64,000 nt of DNA, from the NCBI RefSeq assembly GCF_014931715.1, contig NZ_CP063164.1, forward strand, positions 1,736,001 through 1,800,000, written 5' to 3'. Below the pieces are notes generated by a model. The model ran no database searches. It had not been told where the DNA came from and saw only the letters and a list, made by a program, of their open reading frames with translations. Each line of letters starts with the position of its first letter. Position 1 is the first letter of the stretch. Positions 1 through 64,000 of the stretch are shown here, in pieces. The position numbers were made by a program, and so were the translations under genes. The stretch comes from Sulfurovum indicum (GTDB lineage Bacteria; Campylobacterota; Campylobacteria; Campylobacterales; Sulfurovaceae).

Positions 1-715
1 CAAAGGTTGAATTCTCTCCTATAACCTTATAAAAATAGCCATATCCAAAATCCTTGTCAACAACAATTCTTCCTTTTGCAATAACGTGATCGCCAGCCTT
101 AACTAGAGTCTCTGATGCTGTGAATACCAAATCATCTGTCAGTTTCTGTTCATTGCCTGTACCGTCACCCAAATGTACCCAGTCACGTCTCATGATCTGA
201 TGAGATACTTTGTAGACTTTGGCTTTGACAGCAACAACCTTGCCTGCCAACTCTTTTCTGTAGCGGTGTACCTCTTCAATCGTATAAAATGGTTTTTCTC
301 TGAAATCCTTCAGTTCACTTTTCACCTCAACAGCATCGATCTTCTCCGAAAGCATCTCTTTCATACTCAAAGGTCTGCCTGCTTTCTGTGAAAGGTAGAC
401 TTCATTGGCAAATATGATCTCTTCAAACGTTTTGCCAAGAGTTGGACTTGTAAAATTTTTCATTACTGTTTTTGTATCATACCCTATAGTATCACCCACT
501 TCTACCGGTGCTCTGGCAATAGCAATCCAGCGCTGTCTGCCATTCTCATCAACCTTGAGGTAGATATACCCCAACACCTCTTTTTTCTCCAGCACCTTTC
601 CGTAAGAGACAAGGGTCACTTTGCTGTTTTCTGACTCTGTCTGTATTTTTTGTGTATTGGCAGACAGAGAATAAAGACTTCCGCTCAGTATCAATATCAT
701 TATCTCTTTTATCAT
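1..715 (-). CDS. NrfJ-like double OB-fold exported protein (partial)
   Basis: The reading frame is open for 238 codons from ATG at 715 and runs off the left edge, so the C-terminus is missing. Residues 1-19 are a hydrophobic signal peptide ending near SLSA. The segment around residues 39-94 (GKVLEKKEVLGYIYLKV, then WIAIARAPVEVGD, then MKNFTSPTLGKTFEEIIFA) matches the pattern of NrfJ-type small OB-fold proteins. A second related unit follows (GKVVAVKAKVYKVS, WVHLGDGTGNE, DKDFGYGYFYKV). A GGGAG ribosome site precedes the ATG. Family members are periplasmic and of uncertain function, often found near cytochromes; the haem protein gene at 2.4 kb fits that context. Function is not established from sequence. 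Confidence 0.75.
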   Translation of the reverse strand, partial: MIKEIMILILSGSLYSLSANTQKIQTESENSKVTLVSYGKVLEKKEVLGYIYLKVDENGRQRWIAIARAPVEVGDTIGYDTKTVMKNFTSPTLGKTFEEIIFANEVYLSQKAGRPLSMKEMLSEKIDAVEVKSELKDFREKPFYTIEEVHRYRKELAGKVVAVKAKVYKVSHQIMRRDWVHLGDGTGNEQKLTDDLVFTASETLVKAGDHVIAKGRIVVDKDFGYGYFYKVIGENSTF

Positions 716-748
716 TGGTTTCTCCCGGCAATATAAATATACAGATAT

Positions 749-754
749 ATTATA
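749..754 (-). promoter_or_regulatory. -10 box for the OB-fold gene
   Basis: On the minus strand the sequence reads TATAAT 34 bases before the ATG at 715, in an AT-rich spacer. No clear -35 box is visible, which is common in this phylum. Confidence 0.5.
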
Positions 755-870
755 GCCCAGAGATGTTAATAATTGTTTTTTATAGTATAAAATAAGTTAT
801 GTTTTAACTTTTACTATGTAAGATTGCATCATACGAAATCGTCAATATAGACATATAATAAAGGGTATCT

Positions 871-1545
871 ATGCATAAGTTGCTTTACACAGGGCTCATT
901 GTCTCTACCCTCCTGCAGGCTGAACTCTTTACAGAGTACTTTAACAACGGTGCAGTAAAATCACGTATCGAATATAAAGATGGTACTCGGACCAAAACCT
1001 CCAGAGGAGTTAAAGAGGGGTGGGAGAAAATATACTATGAAACCGGTCAACTGGCCTATGAGGTCAAAAATACCGCAGGCAGGCGAAATGGAACACTCAA
1101 ATGGTTCGATCGGCAGGGAAAACTACTTGAGATACTGCATTATCAAAATGGCCAGCGCCATGGTATCAACAAACTTTTTTACCATGACGGTACTCTGCGT
1201 TCAGAGGTGACCTACCTTTTTGATAACAAAGAGGGACCCTACAGAGAGTATTTCAGCAGTGGTGAACTCGCCCTGGAAGTGAACTATAAAAATAACCGCA
1301 AAGAAGGAGTACAAAAAGAGTACTTCAAAAATGGAAAACTCTCTTCGGAAGTACTTTATGTTAACGGATACAAAGAAGGTAGACAAAAGTGGTATGATGA
1401 GAACGGAACATTGATACGTACTGAGGCTTTTAAAATGGACCGTCCCATTGAAATACTTAAAAAACTGAAAGAGAAAAAACCTGATGCAACGGAAATGCTG
1501 CTTCAGAAGCTGGATTTCAACCCACAGCACCATAGAGCACAGTAG
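871..1545 (+). CDS. Exported MORN-variant repeat protein
   Basis: A 224-residue protein with an N-terminal signal peptide (about residues 1-17, ending LLQA), then about seven tandem MORN_2-type repeats of 22-25 residues with the pattern YxxNGxLxxEVxYxNGxKEGxxKxYxxNG, for example at residues 110-190. Such proteins are often annotated as YwqK-family antitoxin or toxin-antitoxin MORN proteins; that name rests on weak evidence, and no toxin gene is visible nearby. The 39-residue C-terminus is not repeated and is charged. A TATAAT sits at 854-859 and AAGGG at 860-864, so the mRNA leader would be very short. The next gene is a paralogue starting 8 bases after the stop. Confidence 0.75.
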   Translation: MHKLLYTGLIVSTLLQAELFTEYFNNGAVKSRIEYKDGTRTKTSRGVKEGWEKIYYETGQLAYEVKNTAGRRNGTLKWFDRQGKLLEILHYQNGQRHGINKLFYHDGTLRSEVTYLFDNKEGPYREYFSSGELALEVNYKNNRKEGVQKEYFKNGKLSSEVLYVNGYKEGRQKWYDENGTLIRTEAFKMDRPIEILKKLKEKKPDATEMLLQKLDFNPQHHRAQ

Positions 1546-1553
1546 GAGGATCG

Positions 1554-2165
1554 ATGAAAGCCTGTTTCACATTTTTGTCCGTACTTTTAACAGCCGGAAG
1601 CCTTCAAGCTTCTCTCCAGGAGCTGCCATGCCGTGCTCCACAGCAACATATCATAGAGGACCATGCGGCCAGATCTGTGTATAAAAACTGTAAACGCAAC
1701 GGTATGACATGGTGGTATAACGACAAAGGGGGCATCAAATCAAAAGTCAATTTCAAAAATGGAAAAGAAGAGGGAGTCTATACCTCCTATCATGATAACG
1801 GAAAAGTAAAACTCACTGTCAACTACACCAACGGTCAAAAAAACGGGATACAGTATATCTATTATGACAATGGACAGCTTGGAAGCCGGGTCAACTATGT
1901 CAACGGCCGCCGAGAAGGCTTAATGACAGAATGGGACTACACGGGGTACAAATCTTCCGAAGTATTCTATAAACACAACTATAAAGTCGGTCTTAAAAAA
2001 TATTATGACAAACATGGGAAAGTTATCATGACGGAAACATACAAAATGGACCGCAATCCCGTAATGGTAAGATACCTCAAAAATAAACGAAAAGAGATTG
2101 AAATAGATCTTGTAAAGTATGGCCTTATTCCTGAAAAAAAACCTGACACTGCAATAAAGCATTAG
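1554..2165 (+). CDS. Exported MORN-variant repeat protein, paralogue
   Basis: A 203-residue paralogue of the preceding protein in the same operon, with a signal peptide (residues 1-18) and a Cys-containing mature N-terminus (ELPCRAPQQH), then about five MORN_2 repeats (NGKEEGVYTSYHDNGKVK and similar). The two proteins share their C-terminal cap (T..YKMDRxP), showing descent from one duplication. AGGAGG at 1545-1550 precedes the ATG. The repeats probably form an extended beta solenoid-like surface at the cell envelope; partner and role are unknown. Confidence 0.75.
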   Translation: MKACFTFLSVLLTAGSLQASLQELPCRAPQQHIIEDHAARSVYKNCKRNGMTWWYNDKGGIKSKVNFKNGKEEGVYTSYHDNGKVKLTVNYTNGQKNGIQYIYYDNGQLGSRVNYVNGRREGLMTEWDYTGYKSSEVFYKHNYKVGLKKYYDKHGKVIMTETYKMDRNPVMVRYLKNKRKEIEIDLVKYGLIPEKKPDTAIKH

Positions 2166-2370
2166 GTAAAACTCCTTTCAAAAAATATTAAATCAGAGCA
2201 TTATTCTCCAATTTATCAGTACTCCTTATTATTAATATAACTACAGACTAACCATCACTTTCATTTATGTACTAAAATAAATAATTTTATTAATTTTTAC
2301 CATTTTTAAAGATTCCTTAATGGTTTAGATGAGAAAATTGGCTGTAATCAAATTTAAAAGGAGACTAAAA

Positions 2371-4731
2371 ATGATTTCAACAATCTTAAAAAGTACTATT
2401 GCAGCTTCACTGCTTGCAACAGTCACTTTTGCTGCAACGGATTATTCAAAAAAACCGCCGTTTACTTTGGATAATCTGGAAAAAGTCAAAGTCAAAGGAA
2501 AGGAGGCATACCAACCGAAAGCGAACTACAGTATGTTCGTCAACTATGAACTCGGTATGCACTGTGTCGGTTTCGATATGAGCTACTGCTGTGTAATCCC
2601 TCCATACAACTCTATTCAGTCACAGGCGATCAAGGTAGGCAAACAAGGTAAACTTCCAAAACTGTTGACGCCTAAAGACAATGTTAAACTTTTTGCATAT
2701 ACCAGAGACAACACTTTCTCTGAAGGCAACAAAATGAAATACTGGGGTCTGCGCAAGGATGTTGACGGTGATGGCCACCTTGACTCTGCCACCGACAACG
2801 TAGCCAACTACGTCTGGACACACCTCTTCATCTATAAGGACCTTGAGGGAACGATCCCTTCAGGTGCAACAGACAAAGACAGACTCAGAGTCGGTAATCA
2901 GATCCCCGTGAAAATCGACCACGGACCTTCAGGTGCCCCGATGACAGGGTACATGACTTATGCAGGCAAGGATGGTGGCAACGTTGTCATGACCGATACC
3001 CTTGTTCCCCCTGTTAAGAATGTGAAACTTATTTTGACAGCTTCCCACCTTTGGGATGCACTCGGCCTGCCTCTTACTGCTTTCAATGACAGTACAAGAC
3101 AAGGCTCCCTCCGTACTGTAACGGAAAAAGATTTCCAGCCGTTCCAGTACTCAACTGTTGAACTGCATACCAACACAGGCAGACAGTTGAAACAGCCTGA
3201 CGGAAAAGTTGCTTCCTATTTCGGTACGAACCCGGTTGACATTCCAAACTGTTATGCATGTCACTCCAGAAACGGTAAGGCTGCACAGATGGCAAGGGAC
3301 GAAGGTCTTACACAGGGAGATCAGGAGTATAAATACTGGAAAAGCTATCCGGATACATCCGAGTATATGGCCAGACTCTCTGAAGGATCCATTAACATTC
3401 TTTCACTGCATGATGCACATCACGGAACAGATTTCCTCAGGGATTATGACCCCAAAGCATCCAATAACCGCCTTGGAAAAGTGGGTATGGTAAACTGTGC
3501 CGACTGTCATGGAGACAATGTTTCAGGAAACCTTCAGGAACCAAGACCGACTGCGACAGGCTACAAAACAGTCAAAGCAAAACCACTGACAGAAGCGATC
3601 CATGGATTCCACCTCGGTATGGTCCCTATGCCGGATGCAGCAGGAAGATCACAGGCGTGTCAATCCTGTCACCCTACCCACTTCCAGAATCCCAATATGA
3701 ATGATGATACCAACCCGTTCCGTGTAACAGACAGATACGGTGAGGGAAGATTTGCTAAAGGAGATATCAGAAAGTCAGGTGGTGGATGTTATGTAAGACG
3801 TGATGCCCACTCCAACCCAAATGCAAAACCTCCGTTCTTCCTGAACAACTACGGTAAATGGCAACTTGAAAATGTAGCTAAAAAAGATGAACACGGTAAA
3901 AAAACTGATGAACTGAGAGGTCTGTACTGTACCAACTGCCATACCAAAGTAGCTCAGGCATTTTACGCATATGATGATATCCAAAACGACTCTAAACAGA
4001 CAGGAAAAACACTCAGAAACAAATCACTTAAAGAGATCGTTAAAGAAGTAGCCGGCGGCGATATGAAGAAATTTGCAGCATTGGCAGATCCTAAAACCAC
4101 AGGCAATAATGAAGTACTTAAATACTATACTGAACACAAATCAGCAACTTTGGTTAAAAATGTCGGTAAAGACGGGAAACTTGATCTGAAGCCATGGAAC
4201 CATCCAAAAGGAGGAGAGGTACCTTACAAAGCAGCATCCGGCGGTAATGATTGGTGGCTTTCAGCCTCTGAGCCACACTGTGCAGACTGCCACCTCGCAC
4301 CTTTTGTTGAGCAGAACACAGGTGGAAAATACTTCCCGATCGATCAGCCTAACAAGTATTCTCTCTTTAGATACTCCAAAGCTCACGGAAGCATTGCGTG
4401 TCAAACTTGTCACGAATCGGCACACGGACTCTATTCTACAAGATATGACGGAGAAGAGAGAACTGTTGATGTCACAACCCATGAACAGGCACTTCAGTAC
4501 TCACCTGACGGCAAATATGCCGGACCGATTACCTGTTCCGCATGTCATACGGTCAACAAGCATGGTGTACCTGTACAACTTGAAGGCACAAAGTACTCAG
4601 ATGACTACTGGGCCTCTGTTACACTTGCCCACTTCATGAGAGAAGGTGACCAGAAACTATCGGTCAAGCAGCTGGTTAAAAAGTACCCGTACAAAAAATC
4701 AGCACAGATCGTAGAGGACGGATGGGAATAA
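2371..4731 (+). CDS. Secreted heptahaem c-type cytochrome
   Basis: A 786-residue exported protein. I place the start at 2371 rather than at the in-frame ATG at 2329, because AAGGAG at 2358-2363 and a good signal peptide (MISTILKSTIAASLLATVTFA) follow from it. Seven CxxCH haem-binding motifs are visible in order: CYACH, CADCH, CQSCH, CTNCH, CADCH, CQTCH, CSACH. An unusual N-terminal cysteine cluster (MHCVGFDMSYCCVIPP) precedes the haem region. The protein is probably a periplasmic or surface multihaem electron carrier or reductase, but I cannot assign it to a characterised enzyme such as a nitrite, tetrathionate or octahaem reductase. It is monocistronic, with its own terminator. Confidence 0.8.
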   Translation: MISTILKSTIAASLLATVTFAATDYSKKPPFTLDNLEKVKVKGKEAYQPKANYSMFVNYELGMHCVGFDMSYCCVIPPYNSIQSQAIKVGKQGKLPKLLTPKDNVKLFAYTRDNTFSEGNKMKYWGLRKDVDGDGHLDSATDNVANYVWTHLFIYKDLEGTIPSGATDKDRLRVGNQIPVKIDHGPSGAPMTGYMTYAGKDGGNVVMTDTLVPPVKNVKLILTASHLWDALGLPLTAFNDSTRQGSLRTVTEKDFQPFQYSTVELHTNTGRQLKQPDGKVASYFGTNPVDIPNCYACHSRNGKAAQMARDEGLTQGDQEYKYWKSYPDTSEYMARLSEGSINILSLHDAHHGTDFLRDYDPKASNNRLGKVGMVNCADCHGDNVSGNLQEPRPTATGYKTVKAKPLTEAIHGFHLGMVPMPDAAGRSQACQSCHPTHFQNPNMNDDTNPFRVTDRYGEGRFAKGDIRKSGGGCYVRRDAHSNPNAKPPFFLNNYGKWQLENVAKKDEHGKKTDELRGLYCTNCHTKVAQAFYAYDDIQNDSKQTGKTLRNKSLKEIVKEVAGGDMKKFAALADPKTTGNNEVLKYYTEHKSATLVKNVGKDGKLDLKPWNHPKGGEVPYKAASGGNDWWLSASEPHCADCHLAPFVEQNTGGKYFPIDQPNKYSLFRYSKAHGSIACQTCHESAHGLYSTRYDGEERTVDVTTHEQALQYSPDGKYAGPITCSACHTVNKHGVPVQLEGTKYSDDYWASVTLAHFMREGDQKLSVKQLVKKYPYKKSAQIVEDGWE

Positions 4732-4753
4732 TCCCCCCTTCCCTGTATATATC

Positions 4754-4778
4754 AAGCCCTCTTTGAAGGAGGGCTTTT
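4754..4778 (+). terminator. Rho-independent terminator after the cytochrome gene
   Basis: An 8-bp perfect stem AAGCCCTC/GAGGGCTT with a 7-base loop is followed by TT, 23 bases after the stop codon of the cytochrome gene. Confidence 0.8.
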
Positions 4779-4828
4779 CATACTTTCTATAATCATCCGG
4801 AATAAACTTTTCTATACATTCCATAGGG

Positions 4829-4834
4829 TATAAT
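4829..4834 (+). promoter_or_regulatory. -10 box of the SPOR-trpE-aroE operon
   Basis: TATAAT preceded by GGG lies 33 bases upstream of the ATG at 4867 and just after the terminator of the previous gene. No convincing -35 box is visible. Confidence 0.5.
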
Positions 4835-4866
4835 AGGTCTAAAATTTATCCGGAGCCTCCCCTATT

Positions 4867-5655
4867 ATGAACGATCACAATTTAGATGACCTCATTATCG
4901 ACACTCCTACAAAAAAAGGTGGTAAAGTCAAAGGATTCCTGACCATCACAGCACTCTTTATTGTTGTACTGATCGTAGCTATTATCCTTACCAGAATCAT
5001 CCTCAAGGATCCCGGTGAAGATCATGCTGCACTGCTGGAGAACGATACAGAAATAATCAGTCCGGAACTCACCCTTCAGCATACTGACGAAGAGAGCAAA
5101 CAAGATGAGATCGCACTTTCGGAAATGATAAAAGAGGAGATGGAAGCACCACAAAAAGCTTCTGAAACACTGTCTGAAAAAACTACAGATACACACACGG
5201 AAAAGGTTGCAAAAAAAGAGACAGTAGTTAACGAAGAAAAACAGCCGGAAAGTCTACCGAGAACAAAAACAGCTGCAACACTCAAAACACCAGAAAAAAA
5301 ACCTCTTATATCCAAAGCGTCAACAGCTAAAAAAGAGCATGCCGGGACAGCTGCAGAAACAACTTCTCTACCTAAAGTAAAAGCGGTTACAAAACAAAAA
5401 CCAAAGAGAGTCACACCGGCTAAAAATGAACATAATACCTTCTATATACAGGTAGGCTCTTTCTCCAAAGCACCTAGCAGCGATTCACGTCTGATCACTG
5501 CGATCAAAAAACAGGGATATCGATATAAGATCATTACTGCAAACGGTATGAAAAAAGTACTTGTAGGACCATATAAAAGCAGAGCAGATGTGGACAGAGC
5601 ACTGGCACGTATCCGTGACCTCATTAACAAAAGCGCATTTGTCGTTAAAAAATAA
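4867..5655 (+). CDS. Membrane-anchored SPOR-domain protein
   Basis: A 262-residue bitopic protein. It has a short cytoplasmic N-terminus, one membrane helix at about residues 22-46 (FLTITALFIVVLIVAIIL), a long Lys/Glu/Thr/Ala-rich low-complexity periplasmic linker (about 50-190), and a C-terminal SPOR domain (about 192-262; NTFYIQVGSFSKAPS, then YRYKIITANGMKKVLVGPYKSRADVDRAL). SPOR domains bind denuded glycan strands at the division septum, so a role in cell division or wall remodelling is likely. It starts an operon with trpE (9-base gap) and aroE. Confidence 0.85.
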   Translation: MNDHNLDDLIIDTPTKKGGKVKGFLTITALFIVVLIVAIILTRIILKDPGEDHAALLENDTEIISPELTLQHTDEESKQDEIALSEMIKEEMEAPQKASETLSEKTTDTHTEKVAKKETVVNEEKQPESLPRTKTAATLKTPEKKPLISKASTAKKEHAGTAAETTSLPKVKAVTKQKPKRVTPAKNEHNTFYIQVGSFSKAPSSDSRLITAIKKQGYRYKIITANGMKKVLVGPYKSRADVDRALARIRDLINKSAFVVKK

Positions 5656-5664
5656 GGTATTTTA

Positions 5665-7077
5665 ATGTATAAAACTGTTCTTTTTGACCAACTGACCCCT
5701 GTAGCCCTTTACGGAAAGATCAAACAGCTCTTCCCCGATGAAATTACAATGCTCTTTGAAAGTGTGGTTAACACCAGTGACGGGAACTTCTCCTTTATTA
5801 CTATCGGCACCAAAGAACGTCTTGTCTATCAAAACAGGACAACAACCTATACAGATGCCAATGGAGAGAGCAGAATACTGAATGAAGACCCTTTTTCTTT
5901 TATGAAATCCTACTATGCCAAGATTGACCGGAATGCCTACAAAGCAAAAGCGCAAGAGGTTGGTTTCTCTTTTGTTGACGGCTTTATCGGTTTTATTGCA
6001 TATGACATGGTCAAGGTCTTTGAACCGGTACTGGAAGAGAGTATGGATCCGTTACGAGATACCCTGCACACACCCGACCTTGATCTTGTACGCCCAAAGA
6101 TCATCATTGCCTACTCTCATAAAAGTGCCAAGCTCACTTTCATCCTCAATGATGAGAGTATGAAAGAAGAACTTAAACAGATAGAAAAGCTGCTCCTTGA
6201 TACCTTTACACCGCTTCCACTTATACCAGTAGCATTGGAAGAAGAAGGAAAATTCAGTATTGACGAAGAACGATTCAAACAACTGGTTGCTGAATCCAAA
6301 GAGAGTATCCGTGCAGGAGACATTTTCCAGATCCTTCTCTCTAACCGCTATACACAGAAAGGGAAAATTGATCCACTCAGTTTCTACCGTGTACTGCGTT
6401 CGAAGAACCCTTCTCCCTATCTTTTTCTTCTTGACTATGAAGATTTCTCCATTTGCGGCTCCAGCCCTGAAGTAATGATAAGACTCACCGACGGAGAGAT
6501 TCTGCTCCGCCCTATTGCCGGAACACGTAAACGGGGCAAAAACATCAAGCGCGACAAAGAGCTTGAGATCGAAATGCTGAACGATCCAAAGGAGTGTGCA
6601 GAGCATCTTATGCTCATTGATCTTGGGCGTAATGATGTGGGACGTGTTGCAAAGACAGGCAGCGTTAAAGTGACCGATATGATGCGTGTAGAAAAGTATT
6701 CCCATGTGATGCATATGGTCTCTGATGTTGAAGCGCTTATCAGGGACGATAAAGATATGTTCGACCTCTTTGCAGCAACTTTCACTGCAGGAACCATGAC
6801 TGGTGCACCAAAGATCAAAGCCATGGAGCTTATTGCCAAATTCGAAGGGCTTAAACGCGGATTCTATTCTGGTGCAGTGGGCTATTTCTCCTTCACCGGC
6901 GATATGGACTCGGCCATTGCCATCAGAACCTCTCTGATCAACACTGAAGGGATCACCCTGCAGGCTGGCGCAGGTGTCGTTGCTGATTCCAAACCCGAAC
7001 TGGAATACCTTGAAGTCAAAAACAAACTGGGAGCTCTTTTGGCTACGCTCAAAGAGATGGAAACGCTCCAGCCATGA
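5665..7077 (+). CDS. trpE: Anthranilate synthase component I
   Basis: A 470-residue chorismate-binding enzyme that, with its glutaminase partner TrpG, makes anthranilate, the first committed step to tryptophan. The C-terminal half carries the family signatures: PIAGTRKRGKN (about residues 282-292), DPKECAEHLMLIDLGRNDVG, AGTMTGAPKIKAMELI (about 375-390), RGFYSGAVGYF and QAGAGVVADSKPELEYLE. Para-aminobenzoate synthase component I (PabB) is the main alternative, but length and motifs favour TrpE. No trpG lies nearby. Its stop overlaps the aroE start by four bases (ATGA), implying translational coupling. Confidence 0.88.
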   Translation: MYKTVLFDQLTPVALYGKIKQLFPDEITMLFESVVNTSDGNFSFITIGTKERLVYQNRTTTYTDANGESRILNEDPFSFMKSYYAKIDRNAYKAKAQEVGFSFVDGFIGFIAYDMVKVFEPVLEESMDPLRDTLHTPDLDLVRPKIIIAYSHKSAKLTFILNDESMKEELKQIEKLLLDTFTPLPLIPVALEEEGKFSIDEERFKQLVAESKESIRAGDIFQILLSNRYTQKGKIDPLSFYRVLRSKNPSPYLFLLDYEDFSICGSSPEVMIRLTDGEILLRPIAGTRKRGKNIKRDKELEIEMLNDPKECAEHLMLIDLGRNDVGRVAKTGSVKVTDMMRVEKYSHVMHMVSDVEALIRDDKDMFDLFAATFTAGTMTGAPKIKAMELIAKFEGLKRGFYSGAVGYFSFTGDMDSAIAIRTSLINTEGITLQAGAGVVADSKPELEYLEVKNKLGALLATLKEMETLQP

Positions 7078-7871
7078 CCAAGGAACTCTTTGCAATCTTT
7101 GGGAATCCTGTATCCCACTCCAAGTCTCCTCTGATGCACAATCTTGCATTTAAGGGTCTCGGGATCGATGGATGCTATAGCCGTTATAAATTGAACAATG
7201 GAGAAAGACTTAAAGAGGTTTTTTTTGCACTGGGGCTTAAGGGCATCAATATTACCGTACCACACAAAGAGCATGCTTATCAGGCCTGTGATGAACTTGA
7301 CCCTTTTGCACAAAAGGTCGGTGCCGTCAATACCATTGTGGAAAAAAGGGGGAAACTCTACGGCTACAATACCGATGCACCCGGCTTCCTAAAAGCTATA
7401 GCAGAATTTGAAGATGTCAAAAGCGTTCTTTTTCTGGGAGCTGGAGGAACAGCCCAGTCTACTGCTGTGATCCTAAAAGAGGCAGGGTATGAAGTAACCA
7501 TTCTAAACCGCAGTGCAGGACGTTTGGAGAAATTTAAGGCAGAGGACTTCAAGACTGCTACATTCGACACTTTCGTCCCACAAAACTATGACCTTGTCAT
7601 CAACATGACCTCAGCGGGGCTCGAAGATGAGAGTCTGCCTGCACCGCAGGAGCTGCTCGATATGGTAATTCCCCATGCCAAAGCCTGTGTCGATGTCATC
7701 TATGGTAAAGAGACTCCCTTTTTGAAACTGGCCAAACATCACGGTAAACCTACCAAGGACGGAAGTGATATGCTGCTCTACCAGGGCATCATTGCTTTTG
7801 AGTATTTTACAGATCATCAATATACTTTCAATGAGATCAGGCACTATATGAAAAAAGCTTTTATTCTATAA
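7074..7871 (+). CDS. aroE: Shikimate dehydrogenase
   Basis: A 265-residue NADP-dependent enzyme that reduces 3-dehydroshikimate to shikimate. Signatures: the substrate loop NPVSHSKSPLMHN (residues 11-23), catalytic lysine in NITVPHKEH (about 59-67), GAVNTIV, YNTDAPGF, the Rossmann glycine loop LGAGGTAQS (about 121-129), NRSAGR for NADP, and DGSDMLLYQGIIAFE near the C-terminus. It is coupled to trpE, so the operon groups two aromatic-pathway steps. The stop codon TAA forms part of the TAAA sequence that flanks the E1 repeat element on both sides, so E1 appears to have inserted exactly at the end of this gene. Confidence 0.93.
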   Translation: MTKELFAIFGNPVSHSKSPLMHNLAFKGLGIDGCYSRYKLNNGERLKEVFFALGLKGINITVPHKEHAYQACDELDPFAQKVGAVNTIVEKRGKLYGYNTDAPGFLKAIAEFEDVKSVLFLGAGGTAQSTAVILKEAGYEVTILNRSAGRLEKFKAEDFKTATFDTFVPQNYDLVINMTSAGLEDESLPAPQELLDMVIPHAKACVDVIYGKETPFLKLAKHHGKPTKDGSDMLLYQGIIAFEYFTDHQYTFNEIRHYMKKAFIL

Positions 7872-7872
7872 A

Positions 7873-8137
7873 GGGCACCTCTAATAACCCCATACGCCCA
7901 TAATGGGTTTTGCAGATGTGAGATTTTGCAAGAGGCTTTCAAGTCCTAGCCAAAGCTAAGACGATGGAAGCATCTTGTGAAAGATCGCGTCTGCAAAGCC
8001 CACCCTTTGGGCAATGCCGGCTTTGCCCTATGCGGCGTTACACTTTTTCGACTTAGCTACGGCTAGGTCTGTAAAGTGTGCCTTGCCTAGAACAAAGTCG
8101 GCAATGTTATGAGCATATGGGGTTATTAGAGGTGCCC
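7873..8137. mobile_element. MITE-like palindromic element E1
   Basis: A 265-bp element bounded by a perfect 22-bp inverted repeat (7873-7894 and 8116-8137, outer end GGGCACCTCTAATAACCC) and flanked by TAAA on both sides (7869-7872 and 8138-8141), a candidate 4-bp target duplication. It contains no ORF. Inside are two imperfect hairpins: one at about 7910-7998 and one at 8040-8079 (ACACTTT pairing with AAAGTGT). The minus-strand core CAAGGC-hairpin-AACGCCG matches element E2. It looks like a non-autonomous transposon relic of the IS4/IS5 type, but I cannot name the parent family. Confidence 0.7.
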
Positions 8138-8194
8138 TAAAAAAACTGATTCACCTTGTTATAAATTTTAAAAAGCATTATAGGTGAATCAGTT
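8138..8194 (-). terminator. Terminator of the sox-region minus-strand genes
   Basis: Read on the minus strand, a perfect 13-bp stem (8182-8194 with 8144-8156, AACTGATTCACCT/AGGTGAATCAGTT, 25-base loop) leads into a run of Ts, 20 bases past the stop of the DUF302 gene. It is a strong rho-independent terminator, directly abutting E1. Confidence 0.85.
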
Positions 8195-8213
8195 CTCTGA
8201 ATATCTGGAGCTT

Positions 8214-9137
8214 CTACTCAGTAAGTCCGGTTAGAATGCTTTTCATTCCTTCTTGTGCATCTTCCATTACTTTAATATCTTTGGGATCATCAAGAGCCAT
8301 AGAACTCATCCAGTTGTAGACAGAAGGAAATGCTATTTCCATTGCAGCACTGCCTTTTTTCTTGCTCAGATACAGAGAACAGGGAGCATATGCACCTGCT
8401 TCCGGATGTGTTTTTGCAATGGTATATATCACAGGAAGCTTGCAGATAGAGTAAACTTCATAAAAATCAAACTCGTTATATTTCATCTCTTCAAACTCAT
8501 CTCCGAGATTATTAAACCCTGCAACAACAAAACCGTTCGGAGCCAACTCACCTTCAAAACCCATTTTGAACTCTTCCAGTTCATCTTCCCAGTCCTGCGG
8601 GTCAATCTCCATAGTGAAGTGTGTTACAAGTTCGCCTTTAGGCTTTTGTGATACATATGGTAATTTTTGATATACTCCGTCAGGCATTGCCTCTTTTAAT
8701 GTTTTTTTCACTAATTCCCTTAATGCATGCAGTGTTTTATCATCCGCCGGAGCTCCCATAATCTTGGCCATTGCTTCTGCAGTCAAAGAAGCTACAGAAA
8801 TATTTTTATCTCCTTTTTTGGTATAGATAGACATACTCATAGGTGCGAACAATCCTACATTAGGATATTTTTTTGCCAACTCCAGCACCATATCCATTTT
8901 ATAGAGCGTAAACAGGTTATACACATCAAATTCTGATGATTTAAACTGTTTCACAAACGGACCATTCATATCTCTATTGGCAGAGATCGTAAAACCTGCT
9001 TTTTTAAATGCTTCTTCTATACTTTTTGGTGTAATTTTCCCATCAGTATTAGGTGAAGTAAAAACTTCTATATCCGCAGCAGAAGCAATACCGGTAATCA
9101 ATAGTACACACAGCATACCTCGAATGAATCTTTTCAT
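8214..9137 (-). CDS. Exported tandem DUF302-like protein
   Basis: A 307-residue protein with a signal peptide (residues 1-20, ending ASAA) and two related halves, roughly 22-140 and 165-300. Each has the DUF302 pattern of an alpha/beta unit followed by a region like EFDVYNLFTLYKMDMVLELA and LFAPMSMSIYTKKGD (first) or EFDFYEVYSICKLPVIYTIA and AYAPCSLYLSKKKG (second). DUF302 proteins are often found near sulfur-oxidation genes; biochemical function is unknown. AAAGGAA precedes the ATG. It is the last gene of the sox region and has its own upstream gap carrying the TTTACA direct repeat at 9184-9200, so it may also be transcribed separately. Confidence 0.7.
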   Translation of the reverse strand: MKRFIRGMLCVLLITGIASAADIEVFTSPNTDGKITPKSIEEAFKKAGFTISANRDMNGPFVKQFKSSEFDVYNLFTLYKMDMVLELAKKYPNVGLFAPMSMSIYTKKGDKNISVASLTAEAMAKIMGAPADDKTLHALRELVKKTLKEAMPDGVYQKLPYVSQKPKGELVTHFTMEIDPQDWEDELEEFKMGFEGELAPNGFVVAGFNNLGDEFEEMKYNEFDFYEVYSICKLPVIYTIAKTHPEAGAYAPCSLYLSKKKGSAAMEIAFPSVYNWMSSMALDDPKDIKVMEDAQEGMKSILTGLTE

Positions 9138-9183
9138 TATTGTTCCTTTAATTATATTTTATAAGCAGACTATAACAATTAAC

Positions 9184-9200
9184 TGTAAAAATAGTGTAAA
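9184..9200 (-). promoter_or_regulatory. OmpR-type direct repeat upstream of the DUF302 gene
   Basis: On the minus strand: TTTACA-CTATT-TTTACA, two identical hexamers at an 11-bp period, 46 bases before the ATG at 9137. The same arrangement recurs upstream of soxX (17059-17075) and in the dsrE-like/sensor intergenic region (20080-20096). An 11-bp-period tandem repeat is the typical footprint of OmpR/PhoB-class regulators, and one such regulator is encoded at 18248-18907. Confidence 0.5.
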
Positions 9201-9201
9201 A

Positions 9202-9648
9202 TTACGGACGTATATAAATATATCCTCGTAATTGTCTCTCAATAAGCTCTACGATACCTGCTGTTACGACATCAACCCCCTTAAGCAACTCGTTTTTGCC
9301 AATACCATATGTTTTCATTGTATTGCCACAAGCTATGAACTCTACATCATATGTCATTAATGAGCGTACTCTTTTTTGAATATCTTTGTCAAAAAAATAT
9401 GCTTTGGACAATACCGTCTTAATCCCCTGTGAGTAACAGACAATCACGATCTCACATTTTTCCGGTCCGTAAAACTTCATGACATTACTTGCAGAGGAAA
9501 GTACATGGGAAATTTGATGTTCGTCTCCTGATGTAATAGGAAAAATAAATTGTCTTGGATTATCTATGCTTGGCTTTGGATCAGCAAACTCTGTATCTGC
9601 ATTTGAATAAGTGAACAGCAGCAAAATACTTATTATAATATGTTTCAT
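9202..9648 (-). CDS. Periplasmic DsrE-family sulfur-carrier-like protein
   Basis: A 148-residue protein with a signal peptide (about residues 1-17) and a DsrE/DsrF-like fold: PRQFIFPITSGDEHQISHVL, then a beta strand EIVIVCYSQGIK (Cys71), then VEFIACGNTMK (Cys107) and a C-terminal GYIYIRP. The Cys in the ACGNTM motif is the position where DsrE-type proteins carry persulfide or where the related site sits; this supports a sulfur-transfer or sulfur-binding role. Its start overlaps the end of the upstream cytochrome-thioredoxin gene by four bases, so they are translated together. A second family member lies at 20141-20605. Confidence 0.8.
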   Translation of the reverse strand: MKHIIISILLLFTYSNADTEFADPKPSIDNPRQFIFPITSGDEHQISHVLSSASNVMKFYGPEKCEIVIVCYSQGIKTVLSKAYFFDKDIQKRVRSLMTYDVEFIACGNTMKTYGIGKNELLKGVDVVTAGIVELIERQLRGYIYIRP

Positions 9649-10421
9649 TTCTTGTCTCCTTTTAGTTGGTTTATCTTATTGAGTATTTCCAGAAAGTCTT
9701 CTACGTTCCATGCCCCAGGTACACGTTTAAGTACTTTTGCATTTTGGTCAATAAAGAAAAACGTTGGTGTCATATCAGCATGAAGTCCTAATGGCAGATC
9801 CTCCTTGGAAACATCTACCTCTATAGGAATAAAATCTTTTTCAAGAGCCCTCTTTACCTTTTCATCCACCATTACTTCTCTATCCATTTTTACGCAATAT
9901 CGGCAATGCTCAGCAGTTGCTTTGATCATGATCATTTTATGCTCTTTTTGAGCTCTTTTCAATGCTTTATCAAAATTTTCATAATGCACGGTATGCTCAT
10001 CCACACTCTTTTTGTCATAGTCATAAATAAATTTACTCACCGCTGCTATCTCCTCTTCAGAGATCTCTCCCTTCATTGAAGGCATGACATCAAAATACTG
10101 GATTACATCTTTCAGACAAAGACTTTTTTGCAGATCAGGCTCCTTTAGATACTCCGAAATGAAGGCTTCAACTTCCATACGATGGATATCTTCATCACCT
10201 CTTGGGTTACCGATCTGCTGTTTCAGCCGGAATGAAAGTTGATTTAAAGTGGGTGCCTTAAGCTTCAAGATATTGTTGTTTTTTAAAAAATTTTCCTTGA
10301 GTTCACTCATGGGTATATAGGTCTCATGACACACGGAACATTTTTTTTCATAAACCTTTTCCCCTTCTTCTAAAGCAAAAAGAGGCATCAAAAACAATAC
10401 AATTAACCATAACGCTCTCAT
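9645..10421 (-). CDS. Cytochrome c-thioredoxin fusion protein
   Basis: A 258-residue exported protein with a signal peptide (about residues 1-16), one CSVCH haem site (Cys28-His32) in a small cytochrome c domain reaching to about residue 135, and a C-terminal thioredoxin-like domain (about 145-255) with active site CRYC (Cys173/Cys176) and a cis-proline region TPTFFFID. The arrangement resembles SoxW-type or DUF255-like periplasmic thioredoxins fused to a haem domain. It may pass electrons between a Cys-bound sulfur intermediate (for example SoxY) and the respiratory chain; this is inference from context. It overlaps both neighbours by four bases. Confidence 0.75.
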   Translation of the reverse strand: MRALWLIVLFLMPLFALEEGEKVYEKKCSVCHETYIPMSELKENFLKNNNILKLKAPTLNQLSFRLKQQIGNPRGDEDIHRMEVEAFISEYLKEPDLQKSLCLKDVIQYFDVMPSMKGEISEEEIAAVSKFIYDYDKKSVDEHTVHYENFDKALKRAQKEHKMIMIKATAEHCRYCVKMDREVMVDEKVKRALEKDFIPIEVDVSKEDLPLGLHADMTPTFFFIDQNAKVLKRVPGAWNVEDFLEILNKINQLKGDKK

Positions 10422-11341
10422 TCCTCCTCCTCAATGCACAACTCCAACTCCCTGTAGACATCCAGTACATTGCGCCTATGCAACACATCATAAAGTTTAA
10501 ATTTTTTGTATTGCGGCATGTTTACTTTTTTGGTTATCTCATTCATCGATACATCATTATCCAGTGCATTGAGTATCGCGCGCTTCATCTGCGTAAGGTA
10601 GCCCCTCATCATTTTCGTTATATTTTTATCGGTAAGATAACCATGTCCTCCTACAACAACCTTTACATTCATCTGGTCTATTATATCCAATGCTTTGATA
10701 GAGCCAAGAATGGACCCGTCTCTAAGAGAAGGCAGTCTGCCGTTAAAGAGAATATCTCCGGCAAAAAGTACTCCCTCTTTTGGTATAGATACAACAAGGT
10801 CTCCCTCTGTATGTGCTTTATTCACCAGCTTTGTCACTACAAACTCTTTACCACCCAGGGAAAATCCATACCGGTTTTTGACTACTTTGTCCAGGGGAAC
10901 TATTTTTGTTCCTGCAAACAATCTTTCACCCAACACCCTTTCCATTCTGGTCTGCATTCCGGGTACGATATTTTGTTCATAGGTCAACGGGCCTATCAAC
11001 AAAGCATCTTTCTCTTTATAAAAACTGTTTCCCAGCCAATGATCATCATGGTCATGTGTGTTGATTACATATTTCACCGGTAATTTGGCTATCTTCTGCA
11101 TCTGTGCATAGGCCTGAAAGGCATATGCACAGTTAGGGCCGCTGTCAATAACAACAAACCCTTCTTTTGTTTGGACAAAACATGTATTGACCATATTCCC
11201 GCCGTTTTGTTTGGAGATATTTTCCAAAGCACCAAAAAAGCAATACACATCTTTGGCGATACGCTTTGGCTGCAGATGATAGTCAAATGCAGCCAGAGAG
11301 ACAACTATACTGCAGCAAAGGAACAGGTATTTAAGCATCAT
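10418..11341 (-). CDS. SoxH-like MBL-fold metallo-hydrolase
   Basis: A 307-residue exported protein with a signal peptide (residues 1-18) and a metallo-beta-lactamase fold. The metal motif HDHDDH is at residues 96-101 (in VINTHDHDDHW), with further ligands expected in NKAHTEGDLVV and VLFAGDILF, and VVVGGHGYLTD late in the chain. Homologues near sox genes are called SoxH or quinoprotein-relay Zn hydrolases; the substrate is unproven, with a thiol or sulfur adduct being plausible. The first base of its ATG codon and the last base of the porin's stop codon coincide at 11341, so it follows the porin without a gap. Confidence 0.8.
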   Translation of the reverse strand: MMLKYLFLCCSIVVSLAAFDYHLQPKRIAKDVYCFFGALENISKQNGGNMVNTCFVQTKEGFVVIDSGPNCAYAFQAYAQMQKIAKLPVKYVINTHDHDDHWLGNSFYKEKDALLIGPLTYEQNIVPGMQTRMERVLGERLFAGTKIVPLDKVVKNRYGFSLGGKEFVVTKLVNKAHTEGDLVVSIPKEGVLFAGDILFNGRLPSLRDGSILGSIKALDIIDQMNVKVVVGGHGYLTDKNITKMMRGYLTQMKRAILNALDNDVSMNEITKKVNMPQYKKFKLYDVLHRRNVLDVYRELELCIEEEE

Positions 11342-12846
11342 TAAAAGAGATAATTGAACTCTAAACGATATTCATTGTACGAAACATCTGCTTTGCCTGT
11401 ACTTCCCGGATCAGCATTTACAATACCGACACGAGTCTTCATCTGGAAATTCTTCGTAAAGTTGTACCAAGTGTCCAGGTGCCAAATCGTACTATCCGCC
11501 TGTACGTTTACTTTGGCATCATCAAAATCCTGTACTGCATAACGCAAACTTGCTTTAAAATCCGGAGTAAACTTATATACAGCTCTTATCATATACGTCT
11601 TGGTATTCGCATACCAGTTATACTGTGCCATTGCTCTGGTAAATCCACCTGTGGGGAACCCTCTCCATGGAGCTACGATATCTGCTTTGTCTGCTACTTC
11701 TGAGTATCCGAGTCTAAAGAAACCTTTTTTCTTCGGCATCTGCAAATCAACCCTTGCAGCAAAAAGACTACTGTCCAGTGAATCGGCAACACCTGCATCA
11801 TATCCAGTCGCAGCTTTTCCTGTAAGGTTGGTGTACCCTGCAACAGCCCCACCGCCATCATCCATCTGATGGAAGTATCTCACTCCCGGTCTCAATGCCC
11901 AACCATTCTCAAATGGTATCTTGTAGTGTGCTTCAACTACGATATCTTTTACTACACCCGGAACAGACAATGCACTGAGTTTGAAGTTCAGGTTTTTAAC
12001 ATATTTCGTTTGCAAATCTGCCAGAAAAAGGTCATGGTTTGGATCTTCGCCTGCTGCAACAAAATTAGCATAACTCAGTCCCTTATGTACTGCTGAATCA
12101 TCATTATTGTTCCAACTTTCACCAGATTCATCTTTGAATGTCAAGACATCATGGGCATTTTCATGGTCTCTCAGTTTCTGCTTGCCAAACCAGGCTGCTC
12201 TTACTTTGGTCTTTGGTGCAATTTTGATACTTGCAGAAACACCGTCAAAGGTATTTGGGATCATTTTGGTATCGTTTGAAGCAGTGAAGACTGACTCAAA
12301 AAGCTGACGCCCCGCTTTTACATCAACTGTCCCGTTATTATATTCCAGGAACCCTTGACCCAATGTATGCATACCAAAACCGCCACCGGTTTTCACTTTA
12401 TATCTGCTAAAAGTATCTTTTCCCGCTTTGACAAATCCCACTTCATCTGCATCCATTCTGAAAAAGTCAGGATTCATTGTTCCGTAATACCCTAAAGTAA
12501 AACTAATACCGTTATACACTGCCGACTTATAGATAAGGCTTCCTCCAACACCCCAGGCTTTATTATCTTGATTCTTTGTACTTTCTATATCCCAATCCCA
12601 ATAAAATGTATTGGATCTGAGTCTTCCGTAAAAGATTCCTTCTGTAAACATATCACCTACAGACTCAACATCTCCAGGCAGAACATTATACTTTACAGTC
12701 ATATTTCCTTTAGTTTGACGTTTAGGCTTGTCTGCTTTGGCTTTTACTGCCGGCTCAACAGGAATGATATCCCCACCTGCCACAGCAGATGTTCCCATAA
12801 GCAATGCTGCTGTAGCTACTCCTATCGTTATTGTTCCCTTTTTCAT
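11341..12846 (-). CDS. Outer-membrane porin
   Basis: A 501-residue protein with a signal peptide (about residues 1-23) and a long beta-rich body ending in aromatic YRLEFNYLF, the usual C-terminal signal for outer-membrane barrel assembly. The alternating aromatic/polar strands (for example VKAGRQLFESVF, FRLGYSEVAD, KTYMIRAVYKF, FKASLRYAVQDF) are like the OprD/OprF-type porins of Campylobacterota. It heads the coupled porin-MBL-cytochrome/Trx-DsrE group, so it may import the sulfur substrate. AAAGGA precedes the ATG. A 17-bp palindrome at 12907-12923 lies in its promoter region. Confidence 0.8.
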   Translation of the reverse strand: MKKGTITIGVATAALLMGTSAVAGGDIIPVEPAVKAKADKPKRQTKGNMTVKYNVLPGDVESVGDMFTEGIFYGRLRSNTFYWDWDIESTKNQDNKAWGVGGSLIYKSAVYNGISFTLGYYGTMNPDFFRMDADEVGFVKAGKDTFSRYKVKTGGGFGMHTLGQGFLEYNNGTVDVKAGRQLFESVFTASNDTKMIPNTFDGVSASIKIAPKTKVRAAWFGKQKLRDHENAHDVLTFKDESGESWNNNDDSAVHKGLSYANFVAAGEDPNHDLFLADLQTKYVKNLNFKLSALSVPGVVKDIVVEAHYKIPFENGWALRPGVRYFHQMDDGGGAVAGYTNLTGKAATGYDAGVADSLDSSLFAARVDLQMPKKKGFFRLGYSEVADKADIVAPWRGFPTGGFTRAMAQYNWYANTKTYMIRAVYKFTPDFKASLRYAVQDFDDAKVNVQADSTIWHLDTWYNFTKNFQMKTRVGIVNADPGSTGKADVSYNEYRLEFNYLF

Positions 12847-12906
12847 TTCATATCCTTTTTTCTTTGTCTATCTTCATAAAAAGATAGTTTTTTGCTATAA
12901 TTTATA

Positions 12907-12923
12907 TGTGATATTACATCACA
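12907..12923. promoter_or_regulatory. Palindromic operator-like site upstream of the porin
   Basis: TGTGATATTACATCACA: half-sites TGTGAT and ATCACA are perfect inverted copies around five bases. It sits about 60 bases upstream of the porin ATG and just upstream of an AT-rich -10-like stretch. The form resembles a CRP/FNR-family site, although the spacing differs from the E. coli CRP consensus. Confidence 0.45.
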
Positions 12924-12924
12924 G

Positions 12925-12994
12925 CCGTGAGTGCCCTGTCTGCTTTTAGGTAGACTTTCAACGATCTTTAGGCTAAGACGAGGCACGGTTTTTT
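12925..12994 (+). other. Hairpin with competing arms between soxB and the porin
   Basis: CCGTG (12925-12929) and GTGCC (12931-12935) both can pair with GGCACGG (12982-12988), which is followed by six Ts on the plus strand. No plus-strand gene lies upstream, so its role as a terminator is doubtful; it may attenuate readthrough from soxB or be a worn copy of an E1/E2-type repeat. Confidence 0.35.
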
Positions 12995-13006
12995 AATGTT
13001 GCTGTA

Positions 13007-14779
13007 TTAGCACCTGGCACCTTTTTGAGGACATCCACAATCATAGTCCAATACTTTTACATTTGACTTCATACTGATATTCACAACTTTTTGTTTACGA
13101 ATATAGTTACTTACAACCTCATAGACTGCCGGGGTCTTCGTCGAGAGGTTTTCTCCTGCATTTTGCAAGTTTCCACCCCATGATGAGACCCTATATGTTT
13201 TTTTCAGATCGATCGGTTTACCTCCTATCTTGAAGTCAGAAATACGTTTTCCAGAAGGGGCAGTGATGTTAATACTGTAACTTGCACCTGTTAAACGACT
13301 CATATCACCACCCTGTTGAAGCAGTGGATTTTCATTAAAAACATTATCCGCTATGTCTTCCATCAGGTTTGCGATCACTTCCCCCTTAAGCTCAAACGTA
13401 TAGACTTCAGGGTAAGTAATAGCTGTCATCTCATAGACATTGTCCTTGAGTATTTTGTCACCCGGCAAGAGGGTTGTTCCCCATCTGTATCCGGGCGTAA
13501 AAACAATATCACTACCCATCTCTGCTTGTATTGCCTGGCCGATGAGTGCATCAAATGTAGAGTAGAAAGTGTCTCTTTTATAAAGGAGTCCTTTGGTCGT
13601 ACCCAGCACTTCATTAAGCTCTTTATCAAATGGTGCATATACTTTAGCCACTAATTCTTCTCCGGCTTTATCGGCGGGTATTAGATTCGAAGCAACAGGC
13701 ATAAGTTTAAAATTATACCCTTCGACTTTCCTGTTTTTGATATCGATATCCAGCCTGCCTATGTATTTACCATGACTTCCCGCTATCAGAATGACTGTAT
13801 CATTCACAATGATCGGTTTCGGGCTGGGGTCATGCGTATGTCCGCTCAAAATAAAGTCAACACCTTTTACTTTCTTTGCCAACTCCTGGTCAACAGAGAA
13901 GCCATCATGACTCAGTACAACAATACAGTCTACTTTTTTCTCATTGCGCAGTTCGTCAACGAACTTCTGAAGTGATTCATGTCTCAGTGCAAAACTCCAA
14001 CCTTCAGTAAACTTTTTAGGGTTTGCCGTAGAGGTGAACGGAAAAGACTGGCCAATAATACCAATTTTCGCTCCACCTACCTCTTTGATGGTATATGGAG
14101 GAAATATCAACTCCTCAAAGTCATCAGAGAAAGGATCATTATCTATCACATTTTGGGAGATGAATTCACCGTCAAGCATCTTGATAAGCTCCATGACACG
14201 CTCTTTCCCGTAAGTAAACTCCCAGTGACCGACCATTACATCCACACCCAGATAGTTCTGTGCTTCCACGATCGCCGCACCGTCAGTTTTGAGGGCTACT
14301 GCCGTTCCCTGCCAGGTATCACCACTATCCAAAAGAAGGACATTCTCTTCACCTCTTTCTTTTTTAACATAATCAATGATCGGTTTCATATGAGCGATCC
14401 CACCCATCTTTCCAAACTTCTTGGCAAGTATTTCAAAGTTATTATGTGTATCAAAATACTGGTCTAATGATCCCGGTTCAATCCCATAATAACGTTCAAA
14501 ACTATCTCCACAGATAAAACCCGGTGTTCCTACCAGGTTTTTGGCAGAGATCAGAGTAGAAGGCTCCCTCCAGTAGAGTGGTTTGATATGCGCATGAAGA
14601 TCACATATATGCAACAGAGTTGCTTTACCTTTTGCCTCAAAATCCACAATATCTGAAAAACTGAGTTTTTTGATACGCTCTTTACCGGCTTCACCTGCAA
14701 AAAGATTTGTTCCTCCAGTTGCCCCCAACAATCCCAATGCTGCCGCAATCTGAAGAAAATCTCGTCTATTAATATCCAT
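13007..14779 (-). CDS. soxB: Thiosulfohydrolase SoxB
   Basis: A 590-residue periplasmic dimanganese enzyme that hydrolyses sulfate from the thiosulfonate bound to SoxY. A Tat-type signal is present (RRDFLQIAAALGLLG, residues 5-19). The 5'-nucleotidase-like metallophosphatase motifs are intact: DLHAHIKP (Asp60, His62, His64), LLLDSGDTWQGTA, GHWEFTYG, VVLSHDGFSVD and LSGHTHDPSP. The C-terminal substrate-domain follows. AAGGGGCC precedes the ATG, 9 bases after soxA. A TatB/TatC pair that could export it is encoded at 36.8-38.2 kb. Confidence 0.95.
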   Translation of the reverse strand: MDINRRDFLQIAAALGLLGATGGTNLFAGEAGKERIKKLSFSDIVDFEAKGKATLLHICDLHAHIKPLYWREPSTLISAKNLVGTPGFICGDSFERYYGIEPGSLDQYFDTHNNFEILAKKFGKMGGIAHMKPIIDYVKKERGEENVLLLDSGDTWQGTAVALKTDGAAIVEAQNYLGVDVMVGHWEFTYGKERVMELIKMLDGEFISQNVIDNDPFSDDFEELIFPPYTIKEVGGAKIGIIGQSFPFTSTANPKKFTEGWSFALRHESLQKFVDELRNEKKVDCIVVLSHDGFSVDQELAKKVKGVDFILSGHTHDPSPKPIIVNDTVILIAGSHGKYIGRLDIDIKNRKVEGYNFKLMPVASNLIPADKAGEELVAKVYAPFDKELNEVLGTTKGLLYKRDTFYSTFDALIGQAIQAEMGSDIVFTPGYRWGTTLLPGDKILKDNVYEMTAITYPEVYTFELKGEVIANLMEDIADNVFNENPLLQQGGDMSRLTGASYSINITAPSGKRISDFKIGGKPIDLKKTYRVSSWGGNLQNAGENLSTKTPAVYEVVSNYIRKQKVVNISMKSNVKVLDYDCGCPQKGARC

Positions 14780-14788
14780 CTTGGCCCC

Positions 14789-15550
14789 TTATCGTTTTAA
14801 ACCGGGAATGGCAATTTGTTTTTTGTGATCCTGTGCCAGTTTCGTCACATATACCTCAAGACCTACCATCTCTTTGGATCCTATAGGGATCACTTTAAGC
14901 AATGCATTTTTCATACATCCCTGAAATCGTCTCTGAAGAGTTCTCAGACTGGATTTGGTCATACGGTAAGCCGGCCATGTTGCACCTGCACCCACCGCAC
15001 CGAGATCCGGCAAAGGCTGCGTCCTGAGTACCATACCTACAATATCTTTACTGTGACAGGAATTACAGGAAAGTCCTCTTCCTCCTCTTGGTGTCATAAA
15101 GGTCTTTTTACCCAGTTCATAAGCTTCTTTTTCATGAGGCTCACTCAAATCTATATTCGGCACCTCTTCATTTGCCAATGATTTGACATATGCCAGCATT
15201 GAGAACATTTTTTTATCTTTGAGTTTTGTGATCTTTTTACCCTGCTCTGCCTGCATCGCCTGCATCACCTGATCCAATCCGACAACATTTCCAAGTTTTT
15301 TAACATATTTTGGGAACGTAGCGATCTCTTTAGGCAGATCATTCTCACTCACACCCAAAAACTTTGCCAGTGCAGCATCTCCGCCCAACTCCTCTTCAAG
15401 TATCTCACCACCCTCTTCTACAAAAATATCAGCAGGGTTGTTTTCCAACATCTCTTTATACATCGCTCTGTCTGCATCACTCATCGCAAACTGATCACCT
15501 GCAGTTGCCATGGTAAGCAAAAGAGCTAACGGTAATATAACTCTTTTCAT
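14789..15550 (-). CDS. soxA: Sulfur-oxidation cytochrome SoxA
   Basis: A 253-residue subunit of the SoxAX complex, which attaches thiosulfate oxidatively to SoxY. Signal peptide at residues 1-17. One haem site CNSCH (162-166), so this is a mono-haem SoxA, the type lacking the N-terminal haem. The catalytic, persulfidated haem-ligand cysteine is Cys212 in RRFQGCMKN, with conserved LRTLQ before it. AAAAGGATAAG precedes the ATG. It is separated from soxZ by three bases. Confidence 0.93.
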   Translation of the reverse strand: MKRVILPLALLLTMATAGDQFAMSDADRAMYKEMLENNPADIFVEEGGEILEEELGGDAALAKFLGVSENDLPKEIATFPKYVKKLGNVVGLDQVMQAMQAEQGKKITKLKDKKMFSMLAYVKSLANEEVPNIDLSEPHEKEAYELGKKTFMTPRGGRGLSCNSCHSKDIVGMVLRTQPLPDLGAVGAGATWPAYRMTKSSLRTLQRRFQGCMKNALLKVIPIGSKEMVGLEVYVTKLAQDHKKQIAIPGLKR

Positions 15551-15553
15551 TAC

Positions 15554-15898
15554 TTATCCTTTTGGCTTAAGTTTTTTACTCTTGGAGTTCTTCTCGCCTG
15601 TGTTGTCTGTATAGTCAACTGTGATCTTTCCTTTTCCCGGTACTTTGAAATTCACTGAAAAGTATGGATTTGTCGAAACTGTTTCCCATACCTTCATTGT
15701 AGTAAATGGTTTACCGTTAAAACTGAATGTAATATTGTCTATATAGTGTGCAGGTTTGATCTCACCTGTTTTCTTGTCTTTTACCAAACCTGTATCCATG
15801 GGATGGATAACAATAAAGTCTACCTTTACAATATCACCTACCTTATACTTCTTTGGTTTAATTTTTATCATTGATTTTCGTGCTTCTTTTTCTGCCAT
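15554..15898 (-). CDS. soxZ: Thiosulfate-carrier partner SoxZ
   Basis: A 114-residue immunoglobulin-like partner that forms the SoxYZ carrier. No signal peptide is seen (MAEKEARKSMIKIKPKK), consistent with export piggy-back with Tat-exported SoxY. Conserved features include KVDFIVIHPMDTGLVKD and FTMKVWETVSTNPYFSVNF. AAAGGATAA precedes the ATG. Confidence 0.95.
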   Translation of the reverse strand: MAEKEARKSMIKIKPKKYKVGDIVKVDFIVIHPMDTGLVKDKKTGEIKPAHYIDNITFSFNGKPFTTMKVWETVSTNPYFSVNFKVPGKGKITVDYTDNTGEKNSKSKKLKPKG

Positions 15899-15950
15899 CT
15901 GTTATCCTTTAGTTTTTATATCGCTTCTATAAATATAAGATTGACTCAAA

Positions 15951-16418
15951 TCAACCACATCCACCGATCGTTACTTTGACACTTTTCCCTGCTTTAATGA
16001 ATGTGCCATCACTTAATTCTACCAAGCCGACAACCTCTTGTGTACCGCCAAGTTTTACTCTTGTTGCAAAGTAACCTTTGCCGTTTTCCGGTGTAAGCAT
16101 TACATCTGCACATCTGGCATTGCCGTTTTTTGTGTTCAGTACATGGATCGCTTTAACATAGTTTCCCTCTTCCATAGGATGGTCAACTTCTACCTTTACC
16201 GGAACAACTGCTCCGTTCTCTGCGATCTCTGGTACAGTTAATTTAACTTTCTTGCTCTCTTTTACCTCTTTACCGCCCGTGATCGCTTCAACAGCTGCTT
16301 CATAGGTGAGGTCATTAGGACCTTTTTTCTTTGCTTTTTCTTGCGCCATCAATACTGCGGGTGTCGCAGCTACCGCCGATACTGCCATCACACTTTTAAT
16401 AAAATTTCTTCTTTTCAT
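15951..16418 (-). CDS. soxY: Thiosulfate-carrier protein SoxY
   Basis: A 155-residue carrier whose C-terminus is exactly the hallmark GGCG (residues 152-155), with Cys154 holding the sulfur intermediate. The N-terminus is a Tat-like signal (MKRRNFIKSVMAVSAVAATPA) which fits export of folded SoxYZ. It lies between soxX and soxZ with short gaps and has AAAAGGAAAG ahead of the ATG. Confidence 0.96.
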   Translation of the reverse strand: MKRRNFIKSVMAVSAVAATPAVLMAQEKAKKKGPNDLTYEAAVEAITGGKEVKESKKVKLTVPEIAENGAVVPVKVEVDHPMEEGNYVKAIHVLNTKNGNARCADVMLTPENGKGYFATRVKLGGTQEVVGLVELSDGTFIKAGKSVKVTIGGCG

Positions 16419-16435
16419 TCTTTACTTTCCTTTTA

Positions 16436-17011
16436 TTACTTTTTCTTTTTTTCAGCCACTACGTATGATGTAAGATCACATATTTCTCGTTCATTGAAGA
16501 GCTTAGTGGTCAAATTAACTGTCATATGTGTATTTGGATTATCGATCCTGGGATCAGCAATCTTCTGAAATACAAACTGATGGTCCCTTATTTTCGTATC
16601 AATGAACATTGCTTTGTAACCTGTCAGGTCCGGACCTATGTTCCCCCCTCCAACAGCACCTTCAATATTATGACAGGCAACACAGTTACCGTACTGTTTA
16701 GGCTTTTTTTTGACTTTACCGTCTTTGCCTTTCTGTTCAATGAATTTTACCAACCCTTTAGGTGGCTTCTTTTTTGCCTTTTTACCATTAAGATTATGGA
16801 AAATATACTCTCCTCTTGCAATCGCCTCCGCATCTGTTGTAACACATCCTTCAGGCATAGTATATTTCGTAGGTTCAGCAAGTTTGTCTTTTTCGATCAG
16901 TTTGCTTGCATCCGGCATTTCATATGCTTTGGTCAGATCTACTGCACTTACCAGTGATGTTGATGAAATCAACATAGCGGCAATAGTAACAAGTTTGATT
17001 CTTTTTTGCAT
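16436..17011 (-). CDS. soxX: Sulfur-oxidation cytochrome SoxX
   Basis: A 191-residue monohaem cytochrome, partner of SoxA. Signal peptide at residues 1-23. Haem site CVACH at 110-114, with a downstream Met in NTHMTVNL as the likely distal ligand. An internal Lys-rich stretch (about 78-105: KKAKKKPPKGL and KGKDGKVKKKPKQ) is notable. It is the first gene of soxXYZAB; AAAGGAGTGTG precedes the ATG and the TTTACA direct repeat lies at 17059-17075 upstream. Confidence 0.93.
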   Translation of the reverse strand: MQKRIKLVTIAAMLISSTSLVSAVDLTKAYEMPDASKLIEKDKLAEPTKYTMPEGCVTTDAEAIARGEYIFHNLNGKKAKKKPPKGLVKFIEQKGKDGKVKKKPKQYGNCVACHNIEGAVGGGNIGPDLTGYKAMFIDTKIRDHQFVFQKIADPRIDNPNTHMTVNLTTKLFNEREICDLTSYVVAEKKKK

Positions 17012-17058
17012 TCACACTCCTTTATCATATAATTTCAAGAGCCATCTTAACAAAGAAG

Positions 17059-17075
17059 TGTAAAAAAATTGTAAA
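17059..17075 (-). promoter_or_regulatory. OmpR-type direct repeat upstream of soxX
   Basis: On the minus strand: TTTACA-ATTTT-TTTACA at an 11-bp period, 47 bases before the soxX ATG. This distance is almost the same as that of the copy upstream of the DUF302 gene (46 bases), which argues for a functional operator. It lies 29 bases from the stop of the adjacent kinase gene. Confidence 0.55.
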
Positions 17076-17103
17076 AAACTGAATAGACTGTTATAAAGAA
17101 GTT

Positions 17104-18258
17104 TTATTTTGGTAAAAAAGTGTAAGTAAAAGTAGTGCCATGGCCGGGTGTAGAGCTTACATCTAACAGGATGTCCTCTTCATCAATGATCTGTTTAACA
17201 ATATTCAGGCCGATTCCAAAACCGCCTTTGGCTTCATTTTCTCTATAGTATCGGGAAAATATCTTCTTTACATTTTTGATACCTACACCTTGGTCTTTTA
17301 CCTCAAAGATAATATTTTCATTTTTTATTTTCAAAATAATATCGACTTGTGTATTGTCATGACTGTATTTGATCGCATTGGAAATTGTATTATCAACAAT
17401 ACGTTGCAGTTTCGTTTTAGAGCACTTGTATATCACACCATTTTCAATATCGGTCTTCAAAATAATATTTTTCATGTTGGCAATCTCCTGGAAATAGTCT
17501 ACTCTGTTCTGAATGAACTCTCCAAAATCCATTAGCTCTTTTTTATACTCTACCCGTCCCTGCTTAATAAGGTAATCCATGTCATTATAAATGGTCGCAA
17601 GTGTTTTTGAAGCAGATTTAATACGCCACAGGTATTTATTTTCTCCATACTTGTTGGCAAAAAGATCTGCATTGAGATTAATAATACTTAATGGCGTATT
17701 GATTTCATGCATAGAGTCTTTGATAAAGTTATCCAGCTGGGTATTGAGTTTTTCAAAGGGTGCAGAAAAATTTTTCAGCAACAAAAGTGAAAAGATAAAT
17801 AATGCACCAACTATAGCTACCATCACGGACAAAGCAAAAAGGTAAATATAGCTTGCTGTATGGTTTGTCTCAACCAGAAGATAACTTGCACCAAAATAGT
17901 AACCGGGCGGGAGCGGATAAATATAGTAGTATCGACTGCCTTCATGATGAAAGCCTTCTGTAAAGGAGGTTAGCTCAAAATCGGAGGTAGAAAATATCTT
18001 CTGATACTTATCGTCAAGAAGTGCGGCTTTATACTCTTTATATCTGGGAAAGTTGTAAACTTTGTCACTGTTCTTGTACTTCTGCATGGAGACAATGATC
18101 TTTTTAGCCTGGGACTCCAGAGCAAGTTTCACTTTCGCCTCATCTATCTGCAGCAAGAGCGCTATATAAGTAATAAGAGGTACAATCAGCAATACAGCAA
18201 GTACAGCCGTATAGATCAATGCATATTTTCGGGCGAACTTCTTAGGATCAAAGATCAA
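17104..18258 (-). CDS. Sensor histidine kinase
   Basis: A 384-residue inner-membrane kinase. Two membrane helices (about residues 13-33 and 133-160) flank a short periplasmic region; then an H-box DSMHEINTPLSIINL (His at about 193), N-box DNTISNAIKYS, and ATP-binding G-boxes DQGVGIKNV and GFGIGLNIVKQI. The only plausible start is a TTG at 18258 overlapping the regulator by 11 bases. With the response regulator and the membrane sensor it forms a tight minus-strand operon next to soxX, so it probably controls sulfur oxidation; the signal is unknown. Confidence 0.85.
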   Translation of the reverse strand: MIFDPKKFARKYALIYTAVLAVLLIVPLITYIALLLQIDEAKVKLALESQAKKIIVSMQKYKNSDKVYNFPRYKEYKAALLDDKYQKIFSTSDFELTSFTEGFHHEGSRYYYIYPLPPGYYFGASYLLVETNHTASYIYLFALSVMVAIVGALFIFSLLLLKNFSAPFEKLNTQLDNFIKDSMHEINTPLSIINLNADLFANKYGENKYLWRIKSASKTLATIYNDMDYLIKQGRVEYKKELMDFGEFIQNRVDYFQEIANMKNIILKTDIENGVIYKCSKTKLQRIVDNTISNAIKYSHDNTQVDIILKIKNENIIFEVKDQGVGIKNVKKIFSRYYRENEAKGGFGIGLNIVKQIIDEEDILLDVSSTPGHGTTFTYTFLPK

Positions 18259-18907
18259 TACTGTATCCTACACCACGAATATTTTTAATGAAATCATGTT
18301 TGAGTTTCTTACGTAAACCTCCCACCTGTACCCGTATATTTGTCGGGTCTATCCACTCGCCCCACACCTCTTCCCAGAACATTTCATAGCTTACTACATT
18401 TCCTCTCTGTTTGATAAGAAGCTCCAGTATTTTTGCTTCTGTCTTTGCAAGCAAGATATCTTCTTTTTCAAAAGAGAGTTTCATTCTCTTAAGATCATAC
18501 CTGTAGCCAAAAGGAAGTTCTATACATTCATCCGGAGAGGAGAAACAGTACATCTTAATAACCTGTTCCATACGCAGTTTGAGTTCGGCAAGATCAAAAG
18601 GTTTACGTATATAGTCACATGCTCCACACTCATACCCACGACTTAAGTCCTCTATATCCGTTAAAGACGTAATGAAAATAGCCGGTATCTTTACCCCCTC
18701 TTTTCTAAGCATTTCAAGCATTTCAAAACCGCTCTGCTCCCCCAATACTTTCACATCCAGAAGAAGCAAATCGTATACAGTTTCATAAATAGCATCATAA
18801 GCCTCTTCAGAGTGGGAATAACAATTCACTTCATAGCCACTCTCTTCCAGGAACTCCTGCATACTCAAAGCCAGCATTGACTCATCTTCTAAAATAAGTA
18901 TTTTCAT
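18248..18907 (-). CDS. OmpR-family response regulator
   Basis: A 219-residue regulator. The receiver domain (about 1-118) has acidic residues in LILEDESM, phospho-Asp in LLLDVKVLG, and Lys in IRKPFDL; the winged-helix DNA-binding domain (about 130-219) ends VQVGGLRKKLKHDFIKNIRGVGYSI. It overlaps the upstream sensor gene by four bases (ATGA) and the downstream kinase by 11. It is the best candidate to bind the TTTACA-N5-TTTACA repeats in this island. Confidence 0.9.
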   Translation of the reverse strand: MKILILEDESMLALSMQEFLEESGYEVNCYSHSEEAYDAIYETVYDLLLLDVKVLGEQSGFEMLEMLRKEGVKIPAIFITSLTDIEDLSRGYECGACDYIRKPFDLAELKLRMEQVIKMYCFSSPDECIELPFGYRYDLKRMKLSFEKEDILLAKTEAKILELLIKQRGNVVSYEMFWEEVWGEWIDPTNIRVQVGGLRKKLKHDFIKNIRGVGYSIDL

Positions 18908-20010
18908 TTTATCACTCCGATCTTCTTCTCATTATGTTCATTTGAGAGTATAATATCTATAAGCTCTTCTTTACTATACTCTCCAAGTATCTCTTTCGCT
19001 TCAGCTTCAAATTCTACCTTATCCTCTTTATTTAATCTCGGAAGAAGTTCGATCAACTCCTTGTCATACCTGTTTCTAAAACTGCCGAACGGGTGAACCC
19101 ATGATGCTACGACATTCTCTATATCCTCATCCGAGAATTGTGTAAAAAATGAAATACTTTGATTCTCTCTTTCATATTTTTCCAATGCGCTGCCTGGCAG
19201 AACAAGTAAATATACTCCGATTTTATCTCCCCTTCCATTATACATCGGCTCCAGCGAATAAAGTGTTTCAGAATCATAAAGATAACTCTTTTGGATAAGC
19301 CTATCCCAGTCTATCTCTTTTACTCTATCTATCATTTGATGATTATAGTTCTGGTTAGCCACAACATAACCATGGATCATAGGAAAATCACGCATCAATT
19401 CAGCTTGCTCAAGATAACGTTCATCCATAAGAGCAAAGAGTTCTATCCCCTTTTTACGCAGCTTGGCTGCAAATTCATCAATAAGCTTGATCACTTCCAA
19501 ATACCCTAGCAACTTATTACCGCTGCGTATAGGTATTGTTGCTTTAAAAGTAAGTAGTCTACCTGTTTCCATCCCTACTTTAGGCTGCTTGTTCTCTTTA
19601 AAGATCCCAAGATCATCTCGAAACCACCAAATCGGCATCCCTTCAAAACCCTTGTTCCAACTGCGTGCAAAAATAAAGAAGTCTGGAGAAAGTACCTGGA
19701 TGCGCAGAGATTTAAGATGCGTATACTTTTTAAACCGTTGCGTGATTTTACTCAGGATTCTATATCCTTTGGACTCATCCTCTGATATGAGTGCATTCTT
19801 AAGTTCACCATCTTCAGAAAGTGCCAAAGAAAAAGAGAGAAGATCCACCATTTCATAGGAAAGCCCTGCTCTGAAATTGCTTACAACATGATCACTTAGA
19901 CTCTCCAGCCTGTCTTCTTTGTTTTGTCTTGCAAAGAAAAAGATGGAAACAAGAAGTATGACCAATACAAAAAAAGTAATTAATAAAAATATTTTATTCA
20001 TATATCTCAT
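18904..20010 (-). CDS. Membrane Cache-type sensor protein
   Basis: A 368-residue protein with one N-terminal membrane helix (about residues 6-27) and a large periplasmic domain (about 30-300) resembling a dCache ligand-binding module (FKKYTHLKSLRIQVLSPD, ARSWNKGFEGM, TGRLLTFKATIPIRSG, LGYLEVIKLIDEF). I see no second membrane helix, HAMP, kinase or methyl-accepting domain, so it is a stand-alone sensor that may work with the following regulator and kinase. An alternative start is the ATG at 20001. It is divergent from the DsrE-like gene at 20141. Confidence 0.65.
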   Translation of the reverse strand: MRYMNKIFLLITFFVLVILLVSIFFFARQNKEDRLESLSDHVVSNFRAGLSYEMVDLLSFSLALSEDGELKNALISEDESKGYRILSKITQRFKKYTHLKSLRIQVLSPDFFIFARSWNKGFEGMPIWWFRDDLGIFKENKQPKVGMETGRLLTFKATIPIRSGNKLLGYLEVIKLIDEFAAKLRKKGIELFALMDERYLEQAELMRDFPMIHGYVVANQNYNHQMIDRVKEIDWDRLIQKSYLYDSETLYSLEPMYNGRGDKIGVYLLVLPGSALEKYERENQSISFFTQFSDEDIENVVASWVHPFGSFRNRYDKELIELLPRLNKEDKVEFEAEAKEILGEYSKEELIDIILSNEHNEKKIGVIK

Positions 20011-20079
20011 ACTTGAATGCTACGAAACAAAGACTATATTTAGGCTTAACTCTAAAAAGTTGAAATAAAATTACACTGT

Positions 20080-20096
20080 TTTACGCTTTTTTTACA
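20080..20096 (+). promoter_or_regulatory. OmpR-type direct repeat in the sensor/dsrE divergent region
   Basis: TTTACG-CTTTT-TTTACA at an 11-bp period; a third TTACAC at 20071-20076 extends the array. It lies 45 bases upstream of the DsrE-like ATG (20141), the same distance as at the other two sites, and could also act on the divergent sensor-regulator-kinase operon. Confidence 0.5.
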
Positions 20097-20140
20097 TTCT
20101 TCTGATACTATAAAATAATTTTATTTCATGAAGGATATTA

Positions 20141-20605
20141 ATGCAAAAAATTATTATTGTATTACTTTTTACTCTAGGTTTTCTCCAGGCAGAAGAAGAA
20201 ACAGCCAAGGTTGTATATGATCTGACCACTAAAGATCTAAAAACATTTGAACGAAAAATACTTCAAGGTGTTGTTGCCAATAAAATTCACTATGAGAGTC
20301 AATTAAAGGAATTGGAGGTAACCGTAGTTATTCATGGTGGTGCATACAGGTTTTTTACCAAAGATCCTGGTAATTCTCTTTTCAAAAATGATACAGCACT
20401 TATGGAAAACTACAGAATACTGGCTAAGCGTATAGACTCTTTGATCAAAACCTATGACGTAGAATTTCTTATGTGCGGTGCAGCCATGGTGAAAAATAAA
20501 CTGCAGGCAAAAGATGTCTACAGTTTTGTTAAAATTATTCCCAATTCCACCATAGGACTCATAGACAAACAAAATGAAGGCTATGCATATATTCCTGTAA
20601 ATTAA
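20141..20605 (+). CDS. Exported DsrE-family protein (second copy)
   Basis: A 154-residue protein with a signal peptide (residues 1-17) and a DsrE-like fold: LEVTVVIHGGAYRFF (His65), then VEFLMCGAAMVKNK (Cys112), then a C-terminal GYAYIPVN that parallels GYIYIRP of the homologue at 9202-9648. The first Cys of that homologue is not conserved here. AAGGATATT precedes the ATG. It is divergent from the sensor operon and sits downstream of a TTTACR direct repeat, tying it to the sox island; a role as periplasmic sulfur carrier is inferred. Confidence 0.75.
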   Translation: MQKIIIVLLFTLGFLQAEEETAKVVYDLTTKDLKTFERKILQGVVANKIHYESQLKELEVTVVIHGGAYRFFTKDPGNSLFKNDTALMENYRILAKRIDSLIKTYDVEFLMCGAAMVKNKLQAKDVYSFVKIIPNSTIGLIDKQNEGYAYIPVN

Positions 20606-20649
20606 AAATTATCTGTTATTTGACATCAATTAACTTAATAAGCTTATAA

Positions 20650-20922
20650 TATTACCGTACCAATTAAATACCTCAATCTTTGATGCTGCAATTTCGTTCA
20701 CAGACAAGGCAGATTTTCGCAGGACTAGCCGGAGGCTAATTCAAGAAAATCTAACGCCGTATGTGGGCGAAAGTGCTGCACCCTTCGGGGAGAACGATAC
20801 GAGACAACCTGCACGCAAAAAAATCTTTGAATTACCTACGGGTAGTCCTTCAGATTTTTTCACGCACATCTTGCCTCGTCTCGTTCTCTCAAAGTTTGAG
20901 GTATTTGGTTGGTGTGGTAATA
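20650..20922. repeat. Palindromic structured element E2
   Basis: A 273-bp non-coding element with 33-bp inverted ends (20650-20682 and 20890-20922; 28 of 33 positions match, and four of the five differences are G-T pairs if read as plus-strand RNA). Inside are a hairpin at 20711-20752 (AGATTTTC with GAAAATCT) flanked by CAAGGC and AACGCCG, and a long imperfect inverted repeat, roughly 20790-20827 with 20849-20888. The core is homologous to the minus strand of E1. It fills the gap between the DsrE-like gene and the next regulator. A reading frame crosses it from 20763 but I treat that as chance extension. Confidence 0.65.
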
Positions 20923-20942
20923 AAGCAAAAAAGGACAAGAAG

Positions 20943-21599
20943 ATGATCAATATCCTGATGATAGAAGATGATCCCGAATTCGCAGAACTGCTCAGTGAAT
21001 ACCTTTCCCAGTTTGATATCAAGATCACCAATTATGAAGATCCTTTTCTGGGTCTGAGCGCAGGTGTAAAAAAATTTGATCTGGTAATCCTTGATCTTAC
21101 CCTTCCGGGAATGGACGGATTGGAAGTATGTGAAGAGTTGGTACGCAAATACGATATCCCTGTTATTATCTCTTCAGCACGCAGTGATATCAATGACAAA
21201 GTACAGAGCTTTGAACTGGGTGCCTATGACTATCTGCCAAAGCCGTATGATCCTAAAGAGATGTATGCACGTATTATGGCGATCCTCAACCGGGTTAATA
21301 GAGAAGAGGGAAAAGGGAGTAGTGCAACACCCAAAAGTGACTTCGAGATCAGAGGGGATACTATCTACTACAAAGGGGAAGCGCTCAACCTGACCCCTGC
21401 GGAGTTCGAAGTCCTCTCCCTGCTTGTCAAAAACCAGGGGATCACCCAGTCACGAGAACAGATCATCAACTCTTCCGCAACCATGAGTATCGACTCACAG
21501 GGGAAAAGCCTGGATGTGATCATCTCCAAGATACGCTCCAAACTTGGCGATAACAAACGTATTCAGGCCGTTCGCGGTGTAGGATACAAACTTGTTTAA
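20943..21599 (+). CDS. OmpR-family response regulator (ArsR-like)
   Basis: A 218-residue regulator. I choose ATG 20943 (MINILMIEDDPEF, preceded by AAGGACAAGAAG) over the longer frame beginning inside E2 at 20763. The receiver has acidic EDD, phospho-Asp in LVILDLTLPGMDG and Lys in YLPKPYDPKEMYAR; the winged helix (about 125-218) ends IRSKLGDNKRIQAVRGVGYKLV. Sequence style and pairing recall the Campylobacterota ArsRS acid-response pair, but orthology is not proven. Its end overlaps the kinase start by eight bases. Confidence 0.85.
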   Translation: MINILMIEDDPEFAELLSEYLSQFDIKITNYEDPFLGLSAGVKKFDLVILDLTLPGMDGLEVCEELVRKYDIPVIISSARSDINDKVQSFELGAYDYLPKPYDPKEMYARIMAILNRVNREEGKGSSATPKSDFEIRGDTIYYKGEALNLTPAEFEVLSLLVKNQGITQSREQIINSSATMSIDSQGKSLDVIISKIRSKLGDNKRIQAVRGVGYKLV

Positions 21600-22788
21600 C
21601 CACTTCTCTTCCCTACGCAGCAAAATCAAGCTGGTATTCTCTATTACACTGCTGCTTCTTGCTATCCTCTTTATCGGTTCGATCAAATACGACTATGCCA
21701 AATATGATGAGCTCAATGAAGCCAGAGAACGTGCCATCTCCCACTATCTTTATCACTATTATCTTAAAACAGGCAAGATCGATGAGGCATACCTTGAATC
21801 CCAAAATGTCTCACTTATCAAAGACAAAGCCAAAGTCATACAGATAGAACGTTACTTTAAAGAAAAAGGAAAATATAAAAAATATGCTGTTGATACCTTT
21901 AGGCTCCAACGTATCATTCTCATTAACAATGACCGATTCAAACTCTTTTTGGAAAACAAGAACAGACCAAAATATCCTTTAAAAAGAATCGCCGTCTTCA
22001 CCATAGTTTTTCTACTGATCATTTTACTCTACTTCTGGGTCATACGCAGTCTGCGTCCGCTTTCAGAACTCAAAAACAAGATTAAAACCTTTTCAGAAGG
22101 GAACCTCAACATTCAATGTGCCAGTGACAAACATGATGAGATCGCAGAAGTCGCCAACGAGTTCGACCATGCCGTCAATATGATACGGGAACTGCTTCAG
22201 TCACGCCAACTCTTTTTACGTGCTATCATGCATGAGCTAAAGACTCCTATCGCCAAAGGGCGGCTAATGAGTGAGATGCTTCCTGATGAAAAGAGCAAAC
22301 AAAGGATGCATAGTATCTTCGAACGTCTCAATCTGCTTATCGATGAATTTGCAAAAATAGAGAAGATCACCTCAAAGAACTTCAAACTGAAACTCAAACC
22401 TTATAAAATGAGTGATCTGGTAGAAGCAAGTATCGATCTGCTTATGGTTGAGAACCCCGGCCGACTTGTCAGTATAGAGATAAAGAAAGACTATATTGTC
22501 AAATCCGATTTTGAACTTTTTACATTAGTCGTAAAAAATCTTCTGGATAATGCGCTCAAGTACTCTACAGACAAACATGTCATCGTAGTGATCGACAGTG
22601 ATCATCTCGATATCATTAACAAAGGTGAAGCACTGAAGGAACCGTTGGAAGAGTATTTCAAACCTTTCCATACCTCAAAAGGCGGATTGGGACTGGGACT
22701 CTATATCGTCAAGAGTATTTTGGATATTCATAAAATGACATTAGCCTATCGATATGAAGAAGGCAAAAATATCTTTACAGTAAGATAG
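21592..22788 (+). CDS. Sensor histidine kinase (ArsS-like)
   Basis: A 398-residue kinase with TTG start at 21592 overlapping the regulator gene. Membrane helices at about residues 10-27 and 130-150 bracket a small periplasmic domain. A HAMP segment (RSLRPLSELKNKIKTFSEG) is followed by H-box IMHELKTPIAKGRLMSEML, N-box NLLDNALKYSTDK and a compact G-box KGGLGLGLYIVKSI. Its cognate partner is the preceding regulator. The gene is convergent with the DAHP synthase gene, with a hairpin between them. Confidence 0.85.
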   Translation: MFNHFSSLRSKIKLVFSITLLLLAILFIGSIKYDYAKYDELNEARERAISHYLYHYYLKTGKIDEAYLESQNVSLIKDKAKVIQIERYFKEKGKYKKYAVDTFRLQRIILINNDRFKLFLENKNRPKYPLKRIAVFTIVFLLIILLYFWVIRSLRPLSELKNKIKTFSEGNLNIQCASDKHDEIAEVANEFDHAVNMIRELLQSRQLFLRAIMHELKTPIAKGRLMSEMLPDEKSKQRMHSIFERLNLLIDEFAKIEKITSKNFKLKLKPYKMSDLVEASIDLLMVENPGRLVSIEIKKDYIVKSDFELFTLVVKNLLDNALKYSTDKHVIVVIDSDHLDIINKGEALKEPLEEYFKPFHTSKGGLGLGLYIVKSILDIHKMTLAYRYEEGKNIFTVR

Positions 22789-22792
22789 TGTA

Positions 22793-22820
22793 TTGGGTAT
22801 TGTCACATGACAACACCCAA
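22793..22820. terminator. Bidirectional hairpin between convergent genes
   Basis: TTGGGT-a-TTGTCA pairs perfectly with TGACAA-c-ACCCAA around a two-base loop, 12 paired positions, in the 38-base gap between the kinase and DAHP synthase stops. There is no strong T tract, so terminator strength is uncertain. Confidence 0.55.
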
Positions 22821-22826
22821 CAAAAG

Positions 22827-24176
22827 CTATTTCTCCGAATCAGAGATCGTATCGGAAATCATAAAGGCAAGTTCCAGTGCCTGAGAAGCATTGAGTCTCG
22901 GATCACACTGGGTATGGTAACGGCTTGCCAATCCTTCAGCAGTAATGGCACATGAGGTACTTCCGGTACACTCGGTTACATCGTTCCCTGTCATCTCAAG
23001 ATGGATACCTGCTGCAATGGTTCCCATCTCTTTATGGATTTTGAAAAACTGTTCTACCTCGGAGAGTATATTTGCAAAGTCTCTGGTTTTGAATCCTGTA
23101 GATGATTTTTCCACATTCCCGTGCATCGGGTCGATCGTCCAAACCACATTCTTTCCTGCATCTTTGACCTTTTTCAAAAGTGGCGGGAAGTAGTCGGAGA
23201 TTTTGTCAGCACCCATACGGACAATGAGATTCAATCTCCCCTCCTCATTCTCAGGGTTGAGTGCATCGATGAGTTCAATAAGCTCATCTTCTTCCATGCT
23301 TGGTCCTACCTTACATCCGATCGGGTTGTCAATCCCCCTGAAGTACTCAATATGCGCTTCATTGAGATCACGTGTTCTGTCCCCGATCCAAAGCATGTGT
23401 GCCGAACAGTCATACCATTTACCGGTCTCGGAATCCTTACGTGTCAACGCCTGCTCATAGTTCAAAAGCAACGCTTCGTGTGAAGTATAGAGTGTTGTCT
23501 GGTGCAACTGCGGCAGGCTCTTGCTTGTCAGTCCGCATGCTGCCATGAACTTCATCGCATGATCGATCTTGTCGCTGAGTTCATCATAACGCTGCCCGAG
23601 AGGATTACCTTTGATAAAATCGAGGTTCCACTGATGTACTTTGTTCAGATCTGCCAACCCGCCTCTGGCAAATGCACGAAGCAGATTGAGTGTTGCAGCA
23701 GACTGATTGTAGGCTTTGAGCATATTCTCAGGATTTGGGATACGTGCTTCTTCGGTGAACTCGATAGAGTTAATAATATCACCACGGTAACTCGGAAGCT
23801 TCACACCATCTTTCTCTTCAAAATCAGATGATCTGGGCTTGGCAAACTGTCCCGCAATACGCCCTACTTTTACTACCGGTTTTCCGGTAGAATACATTAG
23901 AACCATATTCATCTGGAGCATCAGTTTGAAAAGGTTTTTAATGGTTGCGGCACTAAAGTCGGAAAAACTTTCGGCACAGTCTCCCCCCTGAAGCAAAAAG
24001 GCTTCACCACGGCCTGCAGCCGCAAGTTTCTCTTTTAATCTGCGTGCTTCACCTGCAAAAATAAGCGGAGGGTAGGAGCTGAGCTCCTTTTCTACTTCTT
24101 CAAGTGCTTTTCTATCCGGATAGGTTGGTTGTTGCTTGATGGGAAAATCTCTCCAGCTGCTCGGTGTCCAACTCAT
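22827..24176 (-). CDS. Class II 3-deoxy-7-phosphoheptulonate synthase
   Basis: A 449-residue plant-type (class II) DAHP synthase that condenses phosphoenolpyruvate and erythrose-4-phosphate, the entry to the shikimate pathway. Features: [20 protein letters not shown] start, [71 protein letters not shown] and [15 protein letters not shown]-like [17 protein letters not shown] choose ATG 24176 (AAGGAA upstream) over the longer frame from 24224. The upstream region contains two tandem 60-bp repeats, likely regulatory. Confidence 0.92.
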
Positions 24177-24290
24177 ATGATACTTCCTTAAAAATAAATT
24201 GCAAAGATTATATCTGAAAAACAATGAAATATAGTACTTAATACCATTAAATCCTGAATTTTATGTTAACTTTTTTAAAATTTATTCACA

Positions 24291-24430
24291 TTTCACCCGG
24301 TGAATAAGCAGTGAATAACTCATATTAAATAATGCAACCCTGTATTTAGGGGCAAAATCCAATATATACTTTTCACATAGTGAATAAAGAGTGAATAACT
24401 CATATTAAATAATGCAACCCGTATTTAGGG
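24291..24430. repeat. Tandem 60-bp repeat upstream of DAHP synthase
   Basis: Two nearly identical units, 24291-24351 and 24371-24430, at an 80-bp period. Each starts with an inverted motif TTTCAC...GTGAATAA, continues with a second GTGAATAA 11 bp further on, then a conserved CTCATATTAAATAATGCAACCC and GTATTTAGGG. It fills the space between the cmoA stop and the DAHP synthase leader, suggesting a duplicated operator/promoter or leader-RNA element. Confidence 0.7.
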
Positions 24431-24446
24431 AGAGAGTAGAGAGGTG

Positions 24447-25181
24447 TTACTTTTTGGCTACAAATGTAACAAAGTTCGCCCACTGAAAAATCGTATTGAT
24501 CTGTCTGAACCCTGCCTCTTTACACATATGTATATTCTCTTCAACGGTAAAGGGGATCAGTACATTTTCCAACGCTTCACGCTTCTGCGCAATCTCATAT
24601 TCACTGTAACCCTGCTCTTTCTTATAGGCATAGTATATGTCTATCATCTGTTTATCCAGCTTCTTGTCCTCAAAAACAACTTTTTCGGAGAAAATGAATA
24701 CACCATCCTCTTTAAGTCCGTCATGGATCTTTCTTACAAGCTCCATACGCTGCATCGGGCGAATAAACTGCAGTGTATAGTTGGCAACAATAATATCCTC
24801 CTGCTTAAAATCGTATGTAAGCATATCGGCCAGCTCCAATGAAATATCCGCACCAAAAGCTTGGCATTTCTGCTCTGCACGCTCCAGCATGGCAGGAGAG
24901 TTGTCCAATCCTTTAAGCTCCATTCTTGCATCCATTTTACTGTGCAGATCCAACAGGAATTTTGCAGTAGAAAAACCAAGATCAAGTATCTTCTTGCCCT
25001 CTTCCTGTTCAGCCAGTATCAGATCAATAATCAGCTTTCGGACTTCATCATAAAAAGGAACGGAACGACTCAGCATATCGTCAAAAACCGAAGCGACTGC
25101 CTGATCAAATTCAAATTTTTTCTCTATAGGTTTTGAAAATACTTTATCTTTGTCTTTTTTATTCACTTCTTTTCCTCTCAT
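24447..25181 (-). CDS. cmoA: Carboxy-SAM synthase
   Basis: A 244-residue SAM-dependent methyltransferase-fold enzyme that makes carboxy-S-adenosylmethionine for the wobble uridine modification cmo5U. The N-terminus [22 protein letters not shown] and [14 protein letters not shown] match CmoA; SAM motif [15 protein letters not shown] (the usual LGCS is LGFS here), then [17 protein letters not shown] and [13 protein letters not shown]. The partner cmoB is not in the window. The gene is probably monocistronic. Confidence 0.88.
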
Positions 25182-25369
25182 TCATTGCAGGGAGCCTTAT
25201 AGATTTGGGATTTTAACATATTTTTACATTCCAACAGTTTTTTTTAACGGATTTAAAATATTAATAGATTAAACTAATAGTAATAATTCATCTTACTTCT
25301 ATTTTTTATAAAAAGAGGATAAATTAGTACAATTTCATTAATTTAAAGAAACAAATCAAAGAAAAATAT

Positions 25370-25375
25370 TATAAT
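25370..25375 (+). promoter_or_regulatory. -10 box of the GGDEF gene
   Basis: TATAAT 43 bases upstream of the ATG at 25419 in a very AT-rich spacer. Confidence 0.4.
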
Positions 25376-25418
25376 ATAGTAAGATACTATATAAACAAAA
25401 CAAATAAAATGGACAGGA

Positions 25419-27230
25419 ATGGTGCAACAACTTACAGTACTCGTTGTAGATGACGACCGTATTACTACTGCCATACTCTCTAGCATGCTTGATAAGTATG
25501 CAGACAACGTTATCGTCGCTTCCAATGGGGAAGAAGGATTGAGCCTCTTCAAAAAGTATCAACCCGAGATTGTACTCACAGATATCAATATGCCGCGTAT
25601 GGGCGGCTTGGAAATGGTTGAAGAGATACGTAAACTCGATGAGCATGTAAAGATAGCGATTTTCACCAATTTTGAGAACAGGGATATCCTTCTGCAGGCG
25701 ATCAAATTCGGGGTCAACCAGTTCTTCTCCAAACCTTTTGAAGCCAAAGTATTCGCACAAGTCATCCAGCCACTCTGTGATGATGCACTGGAAAAAAAAC
25801 GTATCCGTGCCGAACTGAAACGCCAACAGAACATTCTGCATGCCATCAATGAGATGGCTTACAACTTTCTACGGCAACCTGACTGGCAAACGGCACTCTA
25901 CAAGGAACTTTTTCTAATCAAGCAAGCATCTGAAACCTCTGCGGTATTCATCTATGAAAATGATGAAACGCATGAGTCTGCCAAACGCCTCTTTGCTATT
26001 ACAAGTGTTCCCAAAGTAAGAGGCAAAAAATATATTCACTATAAAAAACATCACTTGATGCGATGGAAAAAAAAGCTCCAGAAAGGTGAGTTTGTCAATG
26101 GATGTATGAAGGACTATGACCGTTCGAAACAGCGTATTCTCCAAGCGTTCAAAATCGATTCTCTCTTAATACTGCCCATTTTCGTTAATGACTACTGGTG
26201 GGGATTTCTGGGTATAGGTAACAGTGACCGGCAGGAACTTACCGATACGGATATTGAAATGCTCAGTACTGTCTCTTCCATTATCGGTTCTGCTATCAAT
26301 AACAAACAGAACCTGCAGTCACTTGAAATGTCCTCTGCTGTTTTTGAACATACCATGGATGGAGTGCTTATTACCAATGCAGAGAACCGTATCGTCCATG
26401 TCAATGATTCTTTTGTAGCAATTACAGGCTATCAGCCCAGAGAGGCCATTGGGAAAAATCCAAAACTGTTAAAATCCGGTACACATGACAAATATTTTTA
26501 CAAACAGATGTGGGAACAGCTCAATAAGAACGGTTACTGGCAGGGAGAGATCACAAACCGTAAAAAAAACGGTGAGATCTATATCGAGTGGCTCAGTATC
26601 AATACTATATGTAATGACAAAGGAGAGATAGAGAACTTCATTGGTATCTTTTCAGATGTTACACATCAACGTCAAGATGCACAGAACCATGCTTATCTTG
26701 CAACACACGATCCCTTAACCGGTCTTTCCAACAGACTGCTGCTTAATGACCGTCTTGAACATGCCATCAACCATGCAAACCGCTTTGACAAATGTATTGC
26801 GGTTATCTTCTGTGATCTTGACAACTTCAAGCCGATCAACGATACTTATGGTCACTCAGTAGGTGATGAGATACTCAAAGGAGTAGCCGAATCCTTTAAA
26901 GATATTCTGAGAAAAGAAGACACCATCTGTCGTTTCGGCGGAGATGAATTCGTTATTTTGATTGAAGAACTGAAAAGTTTCGACTATCTTGAAAATATAC
27001 TTGAGAAGATACAGAATATTTCCCGTACCTCTTTTGTGATTGAAGGACATCCTCTTAGTGTGGGTATGAGTATCGGTGCGGCACTCTATCCTAATGACGG
27101 AGCGACTCCGGAAGAGCTTTTAAAACGTGCTGACAGTGCTATGTACAAGGCAAAAAAAAGTGGTAAAAAGAGTATTCCCCACTTTCAGAAAGATCCGGTG
27201 ATCTGCGATTCAAAACCTTATACTGTCTAA
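25419..27230 (+). CDS. Response regulator-GAF-PAS-GGDEF diguanylate cyclase
   Basis: A 603-residue cytoplasmic signalling protein. Receiver at 1-125 (DDD at 11-13, phospho-Asp55 in LTDINMP, Lys in FFSKPFEAK), a GAF-like domain about 150-300 (SLLILPIFVNDYWWGFLGIG), a PAS domain about 305-425 (DGVLITNAENRIVHVNDSF, ITGYQPREAIGKNP), then a GGDEF domain about 435-590. The catalytic motif GGDEF (507-511) is canonical and is preceded five residues earlier by RKED, an intact inhibitory I-site, so it should make c-di-GMP and be product-inhibited. No kinase is adjacent. Its 3' end overlaps the ribF stop by four bases, tail to tail. Confidence 0.88.
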   Translation: MVQQLTVLVVDDDRITTAILSSMLDKYADNVIVASNGEEGLSLFKKYQPEIVLTDINMPRMGGLEMVEEIRKLDEHVKIAIFTNFENRDILLQAIKFGVNQFFSKPFEAKVFAQVIQPLCDDALEKKRIRAELKRQQNILHAINEMAYNFLRQPDWQTALYKELFLIKQASETSAVFIYENDETHESAKRLFAITSVPKVRGKKYIHYKKHHLMRWKKKLQKGEFVNGCMKDYDRSKQRILQAFKIDSLLILPIFVNDYWWGFLGIGNSDRQELTDTDIEMLSTVSSIIGSAINNKQNLQSLEMSSAVFEHTMDGVLITNAENRIVHVNDSFVAITGYQPREAIGKNPKLLKSGTHDKYFYKQMWEQLNKNGYWQGEITNRKKNGEIYIEWLSINTICNDKGEIENFIGIFSDVTHQRQDAQNHAYLATHDPLTGLSNRLLLNDRLEHAINHANRFDKCIAVIFCDLDNFKPINDTYGHSVGDEILKGVAESFKDILRKEDTICRFGGDEFVILIEELKSFDYLENILEKIQNISRTSFVIEGHPLSVGMSIGAALYPNDGATPEELLKRADSAMYKAKKSGKKSIPHFQKDPVICDSKPYTV

Positions 27231-28042
27231 CAGAACCCCTCTAAGAGTTTTTTACCTACTTCAATATCTTCAAATATCTGCAGCTTTAACTCTTTTAGTG
27301 TATCAAATTTCTGATTCTCTCGTATAAATGCATGAAACTCTACCCATATATCTCCATTGATATCATACTCCAGTGCCTGATCTAATATATGAGTTTCTAC
27401 AGCAAATGAGCCATCCGTTGTTGCACGATATCCGAGAAATGTCACACTCTTGAACCATTTTCCTCCAACTTTTGTGCGGGTAGCATAAACCCCTTCCGTC
27501 GGAAGCTGGTAGTGTATCACCCTCAAATTAAGTGTCGGTACCAGTGATTTTTCACCGATACCCTGACCGGATACTCTTTGGCCGTCAATCCGGTATTTTC
27601 TTCCGAGAAGATGATTCACCATCATAATATTGCCTTCTCTGAGATATTGTCTGATCGTACGTGAATGCACAGAGGTCCCATCATAGGTAATCTCCGGTAT
27701 GATCACTACTTCTTTGTGGAAAAGGTCCGTCAAAACCGATACATCTCCTACCTTCTCTTTACCAAAGGAGAAGTCATATCCTACCACAATCTTTTCCAAA
27801 GCAGGAAAATCCTCTTCCAGTTTTGCCACAAACGCTTCAGGGGTAAGTGAGCGTATCTTGTCAAAATGGTAGAAATAGCAAGGTTTATCAGTATAGAACG
27901 TACGCTTGTATCCCGGTGTCAGATACCCGCCATTTCGTTCAATGACCACAACTGCTTCGGCACGATCAATGAGTGCTTTATGTGCAATATGAATACCGTC
28001 GAACGATCCGATGGCAATAGATTTTATGCTGTTTGAATACAT
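27227..28042 (-). CDS. ribF: Bifunctional riboflavin kinase/FAD synthetase
   Basis: A 271-residue enzyme that converts riboflavin to FMN and FAD. The N-terminal nucleotidyltransferase domain shows AIGSFDGIHIAHKALI (HIAH instead of the common HxGH), VVGYDFSFGKEKVGD and SRTIRQYLREGNI; the C-terminal kinase domain shows LVPTLNLRVIHYQLPTEGVYAT and a late DGSFAVETHILD. Shorter than many RibF proteins (about 300), as is normal in this phylum. It is 20 bases downstream of tlyA in the ligA-tlyA-ribF run. Confidence 0.88.
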   Translation of the reverse strand: MYSNSIKSIAIGSFDGIHIAHKALIDRAEAVVVIERNGGYLTPGYKRTFYTDKPCYFYHFDKIRSLTPEAFVAKLEEDFPALEKIVVGYDFSFGKEKVGDVSVLTDLFHKEVVIIPEITYDGTSVHSRTIRQYLREGNIMMVNHLLGRKYRIDGQRVSGQGIGEKSLVPTLNLRVIHYQLPTEGVYATRTKVGGKWFKSVTFLGYRATTDGSFAVETHILDQALEYDINGDIWVEFHAFIRENQKFDTLKELKLQIFEDIEVGKKLLEGFC

Positions 28043-28062
28043 CGATTTTTAATTTCTCATTT

Positions 28063-28782
28063 TTAATTTCTGACTTTCACAAAGTGGTACAGATACTCCA
28101 GATTACCCTCTTTGCCTGCTACTTTTGACTCGCTTTGGTACTGAAGCTCCCAGCCAAGCTTTGCTGTTTCTGCCTCAAATGTCTCTCTACGTCTGGAAAT
28201 AGCATCGAGATCCCGAACAACTCCTTTACTGTCACGCTTTACCTCTTTACCCACTTCAAACTGCGGTTTGTAAAGAATGATGATATCGGTTCGGCTTTGT
28301 GCTAAACGGTCAATATCGGAGATGATCTGTAAAATAGAGATAAAAGAGACATCACAGGTAATCAGTTCAAAAGACCTTTCACTCTGAAATTCACGAATAT
28401 CTGTCGCTTCATGCAGAGATATCCTCTCCTCCTTCCTCAAAGAGATGTGCAACTGGTCACTCCCGACATCTACACAGTCAAGTGAAGCTACCCCATTCTC
28501 CAGAACAATCTGTGCGAATCCTCCTGTACTCGAACCGATATCGAGTGCGCGCTTACCCTGCAGATCAAGTGGATATTCCGAGAAAAAACTCTCCAGCTTA
28601 CGTGCCGCACGGCTAACATAGAATTTTTCTTCGGCTACTTCCACGACAGAGTTCTCATCGATCCCGGCTGAAGGTTTTGCTTTTTTCCCGTTCACTGTCA
28701 CCCTCCCTGCTTTAATAGCCTCTAAAGCACGGTTACGGCTCTCAAAATAACCCTCTTCTACCAAATATTTATCCAATCTCAT
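28063..28782 (-). CDS. tlyA: TlyA-family rRNA 2'-O-methyltransferase
   Basis: A 239-residue protein with an N-terminal S4 RNA-binding domain (MRLDKYLVEEGYFESRNRA, residues 1-60) and an FtsJ-like methyltransferase domain: RAARKLESFFSEY, ALDIGSSTGGFAQIVLENG (SAM loop), CVDVGSDQL, ITCDVSFISI and ILYKPQFEVGKE. TlyA proteins methylate 16S and/or 23S rRNA ribose positions and influence capreomycin sensitivity in other bacteria. Its ATG overlaps by four bases the stop of a 36-codon ORF that fills the gap to ligA. Confidence 0.92.
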   Translation of the reverse strand: MRLDKYLVEEGYFESRNRALEAIKAGRVTVNGKKAKPSAGIDENSVVEVAEEKFYVSRAARKLESFFSEYPLDLQGKRALDIGSSTGGFAQIVLENGVASLDCVDVGSDQLHISLRKEERISLHEATDIREFQSERSFELITCDVSFISILQIISDIDRLAQSRTDIIILYKPQFEVGKEVKRDSKGVVRDLDAISRRRETFEAETAKLGWELQYQSESKVAGKEGNLEYLYHFVKVRN

Positions 28783-28889
28783 TTTCTGAATATCCTGAAA
28801 TTCTCTACAATTCTGTATCTTCCAAGCACGTCCTCTTCTTTTACTCCAGTACCGACGTTATGGGTAATCAGCAGTTTTTTAATATACAT
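28779..28889 (-). CDS. 36-residue ORF between ligA and tlyA
   Basis: A short frame, MYIKKLLITHNVGTGVKEED and sixteen further residues ending RIFRK. Its ATG immediately follows the ligA stop (TAAATG) and its TGA overlaps the tlyA ATG (ATGA), so it occupies the whole gap with the geometry of a coupled gene. The composition is protein-like, with no membrane helix. I do not recognise it. It could also be a coupling peptide or a remnant of a longer gene. The sequence between the two well-defined neighbours shows no other function. Confidence 0.45.
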   Translation of the reverse strand: MYIKKLLITHNVGTGVKEEDVLGRYRIVENFRIFRK

Positions 28890-30884
<1,995 letters not shown>

Positions 30885-30925
30885 TTATGGTTTATATCAC
30901 CTGCATCTGTTTATCTAAAAAAACT

Positions 30926-32068
30926 TCATTGCCGCAGTACTTCCCAAACGGCCATAGCCTGCCTGTGCTCTGCCACATCATGACAACGCACAATATTCGC
31001 TCCCTCTTCCACTGCTTTAAGGTGGATTGCCAATGTACCGGGAAGTCTTGCTTCTGTTGGTGCAGGAATAATCTTGTCTATCATCGACTTTCTGCTTGCA
31101 CCCACCAGTACTTCACATCCAAAATGTGTAAAGTGCTCCATATTTCTAATGAGTGTCAGATTATGCTCCAGTGTTTTTCCAAAACCGATCCCTACATCCA
31201 GAATAATATCCTCACGTTTCATACCCATAGCTTCACATTTTTCAATGCGTTCTTCAAAAAATGTACTTACCTCTGCCGTCACATCTTCGTAGTGTGGATT
31301 TTTTTGCATCGTTTTCGGTGACCCCTGCATATGCATAATACAAAGTTTGGCATCATGTTCAAGCACCAGCTTGACAATTTCCCTGTTGTCCGCTCCGGTA
31401 ATATCATTCACTATCGTAAAACCGCTTCTCAGTGCATACTCCACTACAGAAGGAGTATAACTGTCAACACTGAATGTTACTCTCTCATCAAGCCTGTTTC
31501 GGATGATCAGATCACAGATAGGCTTGATCCGTTCCAGTTCGACAGATTCACTGACCGTCTCTGAACCCGGACGAGAGGAGACCGCACCGATATCAATAAT
31601 ATCAGCACCCTCTTCTATCATTTTCTCGATACGTACAATAGCATCCTCTGCCACAAAACGGCTGCCGGCATAAAAGCTGTCCTCATTGGCATTGATGATC
31701 CCCATGATCTGCAGAGGAAAAATCTTGGGAGAGAGAAACTTTTGAAGTTCCTGAGCAACTGTTTTCAGACCAAAAGGCTGTGCAAGCTCTTTACGGGAAA
31801 GTATCTCCATATGTTTGCGTGTACCAATCAGGATACAGTCATACGTAGGTTGTTCACAAAGAATCACTCCTCCGGGAACCGCAAGCTCTGCCCCGATACT
31901 CAATGCATCCTGCTTAAGAATATTCGCAGCAGGTGTTTTAAGCTCCTTGATGTAGAAGTAAAGAAGCTCCATCTTCTTTACCATGATCTCTATACCCCCA
32001 CTCTCTACACCAAGTGCTTTAAGTGCTGCTTTTTTATCAGTAACTGTTCCAAGTCTGTAAAGTTTCAT
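30926..32068 (-). CDS. folP: Dihydropteroate synthase
   Basis: A 380-residue enzyme joining para-aminobenzoate and the pterin pyrophosphate in folate synthesis. The TIM-barrel core (about 115-380) has MGIINANEDSFY, GADIIDIGAVSSRPGS, FSVDSYTPSVVEYAL, IVNDITGADN, CIMHMQGSPKTMQ, ILDVGIGFGKT and GASRKSMI. About 110 extra N-terminal residues precede the core, as in Helicobacter FolP. I choose ATG 32068 (MKLYRLGTVTDKK), which overlaps nothing of the upstream DUF805 gene, rather than the frame from 32098. Part of the holB-folP conserved run. Confidence 0.9.
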   Translation of the reverse strand: MKLYRLGTVTDKKAALKALGVESGGIEIMVKKMELLYFYIKELKTPAANILKQDALSIGAELAVPGGVILCEQPTYDCILIGTRKHMEILSRKELAQPFGLKTVAQELQKFLSPKIFPLQIMGIINANEDSFYAGSRFVAEDAIVRIEKMIEEGADIIDIGAVSSRPGSETVSESVELERIKPICDLIIRNRLDERVTFSVDSYTPSVVEYALRSGFTIVNDITGADNREIVKLVLEHDAKLCIMHMQGSPKTMQKNPHYEDVTAEVSTFFEERIEKCEAMGMKREDIILDVGIGFGKTLEHNLTLIRNMEHFTHFGCEVLVGASRKSMIDKIIPAPTEARLPGTLAIHLKAVEEGANIVRCHDVAEHRQAMAVWEVLRQ

Positions 32069-32072
32069 ACTG

Positions 32073-32588
32073 CTAACCGCGTTTATTGAAAGTATCACTC
32101 GGAATCAAGATCAGACAGAGAAAAACTGCCAGATCAAACAGATGTACTACTATACTTGCCTCGGTAGCATTGGCTGCAAGTGCTGCAGAAGTGCCTTCAG
32201 CTGTCGAGACCACTGCCGTATTCACTTCCATCTGCTGTGCAGGGAAAAGAATATTAAGCAGCATGGAAACCGCTATCATGCCCAATATGGTCCAGAATGC
32301 GGGCAGGCCCATGTCTCTGACACGTTTTGCCAGAATATTCACTTGTGCTACCATACCGCTTAAGAGAAACAACAGTGTACATATAATTGCAAGGAGACCA
32401 AACTTTTCAAACATAAAAGCCTGAGCTGACATCAGGTCTGTATCCAGTAAATTGACTGAAGCACCGACTGCCAGGACTATTCCGAATATTACGGAAAACA
32501 TCAATACCATCAGTAGAATATGATACCCCAGATAGGGAAGACGTTTCAATCTTCCCTCACCCCACTCACCAAAATAGACGTTTAACAT
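32073..32588 (-). CDS. DUF805-family membrane protein
   Basis: A 171-residue inner-membrane protein with about four membrane helices (about 23-45, 62-82, 96-114, 145-165). The N-terminal RLKRLPYLGYHILL and RVRDMGLPAFWTILGM motif match DUF805. Function unknown. It lies between holB and folP, interrupting the conserved order seen in Helicobacter, and its stop is four bases upstream of the folP start. Confidence 0.75.
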   Translation of the reverse strand: MLNVYFGEWGEGRLKRLPYLGYHILLMVLMFSVIFGIVLAVGASVNLLDTDLMSAQAFMFEKFGLLAIICTLLFLLSGMVAQVNILAKRVRDMGLPAFWTILGMIAVSMLLNILFPAQQMEVNTAVVSTAEGTSAALAANATEASIVVHLFDLAVFLCLILIPSDTFNKRG

Positions 32589-32661
32589 TTTATTTCCTTT
32601 TCTGCAGGAGAAACTACATTATAGTATAAGTGGCATAATGAAAGATAGCGTTACTGGATAT

Positions 32662-33342
32662 TCAGCGTTTTTTTCTTGCCAACAATTTAAGCAGCAGTGT
32701 CGTCAACACAAATTGCGGAGGAGAACCGACGTCCAGTGCAATGAATGCATTGGAAAAAAGTGTCAATGTTTTCTCATCAAGATCAAATTGCTCTGAACGT
32801 ATTGCTTCTTTTCCGATACATTCGATAAGCTGCTTCATTTTTTTTGTCTCAGTCCGCTTATGTGCCTGAATAAAATCATATACATTTCCCAGTCCCAGTT
32901 GCCCTACATCCAGCCCCAGTGCTTCTTCTTCGACCTCTTCTGAAAGCACCTTGACAGGAAGACGGGAACGGATTGTAGCAAGAATAGTTGCCTTACTCTG
33001 TGTAATAAGAATAAACTCTTTTTTAGGGGGCGGCTCTTCAATCACTTTTAAGAGTTTGTTCTGCACAATGGGAGAGAAGCTCCTGGCTGCCAGGATGATC
33101 ACTGTCGTCTCTTCGCTGGCCATATAGGCTTTTTCTATGGCAAGTTTGGCATCTTCAACTTTGAAGGTATCATCTTTTGGGTCGAGCTTGACTATCTCTA
33201 CAAAACGCTCACTCTTTTGCAAAGATTTCAGTATTTCAATTGTATGGAGGATATTACTGCTGATAAGCACCTGGCTTGTCAATTTCACATCAGGACTCAA
33301 GATCAAGGTCTCCAAAGAGTGCTTCAGAAAGTGTCTTGTCAA
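32662..33342 (-). CDS. holB: DNA polymerase III subunit delta prime
   Basis: A 226-residue clamp-loader subunit, shorter than the E. coli protein and lacking a recognisable zinc finger, as in other Campylobacterota. The core segment ILAARSFSPIVQNKLLKVIEEPPPKKEFIL and TILATIRSRLPV is typical of the delta prime sensor region. The frame from ATG 33342 overlaps hobA by 53 bases; later TTG or GTG codons (for example at LILS or VKLT) may be the true start. It works with HobA-dependent replication initiation only by neighbourhood. Confidence 0.82.
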   Translation of the reverse strand: MTRHFLKHSLETLILSPDVKLTSQVLISSNILHTIEILKSLQKSERFVEIVKLDPKDDTFKVEDAKLAIEKAYMASEETTVIILAARSFSPIVQNKLLKVIEEPPPKKEFILITQSKATILATIRSRLPVKVLSEEVEEEALGLDVGQLGLGNVYDFIQAHKRTETKKMKQLIECIGKEAIRSEQFDLDEKTLTLFSNAFIALDVGSPPQFVLTTLLLKLLARKKR

Positions 33343-33835
33343 AAAGCTTGTAGAGCTGCAGCAGCTTTATATCAAGCATCTCATCACTGCTGCGAAGTAG
33401 AAAACTGTTCTCTACCTCTTCATCCATGATCCAGAGAAAACTGTCATTACAACGGTAGGCGAATTTGGTAAAAGGGTGATCGCCCTTTCCGATATACCAG
33501 ATAAAATATCCGTTCGGATAAGAGATGTCGAGCATATCTTCAAGCAGCTGCAGCTCCTGTGTTGAAGAGAATGTACCGATACCCGGGACCATCTCTTCCA
33601 TCGGAAAGACTGGTAAAAGCGGTCGGCTCTTCTGCAATACATTGACATTCTCAAGGATATACCTGCCAAACCATTTTCGGGGAACATCGGTCAATAACAG
33701 AACACTTTTCCCCTCCAGTATCTGACTTACAGCATTCTTGGCCAGAGGTGCCCACTCATAGCGGTACTCTTCCATCCATGAAAAACAATCTTCATCACGA
33801 ATGGTTTCCAGTGTCCACTTTAAGAGTTGCTGCAT
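33290..33835 (-). CDS. hobA: DnaA-binding replication regulator HobA
   Basis: A 181-residue protein restricted to Campylobacterota. It binds DnaA and helps assemble it on oriC, playing a role like DiaA. Matching segments to the Helicobacter protein include VLLLTDVPRKWFGRYILENVN, RPLLPV and DIKLLQLYKLFDKTLSEALFGD near the C-terminus, and the gene sits in the conserved lysC-hobA-holB order. It overlaps holB and follows lysC by 16 bases. Confidence 0.88.
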   Translation of the reverse strand: MQQLLKWTLETIRDEDCFSWMEEYRYEWAPLAKNAVSQILEGKSVLLLTDVPRKWFGRYILENVNVLQKSRPLLPVFPMEEMVPGIGTFSSTQELQLLEDMLDISYPNGYFIWYIGKGDHPFTKFAYRCNDSFLWIMDEEVENSFLLRSSDEMLDIKLLQLYKLFDKTLSEALFGDLDLES

Positions 33836-33851
33836 GGATAACCTCTAATCT

Positions 33852-35057
33852 CTACTTATCAAGCTCATAGGCTTCATGAAGCGTACGGATCGCAAGTTCA
33901 CCATATTTTTCATCTATAATCATCGATACCTTGATCTCTGACGTGGAGATCATCTGTATATTGATATTGTTCGCTGCAAGTGCCTTGAAAGCCGTTGCCG
34001 CTACGCCTGAATGTGATTTCATACCGACACCTACTACCGAGACTTTGCAGACATGTTCATCATAATCCATCCCGCCAATATCATGATCAAAACTCTCCAT
34101 AAGACGTTTGGCATTCTCAAGCTCGCTTTGAGGTACTGTAAAGCCCAGATTGGTCGAGCCGTCCGTACCAACATTCTGTATGATCATATCAACATTGATA
34201 TTCGCATCAGCCAATGCCGTAAAAATCTCTGCAGCAATGCCCGGTCTGTCCGAAACCCCTCTAAGTGTCACTCTTGCCTGGTTCTTGTCCAGAACCACAC
34301 CGCTTACCAAAACCGCTTCCATAATATTACTCTCCTCTGTGATTAATGTTCCTTCATTGTCTGTAAAGCTGCTCTTTGCATAGAGCCTGACACCCAGCTT
34401 CTTTGCCAATTCAACAGAACGGTTCTGTAAAACCTTTGCTCCAAGACTTGACATCTCAAGCATCTCATCATAAGAGATGATATCCAGCTTTTTTGCATTG
34501 GGCTCAATGCGGGGATCGGTCGTATAGATACCGTCCACATCCGAATAGATCTCACACTGGTCTGCTTTCAACGCACCCGCAAGTGCTACTGCAGAAAGAT
34601 CGGACCCTCCGCGTCCCAGCGTAGTGACCGAACCATCTTTGTTAACTCCCTGAAAACCGGCAACAATCACGATCTTGCCTTGATCGATCGCATTCTGCAT
34701 CGCTGCAGGATTGATCGATTCAATACGTGCATAAGTATGGAGATCATCTGTTACGATCCCTGCCTGCCGACCTGTCATCGCTACAGCATCATATCCCTTG
34801 GACTGAAGTGCAATAGAGAGTAATGCTGCTGTTACACGTTCACCCGAACTGAGCAGCATATCCATCTCTTTTTTTGCAGGATTTTTTGTAAAATGTTCGG
34901 CATAACTGATGAGCTTGTTCGTCTCCCCGCTCATCGCCGAAACAACCACAACCAAATCCTTCCCTTCATCTCTGGCTTTAGCTACACGGTTGGCAACATT
35001 TTCTATACGATCCAAATCTCCGACACTTGTACCACCGTATTTCTGTACTACTAACAT
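33852..35057 (-). CDS. lysC: Aspartokinase
   Basis: A 401-residue enzyme phosphorylating aspartate for lysine, threonine, methionine and diaminopimelate synthesis. N-terminal kinase signatures: VVQKYGGTSVGDLDRI (residues 3-18), VVVVSAMSGETNKLI, GRGGSDLSAVALA and CEIYSDVDGIYTTDPR. Two ACT regulatory domains follow (about 265-400; GIAAEIFTALADANINVDMI and SGVAATAFKALAANNINIQMI), so feedback inhibition is likely. ATG is two bases from the rppH stop. Confidence 0.95.
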   Translation of the reverse strand: MLVVQKYGGTSVGDLDRIENVANRVAKARDEGKDLVVVVSAMSGETNKLISYAEHFTKNPAKKEMDMLLSSGERVTAALLSIALQSKGYDAVAMTGRQAGIVTDDLHTYARIESINPAAMQNAIDQGKIVIVAGFQGVNKDGSVTTLGRGGSDLSAVALAGALKADQCEIYSDVDGIYTTDPRIEPNAKKLDIISYDEMLEMSSLGAKVLQNRSVELAKKLGVRLYAKSSFTDNEGTLITEESNIMEAVLVSGVVLDKNQARVTLRGVSDRPGIAAEIFTALADANINVDMIIQNVGTDGSTNLGFTVPQSELENAKRLMESFDHDIGGMDYDEHVCKVSVVGVGMKSHSGVAATAFKALAANNINIQMISTSEIKVSMIIDEKYGELAIRTLHEAYELDK

Positions 35058-35059
35058 AA

Positions 35060-35533
35060 CTAAATCAATCCTTCCTGAATAAAATAATCAATCACTCTGC
35101 GGTAAACTTTTCGTTTAAAATAGGTCACTTTCCTGAACAGCTCTTCATACTCTACAAATTCATACTCTTCAAATTCCGGTATCTCGAATGCTTGTAGATC
35201 GATCTTGGCCTCTTCTTTGAGACGGACCAGAAAATACTTCTGTGTCTGTCCGTCATAAGGATAGCATTTTCCCCTTGCCACACTTGGAAAATCATAGGTG
35301 ATCCACTCCGGGAATTCCCCCAGAATCTCTACATCGTTACAGCCGATCTCTTCTAACAATTCTCGATGCAGCGCCTCCCTTGGAGTCTCACCTTCATCAA
35401 TACCCCCTTGCGGGAATTGCCATGCATTTTTAATATCGCTTCTGTGAGCAACAAAAAATTCACACTTTTCCGGATACTTTGAAGAGAGTATGACAGCTGC
35501 AACATTTGGGCGATAACGCTTTTTATTTTGCAT
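35060..35533 (-). CDS. rppH: RNA pyrophosphohydrolase (Nudix)
   Basis: A 157-residue Nudix hydrolase that removes pyrophosphate from mRNA 5' ends (also NudH/Ap4A hydrolase activity). The Nudix box [22 protein letters not shown] spans residues about 44-65 (invariant G, REL, EE, G). Start at ATG 35533 ([14 protein letters not shown]); a GTG three codons upstream is a weaker option. It heads the rppH-lysC-hobA-holB run. Confidence 0.9.
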
Positions 35534-35662
35534 ACTAAACACTCATCTTCGGTAATTTTTTAAAAATGAAGCCTCCTGAATCAAGACTTCGACAATTTCT
35601 CTGGAATTTCTGATATTATTCTATCTAAAATACGATTACAGCCATTTGAAAGCGAGCCATTT

Positions 35663-36718
35663 TTGTTAGCCTATATACACATTCCCTACTGTGATTCCAA
35701 ATGTCACTACTGCAGCTTCAACTCCTATGTCGACAAATTCGATACAAGAGAAGCTTATATGCAGGCTCTCAAGGAGCAACTCTCCTTTGAACTTGAACGT
35801 TTCAACACTGCAAAAGAGAGTATTGAGACCCTCTTTATTGGAGGAGGTACCCCGTCAACCATTTCACCGGAACTCTACCGGCCGGTCTTTGAGCTGCTTG
35901 CACCCTACTGCAAAAAAGATATAGAGATCACTACAGAGGCCAATCCCAATTCTGCGACAGAACAATGGCTCAAAGGCATGAAGGCACTAGGTGTAAACCG
36001 TATCAGTTTTGGTGTGCAGAGCTTTCATGCGGAAAAGCTCAGGTCCCTTAACCGTGCACACACACCAAAGCAGGCCATAAAGGCTATTGAAGCAGCCTGG
36101 AAAGCCGGTTTTGAACATCTCTCTCTCGATCTCATCTACAACTATCAGGGTGATAACAGAATCCTGCTGGAGCATGATATTGAAACTGCTTTCTCTCTTC
36201 CGGTTGACCATATCTCCGCCTATGAGCTCACCATAGAGGATGGAACAAAGTTCTCTTCTATGCCAGACGTCCGTCAGGAAGATGAAAATCTTGCATTTTT
36301 TGTGGCTGATGAAATAAAAAAGAGGGGTTTTGAGCACTATGAGATCTCCAACTTCGGAACCTACCAGAGCAGACACAATAAAGGCTATTGGGAACTCAAA
36401 GAGTACATTGGTGCAGGTGCAGGTGCAGTAGGATTTCGGCAAAACAGGCGTTTTTACCCTCAAAACGATATCAATGCCTACATCTCAGACCCTTTAACTA
36501 TTCATGAAGAACTGCTCAGCCACGAAAACCTGCTTACAGAAAAGATATTTTTGGGGCTCAGAAGCAACATCGGCATTGAGAAGTTCTCTTTGTCCGAAAA
36601 GATGTATCAGAAAGCAAAGATGCTTGTGGATGAACATAAGCTCACAGAAAATAAAACACACTTCTTTAACCCTGATTTCTTCATTGCAGATACTCTTGCT
36701 CTTTACCTTTTAGATTAA
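35663..36718 (+). CDS. hemW: HemW-like radical SAM haem chaperone
   Basis: A 351-residue radical SAM protein. The [4Fe-4S] motif CDSKCHYC (Cys10, Cys14, Cys17) is preceded by the typical MLAYIHIPY. Also present: LFIGGGTPSTISPELY, EITTEANPNS and RISFGVQSFHAEKLRSLNRAH. TTG at 35663 is the start; no ATG is available before the Cys motif. HemW proteins transfer haem; many are misnamed coproporphyrinogen oxidases. The short C-terminal domain is typical of HemW rather than HemN. Confidence 0.88.
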   Translation: MLAYIHIPYCDSKCHYCSFNSYVDKFDTREAYMQALKEQLSFELERFNTAKESIETLFIGGGTPSTISPELYRPVFELLAPYCKKDIEITTEANPNSATEQWLKGMKALGVNRISFGVQSFHAEKLRSLNRAHTPKQAIKAIEAAWKAGFEHLSLDLIYNYQGDNRILLEHDIETAFSLPVDHISAYELTIEDGTKFSSMPDVRQEDENLAFFVADEIKKRGFEHYEISNFGTYQSRHNKGYWELKEYIGAGAGAVGFRQNRRFYPQNDINAYISDPLTIHEELLSHENLLTEKIFLGLRSNIGIEKFSLSEKMYQKAKMLVDEHKLTENKTHFFNPDFFIADTLALYLLD

Positions 36719-36756
36719 TTTGTTAAAATACATCCAATTTATTATGAAGGCAGACC

Positions 36757-37197
36757 ATGTTTGGCATCGGATTTACCGAAATACTTCTTATCTCCATTAT
36801 CGCGATCCTCTTTCTGGGACCGGACAAACTTCCTGAGGCGATGGTACAGATCGCCAAATTCATGAAGAGTATCAAAAAGACTGTAGGTGATGCGAAAAGC
36901 TCTCTTGAAGAGGAGATGAGAATAGCGGACCTCAAAGAGGAAGCACTCAACTATAAAAAACAGCTTGACAGTGCCACCAGTGAACTTCAGGGCTTCAAAA
37001 ATATCTCCATGGATGAGATACTGGACGAACCTGCAGCGATAGAAGAGAAACCACCCTCTTCTTCCAAAACTCCTTACGCTGACGAGAATAAACCAACACA
37101 ACAAGTAGAACCGAAAATGGAAACAGTTACTTTTAAAAAGAAAGAGAAGAAGTTTGTTACTACCGATACAAAACCTGAAGATGAGGACAAAGCCTGA
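36757..37197 (+). CDS. tatB: Twin-arginine translocase subunit TatB
   Basis: A 146-residue protein: membrane helix at residues 5-22 starting MFGIGFTEILLISIIAILFL, the GPDKLPEA hinge, an amphipathic helix (about 27-60) and a long polar Lys/Glu/Pro-rich tail. With TatC it forms the receptor for folded Tat substrates, which here may include SoxB and SoxY. Its stop overlaps the tatC start (TGATG). Confidence 0.92.
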   Translation: MFGIGFTEILLISIIAILFLGPDKLPEAMVQIAKFMKSIKKTVGDAKSSLEEEMRIADLKEEALNYKKQLDSATSELQGFKNISMDEILDEPAAIEEKPPSSSKTPYADENKPTQQVEPKMETVTFKKKEKKFVTTDTKPEDEDKA

Positions 37198-38216
37198 TGT
37201 TTGAAGAATTACGTCCACACCTTGCCGAACTGAGAAAGCGTCTTGGACTCTCTGTTCTTTCCGTTTTCATTGCTTTTGTGATCGCATTTGTTTTTCACAA
37301 CCACATCCTTACATGGATCACCCAGCCGCTGAATGATGCATTGACCGAAGTGGGACGTATTATCGAGTCCCAGGATAAAGCGACCTGGACCATGCAGACA
37401 CAAGAACAGAATATAACTGTCAAAACCACATCCGGTACAGCCGCTACACTAAGCCAAAAACTCAATGCCGCCTCTGAAGAGGCAGAGGGAAAGTTGGCAC
37501 AACTTCTTAAAGAGGCTGCACAGTCCGCCAAGGAGCTGACAACTATGCTCAAAGAGATGGAGAACAACAGTTCCAACGGTCTTTCTCCCCATAATACTTT
37601 CAATGGTCAGATCACTACCCACCAGGTCGGCGGTGCTTTCTTCGTGGCGCTGAAAGTTTCCTTTTTTGCAGCACTTTTGGGAGCAATGCCTTTCATTCTC
37701 TATCAACTCTGGCTTTTTGTCGCACCAGGCCTCTATTCACATGAGAAAAAGATGGTCATTCCCTTTGTCGTAGGCGGCTCCCTCATGTTTCTTATCGGAG
37801 TACTTTTTGCCTACTATATTGTTACACCGTTCGGATTTCAGTTCCTCATAACCTTCGGCTCCTTTCTTTATACTCCTCTGATCAACATCGAAGATTATGT
37901 TGGCTTTTTTACCAAAATCATGATGGGCTTCGGCCTTGCTTTTGAATTACCGGTATTCGCTTATTTTCTTGCACTGCTTGGGCTGGTTACAGACCGTACA
38001 CTGATCGACTTCTTCAAGTATGCTGTCGTCATTATCTTTGTACTTGCAGCTCTCTTGACACCGCCTGATATACTCACTCAGTTGCTTATGGCAGCACCGC
38101 TGGTACTGCTTTATGGTCTTTCTATCCTCATCGTTCGCATGGTCAATCCTGAAAAAAAAGATGAAGATGAAGATGAAGATGAAGATGAAAAAGAAAGCGT
38201 TTCAAGCAGCAGTTGA
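37197..38216 (+). CDS. tatC: Twin-arginine translocase subunit TatC, with large insertion
   Basis: A 339-residue protein with six membrane helices. Typical TatC is about 250 residues; the excess is an inserted stretch at about residues 53-143 in the first periplasmic loop (Ala/Glu/Lys/Gln-rich, coiled-coil-like, with LNAASEEAEGKLAQLLKEA) plus an acidic C-terminal tail of five Asp-Glu pairs. The rest is standard: HLAELRKRL at the N-terminus, MPFILYQLWLFVAPGLYSHEK, PVFAYFLALLGLV and ALLTPPDILTQLLMAAPL. ATG overlaps the tatB stop; queA starts inside its stop codon. Confidence 0.93.
   Translation: MFEELRPHLAELRKRLGLSVLSVFIAFVIAFVFHNHILTWITQPLNDALTEVGRIIESQDKATWTMQTQEQNITVKTTSGTAATLSQKLNAASEEAEGKLAQLLKEAAQSAKELTTMLKEMENNSSNGLSPHNTFNGQITTHQVGGAFFVALKVSFFAALLGAMPFILYQLWLFVAPGLYSHEKKMVIPFVVGGSLMFLIGVLFAYYIVTPFGFQFLITFGSFLYTPLINIEDYVGFFTKIMMGFGLAFELPVFAYFLALLGLVTDRTLIDFFKYAVVIIFVLAALLTPPDILTQLLMAAPLVLLYGLSILIVRMVNPEKKDEDEDEDEDEKESVSSSS
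38160..38189 (+). repeat. Five-copy GATGAA hexanucleotide repeat in tatC
   Basis: Five perfect, in-frame GATGAA units encode the Asp-Glu tail of TatC. Copy-number slippage would change tail length without frameshift. Confidence 0.85.
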
Positions 38217-39235
38217 TGTCTACCGAACTCTTTACCCGAAGCTATGACTATGAACTTCCCCAGGAACTCATAGCTTCCGAACCTGTCTATCCCAGAGATC
38301 ATGCAAAACTGCTGGTCTATGACAGGAAAACCGATACCATTACCCATACTACGTTCAAATATCTTCTGGACTTTTTGCCCGAATGTGACGTTTTTCTGAA
38401 CGATACACGTGTTATCAAGGCACGTATTTTCGGGCAGAAGCAAAGTGGGGGGAAAGTGGAACTGCTCTTTAACAAACCACTTGATGCCCATCACTTCCTT
38501 GTTATGATACGGGGCAAAGTGCACATAGGAACAAAACTCTTTTTTGATGAAGAACTTACTGCCACAGTACAAGAGCTCAATGAAGACGGCTCCAGAATAG
38601 TGACCTTTTCACATCAAAACAGACCGATGCGTTTTGAAGATCTTGTCCTGCTGCTTGACAGGATCGGACATATTCCCCTTCCCCCCTATATGCAACGTCA
38701 AGACAAAAAAGAGGATGAAAAAGACTATCAGACACTTTTTGCAAAACATGCCGGTGCCGTTGCTGCACCGACCGCTTCTTTGCACTTTACTCCAAAACTT
38801 TTTGATGCCCTTAAAGCACACCATCCTACCCACACCATTACGCTTCATGTAGGTGCAGGTACTTTTAAGCCTGTAGAGGCTGAGAAGATCCTTGAGCATC
38901 CTATGCATTCGGAGTATTTTCATATTCCTGAAGCATCAGTAAAAATACTTGAGAGTACAACACCCGTTCTTGCCGTCGGTACCACTGTTACACGCACCAT
39001 TGAGCATTATATACGGACACGCAAAACCCATGGGGAATGCGATCTTTTTCTAAACCCTCTCAATCCGCCGCAGAGGGTCACCCATCTACTCACAAACTTC
39101 CATCTTCCAAAAAGTACACTCATTATGCTGGTAAGTGCTTTCATAGGAAGAGAAAAAACGTTACAATTATATAAAGAGGCGATCGCAAACCGTTATCGGT
39201 TCTTCTCTTACGGAGATGCTATGCTCATACTCTGA
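38216..39235 (+). CDS. queA: tRNA preQ1(34) ribosyltransferase-isomerase
   Basis: A 339-residue enzyme that transfers ribose from SAM to preQ1-modified tRNA in queuosine synthesis. Recognisable: YDYELPQELIASEPVYPRD (residues 9-27), DVFLNDTRVIKARIFGQK, GAVAAPTASLHFT, ITLHVGAGTFKPV, LAVGTTVTRTIEH and TNFHLPKSTLIMLVSAF. I use ATG 38216, which shares a base with the tatC stop, over the TTG at 38213. Confidence 0.95.
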   Translation: MSTELFTRSYDYELPQELIASEPVYPRDHAKLLVYDRKTDTITHTTFKYLLDFLPECDVFLNDTRVIKARIFGQKQSGGKVELLFNKPLDAHHFLVMIRGKVHIGTKLFFDEELTATVQELNEDGSRIVTFSHQNRPMRFEDLVLLLDRIGHIPLPPYMQRQDKKEDEKDYQTLFAKHAGAVAAPTASLHFTPKLFDALKAHHPTHTITLHVGAGTFKPVEAEKILEHPMHSEYFHIPEASVKILESTTPVLAVGTTVTRTIEHYIRTRKTHGECDLFLNPLNPPQRVTHLLTNFHLPKSTLIMLVSAFIGREKTLQLYKEAIANRYRFFSYGDAMLIL

Positions 39236-39247
39236 AAGGCGTATACA

Positions 39248-39865
39248 ATGAAACCTTTGCTACTGATATGTGCCAGTATACTCTTCTTTCAGGGATGTGC
39301 ACAAAAAAAACCCTATCACTATCCCAACTACGATATCATTAAACCTGAAAAACGCTGCAAGCCCAACCGTGAGAATATTCAGAAACTGCTTGACTCCTAC
39401 CTTGGAAAACCTTATGTCTGGGCCGAAGAGGGGCCCTATGCCTTTGACTGTTCGGGACTTACCTACAATATTTACGGTTCCATGGGTGTTGATATACCAA
39501 GAACAGCGAGTGAACAGGCTAAAATGGGGAAAAAAATCCCATTCCAAAACCTTATCTATGGAGATCTCATCTTCTTTGGATCGACAAACAAGAGGAGTAA
39601 ACGTATTAATCATGTAGGTATATATCTGGGCAATGGCTGGTTCGCCCATGCCAGCAGCAAAGAGCGTAAAGTCACGATCAGCCATTTCGACAAAGAACCA
39701 AAATATATGAAACGTATGAAACTGTGCCGCCGCTATTTAAGTGAAGACGAACGTGCCAAATATATGGACTGTGATGCACCATTGAAAAAAATGGCCGTAC
39801 TGGACCTGCGCTATACTACACCATGGACCCCTGATAAAGGACTACCGGAAAAAGCAGTCCCCTAA
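39248..39865 (+). CDS. NlpC/P60 family lipoprotein
   Basis: A 205-residue envelope lipoprotein. Lipobox with Cys17 (FFQGC). NlpC/P60 peptidase domain about 40-165: catalytic Cys68 in DCSGL, His122 in NHVGIYLG and His134 in FAHASS. Such enzymes cleave D-gamma-glutamyl-diaminopimelate bonds in peptidoglycan. The next gene is a paralogue with the same N-terminal organisation plus a SPOR domain. AAAGGCG precedes the ATG. Confidence 0.87.
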   Translation: MKPLLLICASILFFQGCAQKKPYHYPNYDIIKPEKRCKPNRENIQKLLDSYLGKPYVWAEEGPYAFDCSGLTYNIYGSMGVDIPRTASEQAKMGKKIPFQNLIYGDLIFFGSTNKRSKRINHVGIYLGNGWFAHASSKERKVTISHFDKEPKYMKRMKLCRRYLSEDERAKYMDCDAPLKKMAVLDLRYTTPWTPDKGLPEKAVP

Positions 39866-39889
39866 AGGCTCCCTTTAAAGAGTTTCATC

Positions 39890-39895
39890 TATAAT
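39890..39895 (+). promoter_or_regulatory. -10 box abutting the NlpC-SPOR start codon
   Basis: TATAAT ends seven bases before the ATG at 39903, with no ribosome-binding site between, so transcription would begin at or next to the start codon. Confidence 0.45.
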
Positions 39896-39902
39896 CTATG
39901 TT

Positions 39903-40796
39903 ATGAAATATGTTTTTTTACTTCTGACTGCATGCATGCCACTGTTCATTGCCGGATGCAAACCTGACCCTTACCCCAAAAATCCGCATTATGAGATCAT
40001 AAAACCTGAAGTACGCTATACTCCTGACAAAAAAAATCTGGACAAGATGGTCAGGCAGCTGCAGGGAAGCCCTTATGTCTGGGCAGAAGAGGGTCCTGAC
40101 CGTTTTGACTGCTCAGGCTTTACCTACTATCTGTATGGCTCCATGGGTATAGAGATACCCCGCGTTGCAAGAGAACAGGCAAAGAACGGAAAACGTATCT
40201 CTCCCAATGAGCTCCAATACGGTGATCTTATCTTTTTTGCTACAGAGGAACGACAACCACACAAGATCACACATGTAGGCATGTATCTGGGTGACGGGTG
40301 GTTCACCCATGCCAGTACTGCAGAGAAGGAGGTAGTCTACTCAAACCTTTTCACGTCACCCTACTACAAAAAACGGCTTCGTATCTGCAGAAGATATCTG
40401 CCTCAAAGCAGTACAGCATTGGCCCTCAGCGAACAGACATGGCAAAACAAACAGACACTGAAAAATACCACTGTTGCAAAGGCAAAAAGCACAGCAACAG
40501 AGCCAAAAGGAAAAGCTATTGTGATCCGGGCACCGATACAGCAGATCGAGCCCACCGGTACAAAAGGAAATTTTTATGTACAGGTAGGCTCATTTGTCGG
40601 AAGACCTCAGGCTTCGATTCTTTACAATATTACCCGTCATGGATTCAAATATAGAATCATCAAGTTTCCAAAAGGAAAACAGACGATCTCAAAATTGCTC
40701 ATTGGTCCCTATAAAACAAGGTCTGAAGCACTTGTTCTACGCGATAAAATACGTACGACCATTCAAAAAGATGCATTTATTGCAGAGATACGCTGA
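39903..40796 (+). CDS. NlpC/P60 lipoprotein with SPOR domain
   Basis: A 297-residue lipoprotein. Lipobox Cys19 (FIAGC), NlpC/P60 domain about 45-165 (catalytic Cys70 in FDCSGF, His in ITHVGMYLG and WFTHAS), a basic linker, and a C-terminal SPOR domain about 222-297 (NFYVQVGSFVGRP, FKYRIIKFPKGKQTISKLLIGPYKTRSEA). The SPOR domain should place the peptidase at denuded septal glycan. It lacks a visible ribosome site and has TATAAT seven bases upstream, so the message may be leaderless. Its stop overlaps ychJ. Confidence 0.87.
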   Translation: MKYVFLLLTACMPLFIAGCKPDPYPKNPHYEIIKPEVRYTPDKKNLDKMVRQLQGSPYVWAEEGPDRFDCSGFTYYLYGSMGIEIPRVAREQAKNGKRISPNELQYGDLIFFATEERQPHKITHVGMYLGDGWFTHASTAEKEVVYSNLFTSPYYKKRLRICRRYLPQSSTALALSEQTWQNKQTLKNTTVAKAKSTATEPKGKAIVIRAPIQQIEPTGTKGNFYVQVGSFVGRPQASILYNITRHGFKYRIIKFPKGKQTISKLLIGPYKTRSEALVLRDKIRTTIQKDAFIAEIR

Positions 40797-41200
40797 TGAA
40801 GAAACCTTCACCCAATCTTCCCTGTCCCTGCGGAAGCGGCTTTAAATATAAAAAATGCTGTCAAAAATACCACAAAGGAGCTTTGCCTGCCACTGCCCTC
40901 CTTCTAATGAAGTCACGCTACTGTGCCTATGCATTGGGACTGGCCGACTACATTATAGATACAACACATCCGGATAATGATGATTTTACAGACGACACGG
41001 TAAGATGGAGAGAAGAGATCCTTGCTTTTAGCAGAGGCACACTATTTCTCAGCCTATCCATTATAACCTTTAGCGAAACAGAAAGTGAGGCCTATGTAAC
41101 TTTTGAAGCAAAACTCTCTTCAGGCTTGTTACGTGAAAAGAGCCGTTTTCTCAAAGAAAAAGGAAAATGGCTCTACTATGACGGGGACTTTACTGTTTAA
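40796..41200 (+). CDS. YchJ-family SEC-C motif protein
   Basis: A 134-residue protein with an N-terminal zinc-binding SEC-C motif (LPCPCGSGFKYKKCC, residues 8-22) and a YchJ-like NTF2-fold core (LMKSRYCAYALGLADYIIDT, SRFLKEKGKWLYYDGDF). Function unknown. It is coupled to the NlpC-SPOR gene (TGATG) and converges with the hybrid kinase, whose stop overlaps its own by four bases. Confidence 0.85.
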   Translation: MKKPSPNLPCPCGSGFKYKKCCQKYHKGALPATALLLMKSRYCAYALGLADYIIDTTHPDNDDFTDDTVRWREEILAFSRGTLFLSLSIITFSETESEAYVTFEAKLSSGLLREKSRFLKEKGKWLYYDGDFTV

Positions 41201-43332
41201 CTCTCCAGGTAGCGTTCGATCTCCTTAGTCAGTTTATCAAGCTCTTTTTCATAAGGAGCAATATAGCTCACCAAAAGCTCTTCCTGCTGATAAAGCACTT
41301 TCTGATGAATGGTCGCTATCATCTCGTACATCTCTCTGGCCCCAATGGTTCCGGTAAGTCCTTTCATATCAACACAGAGCATTCTTATCTGTTCATAGCG
41401 ATGCTCATGTACCAATTGTGCAAAATACGCTGCACTCTTTCCATACGCATCAACAAACTCGGCAAGAATCTCCATATAGAACCCTTCATTGTTATTGGTA
41501 TGCCTGATACCATTTTGAATATCAAGTATATCGTTTGACACCGGTTTATACCCTTCATCCGATACTGTACTGTGTTCAGATACAGGCATATACATTTTAA
41601 AGGCGGTATAAAGCTTACCGATATTGAGCGGCTTAGTAAGACAGGCATTCATTCCGCTGTTAAAGATCTTGTTCCGTTCACTCTCCAGTGCCAACGCCGT
41701 AAATGCAACGATCGGCAGCGTATCAAACCGACTTTCAAGGCGTATCATCTGGGTAGCGACATAGCCGTCCATCACCGGCATATTGATATCCATCAGTACC
41801 AGATCGAACATCTCATCACTCTCTTTAATGATGTTCACTGCTTTGCGCCCATTATTTGCAATAGTAATCTCCATACCTGAAACTTTAAGAATATTGGTAA
41901 GGACCTTTTGGTTGATCACATCATCTTCCACAATCAGCAGGCGTCTTCCGCTGAAATCTTTAAAGCTAGATTGTGTAATATGCGCCGTAGCCGGAATCTC
42001 TCCTCTATGTGTCAGGGAGTTCTCTTCTGTCGCTTCGTCTCTATATTCAGACAGCTTCATTCTGTCAACAGTATAGAGGTTGATGATCAGTTCAAAGACA
42101 CGCTCCTGATTGACTGGTTTGATCAGGGTTTTATCGGCCACTTCACTGGCTTGACTCTGTTCATCCTTCTCAAGCAGGGAATTGAGTGCAATCACCCTGA
42201 TATCTTTCTCCTTTTTCAGTTTACCCAGGTATTCAGCCGTATGAATATTGAAAAGTGATTTGTCAAGCACAATGATGTCATACGTACTCAGATCATGCCT
42301 TCTTCTAAGAAACTCTTCCTTGGAAAGTACTTTGACATCATGTCTGAAATACGCGAACATCTTTTTAATAGCAAGTGCAGAGTTATAGCTTCTGTCAACA
42401 ATGAACACATTTTTTGCAGTCAGTATTTTTTCAGGCAGACGGTAATTTCTTTTATTGCCTGGATCAAGAACCTTAAACGGCAAAGTCATTGTAAAGGTCG
42501 TGCCTTTCCCTACAATACTGTGTACCGCCAATTCTCCACCCATCATCCCGATCAACTCTTTGGCAACAAAAAGTCCCAGTCCTGTATACTTTTTGTTTTT
42601 TTCATCATACGTCGGAATAAAGATTTTTTCAACCTCCTCTTCACTCATGCCCGCACCCATATCAGTCAATCGTAACTGTAGCTCTACTTTCTCTTCATAA
42701 GTACCGAACATGCATATTTCAAGTGTCACCTCACCACTGTGTACTTCACCAAGAATATATTCAAGAATATTGTGAAGCGCTTTTTCAAGGTTAAGCGAAT
42801 CACCGACAAGATAACGCGGAATATTACTGTCTATATCAAAGATGAGCTCAACGGAACTTCCTTTGAATTTGGAAGATACAGAACCTGAGACTTCGTTCAA
42901 TACGTTATTGAGGTTGAACTTTTCATGGATAATTCTGACCTTTTTCGATTTAAGACGCAGAAACTCGATAAGATCGTTCGTTACATCCAGAAGCTTTTTT
43001 CTTTTTACTGCTTCATTAAGACCTCTCTTCTGCACATTGGCACCTGCCTCCTGATAGATCTTTTCTACGATCTCATGAATATTTTCACTGATATTTGCCA
43101 AGAAGAGATTCTGTGCTTTTTCTATCTCTTTTTGCTTTACAGTCATCTCCTGATGCAGTCTGTCAAGCTTCGTGATCTGTCTGGATGAGACAAAAAGGAT
43201 CATAATCCCTATTACCCCCAGTGCAAAAAGTGCGATCCACACCCAGTATGTTTCGATCTCCTGGATATTTGTACTGCCTGCATAAAGCAGTGTCGAAAGT
43301 CCAAAGATATAAAATAGTATCCGTTGTTTCAT
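41197..43332 (-). CDS. Degenerate hybrid histidine kinase (REC-REC-HPt)
   Basis: A 711-residue membrane protein starting at ATG 43332 (GGAGGAAATCA upstream), with a hydrophobic N-terminus and a helix at about 32-49. A HisKA-like region at 70-130 has FLANISENIHEI (77-88) where FLANMSHEIRTP is expected; the HATPase region keeps DMGAGMS and TGLGLFVAK but its N-box reads HNILEYIL, lacking the second Asn. A pseudo-receiver (about 307-420, Asp357), a canonical receiver (463-582, Asp515 in LVLMDINMP, Lys567) and an HPt-like domain with CVDMKG in place of AHTLKG follow. Likely a signalling scaffold or pseudokinase; receiver 2 may still be phosphorylated. Confidence 0.8.
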   Translation of the reverse strand: MKQRILFYIFGLSTLLYAGSTNIQEIETYWVWIALFALGVIGIMILFVSSRQITKLDRLHQEMTVKQKEIEKAQNLFLANISENIHEIVEKIYQEAGANVQKRGLNEAVKRKKLLDVTNDLIEFLRLKSKKVRIIHEKFNLNNVLNEVSGSVSSKFKGSSVELIFDIDSNIPRYLVGDSLNLEKALHNILEYILGEVHSGEVTLEICMFGTYEEKVELQLRLTDMGAGMSEEEVEKIFIPTYDEKNKKYTGLGLFVAKELIGMMGGELAVHSIVGKGTTFTMTLPFKVLDPGNKRNYRLPEKILTAKNVFIVDRSYNSALAIKKMFAYFRHDVKVLSKEEFLRRRHDLSTYDIIVLDKSLFNIHTAEYLGKLKKEKDIRVIALNSLLEKDEQSQASEVADKTLIKPVNQERVFELIINLYTVDRMKLSEYRDEATEENSLTHRGEIPATAHITQSSFKDFSGRRLLIVEDDVINQKVLTNILKVSGMEITIANNGRKAVNIIKESDEMFDLVLMDINMPVMDGYVATQMIRLESRFDTLPIVAFTALALESERNKIFNSGMNACLTKPLNIGKLYTAFKMYMPVSEHSTVSDEGYKPVSNDILDIQNGIRHTNNNEGFYMEILAEFVDAYGKSAAYFAQLVHEHRYEQIRMLCVDMKGLTGTIGAREMYEMIATIHQKVLYQQEELLVSYIAPYEKELDKLTKEIERYLES

Positions 43333-43442
43333 TGATTTCCTCCAAAATCCTATTTTACACAATCAATATAAAAATATAGTCTAAAATATTTTAAAAACTT
43401 ATAACTATTTACTGAAGCTTCTAATTGTGTACCAAAATTGGT

Positions 43443-43448
43443 TATACT
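43443..43448 (+). promoter_or_regulatory. -10 box abutting the ruvX start codon
   Basis: TATACT ends six bases before the ATG at 43455, again without a ribosome-binding site. Confidence 0.4.
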
Positions 43449-43454
43449 TACACC

Positions 43455-43856
43455 ATGAAACTCGCCAGTATAGATGTAGGACTCAAACGTATCGGTATTG
43501 CCATCTGCCTTGACGGGAAGATAGTACTTCCCCAAAATGCCATTTTTCGAAAGAACCGCAAACAGGCTGCACATGACATCAACGCTTTTTTAAAAGAGTG
43601 GGAGATAGAAACACTTGTCGTCGGCCTTCCCAAAGGCGGCTCCAGTGAAGAGGAGATGGAAAGACGTATCAAACACTTCGTCTCACTCCTTGCACTCACT
43701 ATTCCTGTCGTCTATCAGGATGAACAGGGAAGCAGTTTCGAAGCCAAAGAGCTGACAATGGGGGACTTCAGACATAAACGTGACGGACGTCTTGACTCTG
43801 TAGCGGCAAAGATCATCCTTGAACGATACCTCGATTCGCCAAAAGCAGACCGGTAG
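43455..43856 (+). CDS. ruvX: Putative pre-16S rRNA nuclease/Holliday-junction resolvase
   Basis: A 133-residue YqgF/RuvX protein of RNase H fold. N-terminal SIDVGLKRIGIAI has the catalytic Asp7; LVVGLPKGGSSEEE and YQDEQGSSFEA follow, and the last acidic residue is in RLDSVAAKIIL. YqgF matures the 5' end of 16S rRNA in E. coli; the resolvase role is less certain. I choose the ATG 43455 because the protein then begins as in the family; the longer frame starts at 43425. Confidence 0.87.
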   Translation: MKLASIDVGLKRIGIAICLDGKIVLPQNAIFRKNRKQAAHDINAFLKEWEIETLVVGLPKGGSSEEEMERRIKHFVSLLALTIPVVYQDEQGSSFEAKELTMGDFRHKRDGRLDSVAAKIILERYLDSPKADR

Positions 43857-43938
43857 GAATAAATTTACAAAATACTGATTGGGCTATTGTACCCTCTGTT
43901 AATTGCTTCATACAAGACCAGAGTACCTTCAACTTTTC

Positions 43939-44826
43939 CTATATACCCCCGCCAAGCTCTTCTTTGGCAATCATCCTCCCCAGTTCTATCAGTTCATATG
44001 CCCTGTTGAATTCATAAAAACCGCAGGCATTGTTGGGAACACCTATAATGATATCGGGTGAGTAACCAGCCATTTTGCACTCCATGATAGCATTTTGCAT
44101 AATATCTATCGTACGACCCATGATATCGAACATACCCATCTCATCAAAGCTGTTTTTTTTCTCACGGGCAAACAGCTCCTCGGCTTTTTTGGCCATTTCA
44201 AGAAAGATCTCCTGCATACCGCTGGCTTTTTCCTGTTCTCGTCGGGGGATATCGATATGGTATGACTTTGCAATATTGGCACTGAGGTTCACAGCGATCG
44301 TCATATGGGTATCGTCCGATACAGTTGGAGCAATAGGGAGAGGATTGAGTACTCCACCATCTACCAGATGACGATCACCGATCTGCTTTGGTGTAAACAC
44401 CGTAGGAATAGCAATGGATGCTCTAATGGCATCTATAAGCTTTCCTTTCTGAAGCCAGACCTCTTTCTGTCGGACAAGATCTGTTGCCACTGCCGTAAAA
44501 GGAATAGGAAGGTCCTCGACCAGTATATCACCAACCATTTTTTCAATGACACGGAATACTTTATCTCCATGAATGATCCCCGTTCCTGTAAAGGAGAAAT
44601 CAACCAGTTTTGCCACATCAAAAAGATCAAGTCCCAACACCCACTCCTTATAGGCATCCAGTTTACCGCAAGCATACAGACCGCCTATCAGTGCCCCCAT
44701 GGAGGAACCCGAAACCGATCTGATATCATAACCGTATTTAATCAGTTCTTCAATAACACCGATGTGCGCATACCCTCTTGCACCGCCACTTCCCAATACT
44801 AGTGAGATATTTTTTTTCTCAGGCAT
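43939..44826 (-). CDS. Patatin-like phospholipase family protein
   Basis: A 295-residue RssA-like protein. Oxyanion loop LGSGGARGYAHIG (residues 11-23), nucleophile Ser42 in GSSMG, and catalytic Asp in LVDGGVLNPLPI (about 158). The catalytic dyad is complete, so lipid acyl hydrolase activity is expected, though substrates are unknown. Its start overlaps the end of the Na/Pi transporter gene by eight bases. Confidence 0.87.
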   Translation of the reverse strand: MPEKKNISLVLGSGGARGYAHIGVIEELIKYGYDIRSVSGSSMGALIGGLYACGKLDAYKEWVLGLDLFDVAKLVDFSFTGTGIIHGDKVFRVIEKMVGDILVEDLPIPFTAVATDLVRQKEVWLQKGKLIDAIRASIAIPTVFTPKQIGDRHLVDGGVLNPLPIAPTVSDDTHMTIAVNLSANIAKSYHIDIPRREQEKASGMQEIFLEMAKKAEELFAREKKNSFDEMGMFDIMGRTIDIMQNAIMECKMAGYSPDIIIGVPNNACGFYEFNRAYELIELGRMIAKEELGGGI

Positions 44827-46486
44827 TCTCTTCTCCTCCTATATGTCCGTTCGTATTCAGGACCAGTGCGTTCCGCAGTGATTTTGAAAAACTTTTAACA
44901 AGATGCATATCATTGACCGTAATAGTCGTCATAGCTGAACTTATATTGGTATTTTTAGCAATGTTCTCTATAAGGTGCATACTGTTCCTGTAGGAATCAG
45001 CTATCTTCTTATAGGTAGCTTCCATCTCATCAATACAGGCACTCTCTCCTTCTCTGGCCCGGTGATAGGCAAGTACACTTTTAAGTATCTGGTAACGTAT
45101 GTTCTTGTAAAAATATCTCTCTTCACTGCTTATAGCATTATAGAGTCTGTCCAGATCATAAAGTATATCTTTTATATCTTTTGCGGCAGTTGCCAGGTAG
45201 GTTGTCTGGCGAAGATATTGATTGATTTTCACCTGATAGCTTTCCGTAGTGTTTTTAGCCGAAAGCAAAGAGATATAACGGTAGATCTCACCTTCAAGCA
45301 GACGGATATTATCATAGAGTTTTTCATATGATATATCAAAGTTTCCATCATACTGTTCAAGCAGTTTATCAACAGCAGCATGCTGTTCATACACCTTTGG
45401 AGGAGGAATATTAATGGCCAGAAGTGCAAATTCTTCGATCTTCTCACTCAGATGCTGCATCTCTTTTTCCAAAGCATCCACTGCCAGATCCGGTACATCT
45501 ACCGATACATTGTGAATATATCGTGTAACATGGATAGTTTCTTTTGTAAACAGGTGCTTCACACCTCTGTCAAGCATGGAAATGAACGGATACCATAATG
45601 CCACACCCAATACATTGAACAAGGTATGAAAGAGTGCTATCTGTACTACACCGTCAACATTGGGAAAGGTACTTCGGGTAAGCAAAATAAGCCATGGCAG
45701 TGCCAAAAGTGCCACAAGTGCCGTTGAGAGATTAAAAACAAGATGTGCAACTGCTGTACGTTTTTTATCGGGTATCCCGCCTATGGCACCCAAAATAGCT
45801 GTTACAGTGGTTCCCACATTGGCGCCTATAACAAATGCTGCCGCTGCTTCAAAACTGATCATATGGGTAAAAATGGCACTTTGTGCAATGGCAATCGCTG
45901 CAGAACTCGACTGAATGATCACCGTAACTGCAAGACCTATAAATGCATAGAGATAGGGACTGCTGTAGAGATAGGAAGAGAGATCAAAATTCTGTGAAAA
46001 TACCCCAAAGCTCTCTTTCATCCCTTCAAGTCCCAAAAAGATCAGCCCAAATCCTACCAGCATACTGAAATAGTTTCTCCATCTTCCTTCTTCTCCCGCC
46101 AGGACACTGCCAAGTCCGCCGATCCCTATAAATACATAGGAAAGAAGTTTGATATCCATCTTGAAACCAACCAGCGCAACGATCCATGCAGTAACAGTTG
46201 TACCGATATTTGCACCGAATATTACGGCAATAGCACTCTCCAGACTCATCATCTGCGCACCAATAAGTGAAAGTGCCATAAGTGTTACGACCGAAGAACT
46301 TTGAAAAAGTGTAGTAGCTCCCAAACCGGTCAACAAGCTTTTAAACCGTGTTGCTGTTGCATGGGCAACAATAGTCTTAAATGCGCGGCCGGCCGAGATC
46401 TTGATCTGATTTTCAAGATACAGCATACCGAACAAAAAAAGTCCCAGACCAGCAAATGCTTCTACCCATGTAGTGATTGTATGCAC
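44819..46486 (-). CDS. Na+/phosphate cotransporter family protein
   Basis: A 555-residue membrane protein with about eight helices in two repeated Na_Pi_cotrans halves (GATTLFQSSSVVTLMALSLIG about 56-76 and IIQSSSAAIAIAQSAIF later; the QSSS motifs are the signature), then a C-terminal PhoU-like helical region (about 330-550). It may import or export phosphate with sodium, with the PhoU part for control. It is downstream of the MFS gene by one base. Confidence 0.87.
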   Translation of the reverse strand: MHTITTWVEAFAGLGLFLFGMLYLENQIKISAGRAFKTIVAHATATRFKSLLTGLGATTLFQSSSVVTLMALSLIGAQMMSLESAIAVIFGANIGTTVTAWIVALVGFKMDIKLLSYVFIGIGGLGSVLAGEEGRWRNYFSMLVGFGLIFLGLEGMKESFGVFSQNFDLSSYLYSSPYLYAFIGLAVTVIIQSSSAAIAIAQSAIFTHMISFEAAAAFVIGANVGTTVTAILGAIGGIPDKKRTAVAHLVFNLSTALVALLALPWLILLTRSTFPNVDGVVQIALFHTLFNVLGVALWYPFISMLDRGVKHLFTKETIHVTRYIHNVSVDVPDLAVDALEKEMQHLSEKIEEFALLAINIPPPKVYEQHAAVDKLLEQYDGNFDISYEKLYDNIRLLEGEIYRYISLLSAKNTTESYQVKINQYLRQTTYLATAAKDIKDILYDLDRLYNAISSEERYFYKNIRYQILKSVLAYHRAREGESACIDEMEATYKKIADSYRNSMHLIENIAKNTNISSAMTTITVNDMHLVKSFSKSLRNALVLNTNGHIGGEENA

Positions 46487-46487
46487 G

Positions 46488-47657
46488 TTATCCGTTTCCT
46501 TTCTCTCTATTTTGAAGAAGTATTGTCACAAACAACAGGGTCAACAATGTGGTACCTGCCAGTGAGAAAGACAATACCGTCTGCATCCCCCAGTACTCCC
46601 ATATCATACCGCTCATGTAGGCACCTGCCGCACCAAAAAAAGCCACACCTGCATAAAATACTCCATATACGGAACCCCTGTTATCTGCATTTTGTGAGAT
46701 AAATGCACGGTTGGCATTGAGAGATGCCACGGTAAACAAACCCAGAAAAGCATAGGCTATCCAGGTAAAGTATGCTTTCTGAAGATACAAAAAGCCCTGC
46801 GCGAGCACACCGCATGCATAAGCAAATACCAAAACAGGCTTTGCCCCAAGCTTGTCTACAAATATACCAAAAGTATAACTGGTTAATGTCTGTACTCCCG
46901 CAGAAACAGCAAATAGAAGTGGAATAACAGCTGTAGCGATACCTACCTCTTTGGCCTGCATTGTAAAGAAAGCATCACTGAAAACAAAGAGTAAAAATAC
47001 AAAATACAAAAACAAAGAAGCAATGGTTTTTTTATCATTGTCCGTCAGAGTAAATGCCTGATTTGAAAATGGTTTGCTTTTTGGAATATCACTGACAAAG
47101 AATATAACCAGAACCAGTCCCACAATGCCGGGGACCAAGGTTGCATAAAAGATATTTCGTATCACAGTTTCACTCTGTCCGAAATACAGCAATATACCAA
47201 AAAGGATCAAAATACCGCTTAGTTCTCCTGATATGTCCATCATCTTGTGAAAACCGAAAGTCTTACCCGAGGCATTGGTCTTGCTGTATTCAGAGATCAT
47301 CAGATCTTTAGGTGCAGAACGCAGTCCTTTGCCAAGACGCTCAAAGGCTTTAAGCAATGCGACACTTTTATAGCCGTGGCAGATACCTATCAGGGGTTTA
47401 CTCAGTGCAGAAAGAGCATAACCTCCGACAACAAGCGGCTTTACGATACCATACCGGTCAGAGAGATACCCCGATACCAGACGCAATGCATAAGAGACAA
47501 AGGTGGCAACTGCAATAATCACACCCAGTTTATCCATCCCCTCATGCAAAACAACAACAACAAAAATAGGCAAAATCGGGTTGATCATGGCAGATGCCAT
47601 ATCGGTAAAAAAACTTACCCACCCCAGCATGACCACATTTTTGTCTATATTTTTCAT
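46488..47657 (-). CDS. Major facilitator superfamily transporter
   Basis: A 389-residue protein with about 12 membrane helices. The helix 2-3 loop GYLSDRYGIVKPLVVGGY is the MFS motif A. Similar to the YfcJ/drug-efflux-like branch, but no substrate can be named. It starts the MFS-Na/Pi-patatin operon. AATCCGCC lies upstream and -10-like TATACT and TATAAT boxes are in the spacer at 47823-47873. Confidence 0.82.
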   Translation of the reverse strand: MKNIDKNVVMLGWVSFFTDMASAMINPILPIFVVVVLHEGMDKLGVIIAVATFVSYALRLVSGYLSDRYGIVKPLVVGGYALSALSKPLIGICHGYKSVALLKAFERLGKGLRSAPKDLMISEYSKTNASGKTFGFHKMMDISGELSGILILFGILLYFGQSETVIRNIFYATLVPGIVGLVLVIFFVSDIPKSKPFSNQAFTLTDNDKKTIASLFLYFVFLLFVFSDAFFTMQAKEVGIATAVIPLLFAVSAGVQTLTSYTFGIFVDKLGAKPVLVFAYACGVLAQGFLYLQKAYFTWIAYAFLGLFTVASLNANRAFISQNADNRGSVYGVFYAGVAFFGAAGAYMSGMIWEYWGMQTVLSFSLAGTTLLTLLFVTILLQNREKGNG

Positions 47658-47970
47658 AAAGGCGGATTCTCCGGTTCACTTTTTTGTATTCCGGATGCTT
47701 TTTTCTGTACCTTTATCTCCATTTTGTATACCTTATACTTTTTACTGCCACGCCTGCGGCAATGATATTTGTCCTGTACTTTTGATGTTTGGCACTTTAT
47801 TCCCTTATCGTACCTGAATTAAAGTATACCCATAACTTTTACAACATTGACAGACTCTTTAAAGAATATTATACCAACAATCCTGTCCAGATGGTGTAAG
47901 CCCTGCCTATACCAAACTTTTAACGGCAATCAGGCAAAGCTGGTACGTAACAAATCTTCTCTACTCTTTT
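47658..47970. other. Intergenic spacer without a recognised gene
   Basis: A 313-bp spacer between the PGPGW membrane gene stop and the MFS start. On the minus strand it has two extended -10-like boxes (TATAAT at 47868-47873 and TATACT at 47823-47828), suitable as promoters of the MFS operon with a leader of about 160-200 bases. I see no ORF with a ribosome site and no strong hairpin. Confidence 0.4.
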
Positions 47971-48342
47971 TCAGATCTTTAACGGACTGCGATTGGCTTT
48001 TCTCCTGATCCAGTTAGCCGCTTTGAATATAAAAGGTCTTTTGATCAGCCACCTCTCCACTTTATATTTATAGGGAAACTCTATAAGAAACAGACCGACA
48101 AGGATTGTCAGCAAACCCTGTCCGGGTAATACCAACATCGCAATTCCCGCTGCCACAAAGATAAACCCGAGCATATTTTTCATAATGATAGCGATCATAC
48201 GGATAAGCGGATGCCACCCGCTCCACAGATACTTCTGCCGTTGAGGATAGGAAAAGTAGTCTGAGGGTATCTGTACAATGATCCACGGGACCAGTACTAT
48301 TGAGAGAACAAAGCCTGTCATGGCGGCTATCGTAACAAACAT
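47971..48342 (-). CDS. PGPGW-type small membrane protein
   Basis: A 123-residue inner-membrane protein with helices at about 5-25 and 57-88; the motif LPGQGLLTILVGLFLIEFP resembles the PGPGW transmembrane family (PF09656). Function unknown. It is the last gene of the efflux operon, 11 bases after the RND pump. Confidence 0.65.
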   Translation of the reverse strand: MFVTIAAMTGFVLSIVLVPWIIVQIPSDYFSYPQRQKYLWSGWHPLIRMIAIIMKNMLGFIFVAAGIAMLVLPGQGLLTILVGLFLIEFPYKYKVERWLIKRPFIFKAANWIRRKANRSPLKI

Positions 48343-48353
48343 ACTAATCTTTC

Positions 48354-51300
48354 CTACCCACTTACTTTTCCCTCATACCACTTTCTAAGCCATCTGTCCA
48401 GAGGATTGATCATTTTGTAGATCACCGGTACAACCAGCAACGTCAGAATCATCGACGAGACCAATCCCCCAATGACTGCTATGGCCATAGGCGCTTTTGT
48501 CTCACTTCCCAGCGAGTCGCTCAATGCCAGAGGGAGCATTGCAAAGATCATTGCAATGGTCGTCATCAGAATAGGTCTAAGCCTTTTTTCACCTGCTTCC
48601 AAAAGCGCTGTATTGGCATCTTTCCCTTTGTCAATGGCCTCATTGGCAAAATCTACAAGCAAAACAGCATTCTTTCCCACCATTCCCATCAGAAGCATAA
48701 AGCCGATCATAACAAAGAGAGAGAAGTGTTCTCCGCTTAAAAAAAGCGCGATCATCACTCCGATGATGCTCAAAGGCAGAGCCATCATGATAATAAGAGG
48801 CTGTACCAGAGACTCATACAGGATCGCCAGAATGATGAACATCAAAATAACCGAAAGCCCCAGTGCCGCACCAAAAGCCTTGTTGGTCTTGACCATCTCA
48901 TCGGCAAAACCGGTGAATTTGTAGCTCACACCCTTGGGCAAAAGCTTGTCGATTCCCTCTTTGGTATAGTTGACCGCACCACCCAGATCAAGCCCGAAAA
49001 GATCAGAGTAGATCGTCACTTGACGCTGTCTATCGAAATGGTAGATAGAAGCGAGTGATTTTGTACGCGAGAAGGTCACCAGCCCGTCAAGAGAAACCAG
49101 CTGACCGTTGGCGGCTCTGAGCTGTATCATCTTCAAGTCTTCCAGAGAGACCCTGTGGGCATCATCAAACCGGAGCGTGATATTATACTGCTTCCCTTTC
49201 TCTTCAAAATAGGAGATCTCAAGGTCACTGGAGAATGCAATGGAAATCGCCTGTGCGATCTGTGAAGCGGAGATACCCAGTCGGTTGGCATTCTCTCTGA
49301 GAATATTAATATCGATCTGCGGTTTTCCCTCATCCATATTCGTATCGATGTCAACAAACCCTTTTTTCCTGGCAAGATAGTCTACAAGCCGTGTTTTGGC
49401 GACTTCAAGATTTTTGAACGAATCTGACTTCAGCACGATCTGGTAGGGAACGGAGACCCCCGCCCCTTTGATGCTTGGGATCGCCGCTGCGGTAATGAAC
49501 ATCTTCTTCCTGTAAGGCTTGAGCTTCTGTCTGAACTGCTGGATGATCGCTTCCTGGTGCATTTCACGTTTATCTTTAGGAATGAGTTTTACGTAAATAA
49601 GTGCCTTGTTCTTCTCTTTGACTGCATTGTAGCCCACACTCAGTGTCGTAAAGGCGACACTCTTGTCCTCCTTCACCATCTTCTCAATCATCTTGGACTC
49701 TTTGATCATCTCTTCAAGCGAGATACCGGCCGGTGCACGCAGTTTGATCTCAAACTCCGCCTTGTCCTCTTTAGGAATGAAGTCCATACCGATCTTCGGG
49801 AAAAGTGCCAAAGAACCTGCAAATGCCGCCAATACCAGAATGAGGGTCATAACCTTGAAACGCAATACCAGTTTCAAGATGACATCATAGACCTTCTCCA
49901 TCCCTTTGAAGATCGGCTCGGTGACATTGTAAAAGCGGCTCTCTTTTTTATTGAGTACCCTCGCACTCAGACTAGGCATAAAGGTCAGGGCTACCGTGTA
50001 GGAGATGATCACTGCAAACCCTACCGTCATAGCAAAACTCTCAAAAAACTTTCCAACAATCCCACTCATGTTAGCAACCGGAATAAATACTGCCAGCAAC
50101 ATCGCTGAAATGGCAAGGATGGCAAATGCCATCTCTTTGACCCCTTCCACTGCCGCATCAAACCTGCCCATACCCGCTTCCATCTTCTTGTAAATGTTCT
50201 CCAGCACGACTATGGCATCATCTATAATGATCCCGATGGAAAGTGTCAGCCCGATGAGAGTCATTTTATTGAGATCAAATCCCATGAGATTCATCAGTGC
50301 GATGGTTCCCAAAATAGAGATGGGAATAGAGAGGGCAGAGACGATCGTAATAGTAAAGTTACGCAGAAATCCGAAGATAATAATGACTGCGAGAAAGGCA
50401 CCGTAGATCAGGTCGAACTCTACATCTTTAAGTGAATGGATAATGAAGGGAGAGGTGTCCTGAAGCGTCTGCACACCGTACCTGTTTTCTGACATCTTCT
50501 GTAAAGCCGGGACCGTCTCTTTAACCCGCTGCACGATCTCAAGGGTATTGGTCCCGGAGATCTTCTGCACTTCCAGCATGACACCCGGCACCCCGTTGAA
50601 AGAGGCATAACTATCCGGGTCGCTGAGGGTATCTTCTACTTTGGCGACATCTTTGAGGCGTACCTCATCCTTGATCACGATATTCTTCAGCTCTTCTACA
50701 CTCAACGCATCTGCTTTTGTCTTTAGGATGAGCTCTTTGGTCGCAGTGATGAGCTTCCCGCCGCCGATCTTGACATTCTCACGCGAAACAATGGCATTAA
50801 GCTCACGTATGGTGATACCGTACTTGTTAAGTGCATGAATATCGGGGAATATCTTGATCTCCCTATCTTTATACCCGATAATATTGATGGCACCTACCCC
50901 GTTGATCTTCTGTAGGGCAGGTTTGACCTTCTCATCGGCAAAAAGCATCAGATTCTTAATGCTGTCATTCTTTGCAGTCAAAAAGACATTAATGACCGGT
51001 GCACCTCCGATATCGAGTTTGCTTACCAGCGGTGTTTTGGCATCTTTAGGCAGCAAAACGGCAGAGACTTTGTCCCTCACATCATTGGTTGCTTCATTGA
51101 TATCACGCTCGAGAAAGAACTTCACCGTCACGACACTGGCACCTTCCGAGCTGGTAGAGATGATCGTATCGACCCCGCCGATACGAGAGATCGCCTCTTC
51201 GATCTTGTCGGTCACCTGTGATTCAACCGTACTCGCCTCTGCACCCGGATAGATGGTCTTGATGGTCACTATCGGGAAATCGACGTTGGGGAAGAGTGCC

Positions 51301-51395
51301 GAGGGCATACTTTTAAAACTCAGCAATCCGAAGATCACCAGAGTAAAGACGTACATCAGTGTTGCTATGGGTCGGTTGATGGCTAACTTGTACAT
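48354..51395 (-). CDS. RND-family multidrug efflux pump
   Basis: A 1013-residue AcrB/HAE1-type inner-membrane proton antiporter with 12 membrane helices in two halves and two large periplasmic domains. N-terminal YKLAINRPIATLMYVFTLVIF, helix-4 proton-relay motif GIIIDDAIVVLENIYKKME, and the second-half GMVGKNAVLLVDFANE are typical. It works with the adaptor and TolC-like channel encoded just upstream. Substrate unknown. Confidence 0.92.
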   Translation of the reverse strand: MYKLAINRPIATLMYVFTLVIFGLLSFKSMPSALFPNVDFPIVTIKTIYPGAEASTVESQVTDKIEEAISRIGGVDTIISTSSEGASVVTVKFFLERDINEATNDVRDKVSAVLLPKDAKTPLVSKLDIGGAPVINVFLTAKNDSIKNLMLFADEKVKPALQKINGVGAINIIGYKDREIKIFPDIHALNKYGITIRELNAIVSRENVKIGGGKLITATKELILKTKADALSVEELKNIVIKDEVRLKDVAKVEDTLSDPDSYASFNGVPGVMLEVQKISGTNTLEIVQRVKETVPALQKMSENRYGVQTLQDTSPFIIHSLKDVEFDLIYGAFLAVIIIFGFLRNFTITIVSALSIPISILGTIALMNLMGFDLNKMTLIGLTLSIGIIIDDAIVVLENIYKKMEAGMGRFDAAVEGVKEMAFAILAISAMLLAVFIPVANMSGIVGKFFESFAMTVGFAVIISYTVALTFMPSLSARVLNKKESRFYNVTEPIFKGMEKVYDVILKLVLRFKVMTLILVLAAFAGSLALFPKIGMDFIPKEDKAEFEIKLRAPAGISLEEMIKESKMIEKMVKEDKSVAFTTLSVGYNAVKEKNKALIYVKLIPKDKREMHQEAIIQQFRQKLKPYRKKMFITAAAIPSIKGAGVSVPYQIVLKSDSFKNLEVAKTRLVDYLARKKGFVDIDTNMDEGKPQIDINILRENANRLGISASQIAQAISIAFSSDLEISYFEEKGKQYNITLRFDDAHRVSLEDLKMIQLRAANGQLVSLDGLVTFSRTKSLASIYHFDRQRQVTIYSDLFGLDLGGAVNYTKEGIDKLLPKGVSYKFTGFADEMVKTNKAFGAALGLSVILMFIILAILYESLVQPLIIMMALPLSIIGVMIALFLSGEHFSLFVMIGFMLLMGMVGKNAVLLVDFANEAIDKGKDANTALLEAGEKRLRPILMTTIAMIFAMLPLALSDSLGSETKAPMAIAVIGGLVSSMILTLLVVPVIYKMINPLDRWLRKWYEGKVSG

Positions 51396-51401
51396 ACTGC
51401 C

Positions 51402-52130
51402 CTACTTTGCATCCGGAACGAGAATGTATCCGTCACCAAATAGTCCCGGAGTAAAACCTTCAGCTTCCACTTCCGCCCTGATCTTCCTGTTGGCATCATT
51501 CGCATAGGGGTAGACCCTGCTGATCTTCCCCGTATAGACAGTACTGTCCCCGTCCACACTGTAACGGAAGGTCATCCCGGGCTTGATCTCCCTCCAGTAT
51601 TTCTGGTCAAAGGCCAGAACCAGTTTTCTCTCTTTGAGGCTCTGTACCTTCATGACCGTACGTATCATTGCACCGCTGACCACATCGCCGACCTCCACCA
51701 TTTTTTCGTAAATGATGCCGTCAAAAGGGGCTTTGAGCTGTGTTTTGTCCAGCATCGCCTGCTGGTATGCTAACTGTGCCTTGGCATGTTCATACTTATA
51801 GGCATACTGGTCAAACTTTGCCGCATCAACCAGTTTCTTGACCTTCACCTGTCGTTCATAGTCTCTCTTGGCATACTTCAGTGCTACTTTGGAGACTTCC
51901 AGTGCAGCAGCCAGGTCATCATTGTTCAGCTCGGCAAGCACTTCCCCCTTGTGTACCAGGGAAGCAACATCGACATTGACCTTCGCTACCGTACCGCTGC
52001 TGGTAAATGCAAGCTCTGCGTGATGCCTGGCTTCAACATTGAACGTCGCATAGACCTCTCCTGCCTGAAGTGAACTTGCCGCCAACCATAAAAAAACTGT
52101 TATCTGTGTAATACTTCTAAGACTCGGCAT
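51402..52130 (-). CDS. RND efflux periplasmic adaptor
   Basis: A 242-residue membrane-fusion protein with a signal peptide (about residues 1-23). Contains a split lipoyl domain (SSGTVAKVNVDVASLVHKG then LKAPFDGIIYEKMVEVGDVV), an alpha-hairpin between them and a short beta-barrel domain. At 242 residues it is much shorter than AcrA-type adaptors (about 370-400) and lacks most of the membrane-proximal domain. Confidence 0.87.
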   Translation of the reverse strand: MPSLRSITQITVFLWLAASSLQAGEVYATFNVEARHHAELAFTSSGTVAKVNVDVASLVHKGEVLAELNNDDLAAALEVSKVALKYAKRDYERQVKVKKLVDAAKFDQYAYKYEHAKAQLAYQQAMLDKTQLKAPFDGIIYEKMVEVGDVVSGAMIRTVMKVQSLKERKLVLAFDQKYWREIKPGMTFRYSVDGDSTVYTGKISRVYPYANDANRKIRAEVEAEGFTPGLFGDGYILVPDAK

Positions 52131-52163
52131 TTAGTGCCTCCCTGTACTGAATTTTAATTCTTG

Positions 52164-53402
52164 TCATCGTATGAACTCCCTGGGGTCTTTCCCCGCATAG
52201 TAATAGTAAACAGACTTTTTCACTTCATAATCGTACACCGTTTCTTTGTAGCGTGCCTGTGCCAGCGTCTTCTGTGCCAGTGCATCCAGAAAGGCGATAT
52301 CATCTACCAGTCCCGCCTCAAACTTCTTTTTGATCGTCACATAACTACTCTCTGCTGCTTTCAGTGCACTCTTTGCACTTTGCATCTTCGTTCTGGTTGT
52401 CTGCAGATTTCTGCGTGCCAGTTTGAAGTTCATGCGCTGCTGCTTTCTGGCATGTTCAAGTTCACTGAGCAGTGCCAGTTTTTGGTACTTTACCGCTTCA
52501 CTCTCTTTGGAAGTTCTGCCACTGTCAAAGATCCGCATATTGACCGAGAGCTTCAGCTCGTTCTGATGGCCGACGAGAAATCCGTCACCGCTAATCATCG
52601 TATCGCCAAAATGTGACCTGAAGTAGGTATCTGAAAGTACAACCTGAGGCATATTGGCAGCATCGATCGCTTTGGCATTCTCACCCACCGCTTTGGCATT
52701 GGCTTCAAGTATCTTAATGGCATCAAACCATTCAAACTTCACATGTTCCGGTTCAAGAAAATAGTCACGCCCCAGCTGTGTTGCCGGAAGTCCCGTGATC
52801 AGTCTCAGGTTCTCCCTGTTTGTCTCTATGGCAAACCTGGTATTTTCCATCGTATAGCGGTTGTTCTCATAGACTGCCAGAAGCTTGTCCAACTCTTCCT
52901 GCGTCGCCAGTCCCGTAATCATGAACTTTTTCATACGTACGATCTGTGTCTTGAGTTCTCTGGCACGTTCCTGAAGCGCGCTCAGTGACGCTTCAAGTCC
53001 CTTGATGGCATAGTAGTGCTGTACGATCTGGAGTATTACACTCTTCTCGAAGGCCTGTTTCTCGAACAGAGATGCCTCTTTCTCATATCCTTTGGCACGC
53101 AGCGTGGCACTTTTCCGTCCTCCGTCATACAGTTCGAGATTCAACATAGCAAATCCTGTTGTCTCTTCTCCCGGAGAGACGATGTAATGGGGTGAATATT
53201 TGCTGAAACTCCCGCCAATATCCACCGTTGGCCAGAAAGCACTTTCGGCTGCCTCTACCCCCTTCTGTTTGGCTGTGATACGTATCTCTTTGGCTCTGAT
53301 CTGTCCATTATGCTTTTGTGCCTCTTCAATGAACTGCTTCAGTCCAATACTTTGTCCCATCCCCAGAGCCGGCAACAGCAACCATATCAGAACTCTTTTC
53401 AT
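52164..53402 (-). CDS. TolC-family outer-membrane efflux protein
   Basis: A 412-residue protein with signal peptide (about 1-16) and the long helical repeats of OMF proteins (RAKEIRITAKQKGVEAAESAFWP, then AAESSYVTIKKKFEAGLVDDI late in the chain). It supplies the outer-membrane channel for the pump. Its ATG overlaps the tetR stop (ATGA), so regulator and channel are coupled. Confidence 0.9.
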   Translation of the reverse strand: MKRVLIWLLLPALGMGQSIGLKQFIEEAQKHNGQIRAKEIRITAKQKGVEAAESAFWPTVDIGGSFSKYSPHYIVSPGEETTGFAMLNLELYDGGRKSATLRAKGYEKEASLFEKQAFEKSVILQIVQHYYAIKGLEASLSALQERARELKTQIVRMKKFMITGLATQEELDKLLAVYENNRYTMENTRFAIETNRENLRLITGLPATQLGRDYFLEPEHVKFEWFDAIKILEANAKAVGENAKAIDAANMPQVVLSDTYFRSHFGDTMISGDGFLVGHQNELKLSVNMRIFDSGRTSKESEAVKYQKLALLSELEHARKQQRMNFKLARRNLQTTRTKMQSAKSALKAAESSYVTIKKKFEAGLVDDIAFLDALAQKTLAQARYKETVYDYEVKKSVYYYYAGKDPREFIR

Positions 53403-54010
53403 AGTGTATCCTTTTGTCTGCCTGTCTGAACCAGAGTAAAAAGTGTATCGATATAGGCATGTACTTCCTTTTTCAGGTTCTCTTTGTCATGTGTCGTTTC
53501 AGCGACAATATACATCCCCTGAGCTGTGGCAAAAACCCCTTTGGTCATTCTCGCCATCTCCGGAACAAGCTCTTTATTGGCGATCCCTTCCCTGATCAGA
53601 GATTCAAACCACAGATAGTAATGGTCAAAACAGGCTTTCTGGAAATCGACCATCTCCTTTTGGGGCGTGAGCAGGGAGACACCGGTGAACATTTTGTAGA
53701 GTATCCGAAGATCCTGACTCTCCTCCTCATAAAAAAAATCGGCAAAGACCTTTACCTTCTCGCGAGTGCTTGTAAGGCGGGCAAGCTTTTCCTCCATCCT
53801 CAAGTTATACTCCTGCAGTAGGATGTTCACCAGTTCGAACAGCAGGGCTTCCTTGCTTTTGAAATACTCGTAAAACGTACCCTTCCCTATACCTGCTGCT
53901 TTGGCAATGGAGGCGATGGTCAGGTTCTGAATACCATTCTGAAGAATAATATCTCTACATGAGAGGGCAATATCTTTACGTTTTTGATCTTTGTCTACAA
54001 TGATCGGCAT
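53399..54010 (-). CDS. TetR-family transcriptional regulator
   Basis: A 203-residue repressor with N-terminal HTH (LTIASIAKAAGIGKGTFYEYFKSKEALLFEL, about residues 29-59) and a ligand-binding helical C-terminus. It is the first gene of its own efflux operon, with a 13-bp palindrome directly upstream, so it is likely an autorepressor released by pump substrates. Confidence 0.9.
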   Translation of the reverse strand: MPIIVDKDQKRKDIALSCRDIILQNGIQNLTIASIAKAAGIGKGTFYEYFKSKEALLFELVNILLQEYNLRMEEKLARLTSTREKVKVFADFFYEEESQDLRILYKMFTGVSLLTPQKEMVDFQKACFDHYYLWFESLIREGIANKELVPEMARMTKGVFATAQGMYIVAETTHDKENLKKEVHAYIDTLFTLVQTGRQKDTL

Positions 54011-54028
54011 ACGGCTCCTTTTTATGAC

Positions 54029-54041
54029 TGACCGTCGGTCA
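54029..54041. promoter_or_regulatory. TetR operator in the efflux-operon promoter
   Basis: TGACCGTCGGTCA is a perfect 6+1+6 palindrome located 18 bases upstream of the tetR start, just downstream of a TATAAT-like box on the minus strand. Its position would block transcription when bound. Confidence 0.7.
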
Positions 54042-54136
54042 ATTTAAAAAATTATAATATGTTTTGCTTAAAGTTGCAGTATTTTAAACGTTTCAGCGAA
54101 GCAATACAAGCATCGTTAAAGAAAAAAAAGAGCTTT

Positions 54137-55222
54137 TTATAGGCGCTCTTTTAAATGTTGTATTCTTTCATAAGCGATCCCTATACGCTTTCTGCTCACC
54201 TTTCCTTCTTTAACCAAGGCTTTTATCGTATCCACCAACTCCTTACTTGAAACTGTCTTTTTCGGATCAAGCTGATTGCCAAACAGCAGTATGTCATCTC
54301 CGGCATTGATAGCAAGCTGCAAAACACTCTTCAGGTTATATTTTTGACTGATGGCACCCATCTGAAGATCATCCGTAATAACTACTCCTTTAAAGCCAAG
54401 CTTTTTACGCAACAGTCCATCAACGGTTTTGGCAGAGAGTGTTGCAGGATATATTGCATCAATATTCTTATTGAAAACATGTGCTACCATAACCGTATCT
54501 GCTTTATCTTTTAAAAGCCTGTAGGGTTCCAGCTCCGCCTTTGTCCAAAGATGTGTTACATCGACAAATCCTTTATGTGTGTCACCTACTGAAGAACCGT
54601 GTCCGGGGAAATGCTTCAGAGAAGTGAGTACACCGTTACGGTGCATAGCATCAATGAACATACTTGCATAGGTTGCCACTGCTTCAGGATCTTTTCCAAA
54701 AGAGCGTCCCAGACCGTGTATAACATGGTTTTTGGAATTTATATCAAGATCAACAACCGGTGCCAGGTTATAATTGATTCCTGCGATTTTAAGTTCCCGG
54801 CTCATTTTGGTGTAGGTCTTTTTTATCTGACTTTGATCCATTTTTACAACATCCGAAGCTTTGGGAAATTTTCCGTAAAAACCGTATTTGTTTTTCAGCC
54901 TTTGTACCCTGCCCCCTTCCTGGTCTACGGCAATCAGCAGTTTACCGTTTTTGCCGCATGCCTGAAGCTGCTTTGTAAGCCCGGCAAGCTGGTTTTTTGT
55001 AGCGATATTCTTGGGTTTGCTCCTGTCGACTGGGTTGAAGTCAAAAAGTATCACTCCTCCGAGGTTATACCTCCTTATATCCTGGCAGATCCGGGAATTG
55101 GGTTTGGCACTTGTTCCATGAAATCCCACCATCAGCATCTGCCCTATCTTCTGCTCCAAAGAGACATCCGCAAAAAGCACTGTACTGCACACACCAAGTC
55201 CGACTACTATCTTTTTAAACAT
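54137..55222 (-). CDS. Glycoside hydrolase family 3, NagZ-like
   Basis: A 361-residue enzyme with a signal peptide (residues 1-18), so it is exported, unlike cytoplasmic NagZ. GH3 motifs: LLIAVDQEGGRVQRL, KHFPGHGSSVGDTHKGF (the KHFPGHG loop with the His/Asp dyad), and catalytic nucleophile Asp in VVITDDLQMGAIS. Likely beta-N-acetylhexosaminidase acting on peptidoglycan fragments. GAGGAAC precedes the ATG. Confidence 0.87.
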   Translation of the reverse strand: MFKKIVVGLGVCSTVLFADVSLEQKIGQMLMVGFHGTSAKPNSRICQDIRRYNLGGVILFDFNPVDRSKPKNIATKNQLAGLTKQLQACGKNGKLLIAVDQEGGRVQRLKNKYGFYGKFPKASDVVKMDQSQIKKTYTKMSRELKIAGINYNLAPVVDLDINSKNHVIHGLGRSFGKDPEAVATYASMFIDAMHRNGVLTSLKHFPGHGSSVGDTHKGFVDVTHLWTKAELEPYRLLKDKADTVMVAHVFNKNIDAIYPATLSAKTVDGLLRKKLGFKGVVITDDLQMGAISQKYNLKSVLQLAINAGDDILLFGNQLDPKKTVSSKELVDTIKALVKEGKVSRKRIGIAYERIQHLKERL

Positions 55223-55298
55223 GAAAGTTCCTCATTATTCATTATTCATTATTTTACCCGTTCGTTATTAGTGTTCGGTTAAACTAGTTCATCTATAC

Positions 55299-55370
55299 TT
55301 ACACCATAAAGAGCATCGGAAGGAACCAGAAAAATCCCCCTAAGATTTTATTTTGGTCTCCCTTTTTCAT
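55299..55370 (-). CDS. 23-residue hydrophobic small ORF
   Basis: A short minus-strand frame (MKKGDQNKILGGFFWFLPML and three more residues, FMV) with a very strong ribosome site AAAAGGAGGAGG, nine bases before the ATG. A charged N-terminus followed by a hydrophobic, aromatic segment suggests a small membrane protein. It lies 77 bases upstream of the GH3 start and may share its transcript. An inverted 10-bp repeat (55308-55317 and 55401-55410, AAAGAGCATC/GATGCTCTTT) would enclose its ribosome site in RNA. I do not recognise it. Confidence 0.5.
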   Translation of the reverse strand: MKKGDQNKILGGFFWFLPMLFMV

Positions 55371-55477
55371 AGATTTTTTCCTCCTCCTTTTAAACTTCTT
55401 GATGCTCTTTAGTTACTCTTCTTTCAAAAATCACCATTTTTTATCTAAACTACACAATTATTACATTTTCATTAATG

Positions 55478-55483
55478 TATAAT
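55478..55483 (+). promoter_or_regulatory. -10 box of the tlpA-like gene
   Basis: TGTATAAT, an extended -10, 67 bases before the ATG at 55551. A small hairpin (CCGGA/TCCGG, 55498-55518) lies in the leader. The rest of the 55223-55550 spacer holds the 23-residue ORF and no other recognised feature. Confidence 0.45.
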
Positions 55484-55550
55484 ACCTATAATTAAATCCG
55501 GAATATGCAATAGTCCGGGTTAAACAATTTAACATAAAGGCCGCAACACT

Positions 55551-56081
55551 ATGAAAAAACTACTTCTTTCAGTATTTTTGCTCTTCTCTTTTGTCAGTAC
55601 ACTTCAAGCTGAAAAGAGTGATAAAAAATCAAGTTTGGAACTTACCGATATCAATGGAAAAACCTATACTGTCGTTGGTACACAGGAAGGGCTGAAGATC
55701 TCGGGGATGGAAGGGAAAGTCGTCTTTTTGGAATTCTTCGGACACAAATGTCCTCCATGTCTTGCTTCTATTCCCCACCTGATCGATCTTCAAAACAAGC
55801 ATAAAGACAAACTGCAGATCATCTCTGTTGAAGTTCAGGGGTACAGCAACAACCAGCTCAAAGATTTTGTTAAAAGTAAAGGTATGAACTATACGGTCAT
55901 TTCAGGAGAGAAAGAGCGCCTTTTTGTCAGTTATATTGCACAAAGGGCACAATGGCAGGGTAGCATTCCTTTTCTGCTTGCACTTGACGGCAATGGTGAT
56001 GTGCAGTTCATCCAGGCGGGTATGCTTCCTGAAGAGTCTCTGGAAGAACTCTTTCAGCAGCTAAGCAAAAAGAAAAAATAA
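55551..56081 (+). CDS. TlpA-like thioredoxin-fold protein
   Basis: A 176-residue exported thiol-disulfide protein: signal peptide residues 1-20, then a thioredoxin fold with the active site CPPC in FGHKCPPCLASIPHL and a cis-Pro region SIPFLLALDGNGD. Probably a periplasmic reductase or oxidase (TlpA/ResA type); substrate unknown. Its stop abuts the convergent dprA stop. AAGG precedes the ATG. Confidence 0.85.
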   Translation: MKKLLLSVFLLFSFVSTLQAEKSDKKSSLELTDINGKTYTVVGTQEGLKISGMEGKVVFLEFFGHKCPPCLASIPHLIDLQNKHKDKLQIISVEVQGYSNNQLKDFVKSKGMNYTVISGEKERLFVSYIAQRAQWQGSIPFLLALDGNGDVQFIQAGMLPEESLEELFQQLSKKKK

Positions 56082-56858
56082 CTACTGTAAGCACACGATA
56101 CCATTGCGTATCGTGACAACCCCTTCCAGCTCTGCTTCATAGACCCTTTCCCCAAACTCTTTTACAGCCTGGTCAAGCGTCGGCATAGTTTGACAAAAAT
56201 AGAAAAATTCATCTTTGGTCACATTATCATCCACAGCTTTTCCAAAAGTTGATGCAAATGCTTCAATATCGTAAATAGCTTCCGCTTCTGCTTCAAACAG
56301 CAGCCGGTTCGTACCCCTGCTCTCCCCAAGACGCTGCGGCAGTACAAATATCTTTTTCCCCATCTTCTGTGCAAACTCCACAGAGCGCAACGAGCCGCTT
56401 CTGCTATCCGCCTCGGTTACAATGAGTATCTCTCCGAGTGCAACCACCAGTTCGTTACGTACAACAAAACTCCAGTTGGTGGCACGAAAGCCGTCATTGA
56501 ACTGACTCAAAAGCAAGCCATTCTTTTCAATAGAGGCAATAAGAGCACTGTTGATCACAGGGTAGCGTATGTCAAGCCCACATCCGAGTACAGCAATGGT
56601 ATTCTCGGTACCTGCTGCTTCATGTACCAGGGCATCCACCCCCATTGCCGCACCACTCACAAGACAGACACCGCGCCTGGCAAGTGCCTTGGCGATATCC
56701 TGTGTCATCTGCTGCGTATAAAGTGAAGGCGTACGTGTACCGACAATGGAAACTTTGGGGCGATCAAGCAGTCTAAGATCTCCTCGGTAAAATAGTTCTG
56801 AAGGATATCTCTTCATCATTTCAAGTTCAGGAACAATGTGTGGGACCAAAGGACTCAT
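56082..56858 (-). CDS. dprA: DNA-processing protein DprA
   Basis: A 258-residue single-stranded-DNA binding protein that loads RecA during natural transformation. Rossmann-like core: VSIVGTRTPSLYTQQ, CLVSGAAMGVDALVHEAAG, IAVLGCGLDIRYP, LLLSQFNDGF and ADSRSGSLRSVEFAQKMGK. No N-terminal SAM domain and no clear C-terminal winged helix, the compact form also seen in Helicobacter. AAAAGGAGAG precedes the ATG. Confidence 0.9.
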   Translation of the reverse strand: MSPLVPHIVPELEMMKRYPSELFYRGDLRLLDRPKVSIVGTRTPSLYTQQMTQDIAKALARRGVCLVSGAAMGVDALVHEAAGTENTIAVLGCGLDIRYPVINSALIASIEKNGLLLSQFNDGFRATNWSFVVRNELVVALGEILIVTEADSRSGSLRSVEFAQKMGKKIFVLPQRLGESRGTNRLLFEAEAEAIYDIEAFASTFGKAVDDNVTKDEFFYFCQTMPTLDQAVKEFGERVYEAELEGVVTIRNGIVCLQ

Positions 56859-57003
56859 GACTCTCCTTTTTTGACAATAGTATCATGCTGCATCATAGCG
56901 TAGAAAAAATATGTCATATTGTCATACTTTTGTACTCTACAGTGATGCAATGATAAAATAGTGCTATAATCTTTTTCAAAATTATCAAATGGGGTACTAC
57001 ACT

Positions 57004-57387
57004 ATGCCAAACAATATCGGAAAACTCATTTTGCGTCTTATGGTAGGAGGCATGCTGCTCTTTCATGGCATCAGTAAGCTGCAACACGGCGTTGGAACGA
57101 TTAAAGGAATGCTTGTCGGGCACGGCCTGCCTGATATTTTGGCATACGGCGTCTATGTAGGTGAGATCATAGCACCGATCCTGCTGATACTGGGCTTTCA
57201 CAGCAGGATCTGGGCGAGTATCATCGCTCTGAATATGCTCATGGCGATCTGGTTGACCAATTTCAAAGGTATGACCACATTGGGAGCCCATGGTGCCTGG
57301 GGTGCAGAAACAGCAATGTTCTACCTGCTGAGTGCTCTTGCCATTTCCTTTATTGGCTCCGGAGCCTATGCGATCAGGAGAGACTAG
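57004..57387 (+). CDS. DoxX-family membrane protein
   Basis: A 127-residue protein with four membrane helices (about 5-25, 43-62, 66-88, 100-120), LRLMVGGMLLFHGISKLQHG at the N-terminus. DoxX-type proteins occur with thiosulfate:quinone oxidoreductase (DoxD/DoxA), in redox stress complexes, or alone; here it is alone, so no sulfur role is claimed. I use ATG 57004 (GGGGT upstream) over ATG 56989. Confidence 0.75.
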   Translation: MPNNIGKLILRLMVGGMLLFHGISKLQHGVGTIKGMLVGHGLPDILAYGVYVGEIIAPILLILGFHSRIWASIIALNMLMAIWLTNFKGMTTLGAHGAWGAETAMFYLLSALAISFIGSGAYAIRRD

Positions 57388-57484
57388 TTTCTCTTTGTAC
57401 CTTTGCAGACGTATAGTTTGTTCTGTTCCAAAAATGGAGTAATATGTTGACATATACAAAGCGAAAATCCATTCTGCTCTTTTA

Positions 57485-58819
57485 TCACAACATCAACCTC
57501 CAGATAAAGTAGGCAACCAGACTCAACACTGCCACACCGATAAAATTGAGTTTCAAGCCGACCATTGCCATCTCTTTGATACTGATGATACGGGAGCTCA
57601 TGACAATCGCATTGGGAGGGGTAGCAATAGGCAGCATAAAAGCGTATGAGGCAGCTACCGTTGCTACCATCAAGATCATGGCACTCTGAGTCTCAGGCAT
57701 ATACTTGGAAAATTCATAAAAAATAGGGATGGCAATGGAGGTCAGTGCTGTATTGCTTGTGATCTCTGTTGAGAAAGTCACAAAGAGTGCTACAACAATG
57801 AACATCCCCAAAAGCGGCAGAGAGGAGACAGCATGCAGTTTTTGGGCAATCTCCTCCGCCAAACCTGTACTGATAAACGCCGCAGCAATACTGAAACCCG
57901 CACCGAACAGAAATATGATCTCATAGGGAAGATTTCGTGTATCGTCCCATGTCAAAAAACCGATCTTGGGAACGAACATCAGCAGTCCGAACCCGAGTAG
58001 AACCAGTTTTTCATTCAATGCTACTCCTGTGATCTGTTTCATAAATGTATTGGCGACCAACACGAATGCAAGCAGTCCTATAATGCCGTAGAGACGTTTC
58101 TGTTCGCTGTTGAGTCTGGCTGCTTCATGCTTGACATCCTCCACACACTCACTGCTTACCCCCAAAGAGAGTATGTACGGCATGATCAGAAGCATCAGCC
58201 CTACTATAGGAAGCATCAGGAGCATCCAGCCTCCAAAGGTCATAATGGGCAGCCGATGCTCCTCAAGAAACCCCAGCAGTATCAGGTTGGGTGCCGTTCC
58301 GATAGGGGTCAGAATACCGCCGATACTGGCACCATAAGCCGTAGCTAGCAAAAACCGTACCTTCAGACGGATATTTTCACTCAGAAACAGTGCGATCGGC
58401 ATCAGCATCAGAGTTATGGTCGTATTGGAGAGAATGGCACTCAGCAGTGCAGAGGTAACAGCAAGCGCATAGATGATACCTCTTGCTGTTTTGGGAAAGA
58501 ACGAAAGAAGCTTTGCCGAAAAGTATTTGTGCAGCTCAATCTTCTCAATAGCAATTGCCAGCATAAATCCGCCCAAAAAGAGAAAAATGATCGACTTTGA
58601 GTAGTTGGCAGCAACAGCATTGGTGTCAAGTATGCCAAAAACAGGAAAGAGAATAATAGGCAACAGCGAGACCACCCCCAGCGGCAGTGCCTCATTGGTC
58701 CAGAGTGTTACCAAAAGTGCAACAATGGCAATGGTCATCGCATGAGGGATCGTAAAAAACGGCAGGGAAAGTGCAAAAAAGAGTACCCCTGCCCCTATAC
58801 CTGCTAATATCTTCTTCAT
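57485..58819 (-). CDS. DASS-family sodium/dicarboxylate symporter
   Basis: A 444-residue transporter with 11-12 helices. Repeated SNT-type elements: LSNTTITLMLMPIALFL (about 129-145) and TSNTALTSIAIPIFYEF, matching the DASS (SLC13) sodium sites, and GGILTPIGTAPNLILLG. Likely takes up C4-dicarboxylates or related anions. One base separates its start from the stop of the deacetylase gene upstream. Confidence 0.87.
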   Translation of the reverse strand: MKKILAGIGAGVLFFALSLPFFTIPHAMTIAIVALLVTLWTNEALPLGVVSLLPIILFPVFGILDTNAVAANYSKSIIFLFLGGFMLAIAIEKIELHKYFSAKLLSFFPKTARGIIYALAVTSALLSAILSNTTITLMLMPIALFLSENIRLKVRFLLATAYGASIGGILTPIGTAPNLILLGFLEEHRLPIMTFGGWMLLMLPIVGLMLLIMPYILSLGVSSECVEDVKHEAARLNSEQKRLYGIIGLLAFVLVANTFMKQITGVALNEKLVLLGFGLLMFVPKIGFLTWDDTRNLPYEIIFLFGAGFSIAAAFISTGLAEEIAQKLHAVSSLPLLGMFIVVALFVTFSTEITSNTALTSIAIPIFYEFSKYMPETQSAMILMVATVAASYAFMLPIATPPNAIVMSSRIISIKEMAMVGLKLNFIGVAVLSLVAYFIWRLML

Positions 58820-59869
58820 TTACTCCTCCCTGAATATCTCATCTATATAGACTACATCCACCTCTTTTAAAAGCGGCTTAGCCGAAGCAAGTGCCTGCAT
58901 AGTCACTTTGTAAGGATGTCCAATGGCAATGGCATATCCGTTCTTTTTTGCCAGCCTCACCGCTTTTTTCAGTTGACTGTGTATAGCGGTGGCCGACTTG
59001 ACATTGTCAAGAAAAATATCACGTGCCACATAAACATCTCCGTATTTGTGTGCTATTTTTCCAACTTTACTTCCCCCTACCGTACGACTGTCTATAAAAA
59101 CAAATCCCTCTTTTTTCATTACCTTATAAAGTTCTCCCATCGCTTTGTCATTGGCAGTAAAACGGGAACCAGTGTGGTTATTGATGTAATGTGCACGGGG
59201 AAAAAGCCTGCGTAATTCTCTCATACGTTCTTCCAGCTGTGCCCGGGAAAAGGTTGTTTTTAGTGTTTTGCTCTGACTGTCATATTTTGCATTTCCCGAT
59301 TCCATTGGAAGATGTATCATGTAGTGTACAGCATTGCGTGCAAGCTTGTGCGTATCGGGAGAAAGAGTATAGGGAGGAAAGATAGAAGGGGTGACGGGAA
59401 ACCCGATATTCTGAATGGTATCAAGCTGCTTTCGGGTATGGACATCATCAATAATAATAACCAGCTTCGGTCTCTCGGTACGATAGGCCAGTTTTACTTT
59501 TTTGTCACGGCTCCTCCCAATCTCTTGTTTCTGTTTGGACCTTTCGGAGGCAACAGACTTGTCTTTTTTGACCTCGTTCTTTACAACAGGTTTTTTAGAT
59601 TCTCTTTTAACAGCTTCTTCATATTTGTTTTTCGGAAAAAGTGAATCGCTGCCAATCCAGCATCTTCCCATACAATACCCCAGGCCAACAAGAAACACCG
59701 CTGCAAACAGAGTCAAAAAGAAACGAAAACTTCGTACTTGAGAAGTTTTTTTTCTCTTGGCTGCTTTTCTTCCGGTACTTTTTTTGGAGGATGCACTTTT
59801 TGTGGTACGTTTGGCAGTTCTCGATCTGGACTTTGAAGTGTTGCTGCTCTTTTTTGAAGAAGGTGCCAT
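58820..59869 (-). CDS. Divergent polysaccharide deacetylase family protein
   Basis: A 349-residue protein. Residues 1-45 are Lys/Ser/Arg-rich (KKSSNTSKSRSRTAKRTTKS), followed by a membrane helix at about 47-67 and a YibQ-like deacetylase domain (about 130-345): LVIIIDDVHTRKQLD, MIHLPMESGNAKYD, INNHTGSRFTANDKAM, FIDSRTVGGSKVG and IAIGHPYKVT. The conserved Asp-Asp and NHTGS motifs suggest a metal-dependent active site in the periplasm. The basic N-terminus is cytoplasmic. Confidence 0.83.
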   Translation of the reverse strand: MAPSSKKSSNTSKSRSRTAKRTTKSASSKKSTGRKAAKRKKTSQVRSFRFFLTLFAAVFLVGLGYCMGRCWIGSDSLFPKNKYEEAVKRESKKPVVKNEVKKDKSVASERSKQKQEIGRSRDKKVKLAYRTERPKLVIIIDDVHTRKQLDTIQNIGFPVTPSIFPPYTLSPDTHKLARNAVHYMIHLPMESGNAKYDSQSKTLKTTFSRAQLEERMRELRRLFPRAHYINNHTGSRFTANDKAMGELYKVMKKEGFVFIDSRTVGGSKVGKIAHKYGDVYVARDIFLDNVKSATAIHSQLKKAVRLAKKNGYAIAIGHPYKVTMQALASAKPLLKEVDVVYIDEIFREE

Positions 59870-60129
59870 ACTGTTCCGCCTGTTTGAAGTAGTGGCATTA
59901 TAGCGTTAGAATAAAAAGTTAGAAATTAAAAACTGTAAAAATAATCAAAAAACTGTTAGTTTGAAAACTGAAGATTTGGTTTCAAGTTTGAAAAATTGAA
60001 AATTTGATCTGTAAAGTAACTAAAGATCGCTGCCGCGTTGTAGGAGTATCCGGATTTTAGGTAAAGAAGCTTGCAGGCAGTAAGTGACTGCACCCATCCC
60101 AAAAAGATGAGTGCAAATCAGAAGAAAGA

Positions 60130-61170
<1,041 letters not shown>

Positions 61171-61289
61171 TTAAGTAAAAATTTTCGCGATTATACCCAA
61201 ATCTTGCTTATGCTTATCGCTTCAGGGTTTATTTCAGTTTCGTTTTGTTTTATGGTATACTTTTTTCCAATAGGTGAAAAGGAGTCTTT

Positions 61290-61754
61290 TTGATCACACT
61301 GCTCAATGAAAGTATTACCTGGTGGCACTGGATTGTTTTTGGGATTCTGCTTATCGTCATCGAGATGAGCACAGGTACTTTTTTCATGCTGATACTTGGT
61401 ATTTCGGCTATTTTAGTAGGTACTCTCGATATTCTTTTTGAACTCCCCTTCAAGACAGAAATCCTATTATGGATGGTTTTCTCCATTCTCTCCGTTTTTG
61501 CCTGGATGAAATGGTTCAGGGACAAAGGAGGCTCCAACAGCGGACAGTCAGACTACCGCTTTGACACACTGGGGGTCGTTACTGAAAAGATACACCCGCA
61601 CAGAAGAGGAAAAGTACATTTTGATACCCCTGTTCTGGGGAACACAGAGTGGCATGCCACTGCCAAAACGGATATTGCCGAAGGTACTCGCATCAGGATC
61701 ATGGAGATCAACGGACAGCTTATCAACGTTGCACCGATCGATAAAACAGATTAG
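61290..61754 (+). CDS. NfeD-family membrane protein
   Basis: A 154-residue protein with two or three membrane helices (about 10-48 and 54-70) and a C-terminal OB-fold domain (about 90-150; VVTEKIHPHRRGKVHFD, GNTEWHATAKTD, GTRIRIMEINGQLI). TTG start with AAAGGAG five bases before it. NfeD proteins partner with SPFH/stomatin proteins, and the next gene, 12 bases on, is exactly that. Confidence 0.88.
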   Translation: MITLLNESITWWHWIVFGILLIVIEMSTGTFFMLILGISAILVGTLDILFELPFKTEILLWMVFSILSVFAWMKWFRDKGGSNSGQSDYRFDTLGVVTEKIHPHRRGKVHFDTPVLGNTEWHATAKTDIAEGTRIRIMEINGQLINVAPIDKTD

Positions 61755-61766
61755 AAGGAGAAACAG

Positions 61767-62624
61767 ATGGAGGCATTAACTGTACTTGTCATCTTGGCGG
61801 CAGCTGTCGTCTATACGCTATATAAAGGGATCAATATTGTTCCTCAGGGCGAAGAGTGGGTCGTTGAGAGGCTGGGCAAGTTCGCCCGTACACTCAAACC
61901 GGGGCTTAACATCATCGTCCCCTATATTGAAGCTGTCAGAGAGAAAGTCAGTACCAGAGATATCATCCTCGATATCCCGCAACAGGAGGTCATTACCCGC
62001 GACAATGCCGTCATTTTAACGAATGCCGTCACCTTTATCCGTGTGACCAATCCCCGTGATGCCATCTATGGTATCGAAGATTTTCAGCTTGCCATTCAAC
62101 AGTTGGTCATGACCACTCTGCGTTCCATCCTCGGAGAGATGTCACTGGATGAGGCACTGAGTAACCGGGAGCATATCAAAGCCAAACTCAAAGAGCAGAT
62201 CATTGACGATGTGGCTGACTGGGGCGTCACAGTCAAAAGTGTAGAGATACAGGACATCTCCCCTTCGGCCTCCATGCAGGAATCCATGGAGCGTCAGGCA
62301 GCCGCAGAACGTGAAAGACGCGCCATCGAGACCACAGCTGAGGGAAACAAGAACGCCGCCATCCTGGAAGCTGACGGAAAACTTGAAGCGGCAAAAAGAG
62401 AGGCCGAAGCACAAATCGCCCTTGCCAATGCCTCAGCCGAAGCGATCCGCCTCATCTCTGACAACATTCAGGACAAAGAGCTGCCGGCAATGTTCCTTCT
62501 CGGTGACCGCTACATCAACTCACTGGAGCAGATCAGTAAAAGCCAGAATTCCAAATTCGTTATCTATCCGGCAGACATTCAGAGTGCCATCAAAGGAATG
62601 CTGGGGAGTGCCTTCAAAAACTAA
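61767..62624 (+). CDS. SPFH/Band 7 (stomatin-like) protein
   Basis: A 285-residue membrane-anchored protein, helix about 2-20, then the SPFH domain (GEEWVVERLGKFARTLKPGL at about 27-46, LDIPQQEVITRDNAVIL, LGEMSLDEALSNREHI) and a coiled coil of Ala/Glu (about 178-225; RQAAAERERRAIETTAEGNK). Related to QmcA and paraslipin, probably forming ring-like membrane microdomains with the NfeD partner. AGAAGGAG precedes the ATG. Confidence 0.9.
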   Translation: MEALTVLVILAAAVVYTLYKGINIVPQGEEWVVERLGKFARTLKPGLNIIVPYIEAVREKVSTRDIILDIPQQEVITRDNAVILTNAVTFIRVTNPRDAIYGIEDFQLAIQQLVMTTLRSILGEMSLDEALSNREHIKAKLKEQIIDDVADWGVTVKSVEIQDISPSASMQESMERQAAAERERRAIETTAEGNKNAAILEADGKLEAAKREAEAQIALANASAEAIRLISDNIQDKELPAMFLLGDRYINSLEQISKSQNSKFVIYPADIQSAIKGMLGSAFKN

Positions 62625-62868
62625 CCCCCCCCGCTGATGGAAGATCTGCTCACTTTATCCCGGATTATGTAATAAAACTGCTTCAGGTTCCGCAAATCCC
62701 CATGGGCTGATCATTTGTAAAAAATGTGTAGTCTCTATTGCATATTCCGGGTTTATCATCCCGCACCCGATATAGGGTTTTCTCTTTACTGCCATAGCTG
62801 TTACAGATTCCAGCTCTGTCATGCCCAACTCCAATCTGGTATCGGAATACCGGAGTTTCCTTCATTCC

Positions 62869-63504
62869 CTATTTTGAAAAGTGCTGATAATCTTTTACTC
62901 TATGCCACTCACCACCCCACTTCCAGCCATATGATCTGAAGATTTTTACCGCATTATCATGCTTTAACAGTACGGCCCTGTCAGCAGGCGTGTGGTTTTT
63001 ATGTACTCGTTTCCAGAACTGAAGTGATTTTTTGTGGGCAATATGCCCGTTGCGTGAAATATACGGATTCTCGATGGGATTAAGATCGATTGCTTTTCCG
63101 TAAGCGTGTTTCGACCATTTTCTGCTTCCAGTGGCTTTACGGCAGTTGAATGCAGAAGTATTGTCCGCTTCAATACTCTGCCAGTCACTCCCGCCAAAGT
63201 CACTTACCAGACGCATCCGACGGACAGGATAGCCCGCTTCATACAGTTGCCTGAATATCTCCATCACCTCAACGGCAACCTCTTTATGCACGATCATTTC
63301 TCCAATATGTTCTTTCCCTTTAAAATCACGGTAAGTCATTTGAAGATAACGCAAATCGCGATAGTGTACCGGGCATCCCTCCCGCCATGAGTCTCCTTTG
63401 ACCATACGCTGCCTGATCTTTTCTGAAACGGGAGAAACCAAAGAGCGGTATTGGGCAAAAAGCATCATTGGCGACATTAAAAACATCAGAAGTAAATATT
63501 TCAT
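62869..63504 (-). CDS. M15-type peptidoglycan peptidase
   Basis: A 211-residue exported protein with signal peptide (residues 1-17). The metal-site motif SKHAYGKAIDLNPI (His and Asp) and the terminal HRVKDYQHFSK (His) fit the VanY/D-Ala-D-Ala carboxypeptidase-like M15 family. The TATAAT at 63510-63515 lies only five bases before its ATG and no ribosome site is seen, so the message may be leaderless. Confidence 0.82.
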   Translation of the reverse strand: MKYLLLMFLMSPMMLFAQYRSLVSPVSEKIRQRMVKGDSWREGCPVHYRDLRYLQMTYRDFKGKEHIGEMIVHKEVAVEVMEIFRQLYEAGYPVRRMRLVSDFGGSDWQSIEADNTSAFNCRKATGSRKWSKHAYGKAIDLNPIENPYISRNGHIAHKKSLQFWKRVHKNHTPADRAVLLKHDNAVKIFRSYGWKWGGEWHRVKDYQHFSK

Positions 63505-63509
63505 AACAC

Positions 63510-63515
63510 ATTATA
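63510..63515 (-). promoter_or_regulatory. -10 box abutting the M15 peptidase start codon
   Basis: Minus-strand TATAAT with five bases between it and the ATG at 63504, predicting transcription from the start codon itself. Confidence 0.45.
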
Positions 63516-63643
63516 TCAAACCATACAGGTATTTTATTGCCACACGGTCCTTGATCCCCTTCTCCTTCCTCTATGCTGTCTAGATATTTACCTTCTATTG
63601 GTGAAAAAAAGATATACTTAAATCAAAAAAAGGGATATAAAGT

Positions 63644-64000
63644 ATGGAACAACTTAAAACCTATGCTCTGATGATCGGGCTTACCCTGCTTTTCATCTGG
63701 TTTGGCGGGATGATCGCCGGAAAAAGCGGGATGATCATCGCGTTTCTCATTGCAGCGGGGATGAACTTCTATGCCTACTACTACAGTGACCAGCATGTAC
63801 TTAAACATTACCATGCCATTCCTGTAGATGCACAGAGTGCCCCGGGCCTGTACAAGATTGTCCAGCGGCTTACACAGCGCGCCGGACTTCCTATGCCGGC
63901 ACTCTATATTCTTCCTGAAGATCAACCCAATGCTTTTGCAACGGGACGGGATTATGAACATGCTGCTGTAGCTGTAACAGAAGGGCTCCTGAACCTTTTG
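63644..64000 (+). CDS. htpX: M48-family metalloprotease HtpX (partial)
   Basis: The first 119 codons of a membrane protease that degrades misfolded membrane proteins. Helices at about residues 7-24 and 28-46, then [28 protein letters not shown] and [20 protein letters not shown], which match HtpX. The HExxH metal motif lies beyond the right edge. AGGGATATAAAG precedes the ATG. Confidence 0.85.

Follow-up and report, generated by a model that had tools for sequence, protein, structure and literature searches.

The window, a stretch of 64,000 nucleotides of the Sulfurovum indicum genome, harbors a sulfur-oxidation island in which a sox operon lies next to genes for a sensor, a response regulator and a kinase. 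Three promoters of this island carry the direct repeat TTTACR-N5-TTTACA, hereafter the box. The features are as follows.

8214-9137, minus strand: DUF302 protein, 307 aa, N-terminal signal-like sequence, predicted target (Pfam PF03625, 7e-07)
9169-9200, minus strand: DUF302 promoter, box TTTACA-CTATT-TTTACA (9184-9200), N6, extended -10 TGTTATAGT (9169-9177); box kept in relatives
9202-9648, minus strand: first DsrE-like protein, final gene of the sox operon (Pfam DsrE, 9e-13)
9645-10421, minus strand: thioredoxin/cytochrome-like protein, SoxW-like (for the gene order compare dsrE-soxW-soxH1 in PMC10045233)
10418-11341, minus strand: metallo-beta-lactamase-fold protein, SoxH-like (TIGR04558, 194.8 bits, under the cut-off of 300)
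11341-12846, minus strand: OprD-family porin
13007-17011, minus strand: soxX-soxY-soxZ-soxA-soxB, gene order kept in relatives; soxX at 16436-17011 (TIGR04485, 76.8 bits, over the cut-off of 61), then, presumably, soxY (15951-16418), soxZ (15554-15898), soxA (14789-15550) and soxB (13007-14779), these four named from our own recognition and the gene order
17044-17075, minus strand: soxX promoter, box TTTACA-ATTTT-TTTACA (17059-17075), N6, extended -10 TGTTAAGAT (17044-17052); conserved across the order
17104-18258, minus strand: sensor histidine kinase (HisKA and HATPase_c), 384 aa
18248-18907, minus strand: OmpR/PhoB-family response regulator, predicted box binder (Response_reg 1.5e-21, Trans_reg_C 4e-15)
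18904-20010, minus strand: membrane-anchored sensor of 368 aa with a double Cache and no kinase domain (dCache_3, fold)
20033-20038, minus strand: TATAGT, putative -10 for the sensor-regulator-kinase operon, apart from the box and kept in close relatives
20080-20111, plus strand: DsrE-like promoter, box TTTACG-CTTTT-TTTACA (20080-20096), N6, extended -10 TGATACTAT (20103-20111)
20141-20605, plus strand: second DsrE-like protein, predicted target (Pfam DsrE, 5.9e-12)

The extended -10 elements behind the boxes had been missed in the first reading of this sequence. No RNA family was found in the window with Rfam at gathering thresholds.

The three boxes lie where an earlier note on this DNA had placed them, on the minus, minus and plus strands, respectively. 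In the whole genome (2,209,694 bases), the exact pattern TTTACRN5TTTACA matched only these 3 times, every time inside one 11-kb island, and the possibility raised in that note that the motif might be common genome-wide was thus not borne out. The reversed control pattern also gave 3 exact matches. It is therefore the clustering, orientation and position of the boxes that are nonrandom, not their number. The gap between box and start codon is 46 nt for DUF302, 47 nt for soxX and 44 nt for the DsrE-like gene, so that the distances given earlier hold for the first two, while the third had been given as 45. A third half-copy near 20070 is present as TTAC, but 10 nt rather than 11 from the next copy. 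Among the 62 ORFs of at least 100 aa in the window, only DUF302, soxX and the DsrE-like gene had a 12/12 TTTACA pair within 90 nt upstream, in agreement with the claim that the window's spacers hold no other such pair. Only a 5-nt spacer gave 12/12 pairs, spacers of 2 to 4 and 6 to 9 nt reaching at most 11/12.

Behind the second TTTACA, an extended -10 (N6-TG-N-TANNNT) lies at the same distance in all three boxes. Judged from the sequence, box and extended -10 have the geometry of a PhoB-like class II activator promoter, with the operator in place of the -35 and at constant distance from the -10 in 3/3 boxes and in relatives. The pho box of Escherichia coli PhoB, a winged-helix protein of the OmpR family, is likewise an 11-bp-period direct repeat that replaces the -35, with about 10 nt between its end and the -10. 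The same regulator and box could also serve repression, with the -35 region covered and polymerase blocked until a signal releases the regulator. A box at about -38 to -22 would overlap polymerase, making repression equally possible sterically, and Campylobacterota sigma-70 promoters are known to have a weak or absent -35, so that a missing -35 alone is no proof of activation. On the other hand, PhoB boxes at the same distance from the -10 as here are activating, and PceP, an OmpR-type regulator of the same class, has been argued to activate from boxes overlapping the -35 (PMC7755780).

A different view would be that the TTTACA repeats are general AT-rich, -35-like promoter features and no operator at all. 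TTTACA indeed resembles a -35 hexamer, the window has 42% GC, and chance alone yields many single matches with one mismatch. However, the two hexamers lie 9 and 20 nt from the -10 hexamer, neither of which is a normal -35 spacing, and enrichment is seen for the 5-nt spacer only.

This spacer preference was evident in named relatives, where TTTACA-N5-TTTACA occurred 95 times in 1.05 Mb, compared to 0 to 6 times with spacers of 1 to 4 and 6 to 10 nt and twice for the reversed pattern; the distance from box to start codon peaked at 45 nt. Plain box counting was used for distant relatives because a PWM built from the soxX promoters of the genus was too clade-specific. On the same strand and within 200 nt, the exact box preceded 55/60 soxX genes of these relatives, and none of their soxY (0/58), soxZ (0/55), soxA (0/54) or soxB (0/52) genes. 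The soxX box is conserved throughout the order, whereas the earlier note had named its absence from orthologous soxX promoters as grounds for refutation. This conservation already refutes an AT-rich coincidence: exact counts in this genome equal those of the control, but all three boxes fall within 11 kb, point toward genes and keep a constant distance to start codon and -10, and we regard chance as practically ruled out.

We then consider the distribution of box and regulator over 78 genomes of the genus, in which exact matches to a composite (box plus -10) were counted. The regulator ortholog and soxX were found in the same 37/78 genomes, in one of which (G012) the regulator is represented by a fragment where a contig ends. 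The composite had 50 exact sites in 30 of these 37 genomes and 0 in the other 41 (Fisher p 3e-15, with many genomes incomplete and phylogenetic points not independent). All 50 sites precede genes of few kinds, namely soxX (24), DUF302-family genes (19), DsrE-like genes (4), a gene for an outer-membrane-type protein of 470 aa (2) and a rhodanese gene (1). The OmpR/PhoB-type box proposed earlier is supported in its link to the regulator and in its places before soxX, DUF302 and the DsrE-like gene, and the predicted regulon is wider in relatives. The box is still present where the DUF302 gene lies on a separate contig in relatives, and in four genomes (G236, G100, G098 and G260) it is kept though the regulator ortholog (55 to 59%) is not beside soxX. 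Conversely, three genomes that have soxX but a best regulator match of only 36 to 37% (G352, G407 and G084) lack the box.

The 11-bp-period repeat hence co-varies with the regulator across genomes: on sequence evidence, it is kept in sulfur-oxidising Campylobacterales and missing where the regulator is missing. The absence of the exact composite from all 41 genus genomes without the regulator, the loss of the box with the regulator and the lack of composites at many unrelated promoters in the 78 genomes make a general promoter feature very improbable. Because the regulator-less soxX genomes lost the box instead of keeping it, repression is also rather unlikely, and activation by the regulator is the likely alternative. 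In principle, co-occurrence with sox could also hold for some other linked factor. The second OmpR-type pair of the window (20940-22788) adjoins the island and is of the right family. However, its regulator (20940-21599) has a different recognition helix, has an ortholog of at least 79% identity in 72/78 genus genomes regardless of sox or box, and is missing from four genomes with box and sox (G012, G024, G057 and G066). This distribution led us to reject it as the box binder, and we hold that the box very probably does not belong to this pair. Binding of the box by the regulator at 18248-18907 is a well-supported model.

The earlier note had also proposed that the system controls itself. The third box and its -10, however, point toward the DsrE-like gene, and in named relatives a same-strand box lies within 200 nt of 2/55 sensor genes, in contrast to 55/60 for soxX, and upstream of 0/74 regulator and 0/78 kinase genes. 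Autoregulation was therefore dropped as unsupported.

Further sites were sought genome-wide at 1 to 3 mismatches, with no excess over the reversed control (56 versus 49 at one mismatch); a larger hidden regulon is thus not visible in this genome, and none is claimed. No box was found at the soxC promoter, and the predicted regulon excludes soxCD. Weak composite hits with one mismatch, at a multicopper-oxidase-like gene (L234, 83 nt from the start), a conserved secreted protein of 183 to 186 aa (L240/L241) and intergenic repeats (L235/L236), were left out of the regulon.

The regulator has both a receiver domain and a C-terminal winged helix, as expected for the OmpR/PhoB family; D51 and K102 are invariant in the alignment and the recognition helix NIRVQxxxLRKKL is conserved. 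The Cache sensor postulated earlier is indeed a Cache protein, but a separate one lacking a kinase: profile searches, orthologs included, found no kinase domain in its chain, the kinase being encoded by its own gene (17104-18258). dCache_3 matched 65/68 sensor orthologs and the window protein by itself only weakly (E 0.0066). A predicted model (pLDDT 82.5) has two Cache modules behind one membrane helix, as in double-Cache sensors. Its best fold match was the DctB sensor domain, with vpHK1S-Z8 and others similar; the sensor profile had no match among the sequences of solved structures, and the fold is thus a predicted one.

Taken together, we consider it highly probable that the regulator at 18248-18907 uses the repeat as its operator and acts as a class II activator under the double-Cache sensor and the separate kinase. 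Two regulator subunits would bind head-to-tail to TTTACA-N5-TTTACA on one helix face and, sitting directly upstream of the extended -10, would substitute for the -35 and recruit RNA polymerase. The ligand of the periplasm-facing sensor would be a small molecule, probably thiosulfate or a different sulfur compound; the sensor would pass its state to the histidine kinase, which would phosphorylate the regulator. In this genome, the predicted targets comprise the soxXYZAB-porin-soxH-soxW-dsrE operon together with the genes for DUF302 and the second DsrE-like protein. In S. indicum, soxABXY1Z1 transcripts were more abundant and dsrE, soxW and soxH1 significantly upregulated with thiosulfate, while soxCDY2 was upregulated on S0, with modest fold changes of about 1.5 to 4 (PMC10045233). 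These published data fit, and soxCD lacks the box, which makes thiosulfate a plausible signal on indirect evidence.

Against the model, a relative of the regulator occurs without soxX in 18 genomes of the order. Of 12 inspected, 9 carry paralogous systems and 3, on short fragments, group with sox-linked regulators. Some paralogous operons of sox-less genomes (L338-L340, L344-L346) share operon order and recognition helix with the sox-linked system and have TTTACA-N5-TTTACA before cytochrome c genes; two of the nine systems (L341 and L342) have no exact box. The predicted targets of L338-L340 and L344-L346 are cytochrome/NHL/PpiC/beta-barrel genes instead of sox, and paralogs imply that the signals differ. 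One genome (G131) has two regulators of this family. The chances seem to us evenly balanced that a kinase-less double-Cache sensor, a kinase, an OmpR-type regulator and their own operator word form a portable Campylobacterales cassette placed before different respiratory gene sets (sox; multihaem cytochrome conduits), with only the sensor diverging; if so, the cassette would be the principal control over thiosulfate oxidation in this globally abundant group. Sulfurovum- and Sulfurimonas-type bacteria are the dominant sulfur oxidisers of vents and redoxclines. With a named operator, regulator and sensor, a target list and natural regulator-less controls, the separate switching of thiosulfate and S0 sox clusters, a long-open question, becomes directly testable.

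Our literature search found no sox regulator in these bacteria, and none for Campylobacterota is named in the passages retrieved from a review of the phylum's respiratory regulation (PMC6682613). Among the closest known systems, PhoB shares the OmpR-family winged helix, the 11-bp period, the box in the -35 place and the distance to the -10. It differs in its repeat word (CTGTCAT versus TTTACA); moreover, the regulator scores far under the cut-offs of the NCBIfam PhoB models (110.1 bits for TIGR02154, cut-off 296.2; 122.6 for NF053854, cut-off 270), controls sulfur-oxidation targets and would sense via a separate Cache protein. Sulfurospirillum has in PceS/PceP another Campylobacterota two-component system, with gel shifts published for its OmpR-type regulator, which acts on respiratory genes through direct repeats overlapping the -35. 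However, the repeat is CTATW-N17-CTATW, the signal is tetrachloroethene, the kinase senses by itself and, in contrast to what was observed here, the two-component operon is among its own targets (PMC7755780). Two-component control of thiosulfate/tetrathionate oxidation genes is known from RsrS-RsrR and TspS-TspR, the latter upstream of sox-I, in the unrelated Acidithiobacillus caldus, although RsrR binds a 19-bp inverted repeat and TspR is sigma-54-dependent (PMC5093147). Finally, the ArsR-type SoxR and sHdrR of Hyphomicrobium, as described in the abstracts of PMC10451225 and PMC12423496, are sox regulators responsive to sulfane sulfur, but one-component repressors of another protein family.

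All three boxes (direct repeats TTTACR-N5-TTTACA) that the earlier note had reported were recovered at the same positions. These boxes and the genes of the sensor-regulator-kinase operon are placed as follows:

9184-9200, minus strand: box, 46 nt before the DUF302 start codon; extended -10, TG-T-TATAGT
17059-17075, minus strand: box, 47 nt before soxX; extended -10, TG-T-TAAGAT
20080-20096, plus strand: box, 44 nt before the second DsrE-like gene; extended -10, TG-A-TACTAT
18904-20010, minus strand: Cache sensor
18248-18907, minus strand: OmpR/PhoB-family regulator
17104-18258, minus strand: kinase

The motif is not common genome-wide, as TTTACRN5TTTACA has exactly three matches in the 2.21-Mb genome, namely these boxes. 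A reversed control pattern also gave three, so that the count by itself is unremarkable; the non-random features are the common location, the orientation towards the gene, and the distance, rather than the number. Allowing one mismatch yielded 56 matches versus 49 for the control. Because of this lack of excess, these three are probably the only target promoters in this genome.

At each of them, the second TTTACA is followed by exactly 6 bases and an extended -10 (TG-N-TANNNT), an arrangement hereafter called the composite. Counted from the -10, the box spans about -38 to -22. Both hexamers are off the normal -35 distance. In PhoB-type class II activation, the operator replaces the -35, with an 11-bp period on one helix face and a fixed short distance to the -10, and this layout is that of the three promoters. 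Given this geometry and the loss of the box in genomes lacking the regulator, we favor activation over repression, a choice that sequence does not decide. The proposed autoregulation of the sensor operon was not borne out: the third box is directed at the DsrE-like gene, the operon is served by a separate -10 at a distance of about 41 nt, and a box is placed for the sensor gene in only 2 of 55 relatives.

Among 78 genus genomes, regulator orthologs (54 to 88% identity) occur in 36, plus a fragment in G012, and soxX is present in the same 37. Essentially all of these have the box at soxX, slightly decayed at a few loci (e.g., L115, L119, L122, and L123). Exact matches to the composite number 50, spread over 30 of the 37 genomes, and there are none in the 41 genomes with neither regulator nor sox (Fisher P = 3e-15). 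All 50 could be assigned: soxX (24), DUF302-family (19), DsrE-like (4), rhodanese (1, L069), and a 470-aa outer-membrane-type protein (2). The DUF302 box is also kept where DUF302 and sox lie on different contigs (L226, L227, L230, and L233). G001 harbors three DUF302 genes in tandem, spaced regularly at 3,883 bp and each with the same box (L224:1-13001), in which a predicted target has been amplified locally. In G002 (L069:14802), a secreted rhodanese gene sits between box and DsrE-like gene, taking over the promoter.

Conservation extends to other genera, with a box before soxX at 31/34 loci (≤2 mismatches of 12, most exact). The box is missing in three genomes, G352 and G407 from one genus and G084 from another family; their best regulator match (36 to 37%) is at the level of ordinary paralogs. 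The box is kept in G236, G100, G098, and G260, whose regulator ortholog (55 to 59%) does not adjoin soxX. In 1.05 Mb from Sulfurovum, Sulfurimonas, Sulfuricurvum, Hydrogenimonas, and Nitratiruptor, 55/60 soxX genes have an exact box on the same strand within 200 nt, compared with 0/74 regulator, 0/78 kinase, 0/58 soxY, 0/55 soxZ, 0/54 soxA, and 0/52 soxB genes. The 5-nt spacer occurs 95 times there, other spacers 0 to 6 times each, and the reversed pattern twice.

The regulator comprises a receiver and a winged helix. It scores 110 to 123 bits against NCBIfam PhoB models (cutoffs, 270 to 296), and the family search placed it in no NCBIfam equivalog. In the alignment, its recognition-helix segment NIRVQxxxLRKKL hardly varies within the order, even where overall identity is down to about 47 to 50%. 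The neighboring regulator (20940-21599) has an unlike recognition helix and was ruled out as box binder by its distribution (72/78 genus genomes, with or without sox). G131 encodes two regulators of the 18248-18907 family (C32:1124-1777 and C126:898-1548), whose insulation would need explaining if both box sets were identical.

A regulator relative without soxX was found in 18 genomes of the order, and 12 of these loci were inspected. Three are on small fragments, with regulators grouping with sox-linked ones; the other nine are paralogous sensor-regulator-kinase operons. Seven of the nine have exactly the same box before a cytochrome gene (some have a multihaem cytochrome 45 to 53 nt downstream, some a small cytochrome c, and some the two together), and the exact box is absent at L341 and L342. 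TTTACA-N5-TTTACA precedes doubled-CXXCH cytochrome genes in L338:10001-12900, L339:7100-9938, L340:8212-12929, L344, L345, and L346. Hence the box goes with the regulator type, not with sox. The L340 cluster additionally encodes NHL-repeat proteins, PpiC, and a 580-aa beta-barrel-like protein and is a possible electron conduit.

Other operator-like repeats occur in the window genome. Just downstream of a further regulator/kinase pair (regulator, 915474-916121), TTCACA-N5-TTCACA-N6-TGCTATGAT (G000:C1:918182-918213; L133:1501-1532) stands 34 nt ahead of the gene for a small secreted protein, which adjoins a cytochrome c gene. This promoter follows the same design with another word, one resembling the C. 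jejuni DccR motif. TTAACAC-N4-TTTAACAC repeats at G000:C1:265901-265932, 268256, and 279134, near a TonB-dependent-receptor-like gene, are possibly another OmpR-type operator.

The first operon gene encodes a membrane-anchored double-Cache protein without a kinase domain (dCache_3 in 65/68 orthologs). The closest folds to its AlphaFold model (pLDDT, 82.5) are the sensor domain of DctB and further double-Cache sensors of kinases. The third gene encodes the kinase (HisKA, HATPase_c). Because gene order is invariant, we infer that sensor and kinase act together. At 8214-17011, the genes follow each other in the order and at the spacing published for the sox island of S. indicum ST-419 (dsrE, soxW, soxH1, one gene, soxB, A, Z, Y, X). 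In published S. indicum expression data (PMC10045233), thiosulfate raised the abundance of soxABXY1Z1 transcripts and significantly increased dsrE, soxW, and soxH1, whereas soxCDY2 increased on S0. The soxC promoter of the window genome has no box; this and the expression data are compatible with a box-dependent thiosulfate response, in which the sensor ligand would probably be thiosulfate or another sulfur compound.

Our searches of the open-access literature turned up no named sox regulator or box in Campylobacterota. OmpR-type two-component control of respiratory genes is already known in this class from PceP (PMC7755780), and two-component control of sulfur oxidation is known in Acidithiobacillus (PMC5093147). 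In light of these precedents, the box and its regulator are well supported as a new case of an already known type of control.
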